From: a virus
Reading direction: 5' to 3' (one strand)
IMG/VR virus record: IMGVR_UViG_3300033145_001791
Location: 1 to 28,106 of that record
DNA length: 28,106 nt
Below, in pieces: positions 1-28,106 of this stretch. The translations under genes were made by a program, and so were the position numbers. The notes beneath the pieces are model-generated. The model did not search any database, was not told the origin of the DNA, and was given only the letters and a program-made list of their open reading frames with translations. The stretch's first letter is position 1. Each line of letters starts with the position of its first letter.

Positions 1-448
1 TCAAGGGATCAACTTTTATTGAAAAATTAGGAATTGATTTGACTAGTGGTAAATAATCTATATCGTTAAAATTTCTTATTCTGTCGTTAGTATAACCAAA
101 CACCCGCCCCAATTCTATTTGACAATTATAAGGGCTTAAAGAATGTTCGAGATGGATATAAAACAACTGGTTTTCAATATCAAAATACATACTTGATTCG
201 TTATCTTCACAATCAATTAAAGATGTTTGAACGGAATAAAAATCTGTTATGTCGACTATACAACCTTTAATATTTAATGTTTCTTTTCCGGTATCATCCG
301 CGGCACCATATAACGTGGTGAAATACGAATCAAGTATGGTTGCGGTTTTTAATTCAGCTTTATAAACAAAAGCGTTGTGATATATCAATAAATCGTTATC
401 AAGAGTATAATATTTTATATGTTCTACTACGCAAAAAAAATCAGCCAT
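1..448 (-). CDS. Tail-region protein, partial (continues past left edge)
   Basis: An open frame of 149 codons runs leftwards from an ATG at 446-448 to the window edge with no stop, so the C-terminus is missing. The visible part begins MADFFCVVEHIKYYTLD and is mixed alpha/beta-looking and acidic, with no motif I recognise. A weak ribosome site (TAAGGT) lies just upstream. It follows the other tail genes in the same direction with only a 7-base gap, so I infer a distal tail or baseplate component of the same late operon. Function is not established. Confidence 0.6.
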   Translation of the reverse strand, partial: MADFFCVVEHIKYYTLDNDLLIYHNAFVYKAELKTATILDSYFTTLYGAADDTGKETLNIKGCIVDITDFYSVQTSLIDCEDNESSMYFDIENQLFYIHLEHSLSPYNCQIELGRVFGYTNDRIRNFNDIDYLPLVKSIPNFSIKVDPL

Positions 449-455
449 ATTTACC

Positions 456-1187
456 TTAAATTAAATTTAAGAAATTAAAAAAATCAAATCTTTGCCAGTA
501 TATTGTAAGCGGTGCGGCCTTATTATTTCGAATTCTCTGATTTGTCCCATCACAAATTAACGTGAATCCTATTCCTATCTGAGGGCCGTTTCGCCAATTA
601 CCCGCAATGTATTGTTCGACTTCAATTTCAGCGCCAGGAGCGGCAAAATTATATAAACCCGATGGAGGTACCCATGTCAATCCTATCTCGATTTCTATTG
701 ACCCGCCCGCATATCCATTATCAACAAACATTTCAGTCATAACGGGTTTATTCAAATATATAGTATCTTCAATTCTAAATTTATAATAATCTCCAGTATC
801 TAGCCATACAAGGTAAAGTAATAATTGAGTCCCGTCGGCATGATAAAAACCATTATAAACATTATTCCAGCTATACCCTGCGGCGCTGTTTACAAAAGCC
901 GCGTCAAGTTCGTCGGCTGTCCGTGTTATTTTTACATATACGTGATCGTCGGCGGGCGCCCCAGTTATTGTATAATCTTCTGTTTTTACCTGAAATAATG
1001 CGCCGCCGTGTTGTATGTAAACATTTTCCAATAGTTCAGGTTTTACAAGAGAATCCCACTCACTAAGGTGTCTTGTTTTTTGCATCAAATGGTATAACAA
1101 CGCCTGAATTATAACATTCTGGGAATTATAATCTGCCGTGCCTAGTGGCGCGCCACCTGTCGGCGCCATTATTAATTCTATAGCCAT
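456..1187 (-). CDS. Putative tail-tip protein, unknown family
   Basis: 243 residues starting MAIELIMAPTGGAP. The start overlaps the stop of the upstream gene (TAATG), and AGGAGG sits 7 bases before the ATG, so the start is well supported. The sequence is rich in aromatic residues, glycine and short beta-type stretches (for example GSIEIEIGLTWVPPSGLY near residue 165), as in receptor-binding or tail-tip proteins. I see no enzymatic motif. Its place after the tape measure gene is where siphophages encode distal tail and tail-tip proteins, so the role is inferred from position only. Confidence 0.6.
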   Translation of the reverse strand: MAIELIMAPTGGAPLGTADYNSQNVIIQALLYHLMQKTRHLSEWDSLVKPELLENVYIQHGGALFQVKTEDYTITGAPADDHVYVKITRTADELDAAFVNSAAGYSWNNVYNGFYHADGTQLLLYLVWLDTGDYYKFRIEDTIYLNKPVMTEMFVDNGYAGGSIEIEIGLTWVPPSGLYNFAAPGAEIEVEQYIAGNWRNGPQIGIGFTLICDGTNQRIRNNKAAPLTIYWQRFDFFNFLNLI

Positions 1188-1909
1188 TATCTAGCCTCCT
1201 TGTAAATCATTTCTATATTCCATCGCCACGTCGAAATTCTTCGTTTCACGGTCGATACAGATTTAATCTGTAATTTTCCGTAAAAAGGTAAAAAATAAGT
1301 ATGAGCATCCTGATAAAAATCTATAAAATGCGGTGTCGAATTCTGAACAGCGTCGAGGTAATTATCAATTAATATTTTATCGGTGTTATCGATATCGGCG
1401 AACGATAGCCGGTATGTGAAAAGATTTCTCCTTTTATTTCCGCTTGATTGTCCTCCGCCGGATGTGAAATCAGTATCAAAAATTCCGATTTCTCCGTTTA
1501 ATGATTGCTGGAAATTCGGGATTTCAAAATATTCACCCATAGAAATTCCGCCAACATATAAAAAGGCGGCGAGGGTATCAATAGTAATTGTGATTTCCTT
1601 GACATCTTCAACGGTATCAAAGATATGAAAATTACAATTTTCTCCCACCGTTATAATTTCGGTATCGATTAACGCCGCTAGCGAATCGTAAAACCTAACA
1701 GTCATATTATCAATATTGTGATAATCAAAGGCTATATGATCGATATCACTAACATCATCCAGGGTAATAGTAATGACAGAATTCTGTCCAGTTGCGTAAA
1801 AAGCAAGCTCAAGAAAATTATGTATTATGTTTGACACCGGTCTATTTATATTTTCATTCGTTGCGGCTATTGTACCATTTTTTAAAACGTTGTCATAACT
1901 TACTATCAT
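1187..1909 (-). CDS. Putative distal tail protein
   Basis: 240 residues. The N-terminal half (residues 1-120) reads like a beta-sandwich domain: alternating hydrophobic strands, as in NSVITITLDD and ITITIDTLAAFLYVGG, of the sort found in discoidin or carbohydrate-binding folds. The C-terminal part ends in a basic/aromatic stretch (RRISTWRWNIEMIYKEAR) that resembles the ends of phage tail-tip adaptor proteins. It is the first gene after the tape measure, the usual position of the distal tail protein (Dit), separated from it by one base. No search was possible, so the Dit call is positional. Confidence 0.6.
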   Translation of the reverse strand: MIVSYDNVLKNGTIAATNENINRPVSNIIHNFLELAFYATGQNSVITITLDDVSDIDHIAFDYHNIDNMTVRFYDSLAALIDTEIITVGENCNFHIFDTVEDVKEITITIDTLAAFLYVGGISMGEYFEIPNFQQSLNGEIGIFDTDFTSGGGQSSGNKRRNLFTYRLSFADIDNTDKILIDNYLDAVQNSTPHFIDFYQDAHTYFLPFYGKLQIKSVSTVKRRISTWRWNIEMIYKEAR

Positions 1910-1910
1910 T

Positions 1911-4900
1911 TTATTTCCTTAACGCCCTATCAGGTTTGAAAGTTATTTGTCCATTATTCGCGGCGCGCTCTGTTATGCGTGCCATTTCTATCCCATCGAC
2001 CTGATATATAGCAGTAACATTTATTGACTGGTTATCGCTTCCCAGATTTCCAGAATTAATCGCATCAAATAAATTACCCATTTGATCGGAATTTAAAACC
2101 ATTTCTGGGGCGTGCAACATCGCCGGCGCTCCGGCGCGGTCACCGTGTCCCGGTCCCAGAAATAAACCGCCCGATTCAAAAGCAGGTGCTTTTGGTTTTG
2201 AATATGCGATTGATGCAATTTCAATTCCACCCAACGTCCCGGCAAGCGCACCGGCTGCAAGTCCTGCTGGAATAAATGGCTGTGTAGAAAATCCTGATAA
2301 AACAGCCTGGGCAGCTGATGCAATCCCGGCAAGCATTTTTAAATTCCATTCCATCAACGCCGCCTTATATTGTATTTCAGCTTTTTGTTTTTCGTATTTT
2401 TCTTCGATTGCTAACCGGTCGAGGTCGTCTTGCGCCTCTCTTGCGGTTTCTTCATCTCCGGCTTTTTCAGCTTCTTCGAGCTTTTTCTCAAGCTTTTCTT
2501 TTTCGGTTTCTTCTGAAAGTCCAGCGGCCTCAATTTCAGCTTTCATCTGTCTGTCAAGGTCTTCAAGTCTGCTTTCTGTAATTGCTGAAAACAAACCAAT
2601 TAACGCCGTCGCCAGTTGTTCGGCGGCGTCTAAAACAATCTTTGTATTTTCTGTAAATTCGTCGGTTGCTTCCTCTGAATTTTCTTTAAGTTTATCATAA
2701 TAATTATTTATGGCGTCGGTTGCGGCTCTGGTGGCGTCGTCTGTTGCTTTCATTCCTTCAACAATTGCAATTTCTGCGTTTCTCTGAATGTCAATTAATT
2801 CATCTTCTGTTTTTCCGAGTTTTAATAATTTGTCATTATAATCTTCTATTATCTTATTTATATCGGTCTGTATTTTTTCCTTTTTTTCCTTTGCTTCAAG
2901 GTCATCTTTTTCTTTTTGAATCAGGTTATCTAATGACGTCACAGTTTTATCATATTCATTTCTAATTTTTGTCATCAATACCCCGGTTGGTTCTAACCCC
3001 TGTTCTTTTAATTCGAGATATGCTTTTTTAAGAAAATCAATTTTCGCTTTTAAGACGTCCTGTTTATCACCAAACAGCTTCGCCTCTTCTGTTGCCTTTT
3101 TAAGTTCTGCAAGAAAATCTTTCCATGTCTGTTGCATCTCTTCTGGAATATCCGGGGCGTCGGTTTCGGTTTCGGTTTCTTTCAGTTTTTTTAAGGAAAA
3201 TCTAACAGAAGTCAATTGCTTTTCAAGGTCTGCCAATTCTTGCAGTGTTTCCTCTGCTCCTCTTACTCTCAATTCTACCTCTGATTCCTTGTCTAGAGTT
3301 TTAATAAGTTTATTTAATGTATCATTCGCTTCTTCTTCGGCCTCCTTCAGGATTTTAAAACCTTGCCCAAGTATTCTCGTTTTTCCGCCTACCGTGCCGA
3401 GAGTGATTCCTACGTTTTTTAATTTTTTTTCTAATTCAGCATTGACGGAAAGAAAGGCGTTTGTGGATTCTTCTTCGTCTTTGATTGCTTTATTATATTT
3501 AAGCCTAAAAGTTTCAATTACAGATAATCTTCTTTCTGCGATGTTCGCCTCACGAGCTATATTTTCACGGTCTGTTTTTATTTTTTCGGCGTCTGCTTTT
3601 TCAAGTCTCAATATATTTCTAAGTATAGGTTTCTGAATTTCAAGTCGTGTTTTTGATTCGAGTAGCAACGCCTCTCTTGTTTTCAATAATTGCAGTCCGG
3701 CCTCTTTTGTTTTTTCGGTGCTTATTTCGATGGCGTTTCCATAGGCGTCCCATGCTGTCGTGGCATCCGGAACTATTTCACCTATATTTTTTATAACTTC
3801 TTTTAATCTCTTTTGTTCTTCTTCTGACAAATTCGTTTTAGCCGACAAGTTGTCAAATTCATCCGTTAACTTTTCAAGTTTGTTTATTGTTGTATCAATT
3901 TCTGATATCCTTTTTAATGATTCCCTAACCTTATCAAAATTTTCAGCGGTTTTTTCCATAGGTGTTTTTAGGTTTTTAAAACTTAACAACAATCCTTCCA
4001 GTATTTTCGTTACCGGTGCAATTTTAGCAAGAAAAGAAACCATTTTAAATAATAAATTTAAAACAAAACCAAGCAACTCTGCTACTGGTTTTAATGTATC
4101 GAGTAAAGTAATAAATGTATCTATTAAATCCCGCATACCGGGTTCCATTTTTTCAAAAAGTGAAATTGCTGTACTTTCCAGTTTCGATTTTAAAAAATCA
4201 ATTGAGCCGGCAAGTGAATCATTCTGTATTGCATACGCCTCGGCGGCGGCCTCTGTATTAGTAACGGCGTCGGTATATTCCCGTAAAGCGTTACCACCTT
4301 CACGAATCAAGACGGCCATTTGTGGACCGGCAACCTTTCCAAAAGTTGATATAATATCTGAAGTGGTTGCGCCACTTTTTCCGAGTACATCAATAATGTC
4401 ATCAAGAGAATTAAATTCTGGATTTACCTTGTTTAATTCAATTCCAAGTTTAGCAAATATTTTTCTCATATTTGCGGTCGGTGCGGCGAGGTCGGCAAGT
4501 GCGGATTTTAAACCCCTTCCTGCCTGTTGACCTTTGAAACCGGCATTAAAAAACAATTGTAAAGCGCCTGTTGTTTCTTCAATTGTCATTCCGAAACCGG
4601 CGGCAACCGGTCCGACTTGCCTGTATGCGTCGGTAAGTTTCTGCATGGTTGCTTGACTGTTACCAATCGCGGCGGCAAATACATTTGACACTCTCGTAGC
4701 CTCCGCCGCCTCCAGACTATATTGAGATATTATCGCCGCCACCGATTCCGCAGTACTTGCGAGGTCCGATTGTGTAGCGCCGGCGAGTTGTAATACTCCG
4801 TCTAATGCTTCTATACTTTGTTGTGCCGAAAACCCAGCGGAACCTAAAAAGTAAAGCGCGTCGGCGCTTTCTCTTGCCGTGAATCTGGTTGTTTCACCCA

Positions 4901-5225
4901 TCTTTTTCGCTGCGGCTTCCATTTTTCTATATTCTTCACCGACGGCCTGTGTCACGCTCTGGACATTTTTCATGCTTTGTTGAAAACCAGAAAATACCCC
5001 GATTGCGTTTTTTATCGCACCGACTAACCGCGTTATCAATTGTATTGCACCGAAACCAAAAGCCGTCTGAAAAGCACCTTTCCAGAATCCAGCAAACCCC
5101 TTTGATTGTTTCGCCGATGTTGTTACCATATTATTTAATTTTGATTTTACAGAAGCGATATCACCTGATAAATTCGCAAGTCTTATTCTAATCGATGAAT
5201 AAATCGTGCCAGCATCAACAGCCAT
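1911..5225 (-). CDS. Tail tape measure protein (TP901 type)
   Basis: 1,104 residues, the longest gene in the window. Residues about 80-260 carry the conserved core of TP901-type tape measure proteins: FTARESADALYFLGSAGFS, then LAGATQSDLASTAESVAAI, then ATMQKLTDAYRQVGPVAAGFGMTIEETTG, an alpha-helical repeat set seen across siphophages and mycobacteriophages. A hydrophobic segment follows around residues 365-400, then long charged coiled coils (about 430-960, rich in K, E and L), and a C-terminal Gly/Ala-rich hydrophobic stretch near residue 1000. Length sets tail length in this family; at roughly 1.5 angstroms per residue a tail of about 150-165 nm would be expected. The start overlaps the end of the previous gene's ribosome-site region (GGGGAG, 10 bases upstream). 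Confidence 0.95.
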   Translation of the reverse strand: MAVDAGTIYSSIRIRLANLSGDIASVKSKLNNMVTTSAKQSKGFAGFWKGAFQTAFGFGAIQLITRLVGAIKNAIGVFSGFQQSMKNVQSVTQAVGEEYRKMEAAAKKMGETTRFTARESADALYFLGSAGFSAQQSIEALDGVLQLAGATQSDLASTAESVAAIISQYSLEAAEATRVSNVFAAAIGNSQATMQKLTDAYRQVGPVAAGFGMTIEETTGALQLFFNAGFKGQQAGRGLKSALADLAAPTANMRKIFAKLGIELNKVNPEFNSLDDIIDVLGKSGATTSDIISTFGKVAGPQMAVLIREGGNALREYTDAVTNTEAAAEAYAIQNDSLAGSIDFLKSKLESTAISLFEKMEPGMRDLIDTFITLLDTLKPVAELLGFVLNLLFKMVSFLAKIAPVTKILEGLLLSFKNLKTPMEKTAENFDKVRESLKRISEIDTTINKLEKLTDEFDNLSAKTNLSEEEQKRLKEVIKNIGEIVPDATTAWDAYGNAIEISTEKTKEAGLQLLKTREALLLESKTRLEIQKPILRNILRLEKADAEKIKTDRENIAREANIAERRLSVIETFRLKYNKAIKDEEESTNAFLSVNAELEKKLKNVGITLGTVGGKTRILGQGFKILKEAEEEANDTLNKLIKTLDKESEVELRVRGAEETLQELADLEKQLTSVRFSLKKLKETETETDAPDIPEEMQQTWKDFLAELKKATEEAKLFGDKQDVLKAKIDFLKKAYLELKEQGLEPTGVLMTKIRNEYDKTVTSLDNLIQKEKDDLEAKEKKEKIQTDINKIIEDYNDKLLKLGKTEDELIDIQRNAEIAIVEGMKATDDATRAATDAINNYYDKLKENSEEATDEFTENTKIVLDAAEQLATALIGLFSAITESRLEDLDRQMKAEIEAAGLSEETEKEKLEKKLEEAEKAGDEETAREAQDDLDRLAIEEKYEKQKAEIQYKAALMEWNLKMLAGIASAAQAVLSGFSTQPFIPAGLAAGALAGTLGGIEIASIAYSKPKAPAFESGGLFLGPGHGDRAGAPAMLHAPEMVLNSDQMGNLFDAINSGNLGSDNQSINVTAIYQVDGIEMARITERAANNGQITFKPDRALRK

Positions 5226-5972
5226 TTATTTTTTTCTCCCCTTTGCGCCATACCATTTATAACCTGATTTTTTTAATTTATTTTCTCTTTTCTTATCTTC
5301 TACAAATTGGTTATATATATGCCAGGCATGATTATTGATATCATCTTTTTGAAAATCTGTAAATATTCCTGTTAAATGGTCTGACGGATTGTCTTTGCCA
5401 TTACTTGCCATAATAGCAGCGTTAAAAATCATTTCTCTAGATAATTTTTTTATATCCGTTATTTCAACACCCAGCGCCCATGAAGTTAAAAACCCCATTG
5501 CGTCGTCAGGCAACAGGAAACCCAGATAAAATTCAATTTGTTCCGCCTCTTTTTCTAATTTTTTTTGTTCCCGTTTATCAGACACCTTTTTTATTTCTTC
5601 TGATATTTTATTTAATGTCTGTTTTTTTTCAGAAATTAAAAAATTAGTTTCCGTTATCATTCCAACGATTTCGTTATAAGATGGCTTTACAAGTGTTAAT
5701 TTTATAAGTGCTTCCTGCGCGTTTTTTGTTTCTATCATTTTAATGATATCAAATTCCTTGTCTTTTTCTTTTTCATCCTGAAAATATAAACATGATATAT
5801 TCCCACAGGATTTTATCTGTATCATGTTCAAACATGTAACATAACACCACACCGGGGAGCCATTAAAAGGAACCACAATTTCATGGAACATCGCCCCCCT
5901 GATTTCAGATATAGGATTATATCCAACAGGAGGACGATTGTTTTTAATATCAATTTTACTTTCTTTATCCAT
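5226..5972 (-). CDS. Putative tail assembly chaperone, by position
   Basis: 248 residues, ending directly against the tape measure start (TAA then ATG). It contains a charged helical stretch around residues 105-150 (SEEIKKVSDKREQKKLEKEA) and a lysine-rich C-terminus (KKSGYKWYGAKGRKK). The gene between tail tube and tape measure usually encodes the tail assembly chaperone, often as two products made by frameshifting. Here there is only one frame. The terminal run of seven A residues could slip, but a -1 shift leads to a stop after a few codons. N-terminal sequence contains CYVTCLNMIQIKSCGNISC, with four cysteines. No family recognised. Confidence 0.6.
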   Translation of the reverse strand: MDKESKIDIKNNRPPVGYNPISEIRGAMFHEIVVPFNGSPVWCYVTCLNMIQIKSCGNISCLYFQDEKEKDKEFDIIKMIETKNAQEALIKLTLVKPSYNEIVGMITETNFLISEKKQTLNKISEEIKKVSDKREQKKLEKEAEQIEFYLGFLLPDDAMGFLTSWALGVEITDIKKLSREMIFNAAIMASNGKDNPSDHLTGIFTDFQKDDINNHAWHIYNQFVEDKKRENKLKKSGYKWYGAKGRKK

Positions 5973-5976
5973 TTTC

Positions 5977-6963
5977 TTAGGTGCTTATATCCGTGTAAGG
6001 TTCGATATTTTCCACATCCAACGCCGTGAATTCATCATTCGATAAACTGTGATCCACATAAAAAACCTGTTTGACATCATTTTCGTCTTCGTATTCCGTC
6101 GCCTTACAGTTGTATAATGTTTCCTGTAACGTTTTGGTGTCAAAAGTTCCGTCGCCTTCAAGCCCGGTAATAGAATTTATTCTTTTGTACAGATATCCGG
6201 CCTCGTCTTCTCTCTGATTCGTGCCTTTATTATATATCGGCGCGAAAAGATGTATTGAAAAAATAGGCTTTCGAGTCTGCGAAGATAAAGGCGGCGTATA
6301 TGTGCTTGTCAATTCTGTCCAGATTCCTCCCTGTATCAACTGCTTGATCCTATAATCGTTATCGGTACAGGTAATTACTGGATCATATCCTTTTAGAATT
6401 GCCGGTACTATAACACTGATTAGAGTTCCGTCGCCTGATTCGTTTTCGATTTCTTCACTATCTTTTATATTTTTCGGTAATCCGATTGACCGGGCATTAT
6501 CAAAAGCTTCGTAATATATAAGACCTTCACCGCCGAATTCCTGGCCGTTTCCGAAATCAAGTTCTGCTGCAAAATCTGGGTGTGTATTCACTGAAAACAC
6601 CTGTAAAAATGTGGGGTCTCCCGCGCCCGTGTATGTTATTAATAGCCTGTCTGTTTGTACATCGACAGACGCCGTGATATCGGTGAAACCTGCCAGATTT
6701 ATTGCTGTTACCATTTCAAGCACCGTTACCGCCTCGTCATCTAGTGCGGCGGTCCAGTCGACTTCCTGCACATCTTCTGCAGCTGCATCAATTTTTATAC
6801 CTAGATAGGCGTCGTTTCCACCGGCTGTATATGCCGATAAATCCACTGTGTCGTAAAATCCTAACACCCTGTCAGGTGACGCCGGCGTTCCGTCCGGGTT
6901 GTTTCTTGCGATTAGAAACCCCTCCGGTCCAAAAGCTGTTTTTTTATTAATGTTTATACCCAT
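5977..6963 (-). CDS. Putative major tail (tube) protein
   Basis: 328 residues, beginning MGININKKTAFGPEGFLIARN, with AGGAGG just upstream (8 bases before the ATG). The sequence is beta-rich, lacks long helices and is acidic, as expected of a tail tube subunit. Residues about 40-140 look like an inserted domain (DAYLGIKIDAAAEDVQEVDW through TAAINLAGFTDITASVDVQTDRLLITYTG in outline) that may project from the tube. It sits between the tail completion genes and the chaperone/tape measure pair, the canonical place for the tail tube gene. No sheath gene accompanies it, which argues against a contractile tail. The tube call is from order and character, not a diagnostic motif. Confidence 0.65.
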   Translation of the reverse strand: MGININKKTAFGPEGFLIARNNPDGTPASPDRVLGFYDTVDLSAYTAGGNDAYLGIKIDAAAEDVQEVDWTAALDDEAVTVLEMVTAINLAGFTDITASVDVQTDRLLITYTGAGDPTFLQVFSVNTHPDFAAELDFGNGQEFGGEGLIYYEAFDNARSIGLPKNIKDSEEIENESGDGTLISVIVPAILKGYDPVITCTDNDYRIKQLIQGGIWTELTSTYTPPLSSQTRKPIFSIHLFAPIYNKGTNQREDEAGYLYKRINSITGLEGDGTFDTKTLQETLYNCKATEYEDENDVKQVFYVDHSLSNDEFTALDVENIEPYTDIST

Positions 6964-6981
6964 ATGAAACCTCCTGTTTTA

Positions 6982-7359
6982 TTAAGTATATATTGCGGCG
7001 GTTAAAATATCACGTTCTTTTGATATCGTTCCGTCTTTGTTGCCTTCTATTATTTCCGAAACGCTACCATTCAAATAAAGTGTAACGGTTCGCAAATCCC
7101 TTGTTATCATTTTCTTTTTATGTAACAAAGTTAATAATTCGTTATATATATAATCATCTAATTGATTAATAAATCCTTTTTGATAATGGACAGAAATCAT
7201 GTATTGATTCTGCCCCATGCCGTCGTTGCCGCCTTGAGAGATGAACGCCGGACCCCATACGAAAATATACGGCGCGATAGGTGTCACAATATTTGACCCC
7301 TTCGGGTATACTCTGGTTAATGATCCAGTTTTCAATTGTGTGATAATAGCCTTAATCAA
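6982..7359 (-). CDS. Putative tail terminator / tail completion protein
   Basis: 125 residues, MIKAIITQLKTGSLTRVYPKG at the start, with a compact alpha/beta pattern: an N-terminal helix, YIFVWGP strand, HYQKGFINQLDDYIYNELLTLL helix, and TVTLYLNGSVSEI strands. Size and position immediately before the tail tube gene match tail terminator proteins (lambda gpU class), which cap the tail and join it to the head. The assignment is by position and general shape. Confidence 0.6.
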   Translation of the reverse strand: MIKAIITQLKTGSLTRVYPKGSNIVTPIAPYIFVWGPAFISQGGNDGMGQNQYMISVHYQKGFINQLDDYIYNELLTLLHKKKMITRDLRTVTLYLNGSVSEIIEGNKDGTISKERDILTAAIYT

Positions 7360-7363
7360 CTAT

Positions 7364-7726
7364 TCAACCTCCAAAAATTTTATTAACATCGTTCAGGTAT
7401 CGGCCTGAAAATTTTCTCACAATCGGCCACAAGGCGTCGTGTCGGCGGTCATTACACAAAGTTAAATAAACACCATAATCGACACCGTGCGCAAGGAAAA
7501 AACCCATGTCTTTTCCCTCTTCAAATATATCAGCAAACATCCGGGCCGCGGCTTGCGCCGTCCAATTAAACCAGTATTTTCCCCTGGCGTTAATGATCGG
7601 CGGTTGTACCGACAAAAAATAATTTAAAACCAGTGTCGCATAATACCTATTCAGCGCCTCCAGCATCGCCACCCGTTTTACGGTCAATTCTAGTTTTATC
7701 CTTTGGAAGACTTGAATCACGGACAT
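7364..7726 (-). CDS. HK97 gp10-like head-tail joining protein
   Basis: 120 residues from ATG (MSVIQVFQRIK). An in-frame TTG four codons upstream (7736-7738) could extend it, but GAGGG lies 5 bases before this ATG, so I chose the ATG. The sequence ends with features of the gp10/tail-completion family: ARGKYWFNWTAQAAARMFAD, then HGVDYGVYLTLCNDRRHDAL, then WPIVRKF. The YGVYLTL strand followed by a short charged turn and an Ala/Leu-Pro segment is typical. Its place between connector and tail terminator genes agrees. The first 80 bases overlap the previous small gene in another frame. Confidence 0.65.
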   Translation of the reverse strand: MSVIQVFQRIKLELTVKRVAMLEALNRYYATLVLNYFLSVQPPIINARGKYWFNWTAQAAARMFADIFEEGKDMGFFLAHGVDYGVYLTLCNDRRHDALWPIVRKFSGRYLNDVNKIFGG

Positions 7727-7889
7727 TTTTACCCTCAATTATAGTTATTTGACCTCGTAATATACTCACAAGGGTTTTGGCTTCATCAAAAGTTAAAAAA
7801 ATAGTTTTACCATTCAGCGGTAAAATTACAAGATTCGTTTTATTATCAATTATTTCATTTTTTTCCACAACCTTTATATCCTTAACCAC
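7647..7889 (-). CDS. Small protein of unknown function in the connector region
   Basis: 80 residues starting at a GTG (7887-7889) with GGAGG 10 bases upstream; the start overlaps the stop of the preceding gene by 8 bases, typical of translational coupling. Residues 1-55 look folded (TNLVILPLNGKTIFLTFDEAKTLVSILRGQITIIEG, two strands and a helix); the last 25 are basic and glycine-rich and lie in the region overlapping the next gene by 80 bases. Many siphophages keep a small non-structural ORF here. I do not recognise the family. Confidence 0.6.
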   Translation of the reverse strand: MVKDIKVVEKNEIIDNKTNLVILPLNGKTIFLTFDEAKTLVSILRGQITIIEGKNVRDSSLPKDKTRIDRKTGGDAGGAE

Positions 7890-8286
7890 GTACAGAACCC
7901 TCCGTCTTATCTTTTAATTCGTATTCATAACCAATTAAAGTATTATATTTAATCAGTTTTTTTATCTGCATCACCTTTAACTCAATACTATTATAAGTGA
8001 ATTCAAGCCCGATGTCAACTACGGTCTGGTAATCACTTATCATGAAATATACCCGTTTTTCATATATGATAGGTGATGAATCCTCCATTATTTTTTTAAT
8101 CCATTTCTTCTGAAAACTTATCCTTACAGGATTCGTGTAACTCTCCACAGTTGGTACGCCGGCCTTATCCTCAATATCTTCTTCATACCCGTTATCAACT
8201 AACGGGTATGAATCGCCTGATAGTGTGAACGGATTTAAATTTATCCGGTCCTTGTGATATTTTCTTAACATGGCGCCACTACTCAT
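7882..8286 (-). CDS. Putative head closure / connector protein
   Basis: 134 residues. Beta-rich with repeated short strands (VRISFQKKWIKKI, RVYFMISDYQTVVDIGLEFTYNSIELKVMQIKKL), consistent with small beta-barrel head closure or stopper proteins, which are encoded between the gp6-like adaptor and the gp10-like protein. The start overlaps the preceding fibre-like gene by 8 bases. Identification rests on gene order and size; it could also be an accessory protein. Confidence 0.5.
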   Translation of the reverse strand: MSSGAMLRKYHKDRINLNPFTLSGDSYPLVDNGYEEDIEDKAGVPTVESYTNPVRISFQKKWIKKIMEDSSPIIYEKRVYFMISDYQTVVDIGLEFTYNSIELKVMQIKKLIKYNTLIGYEYELKDKTEGSVRG

Positions 8287-8995
8287 GTATCACATCGTAT
8301 TCATGTATGCCTGGGAAAAAATTCATAGTTCCGGTATTTTGTCCCGGACACATACACCGTGCCCATATTTTCGTCCCTGAAATTGCAATCTCTGATTGCC
8401 CCAACACCGGACCGGCGTCGATCTGATTCGATAATGGTTTTACCGGGAATTCTGTAACAGTTTTATCAATCAGGGCTTGCGCGCCACTCACACCGGCGGC
8501 AAGTTGTATATAATAAACAGAATTTTTTTCAGCGCTTGATATTTCAATTCTATGCAAATCAAAAGCAACTTTTCCAGGGTCCGCAGGAGTATCAGAAGAC
8601 CCTAAAATTTGAATCCAGGAACCCCATGTATTATTTCCGGCGTCCATGATAAAGGCGCCCAGACCGCCGGGCGTTCCGATTCTCACGGCAACATGAATTT
8701 CCCCGTCAATTTGCGGCGTTCTTTCGAACCAACGCTCATTGGAGTGCAGATGCGTTTCAATTACCTCCAACTCTTCTGACATTTCATCGACATCTGATTC
8801 AATATCGTTAACCGTGCCCTGAATGTCCGTGACAATTATTTCTATATCATCGACATCATCTCCGATAGCAATTACTACAGTTTCTATATTAACCACTATA
8901 ACCAGTACACTATTAATTATTACCAATATGTCATTAACCACTGATAATATATTATTAACTATCGCTGTTACTCGATCGAATAAATTATGTTTCAT
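8279..8995 (-). CDS. Putative head or neck fibre protein with trimeric coiled-coil stem
   Basis: 238 residues. Residues about 1-85 are an unusual stem of I/V at heptad positions with N and D between (VNNILSVVNDILVIINSVLV, IIVTDIQGTVNDIESDVDEM), with only one lysine (K2) in the segment; this is characteristic of parallel trimeric coiled coils in phage fibres. Residues about 95-238 form a beta-rich globular tip (PQIDGEIHVAVRIGTPGGLG, then a C-terminal FFPGIHEYDVIHE) with paired cysteines in WARCMCPGQ. It sits within the connector genes, so a head fibre or neck whisker is the simplest inference. The start overlaps the upstream stop (TAATG). Confidence 0.6.
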   Translation of the reverse strand: MKHNLFDRVTAIVNNILSVVNDILVIINSVLVIVVNIETVVIAIGDDVDDIEIIVTDIQGTVNDIESDVDEMSEELEVIETHLHSNERWFERTPQIDGEIHVAVRIGTPGGLGAFIMDAGNNTWGSWIQILGSSDTPADPGKVAFDLHRIEISSAEKNSVYYIQLAAGVSGAQALIDKTVTEFPVKPLSNQIDAGPVLGQSEIAISGTKIWARCMCPGQNTGTMNFFPGIHEYDVIHE

Positions 8996-9321
8996 TATAA
9001 TTTCCTTAATACAGTTATCTGTATTGTAGTATTACCGGCGGCGTTTACCGCCTTAATGGCTGTTACACCGGTATTTATTTCGCTGACATCATCATAAAGC
9101 ACCCATTTCGCATGATTGCTCAATATATTCTGATAACTGTAATTAGTAAGATATATTAACGCCGATCCAGTTTGGTGTACTGCGATTGATGAAACCGGTC
9201 TGTCTGGCATTACAACAGCCCTTGAATTCTGGGCGCCTGACAACTTGATTTTTGCACCATAAAAACCAGTGATTTTATTATTATCAGAGTTTTTAAAAAC
9301 CCGCATTTTTGTTATTCTCAT
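8995..9321 (-). CDS. Small beta-rich protein, connector region
   Basis: 108 residues, beginning MRITKMRVFKNSDNNKITGF. The pattern is a run of short beta strands (AKIKLSG, AVVMPDRPVSSIAVHQ, SALIYLTNYSYQNIL) with no catalytic motif. Its start overlaps the stop of the gp6-like gene by 4 bases (ATGA) and its stop overlaps the fibre gene start (TAATG), so it is co-translated with both. A role as fibre attachment or decoration protein is plausible from its partners, but I do not recognise the family. Confidence 0.55.
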   Translation of the reverse strand: MRITKMRVFKNSDNNKITGFYGAKIKLSGAQNSRAVVMPDRPVSSIAVHQTGSALIYLTNYSYQNILSNHAKWVLYDDVSEINTGVTAIKAVNAAGNTTIQITVLRKL

Positions 9322-9662
9322 ACATCACCTCCGGCAATTGTCGGTTTGACACTTGCAATATAACGCCCCGTTTCCGTTCCATTTTCTTCTTCAAGCTTTT
9401 TCTCGAAATCCTTAATCAGTGAATCAAGTAAATCTGCCCGACTTCTAAGACTTGCAAGCTTAGTTGATTCGGTGCCGGTTGTATCGGCCTCCAATAATTC
9501 TTTACGCAATCTCATTTTTAATATTTTAGATAATTCAATAACCGCATAATAAACAGAACTGCCCTCATCGATAAATAAAGCAATTTGCGCGTCTGTGAAA
9601 TCATCGGACCCGGCGTCGTCTATGTATAGTCTAACTTTTATTATCTCTGCCGCTGTTGCCAT
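9318..9662 (-). CDS. gp6-like head-tail connector (adaptor) protein
   Basis: 114 residues, all-helical and acidic: MATAAEIIKVRLYIDDAGSD, then FTDAQIALFIDEGSSVYYAV, a helix rich in L/R (ILKMRLRKELLEAD) and DLLDSLIKDFEKKLEEEN. The pattern (first helix ending in ..D, a DF.D.QI..F.. motif, then long helices) is that of HK97 gp6-type adaptors that bind below the portal. The start overlaps the sulfotransferase stop (TAATG). In most siphophages this gene follows the capsid gene directly; here 5 kb of modification genes intervene. Confidence 0.65.
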   Translation of the reverse strand: MATAAEIIKVRLYIDDAGSDDFTDAQIALFIDEGSSVYYAVIELSKILKMRLRKELLEADTTGTESTKLASLRSRADLLDSLIKDFEKKLEEENGTETGRYIASVKPTIAGGDV

Positions 9663-10252
9663 TATTTTTCACTCCTATTTTTTTTTACAAGATGATTTCT
9701 GTTATCCCTGACATCTTTTAATTTTGTTTTAAGTATCAACTCTAAAACAACCGGTCCATGTACGATAAAATCCTCAAACAACACAACAGGTATTTTCAAA
9801 TCATCAATAATTTTATTGTAATAACTCTGGACATGCAAAACCTCTTTTTCATTTACCATTTTATTTCTTTTTGTCCAGAATGAAAGTAAACCCTCCGGCG
9901 TCCTCTTGACACCTACCACAATATGAGGCGGCAGATATGGTTTCCATAAATGATAACATAACGTCATCCAGGGCTGCTTGATTCCCCAGCTTCCCCGCCG
10001 ACTTGAAACCAGTTTTTTTATACTTCTTGCAATTTTATTATTCATATTTAATTCAGTCGGTAAATACATCGACTGTAAAATATTATTTCCCATCATTCTT
10101 TTTAAAATCTGGACCGCCTCTTGATCTTCATAAGTGCATTTTTCCTGATAACTTCCTATTTTTTTCGGCCTCATATCAATACCGGAATCATGTAATGTTT
10201 TAGAAACAAGCGAGGTTCCTGATTTTGACATACCTAATACTATTACTATCAT
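9662..10252 (-). CDS. Sulfotransferase-family protein
   Basis: 196 residues. Residues 1-15 (MIVIVLGMSKSGTSLV) form the first strand and the 5'-phosphosulfate-binding P-loop of PAPS-dependent sulfotransferases (GxxRSGTS pattern, with K for R). Residues about 93-99 (WGIKQPW) give the conserved K-P segment, and about 112-126 (VVGVKRTPEGLLSFW) match the 3'-phosphate-binding strand-loop with R, P and a downstream S. The family transfers sulfate from PAPS to sugars, lipids or tyrosines. It is shorter than most family members (250-300), so the acceptor-binding part is reduced. Start: GGAAGG lies 16 bases upstream, a rather long spacing. It closes the modification island, 1 base after the ATP-grasp gene. 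Host PAPS would be needed. Confidence 0.75.
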   Translation of the reverse strand: MIVIVLGMSKSGTSLVSKTLHDSGIDMRPKKIGSYQEKCTYEDQEAVQILKRMMGNNILQSMYLPTELNMNNKIARSIKKLVSSRRGSWGIKQPWMTLCYHLWKPYLPPHIVVGVKRTPEGLLSFWTKRNKMVNEKEVLHVQSYYNKIIDDLKIPVVLFEDFIVHGPVVLELILKTKLKDVRDNRNHLVKKNRSEK

Positions 10253-10253
10253 T

Positions 10254-11123
10254 TTAATATTTCTGTTCCTTCCATTTATTCCCCATTTCTATATCATACT
10301 CATGAGGGACGATTGTTCCCATTCCAGATATAGGGAGGTGAGTTAATTCTGATAAATAAAAATTATTTTTACACACTAAAAAATCCACTCTGCAATGGTC
10401 AAAAGTATTCACACATATTTTTTCAGATAATTCAATCAATTCTTTTGTAAAATTTGATAACTCAATTTTTCCGATGAGGTGGGCATTCCATTTTATATTT
10501 AATTTTTCAAAATTGCGATTATAAGTCGTTATAGCATCAATAAAAAATTTCTTTCCTTTTTCTTCTCTGTATTCATAAATTTCAATATATTTTACTATCC
10601 CTGAAAATGTTACAAATCTATAAACAAGTGGTAATTTGTTATTATCCAAAATAAATTCCTCTCCGAATATTCGAGGCGTTATATGTTTATAAACCCATTC
10701 CAGCTTTTCTGCTCCGTATGGTTTCGTAAACCAACCCCGGACCTTTTCATATATTTTTTTTCTTTTTTTAATCGGTGTGTTTGCTTCCATTATTCGTATT
10801 CTACCCGACGCATTATTAGATTTTAATATATATTTATTTTCATGGGCCGGTAAAAAATTATATTTATAATCTTTATCTAAAATATAAATTATTTTCGCGA
10901 GGTGTTTTTCAAAACTTTTTCCTATTTTATCGACTACATATTTTCTGACTAATAATTTATCACTGGTTAATGTTAGCACTGGATTCCTATCATATATTTT
11001 TTTATACATGAGTTTTTCAAGATATGTCTGGGGGTTTTTTAAATTGCATTTATACCCAGATTTTTTCTCAAACCTTTCTAAGTTATTTTCAATTTCTTCA
11101 TCGCTGTAGCTATCAATTTTCAT
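10254..11123 (-). CDS. TupA-like ATP-grasp enzyme
   Basis: 289 residues. The N-terminal segment (NPQTYLEKLMYKKIYDRNP, then LTSDKLLVRKYVVDKIG) matches the TupA-like ATP-grasp family, in which a K.W./D.r...aDK..vR.yv...G signature precedes the ATP-grasp core. YILKSNNASG (about 96-105) is the nucleotide-binding strand/loop, and VDFLVCKNNFYLSELTHLP (about 248-266) the Mg-binding strand with E followed by the GMG loop. The founding member links polyglutamate to teichuronic acid; many relatives lie in polysaccharide clusters. Here the neighbours are glycosyltransferases, so joining an amino-acid or other carboxyl group to a glycan is a reasonable inference, not shown. Confidence 0.7.
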   Translation of the reverse strand: MKIDSYSDEEIENNLERFEKKSGYKCNLKNPQTYLEKLMYKKIYDRNPVLTLTSDKLLVRKYVVDKIGKSFEKHLAKIIYILDKDYKYNFLPAHENKYILKSNNASGRIRIMEANTPIKKRKKIYEKVRGWFTKPYGAEKLEWVYKHITPRIFGEEFILDNNKLPLVYRFVTFSGIVKYIEIYEYREEKGKKFFIDAITTYNRNFEKLNIKWNAHLIGKIELSNFTKELIELSEKICVNTFDHCRVDFLVCKNNFYLSELTHLPISGMGTIVPHEYDIEMGNKWKEQKY

Positions 11124-11585
11124 CTAAAAATTCCAATCGTTTAATTTATTATAATAATTATGCCACCAATCATTTCCCCTGACGGTGATATTTCCTCTCA
11201 AGAGATATTCCTCACTTTTTAATTTTCCATGAATAACAAGATTGCCATCCATTTTGAAACCACCCAGCATTATCAAATCGCCTTCGCAAACCAAATCCCC
11301 TTTTACATGAAAAAAACTATTTTCTGGAAAAAAAACTGATTGCCTGATTATTATTTTAGGAGCCTCTACAATCAAGCAGATTCTTTGTGGGAAATAGATT
11401 GCTCCGCTTTTTATTTTTCTTTTTCGTTTTAAAAAATCTGTTAATATATATTCTTCATTCCCTTGAAAATCAATAATAATAATTCCATTAAAATTTATTA
11501 GATATCCTTTACCGAGGTTCTTGCATTTATCATTATAATAATCTTTTATATTGTTATAATTTATTAACAATATATTTTTTTCCAT
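11124..11585 (-). CDS. Beta-repeat (bactofilin-like) protein in the glycan island
   Basis: 153 residues from the ATG at 11583-11585, which overlaps the upstream stop (TAATG) and has AGGAGG 5-6 bases before it; a longer frame from 11606 is less likely. Residues about 85-145 show short repeats of the form hydrophobic-x-G-x-hydrophobic (HVKGDLVCEGDLIMLGGFKM, then DGNLVIHGKLKSEEYLLRGN), as in bactofilins and other beta-solenoids. The N-terminal half has KGYLINFNGIIIIDFQGNEEY. No catalytic residues are apparent. It may be a scaffold or binding protein for the modification enzymes. Ends one base before the ATP-grasp gene starts. Confidence 0.5.
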   Translation of the reverse strand: MEKNILLINYNNIKDYYNDKCKNLGKGYLINFNGIIIIDFQGNEEYILTDFLKRKRKIKSGAIYFPQRICLIVEAPKIIIRQSVFFPENSFFHVKGDLVCEGDLIMLGGFKMDGNLVIHGKLKSEEYLLRGNITVRGNDWWHNYYNKLNDWNF

Positions 11586-12154
11586 TACACCCTCCTGACA
11601 AACCATGTATGATTGACGTCGGTTTCAATATCTTCTTTTTTAAAAGCCTCATCAACGGCGTCGTCAATTCCTTTGAAATCCGGTCTTTTTTCGTGGTGGT
11701 AATCATGTCCACCTATCCACCCACCGGCCTTGACTTTCGGCAACCATAATTTTATGTCAAGGGCTGTCCCGATATAGCTATGATCCCCGTCGATGAAAAC
11801 AAAATCAAGACTATGATCCGCAAAAAACTCAATAGCTTTCTTGCTTGTCATTCTAAAAATCATGGCGCGCTTTCCCGCAAACCTAACAGCTTTCAAGGTG
11901 TTGTTATATGCCTTATTATGTTCTTTCTGTGGTTTTGATGCGTTTTTATCTTTTTGGGCCGCCCAGGAATCGTCTTTGTGTGGGACCTTCCAGGGGTCCA
12001 CCATTATATGAATGAGTTCAGGTCTATCATTTAATAGCCGTTGTGCCGTGTTACCGTTTAATACTCCGATTTCGGCACCCTTCAATTTTTTCTTTTTCGG
12101 CAACCTTTTTAAAATTGCATCCCAGCGCATAGGTTTATTATATTTTTTTATCAT
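11585..12154 (-). CDS. Class I SAM-dependent methyltransferase (Methyltransf_24-like)
   Basis: 189 residues. Residues about 26-41 (GAEIGVLNGNTAQRLL) are the SAM-binding motif I (E/DxGxxxGxxx). VDPWKVP gives the acidic end of strand 2. LDFVFIDGDHSYIGTALDI (about 116-134) is the strand-4 motif with the metal- or substrate-binding D-G-D-H, and VKAGGWIGGHDYHH follows as strand 5. This arrangement is typical of Methyltransf_24 and cephalosporin-hydroxylase-like enzymes found in glycan clusters, where sugar hydroxyls are methylated. It follows the second glycosyltransferase with a 17-base overlap. Confidence 0.8.
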   Translation of the reverse strand: MIKKYNKPMRWDAILKRLPKKKKLKGAEIGVLNGNTAQRLLNDRPELIHIMVDPWKVPHKDDSWAAQKDKNASKPQKEHNKAYNNTLKAVRFAGKRAMIFRMTSKKAIEFFADHSLDFVFIDGDHSYIGTALDIKLWLPKVKAGGWIGGHDYHHEKRPDFKGIDDAVDEAFKKEDIETDVNHTWFVRRV

Positions 12155-12845
12155 TACAATATCCTTTCCATTTCTTAATTATAGGTTTCAAGATTTCTTT
12201 TAAAAGTTCATTGTCGAGTCTATCAAAACAGGCAAGTCTTAATTTTGATTTTATGTGTACTACTCTTGTCTTTTTATTCAGATCTTTCCATTCCGACTGT
12301 GTAGCATTCCATTCCAGGCAGGGCAACTCCAATAAATTTATATCAAGTTTATTACCGACGGTCATATGTAAGCCGGCTTGATCGATACCACCATGTGACC
12401 GGATGAAATCTGTTTTTTCTACAAAATTATTTATCAAATAATTAGTATTTTGCATCCATTTTTTAACAAATAATCTTGACCTTTTCGACGGTCGATAAAA
12501 CCAAATTCCGGTATTACATTTCGCCTTGTTTCTATTTCTAACAGTAATCGCGATATCAAATTCCTTGTCTACAATATTTTTTATTGACCTTAAAAACATT
12601 AAATCGACGTCACAAACAGCAATTAATTCTTTTGATTTTAAAACATAATTTACAGCAATATCAAAAGCATATTTTACATCTTTTTTAATCCGCCGATATT
12701 TATTTTTATCATTATTTATAAATAAAGGAGGTTTAATTATTTCATAAGACATGCCGGGCATAACATCATGAAGCGATTTTTTAAAAACTGTTAAAAGTTT
12801 TTTATATCTGTTTTTTCTTGCAAAACAAACCGTCAATATTTTCAT
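12138..12845 (-). CDS. Glycosyltransferase, GT-A type (second copy)
   Basis: 235 residues. MKILTVCFARKNRYKKLLTV starts a Rossmann-like strand; AVCDVDLMFLRSI (about 76-88) carries the DxD motif that binds the nucleotide-sugar metal. Then CNTGIWFYRPS (acceptor-side loop), FIRSHGGIDQAGLHM, LELPCLEWNATQSEW and VVHIKSKLR (His in the second metal-binding position). The same blocks occur in the same order in the 380-residue gene upstream (CDMM, NGGIMMARP, GMNQSAFGY, LEWNAVDCDW, VHYKSKLR), so the two are paralogues. Members of this fold use UDP-, GDP- or similar sugars; the sugar and acceptor are unknown. It overlaps both neighbours. Confidence 0.8.
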   Translation of the reverse strand: MKILTVCFARKNRYKKLLTVFKKSLHDVMPGMSYEIIKPPLFINNDKNKYRRIKKDVKYAFDIAVNYVLKSKELIAVCDVDLMFLRSIKNIVDKEFDIAITVRNRNKAKCNTGIWFYRPSKRSRLFVKKWMQNTNYLINNFVEKTDFIRSHGGIDQAGLHMTVGNKLDINLLELPCLEWNATQSEWKDLNKKTRVVHIKSKLRLACFDRLDNELLKEILKPIIKKWKGYCNDKKI

Positions 12846-13447
12846 GTCTCAACACCTCCGAGATACACAAAAGCGGCGCAGCAAAGACCCAACCAATCCT
12901 TGAGGTGATGAAAAAAATGTCCGTATTTTTTCATAAACTTAGGCTGACACTGGGCATCCGGTTCTTTCAGGTGTCTCAAACTCCAGTAATAATCCATTAA
13001 AACAATAACAGTTTTACCCGGAATCCATGCCGGTGAAAAAGTTTTAATTGCATGATTAAATTTTCTGTCTCTCTTACAGACGTCGTCGACATACATGGAA
13101 ATCGGTTTTTTAATATCCCATTCAATATTTGTTATATTTTCTTTATGATAAATTATTTTTGTCTTATATTTTTCAAGGTTTTCTTTAACCAGTGGTAATG
13201 TATCCTGTTTGTTTTCCAGTGTAACGCCGTCGCGCGCGGCTTTTTCAATTTCCGATCCTCTGACCTCAAACCTATCAAAACAGTGAATTTCAACATCCTT
13301 TCCAGAATCTTCAACACCTAACGCCAATTGTTCAGTCCCAGCGCCTAACCATGTCCCTAATTCTACAATCGAAGTACCTGGGATTGATTCAGACGCCCAC
13401 ATCCTTAATTCCGCGCCTATCTCACGACCACTCATAGATGGAATCAT
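12842..13447 (-). CDS. SAM-dependent methyltransferase-like protein (first copy)
   Basis: 201 residues. SIVELGTWLGAGTEQLA (about 26-42) is the SAM-binding loop. HCFDRFEV supplies the strand-2 acidic residue, ISMYVDDVCKRDRKFNHAIK is at the strand-4 position, and TVIVLMDYYWSLRH at strand 5. The D-D in place of D-G-D-H and the DYYW after strand 5 resemble enzymes of the Methyltransf_24 group such as TylF/macrocin O-methyltransferase-like proteins. The C-terminus is hydrophobic (GLCCAAFVYLGG). Start ATG overlaps the glycosyltransferase stop (ATGA), and its own end overlaps the next glycosyltransferase by 4 bases, forming glycosyltransferase-methyltransferase units. Substrate unknown. Confidence 0.7.
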   Translation of the reverse strand: MIPSMSGREIGAELRMWASESIPGTSIVELGTWLGAGTEQLALGVEDSGKDVEIHCFDRFEVRGSEIEKAARDGVTLENKQDTLPLVKENLEKYKTKIIYHKENITNIEWDIKKPISMYVDDVCKRDRKFNHAIKTFSPAWIPGKTVIVLMDYYWSLRHLKEPDAQCQPKFMKKYGHFFHHLKDWLGLCCAAFVYLGGVET

Positions 13448-14586
13448 TTAACCCGCCTTTTTATTATTTTACTTCTAACCCGTTTTTTCTTTTTTTTTCT
13501 AATTATATATTGATTTGAGGTTAATTTAATCCTACCGTGTCCTCTTGTTATACTGTTTAATTCTTTATTTTTTTTATCTCTTCTGCTTGTTATCTCTTCA
13601 AGTTCTTCTATTTTTTTATCTTTTTCTTTATTTAAAGAAATCAATTCTTTTAATTTTTTATCACGTTCAGTGCTTAAAATCAGATTTGCTTTAAGCATTT
13701 TGGTTTTTTCTTTTATCATAATTTTATTTTCTTTTATCTGTCGGTCTTTTTCTTTTATAACTATTTTATTATATCGTATTTTCCTATCCTTTTCTTTATT
13801 TTCTTCAATTTTCTTATCGCGTTCTGCGGTCAGGTCATGCAATTCTTGAATCTTGATTTTTTCAATTCTTTTCATGTCTCTGATATCGATAAATTTATTT
13901 CTCATATCATACCACATCTTCATAACTTTCTTATAATTTCCGAACGGTATTTTATTTGCCAGAATCAATTTTCTTAATTTGGATTTATAATGGACAAACA
14001 CCGTCGAGTTATTAATTAGGTGCCAGTCACAATCCACCGCGTTCCATTCCAGCGTTTTATATTTATGGACCTTCGCGCCGTGGTGTCCCTGTTCATAGGT
14101 ATAACCAAAGGCGGATTGATTCATTCCCGCATACCGCCGCCGCCACCGGTGGTGAAAGTCAACATCTTTTAACATTTTCCTATTAACATCCCTCATCTCT
14201 TTGAAAAATGCACGCGCCGCCGCCGTAGGTCGGGCCATCATAATCCCGCCATTCATAGGGATTCTTTTTACTATGGTCCTGGCCGTAAACGCGACGTCAA
14301 ACGGAATGTCAAAAGCATGCTCCGCGTTTTTAATCGCCATCATATCGCAATCTGCAAAAATAACGTTTTCATCTGTTTTATTGAGATACTCAAGCCATAT
14401 ATTTAATTTAAAATCGTTGTAATTAAAGTTAAGCGGTCGGCCTGTTTTATTGACAGGCGCATCGGTTCGAAATTCGATCAATTCAACACCCGGCATATAT
14501 ATTTTTACTGATTCTCTGAAAATTTTCAGAAGTAGTGAATATTTTGGGCGGTGTGGATAATCAAATTGAACAGTTACAATTTTCAT
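13444..14586 (-). CDS. Glycosyltransferase, GT-A type, with basic coiled-coil tail (first copy)
   Basis: 380 residues from ATG at 14584-14586. The frame is open upstream to a GTG at 14634, but that extension is the terminator hairpin, so I reject it. The catalytic domain (1-255) has VIFADCDMMAIKNAEH (DxD, about 79-81), NGGIMMARPTAAARAFF, the NQSAFGYTYEQGHHG block, LEWNAVDCDW and VFVHYKSKLRK. The remainder (about 255-380) is a highly charged coiled coil of imperfect repeats of the type xKEKDxKIxENK, ending in a very basic stretch (IRKKKKKRVRSKIIKRRVK). That tail is absent from the paralogue and may bind DNA, membrane or virion. No Shine-Dalgarno precedes the ATG. Confidence 0.78.
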   Translation of the reverse strand: MKIVTVQFDYPHRPKYSLLLKIFRESVKIYMPGVELIEFRTDAPVNKTGRPLNFNYNDFKLNIWLEYLNKTDENVIFADCDMMAIKNAEHAFDIPFDVAFTARTIVKRIPMNGGIMMARPTAAARAFFKEMRDVNRKMLKDVDFHHRWRRRYAGMNQSAFGYTYEQGHHGAKVHKYKTLEWNAVDCDWHLINNSTVFVHYKSKLRKLILANKIPFGNYKKVMKMWYDMRNKFIDIRDMKRIEKIKIQELHDLTAERDKKIEENKEKDRKIRYNKIVIKEKDRQIKENKIMIKEKTKMLKANLILSTERDKKLKELISLNKEKDKKIEELEEITSRRDKKNKELNSITRGHGRIKLTSNQYIIRKKKKKRVRSKIIKRRVK

Positions 14587-14598
14587 AATTTTTTTTAT

Positions 14599-14638
14599 AA
14601 AAAACGAGGTGGAAAAACATGAAAACATCCCCACCCCG
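14599..14638 (-). terminator. Rho-independent terminator after the capsid gene
   Basis: On the minus strand an 8-bp stem (CGGGGTGG pairing with CCACCTCG, one G-U pair; plus-strand positions 14631-14638 and 14605-14612) with an 18-base loop is followed by six T residues. It lies 21 bases after the capsid stop and just before the glycosyltransferase ATG. The stem also works on the plus strand, less well. It should lower transcription of all genes downstream relative to capsid. Confidence 0.75.
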
Positions 14639-14659
14639 TTTATTATTTTATATTATCTA

Positions 14660-15919
14660 TTAGGTAGCTTCCTCAATTACGTCGGGAAGTTCTATGGCTA
14701 CTATATAGCCATACGCCTGAGTCATTACCGTTGGATCTTCGCTAGTTAACGGATCGTTTTCGTCACCACCAAAAAACTGAGTATTATATACAGATGGTAC
14801 AAAATACCAGGATTCTCTATCGGATGTTATTCCGAAAGTGTCACCGGGGCCTGTCACATGTGTTAGATCCCTTTTCAGTGCAAGCCAATTAAATTTGTGT
14901 GGTACACAAAGATAAGCAACATTACGTGCGCAACCCTCATATTCAATTCTCTCATTACCATAGTTTTGATATTTAGTGTTATACGGTATGATTCTTGTAA
15001 TTTCCTTAACCGCTGAAAGGTTCTTGACTTCGCTACCGTTCCGCAACTCTCCATTTAGTGACCTGTTTAATCCTCTTACTCTTGTAGAATGACAAATCAG
15101 AGTCAATCCAGATAGAATGTCAATATTTTCCCCGGTCTGAAAATCTTGCAACAGTCCCAGCGTTTCAATTGCGTTCTGAATCGTATCATACAGATTCTGT
15201 TCATAGGTGTATGCTGTCACTGCTGCCACAACTTTAGTGGCACCGTATCCAAAATTGAATATAGGATTAAATACATAATCATTCTTTTTTAGAACATAAC
15301 CTTCGGCTATCGCCTCCGTTACTTTCCGCATTTCAAAGATATCGTTAAAAAGCTGATTATATAAATCCTGTTCAAATCCCACACCTTCTATAGTAAAATA
15401 CATGCTTTCTTTTGCACCCGTTTTAATCTGTACAAGTCTGACAGGATCACCGCGCCCGGTTATCTCACCAAACGGCGCAACATATTTATACAACCACTGC
15501 GGATTATAAGGATTTGTAAAATTATCATTCTGCTCTATATTAGCGATAAACGGTGTCCAGTCGGTCATTTCTAAAACCCTCGCCGTTATATCTTTACGAA
15601 GCAAATCGAATAAATCCTCGGCACCCGCCGGGTAATGTGTTATGTTTTGTTTCAAGCTTGAAATCCCAGCCTTTTTACATAACTTTAATCGGGATTCAAT
15701 CTTATTCCACATCTCATAATAAGCCGCCGACCCCTTGTATGTTGGTGACGCCTTAGAAATCGTTTTACGGATCTGTCGTTTGTCAATCATTTCGATTTCA
15801 TGATTTTTATTCGTTGACCACATAGCCTTTCCGCTAGAATTATAAACTTTAATCTGGCGGGCGACTTTGTTTTTAAAATTATATCTTGCAATCTCTTTTG
15901 CATTCAAAATTTGTGCCAT
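14660..15919 (-). CDS. Major capsid protein
   Basis: 419 residues, HK97-type by position and content. Residues 1-110 are helical and charged (MAQILNAKEIARYNFKNKVA, then a long N-terminal arm); the body is alternating strands and helices with an E-loop-like region and a spine helix. A DLLRKDITARVLEMTDWTPF segment around 105-125 and RKVTEAIAEGYVLKK (about 198-212) are typical of capsid proteins of long-tailed phages. It is preceded by the decoration protein and protease/scaffold genes, in standard order. AGGAGG lies 9 bases before the ATG. The C-terminus (VIEEAT) matches that of the decoration protein (VEEAT). No obvious cleavage site could be assigned from sequence alone. Confidence 0.85.
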   Translation of the reverse strand: MAQILNAKEIARYNFKNKVARQIKVYNSSGKAMWSTNKNHEIEMIDKRQIRKTISKASPTYKGSAAYYEMWNKIESRLKLCKKAGISSLKQNITHYPAGAEDLFDLLRKDITARVLEMTDWTPFIANIEQNDNFTNPYNPQWLYKYVAPFGEITGRGDPVRLVQIKTGAKESMYFTIEGVGFEQDLYNQLFNDIFEMRKVTEAIAEGYVLKKNDYVFNPIFNFGYGATKVVAAVTAYTYEQNLYDTIQNAIETLGLLQDFQTGENIDILSGLTLICHSTRVRGLNRSLNGELRNGSEVKNLSAVKEITRIIPYNTKYQNYGNERIEYEGCARNVAYLCVPHKFNWLALKRDLTHVTGPGDTFGITSDRESWYFVPSVYNTQFFGGDENDPLTSEDPTVMTQAYGYIVAIELPDVIEEAT

Positions 15920-15961
15920 ATTAATCCACCTCCTGAATTATTTATTTTTATATCAAATTAT

Positions 15962-16366
15962 TTAAGTTGCTTCCTCTACTGGAAAAGGTGGAATCAATTG
16001 GGCAAGCACCCAGTCATTATCCCCTTGAGCTTCAACAAGTTTGGCGACGCAGTAGTCACCTTCTAACGCCACCGCGTGCAAATTTCCTTGACCGGGTGAC
16101 ATGTAAAGGGCGTCATTCCGCGCAAGGTCGTCAACGGTTGCGTCGATTTGATCTATTTGAAAAACAGCGCCAACGGGTACAACAAGTTTTCCATAGGCTT
16201 CATCGGCTACGCCGTTGTCATCCACAATATATCCGAAAAGCGGAAAAGTTACATCGTCTTGATTCACATCAAGCGCAAATTGATACTGTACCATAGCGGC
16301 ACCGCCGTCGTTGTAATAGTCGTAAAACTGCCTATCATTACACGGTCGAACTGGCATATTTGACAT
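15962..16366 (-). CDS. Capsid decoration protein
   Basis: 134 residues starting MSNMPVRPCNDRQFYDYYND. Residues 30-130 form a small beta-barrel pattern: VTFPLFGYIVDDNG, YGKLVVPVGAVFQID, DALYMSPGQGNLHAVALEGD, YCVAKLVEAQGDNDWVLAQL, resembling the DUF2190 / head-decoration type fold (a strand with GY-V, then G-L-V-P-G, then a final V-A-L). It sits directly upstream of the capsid gene, the usual place. Strong AGGAGG 8 bases before the ATG implies high expression. Confidence 0.7.
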   Translation of the reverse strand: MSNMPVRPCNDRQFYDYYNDGGAAMVQYQFALDVNQDDVTFPLFGYIVDDNGVADEAYGKLVVPVGAVFQIDQIDATVDDLARNDALYMSPGQGNLHAVALEGDYCVAKLVEAQGDNDWVLAQLIPPFPVEEAT

Positions 16367-16422
16367 ATAATACCTCCTGATTTAAATTCTAATTTTTTAA
16401 TCCTGATTATTCAGAATTATTT

Positions 16423-16935
16423 TTATATCTCTTCATATTCTGAACTGATTAATTCAGAATCCTTTTTATCAAGTTTTACAATATTGGTTTTAGCTGTGAA
16501 ATCGGCCTCTTGAAATGAAAACGATAATACTACGGGGTTTTCTTTAGCTGTTTTTATTTCAGCAGCAAGCGCCTCGTCTGTCTGAATATCTGTTTTCACA
16601 TATGCCTCGGCGGCCTGTCTCTTCAAATTCGTTTCTTCTTTTCCATCAATTTTTACAATTTCAGTTCCAAAAGCCTCGGACATTAATTTTTCACGGGTGT
16701 TGTTATACGCCTGAGTCTTCACCTTTTCCTCATTCGCCTGCATTTCCTTGATTGTTTCTATAGGTTTATCACCTACTATTTTTATAATACTACCAACCAA
16801 CTCAAGCGCGGCGGTATGTTTGTCGGTTACAATTTCTATACCCAGACTTTTCGCAAGTTCCTTTTTTGTTACGGTCCCGTTTTCTATCTGGTTACTAAGA
16901 TTTTTTATCATATCTTTGAATTGATCATCTGGCAT
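16423..16935 (-). CDS. Nested scaffolding protein (internal start within protease gene)
   Basis: An in-frame ATG at 16933-16935 (MPDDQFKDMIKNL) has a perfect AGGAGG at 16944-16949, 8 bases upstream, in the middle of the protease coding sequence. Translation from it would give 170 residues, the charged helical half (QIENGTVTKKELAKSLGIEI and the C-terminal EYEEI). This is the arrangement known for lambda C/Nu3, in which scaffold is made from an internal start so it exceeds protease. The internal ribosome site is much better than chance, but expression is inferred. Confidence 0.65.
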   Translation of the reverse strand: MPDDQFKDMIKNLSNQIENGTVTKKELAKSLGIEIVTDKHTAALELVGSIIKIVGDKPIETIKEMQANEEKVKTQAYNNTREKLMSEAFGTEIVKIDGKEETNLKRQAAEAYVKTDIQTDEALAAEIKTAKENPVVLSFSFQEADFTAKTNIVKLDKKDSELISSEYEEI

Positions 16936-17565
16936 AATATAAGCCTCCTGTTTAATTTTTGGATTTTCAGAATCCGTTTTATCTTTATTATCTTTATTAA
17001 CTTTTTGATCCATCGCACCCATTCCGACCTCGACGGCGTCGTTTCGTTCGCCTTTGACGGATCTAATGGCGGTGATTTGTTTTATCATACCATTTTCATC
17101 AACTTCAATCAGATCCTCGGTCCAGGCAACTATTGAAAAATGTTTTAAACCTAATTTAGTATCCTGAATAAATCTTGTATTTGATGATTTTTCGCCTTCC
17201 GGTGGGATATAGTTTTTTAAAAAAACTTTGTTTTTTTCAATTTTTGCACCTATCAGATAAAAGTCGTTATCCGGTGTTTTAGATCCATAATATGTATGTC
17301 CTTCTTTTGAGCCGGGAATAGGTCTTTTATTTAATACTTTCAGATAAGACTCCCAAAATTCCTTTGAAAATACAACCCGATTTGCAGCCTCCGTAATATC
17401 AAGTATCTCTTCAACTGCATAATATGGTTTATTATCATCTTTTTGAATCATTTCAAGCTTTTTTGCCGGTATCAGTGTTGGTATTGTTTCGGGGTCGATA
17501 GATAGGTTTATATGTGTTTTACAGGATTTTGGGTCTTCGGAAAGTATTTTTTTACATTTTTTCAA
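16423..17565 (-). CDS. Prohead protease fused to scaffold domain
   Basis: 380 residues from a TTG start, with GGGAGG 9 bases upstream (an ATG 7 bases further is out of frame). N-terminal residues 1-200 fit a capsid maturation protease: GHTYYGS (candidate catalytic His), then KVFLKNYIPP, KHFSIVAWTEDLIEVD (Ser after FxI strand) and the loop ITAIRSVKGERNDAVEVGMG, which resembles protease C-terminal beta strands in S14/U35-like prohead proteases. Residues about 210-380 are helical and charged (scaffold-like, EMQANEEKVKTQAYNN, REKLMSEAFGTEI). Position before decoration and capsid agrees. A second start inside gives the scaffold alone (next entry). Catalytic assignments are inferred. Confidence 0.7.
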   Translation of the reverse strand: MKKCKKILSEDPKSCKTHINLSIDPETIPTLIPAKKLEMIQKDDNKPYYAVEEILDITEAANRVVFSKEFWESYLKVLNKRPIPGSKEGHTYYGSKTPDNDFYLIGAKIEKNKVFLKNYIPPEGEKSSNTRFIQDTKLGLKHFSIVAWTEDLIEVDENGMIKQITAIRSVKGERNDAVEVGMGAMDQKVNKDNKDKTDSENPKIKQEAYIMPDDQFKDMIKNLSNQIENGTVTKKELAKSLGIEIVTDKHTAALELVGSIIKIVGDKPIETIKEMQANEEKVKTQAYNNTREKLMSEAFGTEIVKIDGKEETNLKRQAAEAYVKTDIQTDEALAAEIKTAKENPVVLSFSFQEADFTAKTNIVKLDKKDSELISSEYEEI

Positions 17566-17571
17566 AGAAAT

Positions 17572-17586
17572 AGCCTCCCAGCTACT
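17572..17586 (-). promoter_or_regulatory. Shine-Dalgarno region of protease/scaffold mRNA, antisense target
   Basis: On the minus strand this reads AGTAGCTGGGAGGCT and contains the GGGAGG ribosome site of the protease/scaffold gene. Its exact reverse complement (15 of 15 bases, AGCCTCCCAGCTACT) is present in the plus-strand transcript at 18185-18199, in the loop of a terminator. See the antisense finding. Confidence 0.7.
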
Positions 17587-17598
17587 ATATTAACTATA

Positions 17599-17626
17599 AT
17601 TATATCTATATTTCTTTTTCTGTCAA
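17599..17626 (-). promoter_or_regulatory. Consensus sigma-70 promoter of the head-to-tail operon
   Basis: Minus strand TTGACA (17626-17621), 16-base spacer, TATAAT (17604-17599). Both hexamers are exact. The transcript should begin about 17592, giving a leader of roughly 27 bases before the protease/scaffold start codon. It faces away from the plus promoter 30 bases to the right. Confidence 0.85.
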
Positions 17627-17656
17627 GGTTTTTTTTATTTTTTTTTCGGAATTCGC

Positions 17657-17685
17657 TTGACTTTGAATGCCGGTTGTGGTATATT
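17657..17685 (+). promoter_or_regulatory. Sigma-70 promoter of the small regulator cassette
   Basis: TTGACT (17657-17662), 17-base spacer, TATATT (17680-17685), two mismatches from consensus. Predicted start about 17692, 47 bases before the first ATG. Divergent from the leftward promoter; the -35 boxes are about 31 bases apart, so a protein bound between could control both. Confidence 0.75.
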
Positions 17686-17738
17686 ATACATAGATAGTGA
17701 ATGTGAAAGCATAATAAACGCTATCGAGGAGAGAGATT

Positions 17739-17915
17739 ATGAAAGATTTGACTTATAAAGAAGCAAGAGAAAAATATAATTATGTCATACAACATGAAGC
17801 CGGAGGCAAGGTATACCATTCTCTTATATGGGCAAAAAAAGCAGCTATTAAAAAGGGTGGTGCCTGGTTTGTTAACGAAAATCTTATTAGTGCAAAAAGT
17901 CTTATAGAAAGATAA
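17739..17915 (+). CDS. Small helix-turn-helix-like protein
   Basis: 58 residues, with GAGGAG a short distance before the ATG. The core, SLIWAKKAAIKKGGAWFVNENLI (residues about 28-50; shown in part as IKKGGAWFVNENL), resembles the recognition helix plus wing of small MerR/excisionase-type DNA-binding proteins, in which a basic helix is followed by GG-W-FV and an acidic helix start. First gene of the plus cassette, so a regulator of the divergent promoters or of excision is plausible. Family match is from pattern only. Confidence 0.65.
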   Translation: MKDLTYKEAREKYNYVIQHEAGGKVYHSLIWAKKAAIKKGGAWFVNENLISAKSLIER

Positions 17916-17924
17916 GGAAAATGT

Positions 17925-18122
17925 ATGAAGAGAGTAAAATTCCCGATAGGGGTACCGGAGACGGCAAAATTATTAAAATTGTCTGAAAGGACAATCAGAA
18001 AACATTGTAAATTATTAGGTGTACAGAAATTAGGAAATAAATCTTTTTCTCAATATCTGTTGACTGAAAATGATTTGAAAAAATTAAAAAAGGCTGATAT
18101 AAAAAGACGGTGTGTCGGGTAA
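17925..18122 (+). CDS. Excisionase-like helix-turn-helix protein
   Basis: 65 residues, start ATG with AAGGA 8 bases upstream, 9 bases after the preceding stop. Residues 9-30 (GVPETAKLLKLSERTIRKH) are a clear helix-turn-helix, followed by a basic wing (KLGNKSFSQYLLTENDLKKL), the layout of Xis / HTH_17 proteins (winged helix with V-A-L-x-S-x-T pattern). Ends in a basic tail. Either a transcription regulator for the flanking operon or a recombination directionality factor; no integrase is in the window, so the former is more likely. Confidence 0.75.
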   Translation: MKRVKFPIGVPETAKLLKLSERTIRKHCKLLGVQKLGNKSFSQYLLTENDLKKLKKADIKRRCVG

Positions 18123-18143
18123 CCGTGCCAATCCTGACAGCGT

Positions 18144-18214
18144 ACAACTGCTATAAGCTGTTGTCCTTCTATAACCGGGGTATAAGCCTCCCAGCTACTG
18201 CCCCGGCTTTTTTT
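18144..18214 (+). terminator. Two-hairpin 3' end with terminator; loop is antisense to the protease ribosome site
   Basis: First hairpin 18144-18164 (ACAAC/GTTGT plus GC/GC, U-U mismatch, 5-base loop). Terminator: CCGGGG (18175-18180), 20-base loop (18181-18200), CCCCGG (18201-18206), then CTTTTTTT. The loop is unusually long and 15 of its 20 bases (18185-18199) are the exact reverse complement of the protease/scaffold ribosome-site region at 17572-17586. An exposed single-stranded loop of this type is the usual form of fast-pairing antisense RNAs. Confidence 0.7.
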
Positions 18215-18224
18215 AAGGAGTTAT

Positions 18225-18344
18225 ATGGTAAAAAAAAATGTGTCTTTTATTATAAGGGCTTTTAAAAAATGTGTCACTTTAGCAATAGAATTTAATAAAC
18301 AAATAAAATGTTTTTATTTTAGCATGGGAAGGAATAGAAAATGA
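18225..18344 (+). CDS. Tiny protein of unknown function (39 residues)
   Basis: ATG at 18225-18227 with AAGGAG 4-5 bases upstream, just after the terminator T-run. Encodes 39 residues, basic and hydrophobic (MVKKNVSFIIRAFKKCVTLA), possibly a short amphipathic helix. Its TGA overlaps the ATG of the next gene (ATGA), which supports translation as a pair. No family recognised. Confidence 0.5.
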   Translation: MVKKNVSFIIRAFKKCVTLAIEFNKQIKCFYFSMGRNRK

Positions 18345-18529
18345 AATATATTGATATCAACTTAGAAGATAAAAAATATCTTACAGAGATGTTAAAAGAA
18401 AATTTGAAATTAATAAAAAATGATACTCAAAGAAGTATCGAACATTTTGACAAGCTTTTAAAAATAATAATTTCTCTTGAAATTGAGATATCAAAAGAAT
18501 CAATTAAATTGCCGGCAAGTACTGATTAA
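18341..18529 (+). CDS. Small helical protein of unknown function (62 residues)
   Basis: Starts at the ATGA overlap with GGAAGG 8 bases upstream. It is an almost wholly helical, lysine- and glutamate-rich sequence (YLTEMLKENLKLIKNDTQRS, then HFDKLLKIIISLEIEI). It converges with the MuF gene and overlaps its last 26 bases on the opposite strand. Last gene of the plus cassette, no recognised function. Confidence 0.55.
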   Translation: MKYIDINLEDKKYLTEMLKENLKLIKNDTQRSIEHFDKLLKIIISLEIEISKESIKLPASTD

Positions 18530-19520
18530 CATACCAGTTATCAAGATATGGCACGCCGACGCCCTGCCCCCAGTCCACAAGATCATTAACAAACTCGTCA
18601 CGGCCTATTATGATATGCGTAATATAACACATTCCATTTGGGTGTGGATAATCCGGAACCTCTTCTACCAGGTATGGTGAATCAGCAGCAATATCAGGAC
18701 ATGGATCATCAGCGGGGCGGGTTACACCACCGGTCAAGTTCCATTTATATTTTCTAACAGCTGGATTCATTTTCCCTTGAAATTTCGCGGCGTCCTGTAA
18801 AGAAATAAATAATTCAGACCGAGCCAACCGTAACGCGCGCCAATCAATATGTTTTGGAATCCTTTTCGCGAATGCTGAGGTTCCTTCGACTAAGTCCCCG
18901 TATCTTTTCATAACGCCTTTTTTACCGTGCACGGCGTAAACAGTCAAATCTTTTGCAATCTGCAGAACATCTCTATTTTGAGCCAGTCCCATCGTAACAA
19001 TTTTTTTTACATCAAATTCCCAGTGTTTTGCAAAACCCGGTAAATATGGTTGTTTGTCGGAACCGGGAAACCCCCATATCCTATCGCTGAAATTATAACC
19101 ATCCTGCCAGACTCTTGAATGTGTCAATCCAATTAATGTTTCATTTAATTGTGAATACATTTTTTCGATGACACCAAATTCTATTCTGTCGATATCAGCA
19201 ATACCCAGGGCGTCGCCCCAATACGTTAGATGAGGTTGATTCGTGATTGTTATGGAATCGTCGATACTATTAATTATTATCTGTTCAGAGCCGCCCGCAA
19301 TTCGCGCGCCTGTTTTTCTTAAAGTTGTTTCCAACGATTTCAAGGAGGCGGCGGTTAATGATTTTCCTTTACCTTTCAGGTTAAGAGTTTTTATCTTTTC
19401 CGCCACCTCGTCGGCGGCATCAATATATAAGTCGCCGAGGTCTTTGTTGACCTGTTGGAATACTTTCCTGTATTCTATTCTGGATTGTCTCTGGGCCTCA
19501 TAGAATTCTGATTGTGTCAT
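18504..19520 (-). CDS. MuF-like minor head (head morphogenesis) protein
   Basis: 338 residues. The C-terminal half has the MuF signature: RALRLARSELFISLQDAAKF (helix with R-x-x-x-R-T/S-E), then KYKWNLTGGVTRPADDPCPD and PHPNGMCYITHIII, the cysteine/histidine-containing final motif of SPP1 gp7/Mu F relatives. The N-terminal half is helical. The protein binds portal and enters the procapsid. Start overlaps the portal stop by 4 bases. Confidence 0.8.
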   Translation of the reverse strand: MTQSEFYEAQRQSRIEYRKVFQQVNKDLGDLYIDAADEVAEKIKTLNLKGKGKSLTAASLKSLETTLRKTGARIAGGSEQIIINSIDDSITITNQPHLTYWGDALGIADIDRIEFGVIEKMYSQLNETLIGLTHSRVWQDGYNFSDRIWGFPGSDKQPYLPGFAKHWEFDVKKIVTMGLAQNRDVLQIAKDLTVYAVHGKKGVMKRYGDLVEGTSAFAKRIPKHIDWRALRLARSELFISLQDAAKFQGKMNPAVRKYKWNLTGGVTRPADDPCPDIAADSPYLVEEVPDYPHPNGMCYITHIIIGRDEFVNDLVDWGQGVGVPYLDNWYVNQYLPAI

Positions 19521-21025
19521 TTGACGCCGTTACTCTGTTGCTTTTCAGATTTTGCCGGGATGATATCTTTATCCTCGGCACCTGCCCCGGCTTCTGTAAA
19601 ATCCCGCATACCACCAAAATCTTGATCCAAAAATGCTTTCATAGTTCCATACTCTTCTATCTGTTTTCTGAAATCATCAAAATCGGATGTTATCTTACCC
19701 CCGGTTAATTCCTTCAGCAGGGTATGAACACCCTCAAGGTCTATCGCTTGTGAATCGCTTAATTTTTGTATACCATCGCTGTAATTTTTCCATATCTCGG
19801 ACCTTTCAACCTCTGTCAAACTATCAAGGTCATTCCATATATTCACGAATCCCTCCGGCGGCGTCTGATTATATGCTATGGCCTCAAGCAACAGCGTCGC
19901 CTCCATCAATTCTTGATATGAATTATTGACCTGTATCTGTCTCGATCCAATAAAAGATAAAAATATTCCCATCTGTTCAGCGGCGGAGGCGTGATTCCCT
20001 TCCATTTTCAACCCCCAGCATATTTCCGGCAAGCCCGAACCTTGAACTATTCCCCAGAAATCAAGATTCATTAACTTGATATGATTATCAATCAAATTTT
20101 TCGGCACCTGGACCTCTGTGGTTTCAACACCAGCTTTATTAAAAACAAAATCAATATTTTCAATACTGATATCATCAACATCGGTGAAGCCGTTATTTGT
20201 CATCCATTTTTTATAATCTTCGACACCCTGAATCAATTTAGTTTTCATATTCATAGCTTCCTCATGCGCGCGTAAATTGATTTCTGAATAAGCTTTTATA
20301 ATCGGCAAAATCCTTTCCAGGTCGGAATGGCCCTCGAATTCGCCGGGTTCTTTATTGTTGGTGAAAAACACTGGCAACATTTTCGTAGGATTCCGCCTGA
20401 TTTCTCCTGTTCGTATGCCCGGAGGAACCTCCCCGATGCGTGTTGTGATTATTTTATCTTTTGTATATTTCGTCGTCTCCTCAAAGTAATAGTTTTTACC
20501 ATCTTCATAATTGAACTGGTAATTAATACTTGTAATTATTCCGCTTAATTCTTTTGTGGTGATATCGATCAACACCTTGGAGACATATTCTGGTTTTATA
20601 AAATTCCATTTCACATAACCGGCCGCTGAATCGAACCAGGGAAAAATTCCAATAGTTCCCGCGATATGACATAATTTCTGAATCTCTTGTTTTTTAATTA
20701 TATACTTTTCATTATAAAATTTAAATTTATCCTCCCAGAATTCACGGTTGTTTACGGCGTCCCAGTCGTCGAGGTCAAAATGGGGAAACCCCATGAATGC
20801 AAGAGGTATTGAAATCGGAGCATAACAGAGATGCGCCCCCAGCTTATAACCCGCCACCGTATTATAATATAAACCCATTGCAAGGTCATAATTCACCGTC
20901 GTTGGAAATGTTAGATTGACGGCGGTACTCGATGACCTGTTTTTATTCATTCTATTTGTATTACTTTCTGATGACGAGAATAACCCCGTCCACAAACTCC
21001 CAAACCAATCCGAAAATGATGACAT
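19517..21025 (-). CDS. Portal protein
   Basis: 502 residues between the packaging genes and MuF gene. Features of SPP1/phi29-like portals: N-terminal Ser/Asn-rich arm, core with TNNKEPGEFEGHSDLERILP, PKNLIDNHIKLMNLDFWGIVQGSGLPEICWG in outline (a clip/stem-type helix and loop), and MEGNHASAAEQMGIFLSFIG followed by a long helix (crown), then an acidic C-terminus. AGGAGG stands 6 bases before the ATG. Dodecameric ring at one capsid vertex, docking site for terminase. Confidence 0.85.
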   Translation of the reverse strand: MSSFSDWFGSLWTGLFSSSESNTNRMNKNRSSSTAVNLTFPTTVNYDLAMGLYYNTVAGYKLGAHLCYAPISIPLAFMGFPHFDLDDWDAVNNREFWEDKFKFYNEKYIIKKQEIQKLCHIAGTIGIFPWFDSAAGYVKWNFIKPEYVSKVLIDITTKELSGIITSINYQFNYEDGKNYYFEETTKYTKDKIITTRIGEVPPGIRTGEIRRNPTKMLPVFFTNNKEPGEFEGHSDLERILPIIKAYSEINLRAHEEAMNMKTKLIQGVEDYKKWMTNNGFTDVDDISIENIDFVFNKAGVETTEVQVPKNLIDNHIKLMNLDFWGIVQGSGLPEICWGLKMEGNHASAAEQMGIFLSFIGSRQIQVNNSYQELMEATLLLEAIAYNQTPPEGFVNIWNDLDSLTEVERSEIWKNYSDGIQKLSDSQAIDLEGVHTLLKELTGGKITSDFDDFRKQIEEYGTMKAFLDQDFGGMRDFTEAGAGAEDKDIIPAKSEKQQSNGVK

Positions 21026-21052
21026 ACGCTGCCTCCTGTATAAAATTATATC

Positions 21053-21385
21053 TTAAAAATATTCATCTGTCAAATAAATTATTTCTTTATTCTGTATTCG
21101 TGCCCTCACAAGCTCCTCACGACTGCCCACTGATTTACTCCAGCCCGGCATTAAAGCGAAGATATCACATACCGAAATAAATTGAAAACACATCTCCATG
21201 ATCAATTTACGCCCTTTGGTAGTGTGTTCGATATCCTTACAAAATGTAAAATTCAGGTGTGGAGAGAAAACATTAAATCCGGTGTCTCTTAATTTTTTTG
21301 CTGCCCTGATTACTTTTTCAATATTTGATTCAATTTCTGTTTTAGTCCCCTGATAAGGTCCAGCGAGGTAAACTTTTTTTTTCAT
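21053..21385 (-). CDS. DUF4406 / nucleoside deoxyribosyltransferase-like protein
   Basis: 110 residues. MKKKVYLAGPYQGTKTEIES, NIEKVIRAAKKLRDTGFNVFSPHL, CFQFISVCDIFALMPGW and SVGSREELVRARIQNKEIIYL fit the DUF4406/nucleoside 2-deoxyribosyltransferase-like fold (V-YLAGP loop, S-PH-L, D-..-PGW-S-G-..E). The glutamate in SREELVRA is where the catalytic Glu lies in that family. It may act on a nucleotide or nucleoside, but no substrate can be named. Its location between terminase and portal, overlapping the terminase stop by 4 bases, is unusual for an enzyme. Confidence 0.7.
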   Translation of the reverse strand: MKKKVYLAGPYQGTKTEIESNIEKVIRAAKKLRDTGFNVFSPHLNFTFCKDIEHTTKGRKLIMEMCFQFISVCDIFALMPGWSKSVGSREELVRARIQNKEIIYLTDEYF

Positions 21386-22740
21386 GAGATAAACCGCCTT
21401 TTAATTTTCGCAATTCTCTGCTTGACTTTTTCTTTTAAGTTCCGGCGGTCGATATCTGGGATAATCAATCTCTTACCAGAATCATAAAAACATAATACGA
21501 CGGCGTCGCCGTCATCGGGTGACCGGTGATATCTTTTTCTGAATGCTTCCTTATCCTCGATCCGTTTTCTAATTTTCTTATCGTATCCAAAAAGGCGTCC
21601 GGTCAGGTCCTGTCTCAATTTTATATCGTTTGGAATGGATGCGAATTGTAATTTATCCTTGCATTCAAAATGCATTTCCGTTGATACATTCGCATATTCC
21701 TTGTCATTCTTTGCGGTACCACCAAAATTGATTGAAGTAATATTTTTATATCCCAGATCCTCAAGCGCATCGATCATGCCGCCGCCGCCCAGTCCGCCGT
21801 TATCGATATTCATTAAGGTATATTTTGAATCGGCACGCGCCGCGATTTCACGAGCTGTTTTTATAGGCGCCTCCATCTTGCGTTCAAATAATTTTATACA
21901 ACTGGACCCGCGCCTTTCATATACTTTCGTGGGGTCGTCGCCGAACCGACCCACGTCAACACCTAACACTTGAGGGCCGTCCTCTTTGCAGTCTCGTTTT
22001 GTAGCGGCGTCAACTATGGCACGTGTAAAGATTGCGAATTCAAGCTGTGCAATAGGATGATTTTCCCAGATATGCAGGGCCTTGTCACGGTCGTTTTTGA
22101 AATCAATATCTTTTTCTTTTCTTAACACCTCTGGAAAAAATGGATTATCGCGCCAGTTGCATTCTATTACAAGGGTATCCGGATCGGGGTTTATACAAAA
22201 CTTTTGATACACCGGGTCAAGCTCTTCATACCTGTTAAATATTGCCCAGATTTCCGAATTCATTTCTCTGAATGTCGGGACGATTAAATCCCAGGAATCC
22301 ATCAAGACGCCTTCGGCCTCGTCGACGACGATGCTGTCATAATGTGCAAGACCTTTCAGGCTTCTTGTTGCTTTAAGGTCTCGGAGTCCTTTAAAAATGA
22401 ATTTAGATCCAGTTCTTTTATTTACAATTTTTGTATTCTGTATTTCCCAACCCGGATATTTTAGTTTATCTAATAAAATAACAATTTCATCATATATAGA
22501 ATCCTCAATTGAACCAAAGATTTCACGCGCCCATATAACACGATGTCTTTTTATAGACGCCTGTCTTATCTTTATTCTTATCACGGTCTGAGTTTTCGCA
22601 GACCCACGGCCCCCATGAATCATTTTTTTTCGGTATGGTTTCCACAGCGGCGCAAGAATAGGCGGGATTTTATCGCGTTCTTTTTGTCTTAACAAAGTGA
22701 GCAGTCTATTTTTTTCTATATCAGATAATTCTTTTTTCAT
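21382..22740 (-). CDS. Terminase large subunit
   Basis: 452 residues. ATPase domain: GGRGSAKT at 43-50 (Walker A), YDSIVVDEAEGV near 135 (Walker B with catalytic Glu). Nuclease domain: GVDVGRFGDDPTKV around 245 (first Asp), IDNGGLGGGGMIDALED around 312, and SPDDGDAVVLCFYDSG near the C-terminus (final Asp), the RNase-H-like triad order of phage terminases (T4 gp17/SPP1-type). It cuts and pumps genome DNA through the portal. Overlaps the 66-residue ORF by 4 bases. All key motifs present. Confidence 0.95.
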   Translation of the reverse strand: MKKELSDIEKNRLLTLLRQKERDKIPPILAPLWKPYRKKMIHGGRGSAKTQTVIRIKIRQASIKRHRVIWAREIFGSIEDSIYDEIVILLDKLKYPGWEIQNTKIVNKRTGSKFIFKGLRDLKATRSLKGLAHYDSIVVDEAEGVLMDSWDLIVPTFREMNSEIWAIFNRYEELDPVYQKFCINPDPDTLVIECNWRDNPFFPEVLRKEKDIDFKNDRDKALHIWENHPIAQLEFAIFTRAIVDAATKRDCKEDGPQVLGVDVGRFGDDPTKVYERRGSSCIKLFERKMEAPIKTAREIAARADSKYTLMNIDNGGLGGGGMIDALEDLGYKNITSINFGGTAKNDKEYANVSTEMHFECKDKLQFASIPNDIKLRQDLTGRLFGYDKKIRKRIEDKEAFRKRYHRSPDDGDAVVLCFYDSGKRLIIPDIDRRNLKEKVKQRIAKIKRRFIS

Positions 22741-22937
22741 TCTTTTGTTAAAATCTTTTTAACTATTTTTTTGAAATTAAAATCCCTTTCATTTTCAGAC
22801 TTAAACCACCACCACCAAACATCTTTAGAAATAGATTGAAATTCTATCCCATACATAGGGCTATCGGACACTTTAGAAAAAGTAATAATAGTATCCAGGT
22901 TTATAATACTTTGTTTTTCACACATCGCGAAATTCAT
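22737..22937 (-). CDS. 66-residue protein between terminase subunits
   Basis: ATG at 22935-22937 with GGGAG 7 bases upstream; overlaps the small terminase stop by 4 bases and the large terminase start by 4 bases, so coupling on both sides supports it as real. Contains four consecutive tryptophans (DVWWWWFKSENERD). No family recognised; it could be a packaging accessory. Confidence 0.6.
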   Translation of the reverse strand: MNFAMCEKQSIINLDTIITFSKVSDSPMYGIEFQSISKDVWWWWFKSENERDFNFKKIVKKILTKE

Positions 22938-23497
22938 TTTTCAACTCCCTTATCTTTTTCTATTAAATATTTTATTTCAAGATCCCGCTCCTCGTCTGTC
23001 ATTTCGAATACAGAGATATCGCCGGTGTTGTCGTCGACATCTTCGCGGTCGTATATGTTGAATAATTTCTCAATAACTTCTCTGGCCTTGTCTCTATCAC
23101 ATAGTTTTATTTTTAAATTTCCCCGGACGCCGGTAGCTGTTTTCTCAATTCCTTCGATACAATAGGCGAGGTCGTTTAAATTTTTCAAATCATCATTATA
23201 TTCTGGCAGCAATTCCCCGTCCGCTGTCAAGATATCGGCGGGATTGTAAAATGTACGAATCATATATATTTTTAATAATTGTAGCTTCACGGTATCTTTT
23301 TTTAAATCAAATAAATATTCCGAATAACGGCGGACGGCGGTTCGACCTTTTTTTGAATTGAGAAAACTTTTTACATATTGTATATTTTTATATCCACCAA
23401 TACCAGAAAAAACTTGACAGGCGTTTTGAAGATATTCTATTACTAAATTTTGTTGGCGGACATTTATATCTTTTATCCAAAAATCGTTAAATAACAT
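22934..23497 (-). CDS. Terminase small subunit (Terminase_2-like)
   Basis: 187 residues. RQQNLVIEYLQNACQVFSGIGGYKN is a helix-turn-helix with the xxxxx-A/C-x-x-x-x-G-Y pattern, followed by SFLNSKKGRTAVRRYSEYL, as in Terminase_2 proteins, with a helical oligomerization region (FNPADIL... through GIEKTATGV) and an acidic C-terminus (DDNTGDISVFEMTDEERDLE). It recognises phage DNA for packaging. Starts without a good Shine-Dalgarno, directly after the zinc-ribbon gene's TAA. Confidence 0.75.
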   Translation of the reverse strand: MLFNDFWIKDINVRQQNLVIEYLQNACQVFSGIGGYKNIQYVKSFLNSKKGRTAVRRYSEYLFDLKKDTVKLQLLKIYMIRTFYNPADILTADGELLPEYNDDLKNLNDLAYCIEGIEKTATGVRGNLKIKLCDRDKAREVIEKLFNIYDREDVDDNTGDISVFEMTDEERDLEIKYLIEKDKGVEK

Positions 23498-23893
23498 TTA
23501 TAAATTTGTTAACAATCCCTTTTTGATTTGATCCCCGGCTTTTACAACCTGTTGACACAACCAGGCTTTTCCTTCTGTTGCAGTTTTAAAAATCTCAGAA
23601 CCAACTAAAACAGAAAACGCTAAAATTTCGGCGTTCCGGATATAGACAAGCAGCCCGGTAAAATATCCAAAATATTTTACTTTTGTTGTTCGGTGTATTT
23701 TCGACATCGCTATGATTTCTTCTGAAAAAAATATATTCCCATTACTTTTAATTTTAATATTGTTTGCATTTTCGCAAGTCTTGCAAACAGATCTATATCC
23801 ATCTTTAACCCTCGCCTCCTTATAGAAATGGTTTTTTTTATTTTTTTGTCTTCCACAGATGGTACAGATTTTATCAGATTCATAATTACCCAT
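23498..23893 (-). CDS. Zinc-ribbon protein, likely leaderless
   Basis: 131 residues. Residues 10-40 hold CTICGRQ...HFYKEARVKDGYRSVCKTC (four cysteines, CxxC-x25-CxxC; a phage zinc ribbon). The rest is unrecognised, with a hydrophobic stretch VKYFGYFTGLLVYIRNAEIL. The ATG lies about 7 bases after the -10 box of the promoter at 23900-23927, so the mRNA would begin at or near the ATG, and no Shine-Dalgarno exists. First gene of the leftward packaging operon, so a regulator of packaging or late genes is possible. Confidence 0.65.
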   Translation of the reverse strand: MGNYESDKICTICGRQKNKKNHFYKEARVKDGYRSVCKTCENANNIKIKSNGNIFFSEEIIAMSKIHRTTKVKYFGYFTGLLVYIRNAEILAFSVLVGSEIFKTATEGKAWLCQQVVKAGDQIKKGLLTNL

Positions 23894-23899
23894 ATCATT

Positions 23900-23927
23900 A
23901 TTATAATGAAACCGCTGAAAATGTCAA
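23900..23927 (-). promoter_or_regulatory. Consensus sigma-70 promoter of the packaging operon
   Basis: Minus strand TTGACA (23927-23922), 16-base spacer, TATAAT (23905-23900), both exact. Same hexamers and same spacer as at 17599-17626 and 26139-26166. Predicted start at about 23893, at the ATG of the zinc-ribbon gene. Confidence 0.85.
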
Positions 23928-23957
23928 GCAAAAAACCCCAATATATGAAAAATTAGG

Positions 23958-24331
23958 GTTCCCTAAAATATTACACTTTGTAATTTTTTAATTATATATA
24001 ATATAAGGAGTTAGAGAGAGTCCCTTATTTTTCTGACAAATTGGGTTGGGGGGGGTGTTATATTTAATTCCTTATGGCATAAGGAGTTACGTGATTTTTC
24101 ATCGTTTCCTGACAATATTACACAATCTATAGACATAGGTAAAACACAAAAAATATATAGGTAAATTCCTGAATTTTTTTTTATTTTTCCAGACGTATCT
24201 ATAGATTTGTGTAATATGTGTAATATTGTAATATTTTAGGGAACTATTATTACTATTAATTAATCTATTAATGATATATATATATATAATATAAGGAGTT
24301 ACGCCCTTTTTTTTTAGGGAACACCCCCCCC
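23958..24331. repeat. Inverted repeats in the divergent region
   Basis: Three pairs: GTTCCCTAAAATATTAC (23958-23974) with GTAATATTTTAGGGAAC (24228-24244), 17 bp exact; GGGGGGGGTGTT (24048-24059) with AACACCCCCCCC (24320-24331), 12 bp exact; and an imperfect pair around 24112-24133 and 24196-24217 (TCTATAGATT-GTGTAATAT type, one base inserted). They are not concentric, so one cruciform cannot use them all. Confidence 0.65.
23995..24301 (+). repeat. Direct repeats TATATAATATAAGGAGTTA (three copies, one partial)
   Basis: The 19-base sequence occurs exactly at 23995-24013 and 24283-24301; the core ATAAGGAGTTA(CG) recurs at 24079-24091. Each copy is followed at varying distance by TTTC(T/C)TGACAA (24029-24039, 24103-24113 and 24370-24379 approximately). 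AAGGAG resembles a ribosome site, but no start codon or useful frame follows except a 13-codon GTG frame after the second copy. Confidence 0.7.
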
Positions 24332-24446
24332 CTTTCCGATTTGCTAAAAATATTACAAAAACGTGTTTTTTTCTGACAATGTTTCAAAAAGCATGTCTCC
24401 AGCATGTCTCAAACATGTATGATTTTGAAAAGATTTTGAAAATACC

Positions 24447-24485
24447 TTGACAAAGTCTTGACATTAATATATCTATATGTTAACT
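24447..24485 (+). promoter_or_regulatory. Probable promoter with tandem -35 boxes for the RHH gene operon
   Basis: TTGACA occurs twice, at 24447-24452 and 24458-24463, followed by AT-rich sequence (TATATC, TATCTA, TAACTT) at 15-17 bases. No -10 is as good as those of the other promoters. It is the only promoter-like signal for the rightward genes starting 24579. Confidence 0.55.
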
Positions 24486-24510
24486 TTAAACATATAAGAT
24501 TATAAAAAAA

Positions 24511-24533
24511 AGACATGTATCTGATACATGTCT
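24511..24533. promoter_or_regulatory. Perfect 11-bp palindrome, probable repressor operator
   Basis: Arms AGACATGTATC and GATACATGTCT match perfectly around a single central T. Related RCATGT motifs lie at 24391, 24403, 24413 and 24538. The site lies 46 bases before the RHH gene start, between it and the promoter, so autoregulation by that DNA-binding protein is the simplest reading. It could alternatively form a hairpin in the 5' leader. Confidence 0.7.
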
Positions 24534-24578
24534 GCGACACATGTCGAAAAAAATTATGAAAGGAAAAAGGAAAGAAAG

Positions 24579-24947
24579 ATGAAAAATAAAACAGTGATTA
24601 CTATAAATATTAATCGCGAGGACTGGAAAAGATTGAAGCAAATTGCACTTGATAGAGACGATACGGCGTCAAGAATAATTAGAGGTTTGATTCGATGTTA
24701 TCTAAAAACTGAAGAGAAGACCGCCGGCTGTGGTATAGCAAGAGGCAACCATTTGCGAAAATTGATTAAGGAAAGGAAGAAGTATTTTCTCTATCTCGAC
24801 GGTTTAAAAGGAAGTGGTAATACAGATATGTTTTCAGTGGTTCCATTTTTTCGGACTGAATTTCCGGAATTAAATATAGAAGAAGCAAACCGCATTTTAA
24901 GGGAATGGATGAAAAAAGATACTACTATAGAAGAAAGGGAAAAGTGA
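24579..24947 (+). CDS. Ribbon-helix-helix protein with C-terminal extension
   Basis: 122 residues from the ATG at 24579, with AAGGA upstream; an ORF start at 24528 would begin inside the operator. Residues 4-44 fit a CopG/Arc-type ribbon-helix-helix: VITININREDWKRLKQIALD, then TASRIIRGLIRCYLK. The first strand contacts DNA and the two helices dimerise. Residues about 50-120 form an extra domain (LIKERKKYFLYLDGLKG, PELNIEEANRILREWMK) whose role is not known. Probable repressor of this operon via the palindrome at 24511-24533. Its TGA overlaps the next ATG. Confidence 0.75.
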   Translation: MKNKTVITININREDWKRLKQIALDRDDTASRIIRGLIRCYLKTEEKTAGCGIARGNHLRKLIKERKKYFLYLDGLKGSGNTDMFSVVPFFRTEFPELNIEEANRILREWMKKDTTIEEREK

Positions 24948-25129
24948 TGATAAATGAATTTGATATAATCGCTTATATCTTAGCAATTATATTTATTTTT
25001 ATGGTTATACTTTCCGCGGTGTTAGGCGCTGTGCATAGTGTTATATTTTATAGTTTATTATATGTATTAACAGTTATACATATCGTATCAGAATTGAAAG
25101 GAGGAATAGATGCAAGTTATGAAAAATAA
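24947..25129 (+). CDS. Small membrane protein with two transmembrane segments
   Basis: 60 residues. Two hydrophobic stretches, IIAYILAIIFIFMVILSAVL (about 6-25) and VHSVIFYSLLYVLTVIHIVS (about 29-48), separated by 3 residues, with a charged C-terminus (ELKGGIDASYEK). GAAAGGGA stands upstream; the start overlaps the stop of the RHH gene by 1 base. Could be a holin-like or superinfection-exclusion protein, but nothing proves either. Confidence 0.6.
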   Translation: MINEFDIIAYILAIIFIFMVILSAVLGAVHSVIFYSLLYVLTVIHIVSELKGGIDASYEK

Positions 25130-25283
25130 AATAAATATATTACTTGATGAAATATTGTATGTAGACTTGAAAAAGATTTGCATCGACACCGATACTACGG
25201 CGTCACAACTTGTCAGAAGATTGTTGCGAAAATATATACATGAATGTGAAAAGAAAAAAGAACTTGATGGAATGTTATTCTAA
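25110..25283 (+). CDS. Second ribbon-helix-helix protein
   Basis: 57 residues. ATG at 25110 with AAAGGAGG 5-6 bases upstream, overlapping the end of the previous gene by 20 bases. INILLDEILYVDLKKICIDT, then TTASQLVRRLLRKYIHE repeats the ribbon-helix-helix pattern of the gene at 24579 (I-x-I, then TASxxxRxLxRxY), so they are paralogues by pattern. Lacks the C-terminal extension. Confidence 0.7.
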   Translation: MQVMKNKINILLDEILYVDLKKICIDTDTTASQLVRRLLRKYIHECEKKKELDGMLF

Positions 25284-25302
25284 AAAATATAGGAGGTGTC
25301 GG

Positions 25303-25515
25303 ATGAAAAAAGAAAAGTTATTAAAACCAATTGATACCATGCCCTACGACGAGTTAGTCGGAATTGTTATGGATTCATGTCATGTTGTAACAGGTTTCTG
25401 GAAAGATTGCGATTTTGAATATTGGATTAAAAAACATACTTCATTGAGTAATGGAGATTGTCCAAAATACTGGTTTTCTCTTTTCGATTTGCAAAAAGCT
25501 TTTAAGGAGGAGTAA
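25303..25515 (+). CDS. Unknown small protein (70 residues)
   Basis: The ATG at 25303 has AGGAGG 6 bases upstream; an upstream open frame from 25210 lies within the RHH gene and is not needed. Sequence MKKEKLLKPIDTMPYDELVG, then SCHVVTGFWKDCDFEYWIKK and DCPKYWFSLFDLQKAFKEE. Rich in cysteines and tryptophans. Unrecognised. Follows the RHH gene by 19 bases in the same operon. Confidence 0.65.
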   Translation: MKKEKLLKPIDTMPYDELVGIVMDSCHVVTGFWKDCDFEYWIKKHTSLSNGDCPKYWFSLFDLQKAFKEE

Positions 25516-25521
25516 AAAGAT

Positions 25522-25734
25522 ATGGAAAATGATAAACTGACAGAACATCAAGATATGGTTTTAAAAATCATAGAAAAAGAATTTTTTGATAAATGGTTTC
25601 AATTATCGGAATTGCCTGAAGCGGTGACACGGCCTGATTATATCTGTAGGATTTTGCAGAAAAAAGGACATCTGAAGATGAAAACAGATTTTAAGAAAAG
25701 CGACGGCGGGTTTGAGATCAAGACTTTTTTTTAA
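25522..25734 (+). CDS. Small protein, possible winged helix
   Basis: 70 residues, 6 bases after the previous stop, with AGGAGG 11 bases before the ATG. Residues 7-60 show helix-helix-helix-wing order: HQDMVLKIIEKEFFDKWFQL, then SELPEAVTRPDYICRILQKK and GHLKMKTDFKKSDGGFEIKT. This is similar to small winged-helix proteins of the kind that read out DNA ends or replication origins, but no family can be named. Confidence 0.55.
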   Translation: MENDKLTEHQDMVLKIIEKEFFDKWFQLSELPEAVTRPDYICRILQKKGHLKMKTDFKKSDGGFEIKTFF

Positions 25735-25757
25735 TATATTGAAAAGGTGGTGATGAA

Positions 25758-26129
25758 ATGAAAACAGGCGATATCTTACTAAATACGTATGCAGGGTCAA
25801 CAAACCCGGACAGGGTTTTGATTTTTTTATGTTATGATGAAGGTTTTATAAAGTGTTGGAATCAGGAAGGTGTAGTTTTAAATTATGGTCTGGGTAATAA
25901 ATTTGAAGTTATAGGAAACATACCGATAAAAGATATTATAATAGAACATATTGAAAAGGTGGAGGATATTGAAATAAATAAATACAATGGTACTGAATAT
26001 GACAGGGGTTTTCTTGATTGTCTCGAATTTTTTATAGAGAATCTTGATATTGATTTTTTTAAAAATATAACCAGAGGAAAATATTACAGTAAACTATCTA
26101 CATATAAACCGGATCAAGAAAAAAAATAA
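25758..26129 (+). CDS. Unknown protein, 123 residues
   Basis: ATG at 25758 with GGTGGTGATG upstream, 23 bases after the previous gene. Residues 1-70 look like a small beta-barrel (MKTGDILLNTYAGSTNPDRV, then LIFLCYDEGFIKCWNQEGVV), then charged helices (GFLDCLEFFIENLDIDFFKN). No motif recognised. Last gene before the RNA region. Confidence 0.6.
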   Translation: MKTGDILLNTYAGSTNPDRVLIFLCYDEGFIKCWNQEGVVLNYGLGNKFEVIGNIPIKDIIIEHIEKVEDIEINKYNGTEYDRGFLDCLEFFIENLDIDFFKNITRGKYYSKLSTYKPDQEKK

Positions 26130-26138
26130 AAAAAGTTC

Positions 26139-26166
26139 TTGACATAAAATAATGGATATGTATAAT
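26139..26166 (+). promoter_or_regulatory. Consensus sigma-70 promoter of a small RNA
   Basis: TTGACA (26139-26144), 16-base spacer (26145-26160), TATAAT (26161-26166), both exact. Starts about 26173. There is no coding start in reach before the terminator, so it drives an RNA. Confidence 0.85.
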
Positions 26167-26172
26167 TAGAAT

Positions 26173-26288
26173 TCAATATGGGCAAATTAAAAAAAATAAT
26201 TGTTTCAGGATGCTTTTTAAGTCGTGATTTTGTAGGGTTTTATTATTCCCTGCTTGCCCAGGTCGCGACTTAAAAAGCATTTTTTTTT
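26173..26288 (+). ncRNA. Structured small RNA with pseudoknot and terminator
   Basis: Predicted 115-base transcript from the consensus promoter. A very long stem, ATGCTTTTTAAGTCGTGA (26210-26227) with TCGCGACTTAAAAAGCAT (26263-26280), 18 bp with one G-U pair, ends in a run of T. In its loop GTAGGG (26232-26237) pairs with CCCTGC (26248-26253), and TTGCCCA (26254-26260) is complementary to TGGGCAA (26179-26185) in the 5' part, so a pseudoknot is possible. No ORF. Target and function unknown; it may be a regulator or a decoy. Not a known family as far as I can see. Confidence 0.7.
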
Positions 26289-26289
26289 G

Positions 26290-26377
26290 TGCGGGTTAGT
26301 GTAATGGAAGCATTTCAGGGCTGGAATAAAATCTTTCTTGCCGATGGAAAGAGGCGGTTCAATTCCGCCACCCGCAA
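26290..26377 (+). tRNA. tRNA-shaped element (88 bases, serine-like) with disrupted anticodon stem
   Basis: Acceptor TGCGGGT (26290-26296) pairs with ACCCGCA (26370-26376), 7 of 7. D-arm GTGT/GCAT with the canonical loop AATGGAA containing GG. T-arm GGCGG/CCGCC with loop TTCAATT, perfect. A variable-arm-like hairpin TCTTTC/GAAAGA (26332-26352) suits a class II tRNA. A GGA anticodon after U33 (26323-26325, Ser) is possible, but the 5-bp stem there (CAGGG against AAAAT) has no pairs. CCA is not encoded. Either a decayed tRNA or a tRNA mimic. Confidence 0.5.
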
Positions 26378-26518
26378 GAACGCTGCGGCGCCGTTGGCGT
26401 TAGGTGTTTGAAGTAATTTTAGTAGGGAAACGGTAATTCCTTCGGCAAGGTATTCCGTAACGAAAAAAAAGAGGAGGACGGTCTATTTGAAATAAAGATT
26501 TTATAGCTTAGGTAATCG
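26378..26518 (+). other. Structured non-coding stretch
   Basis: No coding frame. Hairpins: AACGC/GCGTT at 26379-26401, and a stem at 26430-26458 (ACGG/CCGT, AAT/ATT, CCTT/AAGG, loop CGGC, a bulge and a mismatch between). It lies between the tRNA-like element and the terminator at 26519 and would be part of the same RNA if the small RNA terminator is read through. GGAGGA at about 26474 resembles a ribosome site but has no frame following. Confidence 0.45.
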
Positions 26519-26556
26519 ACCCGGCGGGTATGAAGAGGCGCGCCGGGTATTTTTTT
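26519..26556 (+). terminator. Rho-independent terminator before the nuclease gene
   Basis: ACCCGGCG (26519-26526), 14-base loop, CGCCGGGT (26541-26548), then A and a run of seven T. Eight perfect G/C-rich pairs. It ends 15 bases before the ATG of the nuclease gene. Confidence 0.8.
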
Positions 26557-26570
26557 GGAATTGGGAGAGT

Positions 26571-27092
26571 ATGAAACATTTTGAACTATGTAAATTAACA
26601 GCTGAAAGATTTATAAAAAAATCTGATATTGCTTTTTACGAATATCAAATTATGGGGGCCGTGGAACACCCCGACGTCTTAACATTTAAAAATAGTTATT
26701 CAACTCTATTTGAAATCAAAGTTAATTATACAGATTTCTTAAAAGATAAAAATAAAATATGTCGAATAAAATACACCTGTAATTATTTTTTAAGAATGAA
26801 AGGTGAACATGATAAAATTTACTGGGAAAATCGGGGCCTGAAAGAATTCATAAAAGAAAAACCACACCTCGGCAGAAAAAGGTTTTATGTATGTGTCAAG
26901 GGATTGATACAACCTGAAGAGGTCGGGTCATGGGGTCTGTATTGGTATCATAACGATAGATTTTATTTGAAAAAAGAATCAAAAATATTCAGACATAACT
27001 CTTTTTATGAAAATAAAATATTAGTAAATGCTATCAAAAGATTAAGCGCCGGGTTTGATGATAATATATTGATAAAAAATTATGAAAAATAA
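26571..27092 (+). CDS. PD-(D/E)XK nuclease-like protein
   Basis: 173 residues. GAVEHPDVLTFKNSYSTLFEIKVNYTDFLKD (positions about 29-58, in pieces: HPDVL and LFEIKVNYTDF) fits the P-D ... E-x-K core of PD-(D/E)XK nucleases, similar to MmcB-like phage and bacterial proteins: strand with D, then strand with E-I-K, then helix ending DFLKDK. The C-terminal half includes GLYWYHNDRFYLKKES. GGGAG stands 6 bases upstream. The last 11 bases overlap the methyltransferase start, so the two are coupled. It may act in restriction, repair or DNA processing; substrate not known. Confidence 0.6.
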   Translation: MKHFELCKLTAERFIKKSDIAFYEYQIMGAVEHPDVLTFKNSYSTLFEIKVNYTDFLKDKNKICRIKYTCNYFLRMKGEHDKIYWENRGLKEFIKEKPHLGRKRFYVCVKGLIQPEEVGSWGLYWYHNDRFYLKKESKIFRHNSFYENKILVNAIKRLSAGFDDNILIKNYEK

Positions 27093-27822
27093 ATATAATT
27101 ATTTAGATTTATTTTCTGGAATAGGTGGCTTTGCAAAGGGCGCACACATGGCAGGTATGAAATTTGAAAATCATTATTTTTCTGAAGTTGAAAAATATTG
27201 TTGTAAATTATATAAACTTAGATTTCCTAATTCTATAGAATTGGGTGATATTACTAAGATAGATTTTGAGTGGCTAAAAATATATTCATCACTTGACAAT
27301 AGTGTCAAGAAATGCTATGATTATTCCAATTCAGATGATTGGAGTAAAAATATGGCAGGAAAATTGAAAAAATTAACAGAGCAACAAGTAAACGAGTCTA
27401 TAAAAATGTATGAAAAAGGAATGTCTTTAGCAGATATTGGTGGATATTTTGCAGTATCAAAGCAGGCTATGTGGGATTTATTAAGACGTAGAATAAAATT
27501 AAGAAGTAACAAAAGATATGGAAAAGAAAATCATTTTTATAGAGGTGGTAAAAAAGCAGATGATAATGCTCAAAATATATTAGAAGTAGCAATAAGAAAA
27601 GGAATAATAAAAAGAAAAACACATTGTGAAGTGTGTAACAATACAGGAACATTTAGAGATGGTAGAACAAAAATACAAGCTCATCATTGTAATTATAATA
27701 AACCATTAGATGTATTATGGTTGTGTCAAAAATGTCATCACGCATGGCATAAAGAAAATAATGTAATTGAAAAGGAAACAAAAAAGGAAGCTACCTGGAT
27801 AATAACAGGCGGCTTCCCGTAA
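27082..27822 (+). CDS. N-terminal part of DNA cytosine-5 methyltransferase, interrupted by an HNH gene
   Basis: 246-codon frame. Residues 9-16 (DLFSGIGG) are motif I for SAM binding; SEVEKY (34-39) is motif II; GDITKIDFEWLK (55-66) is motif III. Then about 168 codons of HNH insertion follow, and KEATWIITGGFP (about 235-246) returns to methyltransferase sequence, where motif IV (GGFPC) should come, but TAA (27820-27822) stops the frame before the cysteine. Without the insert, EWLK would join KEATWIITGGFP directly. The catalytic Cys is in another frame (next entries). Start ATG is in the nuclease gene's overlap. Confidence 0.8.
   Translation: MKNKYNYLDLFSGIGGFAKGAHMAGMKFENHYFSEVEKYCCKLYKLRFPNSIELGDITKIDFEWLKIYSSLDNSVKKCYDYSNSDDWSKNMAGKLKKLTEQQVNESIKMYEKGMSLADIGGYFAVSKQAMWDLLRRRIKLRSNKRYGKENHFYRGGKKADDNAQNILEVAIRKGIIKRKTHCEVCNNTGTFRDGRTKIQAHHCNYNKPLDVLWLCQKCHHAWHKENNVIEKETKKEATWIITGGFP
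27324..27344 (+). promoter_or_regulatory. Hairpin enclosing the HNH gene's ribosome site
   Basis: TTCCAAT (27324-27330), loop TCAGATG, ATTGGAG (27338-27344); seven pairs with one G-U. GGAG (27341-27344) is the Shine-Dalgarno of the ATG at 27352 (7-base spacing). Another perfect 7-bp hairpin, CTTGACA/TGTCAAG, lies just before it at 27292-27309. In phage T4 such hairpins hide the ribosome site of homing endonuclease genes in some transcripts. Confidence 0.55.
27352..27822 (+). CDS. HNH homing endonuclease inserted in the methyltransferase gene
   Basis: 156 residues from its own ATG, in frame with the methyltransferase. N-terminal helix-turn-helix around KGMSLADIGGYFAVSKQAMW; C-terminal zinc-bearing HNH: HCEVCNN (CxxC at 182-185 of the fused frame), AHHCNYNKPLDVLWLCQKCH (HH, N, CxxC) and HHAWHKENN (H). 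This arrangement of small HNH phage endonucleases (HTH plus HNH) is well known for free-standing mobile enzymes. The native end probably lies near WHKENNVIEKE; the last 12 residues are methyltransferase sequence. Codon composition is richer in A than the methyltransferase flanks. Confidence 0.8.
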   Translation: MAGKLKKLTEQQVNESIKMYEKGMSLADIGGYFAVSKQAMWDLLRRRIKLRSNKRYGKENHFYRGGKKADDNAQNILEVAIRKGIIKRKTHCEVCNNTGTFRDGRTKIQAHHCNYNKPLDVLWLCQKCHHAWHKENNVIEKETKKEATWIITGGFP

Positions 27823-27823
27823 T

Positions 27824-28106
27824 CCATGTCAAGATATTTCAATTGCTGGAAAGGGGGCAGGACTTGAAGGGAAAAGGTCTGGTCTTTGGTATGAATATTG
27901 GAGAGCAATTAGGATTTTACGACCTAAATTCGCAATCATGGAAAATGTCGGAGCCCTTACTTTTCGAGGACTTACGCAAGTCTTACAATCGTTGTATGAA
28001 ATCGGGTATAATGCTGAATGGCAAGATATACGAGCAGCCGACGTGGGTGCACCGCACCGCCGGGAAAGGATCTGGATTATTGCCTACCCCAAGGGCGTCC
28101 GATTGG
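27824..28106 (+). pseudogene. C-terminal part of DNA cytosine-5 methyltransferase (frame-shifted, cut by window edge)
   Basis: Frame starting CCA TGT CAA reads PCQDISIAGKGAGLEGKRSG, then LWYEYWRAIRILRPKFAIMENV (motif VI, ENV), QDIRAADVGAPHRRERIWII (motif VIII). It completes GGFPC with the catalytic Cys but lies +1 relative to the stop-ended frame: seven bases (27817-27823 region, with TAA) separate GGFP from PCQ. No start of its own is evident. It may be a decayed gene, or be reached by frameshifting or bypass. Continues beyond the right edge. Confidence 0.75.

Follow-up and report, generated by a model that had tools for sequence, protein, structure and literature searches.

How could a cytosine methyltransferase be produced from a gene in which a stop codon stands directly before the region of the catalytic cysteine? 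This question is raised by the window, the stretch of 28106 bases analyzed here, which is the whole virus record and whose right end falls within such a methyltransferase gene (Dcm). The open reading frame (ORF) at 27082-27822 begins at the Dcm start at 27082 and encodes motifs I-III, an HNH protein, and KEATWIITGGFP, followed by TAA. The TAA is at 27820, and the Dcm continuation PCQDIS is found in the +1 frame; the Pro codon CCG and the Cys codon TGT (27827) are separated by the seven bases TAATCCA at 27820-27826. The initial annotation had described a Dcm N half followed by an HNH gene and GGFP, with TAA and a seven-base offset ahead of the catalytic Cys, and all of it was confirmed from the ORF and from Pfam and PHROG matches; the offset written there as CCGTAAT is the same event in a different phase. 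The features of the locus are as follows.

27082-27279, + strand: Dcm N half, motifs I-III (MKNKYNYLDLFSGIGGF...GDITKIDFEWLK); Pfam PF00145, residues 6-63.
27293-27321, + strand: predicted sigma70-type promoter of the HNH gene, TTGACA-17-TATGAT; from the sequence.
27341-27344, + strand: GGAG, the HNH gene's ribosome binding site; from the sequence, with a ribosome binding site before ATG in most other copies.
27352-27822, + strand: HNH endonuclease with an N-terminal helix-turn-helix, in frame with the Dcm N half; PHROG 2340 endonuclease, E 7.8e-20, and HNH family alignment.
27772-27776, + strand: Shine-Dalgarno-like AAGGA, 5' of the hairpin; from the sequence and the Shine-Dalgarno counts across alleles.
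27786-27817, + strand: predicted RNA hairpin GGAAGCT (27786-27792) / GGCTTCC (27811-27817), with an inner stem CCTG/CAGG; from folding and covariation at the GGN third base.
27817-27819, + strand: putative take-off codon CCG, Pro of GGFP; from the sequence.
27820-27826, + strand: 7-nt insert TAATCCA, consisting of the stop TAA, one base, and the putative landing codon CCA; missing in uninterrupted relatives.
27827-28106, + strand: Dcm C half from the catalytic Cys (CQDISIAGKG...ENVGA...), truncated by the contig end; Pfam PF00145, E 2.1e-23.

The Pfam DNA_methylase model (PF00145) matches residues 6-63 with an E-value of 4.5e-10 and the C part from 27827, which continues after the Cys as CQDISIAGKG... 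to the contig end. The middle part of the ORF has an endonuclease as its PHROG match, and the membership of the window copy in the HNH family is given by matches to PHROG 2340 and 8446; none of the Pfam HNH models matched this copy above the cut-off. The conserved HNH domain extends to approximately 27762 and is followed by a tail, KKEATWIITGGFP, and the stop. Although the HNH gene lies inside Dcm, as had been claimed, it does not break the Dcm frame, because no stop interrupts the ORF between its beginning at the Dcm start and GGFP. The 3' arm of the window hairpin coincides with the GGF codons, and its last base is the first base of the take-off codon. A dyad, CTTGACA-ATAG-TGTCAAG, is located at the HNH promoter (27292-27309), and the promoter spacing is identical in L002, L003, L004, L011, and L027 and is 18 nt in L007. 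From the stop to the Cys codon of the window, the C-half frame holds no ATG, GTG, or TTG start codon.

An Rfam search of 26100-28106 up to an E-value of 5 gave no intron match. A group I intron was considered and rejected, as there is no Rfam ribozyme core and no room for one in an insert of 6-10 nt. Not far upstream of the Dcm operon, ARAGORN finds a tRNA-Gln (CTG) at 26290-26377, and positions 26211-26281 hold a long, near-perfect, terminator-like inverted repeat (TGCTTTTTAAGTCG...CGACTTAAAAAGCA), on which an Rfam microRNA label falls below the threshold.

The same interruption was found in 59 distinct viral or prophage Dcm alleles, each with an insert of 6-10 nt exactly at the Pro|Cys junction, and this recurrence at one exact place is far beyond chance. 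A search with the window ORF gave the phages L002, L003, and L004, which have the layout of the window at 45-57% amino-acid identity and carry the inserts TAACTG, TAACCG, and TGAATCA. Pattern scans of two kinds were used, some imposing TAA or TGA and others free of any stop requirement. In the unbiased scans, where any 3-33 nt of any sequence were allowed, true Dcm interruptions were only 6-10 nt long, and a stop followed the Pro codon immediately in 34 of 38 loci; three of these scans returned 23, 17, and 19 loci, among which 5, 15, and 1, respectively, matched by chance or at a normal site. The set comprises 45 alleles and 14 added later; eight duplicate loci, L117, and L178, L179, and L207 were left out, and L182 (insert TAATGTCCA), which did not pass the scripted filter, and the degenerate L203 are not counted. 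The window Dcm was identified as a C5 cytosine DNA methyltransferase by the profile match of both halves and by motifs, whose numbers (I, III, IV, VI) we take to be those in common use, and all 59 alleles have the ENV of motif VI.

As controls, 151 uninterrupted relatives without the insert (75 + 76 genes) were used, which are not phylogeny-matched to every case. According to the initial annotation, its reading would fail if uninterrupted relatives also contained the seven bases; the comparison was made, and they are missing there. A block of seven bases is present in the window, but this length is not general, since it varies from 6 to 10 among the 59 alleles. Insert carriers made up 5 of 80 Dcm loci chosen solely by C-half similarity, and 4 of 80, all already known, when loci were chosen by similarity to another Dcm subfamily. 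In the trees, the interrupted alleles are scattered singly among uninterrupted genes; the nearest uninterrupted C-half relative of the window Dcm, cassette carriers aside, is L298. The insert occurs in alleles both with and without an internal HNH gene. Six cultured or named-record relatives (L165-L170) are all uninterrupted, and no cultured phage with the cassette was found; the Yersinia match L171 is an HNH gene at another place.

The inserts share a defined anatomy. Their lengths (n = 59) are 6 nt in 42 alleles, 7 nt in nine, 8 nt in two, 9 nt in four, and 10 nt in two, so that 46 are divisible by three and 13 (7, 8, or 10 nt) shift the frame. A stop lies directly after the Pro codon in 55 of the 59 (TAA 23, TGA 23, TAG 9; other 4), and double stops are present in some alleles, as in L055, L076, and L078; inserts with double stops include TGATAACTG, TGATGACCT, and TAATGAGCCA. 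The landing triplet abuts the Cys codon at every insert length. It is CCN in 33 alleles and YYN in 54, its second base is a pyrimidine in all 59, and its third base is free. Five landing codons (ACA twice, GCG twice, and ACG) pair poorly at base 1; these belong to L177, L185, L183, L041, and L075, where the base-2 rule is kept; the N half of L041 is, in addition, out of frame. At take-off, the codon is CCG in 36 alleles, CCT in 12, CCA in 10, and CAT in one, and is never CCC, which encodes the Pro of GGFP in 20/75 and 12/76 controls. Since the gap is variable and the landing position is fixed, only resumption at a fixed triplet fits these data. Bases 1-2 of the landing codon had drifted at 27 of 118 positions compared to 6 of 354 for the motif VI ENV codons of the same alleles; the landing-codon changes may date from the arrival of the cassette or be selected for resistance.

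A hairpin directly 5' of the insert and ending on the take-off codon is possible in all 59 alleles. Its 3' arm, GG(C/G/A)TTCC, corresponds to the GGF codons and one further base, the first of the Pro codon; the 5' arm covaries with it, such that the pairs at the GGN third base (n = 59) are C-G in 28, G-C in 27, U-A in three, and U-G in one. A scripted pairing rule recognized the hairpin in 58/59 cases, compared to 5/75 and 19/76 controls; the single exception, L199, was excluded by the loop-size rule only. The stretch of 62 nt up to the Pro codon folds with a mean energy of approximately −25 kcal/mol, compared to −8.6 in the 75 and −10.3 in the 76 controls, and the z-score against synonymous recoding is −3.5 in 45 cases and −0.5 in 75 controls. 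A Shine-Dalgarno match of at least 5 nt precedes the hairpin in 48/59 alleles, compared to 1/75 and 19/76 controls, among which the rate varies between subfamilies. Once the hairpin is folded out, the Shine-Dalgarno sequence comes near the landing triplet, and we infer that this geometry matters. The linker between motifs III and IV is shorter in uninterrupted relatives; interrupted alleles have 3-12 additional codons, which carry the Shine-Dalgarno sequence and the 5' arm of the hairpin, in addition to the 6-10 nt of the insert. The hairpin, the stop, and the YYN triplet are kept in alleles without an internal HNH gene. A stop at the take-off codon, a pairable landing codon, and mRNA structure at the take-off site, which were taken as the marks of bypassing, are all found in these alleles. 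As regards a nascent peptide signal, enzyme function would in any case conserve GGFP and the residues around it.

The insert is associated with HNH genes. A profile built from an alignment of 17 HNH copies retrieved 80 relatives, 44 of them near full length. Thirty-four of the 44 are internal to Dcm, with motif III before them and GGFP after them, and none of these 34 has an uninterrupted GGFPC; two of them (L190 and L203) lack the immediate stop. Another five (L193, L199, L201, L205, and L212) lie just upstream of an insert-carrying Dcm, and L209 adjoins a GGYP-type Dcm without an insert. For the 26 alleles without an internal HNH gene, profile searches find HNH-related genes at Dcm in nine: a second family, HNH_3, is directly upstream of Dcm in six (L014, L033, L077, L100, L110, and L150), and the remaining three are L051, L021, and L026; a zinc-type HNH at the Dcm of L009 was spotted by eye. 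Most internal HNH copies have their own ribosome binding site, and some have a strong promoter. A single open frame covers Dcm, the HNH gene, and GGFP in 14 of the 17 internal-HNH alleles with a visible motif I, and the frame is unbroken in eight more (L173, L177, L180, L181, L183, L185, L202, and L213). In L026 (locus positions 7480-8550, + strand), an HNH gene occupies a different frame within a 224-codon Dcm N half that is open to GGFP.

Traces of recombination are found at the insert site. In L033, L077, and L021, a motif I remnant of another, recipient Dcm precedes the HNH gene or the replacement N half; therefore, the mobile unit in these alleles comprises the HNH gene together with an entire replacement N half through the stop and the landing triplet. 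L110 is 96% identical to the uninterrupted L119 from the site onward and 71% identical before it, and in the trees the N halves of the HNH_3 type cluster, while their C halves are scattered among uninterrupted genes. This step in identity and the conflict between the N-half and C-half trees indicate that the insert site is a recombination boundary, which is what a break made at the site would be expected to leave. The test of HNH homing was whether related genes have occupied and empty versions of one site, together with co-converted flanks, and both were observed. The N halves of L108 and L150 differ by one base over 78 codons, their C halves diverge (88% at the amino-acid level), their landing codons are CCA and CTA, and only L150 of this pair has the upstream HNH_3 match.

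These observations probably reflect a homing cassette whose insert blocks its own DNA cut site and is removed in translation by a ribosomal stop-hop. In this proposal, which draws on comparative anatomy, the HNH enzyme would cut uninterrupted Dcm at the DNA encoding the invariant GGFP|CQ, and repair from the donor allele would join the cassette (the HNH gene plus the replacement sequence up to GGFP, the stop, and the landing codon) to the recipient C half at the Cys codon, where the breakpoint is seen in the alleles and the cutting is presumed. Because joining would recreate the target, the 6-10 extra bases would provide resistance. Extra residues between the catalytic Pro and Cys are expected to ruin a C5 methyltransferase. 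Since no extra residues are tolerated there, the insert bases would have to be removed in translation: the stop codon in the A site may stall the peptidyl-tRNA-Pro on CCN, which would then release and re-pair at the YYN before the Cys codon to give a scarless GGFPCQ. The hairpin reforming behind the ribosome and the nearby Shine-Dalgarno sequence could favour release and correct landing. As the window HNH is in frame inside Dcm, the hop product would be an enzyme with HNH between motifs III and IV, and termination at the window stop would yield the HNH product. A ribosome jump over the insert would leave the enzyme protein unchanged. It is also likely, if a little less securely so, that natural stop-hops of 3-7 nt, signalled by a Shine-Dalgarno sequence and a hairpin and spread by HNH genes, are widespread mobile phage elements at the catalytic Pro-Cys. 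The earlier suggestion of a homing target with a scar fits an insert that tracks HNH genes and sits at recombination breakpoints. Of the suggested hop or +1 shift, it is hopping that the stop, the landing codon, the hairpin, and the Shine-Dalgarno sequence suggest, but a +1 shift alone provides no general mechanism because the inserts are 6, 7, 8, 9, and 10 nt long. The comparative evidence thus favours a putative scar and a putative hop together.

The main alternative is that the cassette merely inactivates its host gene, with an uncuttable site and a dead enzyme, where the stop, the Shine-Dalgarno sequence, and the hairpin serve the end and the mRNA folding of the HNH gene and the C half is a recent leftover. 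The sporadic distribution of the alleles among uninterrupted genes agrees with this, as do the ribosome binding sites of most internal HNH copies, the strong promoters of some, and the existence of broken alleles. The N half is broken in L011, L041, and L053; the Dcm frame of the C half closes early in L020, L021, and L060 (3/39, compared to 0/74 controls); L205 has CAT as its take-off codon, and the site of L203 is scrambled. Homing elements usually include dead copies, and some of those found here may be dead too; the sporadic placement together with the several broken alleles would also agree with a cassette that just kills the enzyme, in some or in all cases. Inactivation, however, does not account for the hairpin, stop, and YYN triplet that persist without an internal HNH gene, or for a landing triplet that obeys a codon-like rule and drifts while ENV does not, and a single open Dcm-HNH-GGFP frame (14/17) is needless for a dead gene; we consider it doubtful, although it is the strongest of the rivals. 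L203 has, near position 1995, an HNH gene in frame inside Dcm with no stop; its catalytic stretch after GGFP is out of frame and reads CKGAS, after which the Dcm frame resumes, and it may be a decayed or re-used copy. The codon-position ratios are similar in cases and controls (0.52 and 0.52 for position 1 to position 3; 0.32 and 0.31 for position 2 to position 3). These equal ratios were considered as support for purifying selection on the C half and rejected, because the trees place each case among uninterrupted genes and because a +1 frame overlaps the C half and, counted from the Cys, stays open for 80 codons or more in 75/75 controls and 35/45 cases. Given the sporadic origin of the alleles, intact C halves and control-like substitution are no proof of use, and a recent arrival is possible. 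In the window, this overlapping frame occupies 27843-28106, and its PHROG, 1008, is named DNA methyltransferase. Overlapping cytosine methyltransferase frames have been noted earlier, in part of the text of PMC4351075.

Three other explanations have considerably less to recommend them. A split enzyme, in which translation stops after GGFP and re-initiates nearby with the aid of the Shine-Dalgarno sequence and the hairpin to give two polypeptides that assemble, is very unlikely. The order of Shine-Dalgarno sequence, hairpin, stop, and an NTG 2-6 bases on does resemble termination-reinitiation; this NTG consists of N (A 31, G 17, T 6, C 5; n = 59) and the TG of the Cys codon. However, its frame is wrong, and the reading frames that it opens have no more than 8-73 codons, with 8-31 in most (39 alleles), the C polypeptide would lack the catalytic Cys because the landing triplet is never ATG, GTG, or TTG, and the YY rule is left unexplained. 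Restoration of the frame by stop-codon readthrough or simple frameshifting appears more improbable still: 46/59 inserts are multiples of three, as readthrough would need, but the remaining 13 have identical stop, landing triplet, and hairpin features, double stops occur, and readthrough would place two residues between Pro and Cys, with LC or SC instead of PC in many alleles. Random gene decay, which the initial annotation had also offered, is the least probable account of the window Dcm. Damage is indeed seen elsewhere in some alleles, namely the six with a broken N half or an early-closing C half listed above, but decay leaves the conserved RNA features unexplained, and 59 distinct alleles with one anatomy at one site refute it as a general explanation.

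If the stop-hop reading is true, the element is a translation-level counterpart of introns and inteins, and it would give a reason for the signals to arise, as a selfish gene must alter DNA whose protein cannot change. To our knowledge, T4 gene 60 is nearly the sole case of programmed bypassing in a bacterial system. Dozens of compact and diverse natural cases would make bypassing a comparative science and would reveal the sequence requirements for a ribosomal jump over a stop codon. Gene calling is affected, in that interrupted methyltransferases are annotated as broken or missed, and the finding is also relevant to searches for comparable joints hidden in other invariant active sites. A literature search gave no report of a Dcm stop-hop element; preprints and most subscription papers were outside its scope.

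Like group I introns and inteins with HNH genes, the Dcm cassette puts a homing gene in a conserved active-site region and would keep the host product intact; in contrast to them, it has no Rfam intron, only 6-10 nt at Pro|Cys, and a removal that would be ribosomal. In the Corndog mycobacteriophage tmp gene, an upstream HNH insertion led the authors to consider ribosome bypass, although this concerns a gene start in one lineage, and no repeated signal is described in the relevant section (PMC4351075). The mitochondrial byp inserts of Magnusiomyces capitatus are, as summarized in part of a review (PMC5009743), many, short, and removed at translation, with codons that are not always matched; the Dcm inserts are similar in these respects, with removal being putative. 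The byp elements are, according to the same part, independent of mRNA context, whereas the Dcm inserts occur in one gene family at one site with a strong mRNA context. No natural occurrences of in-frame stop hopping are known according to that part of the review, which describes synthetic stop-hops where matched codons flank a stop and 9 nt are read as one amino acid (PMC5009743). The CCN-stop-CCN of Dcm alleles has exactly this layout, but is natural, recurrent, and mobile, is accompanied by a hairpin and a Shine-Dalgarno sequence, and extends to landing codons with G-U pairing and to gaps of 4-7 nt besides 3.

The closest known system is T4 gene 60, which has, in the sections of two papers drawn on here, a stop after the take-off codon, a stem-loop, a nascent peptide signal, and a bypass that is likely protective against a homing nuclease (PMC5009743), in the context of the HNH homing endonuclease gene mobA (PMC3014915); the initial annotation had named this gene mobE, which is incorrect according to the latter source. 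So far as those sections go, T4 gene 60/mobA and the Dcm cassette share a stop 3' of the take-off codon, a stem-loop at the take-off site, a Shine-Dalgarno-like sequence, to which a landing role is assigned in T4, an HNH homing gene that splits a conserved phage enzyme, and a probable protection against the nuclease by the insert, as the Dcm insert would give in the proposed reading. They differ in that the T4 gap is 50 nt, occurs in a single gene, and is flanked by identical GGA codons, whereas Dcm has 3-7 nt between CCN and YYN at the active-site Pro-Cys of dozens of unrelated alleles, with the hairpin 5' of the gap, its 3' arm formed by the GGF codons, and the Shine-Dalgarno sequence before the hairpin. 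By this analogy, we place the Dcm cassette as a putative member of the T4 gene 60 kind.
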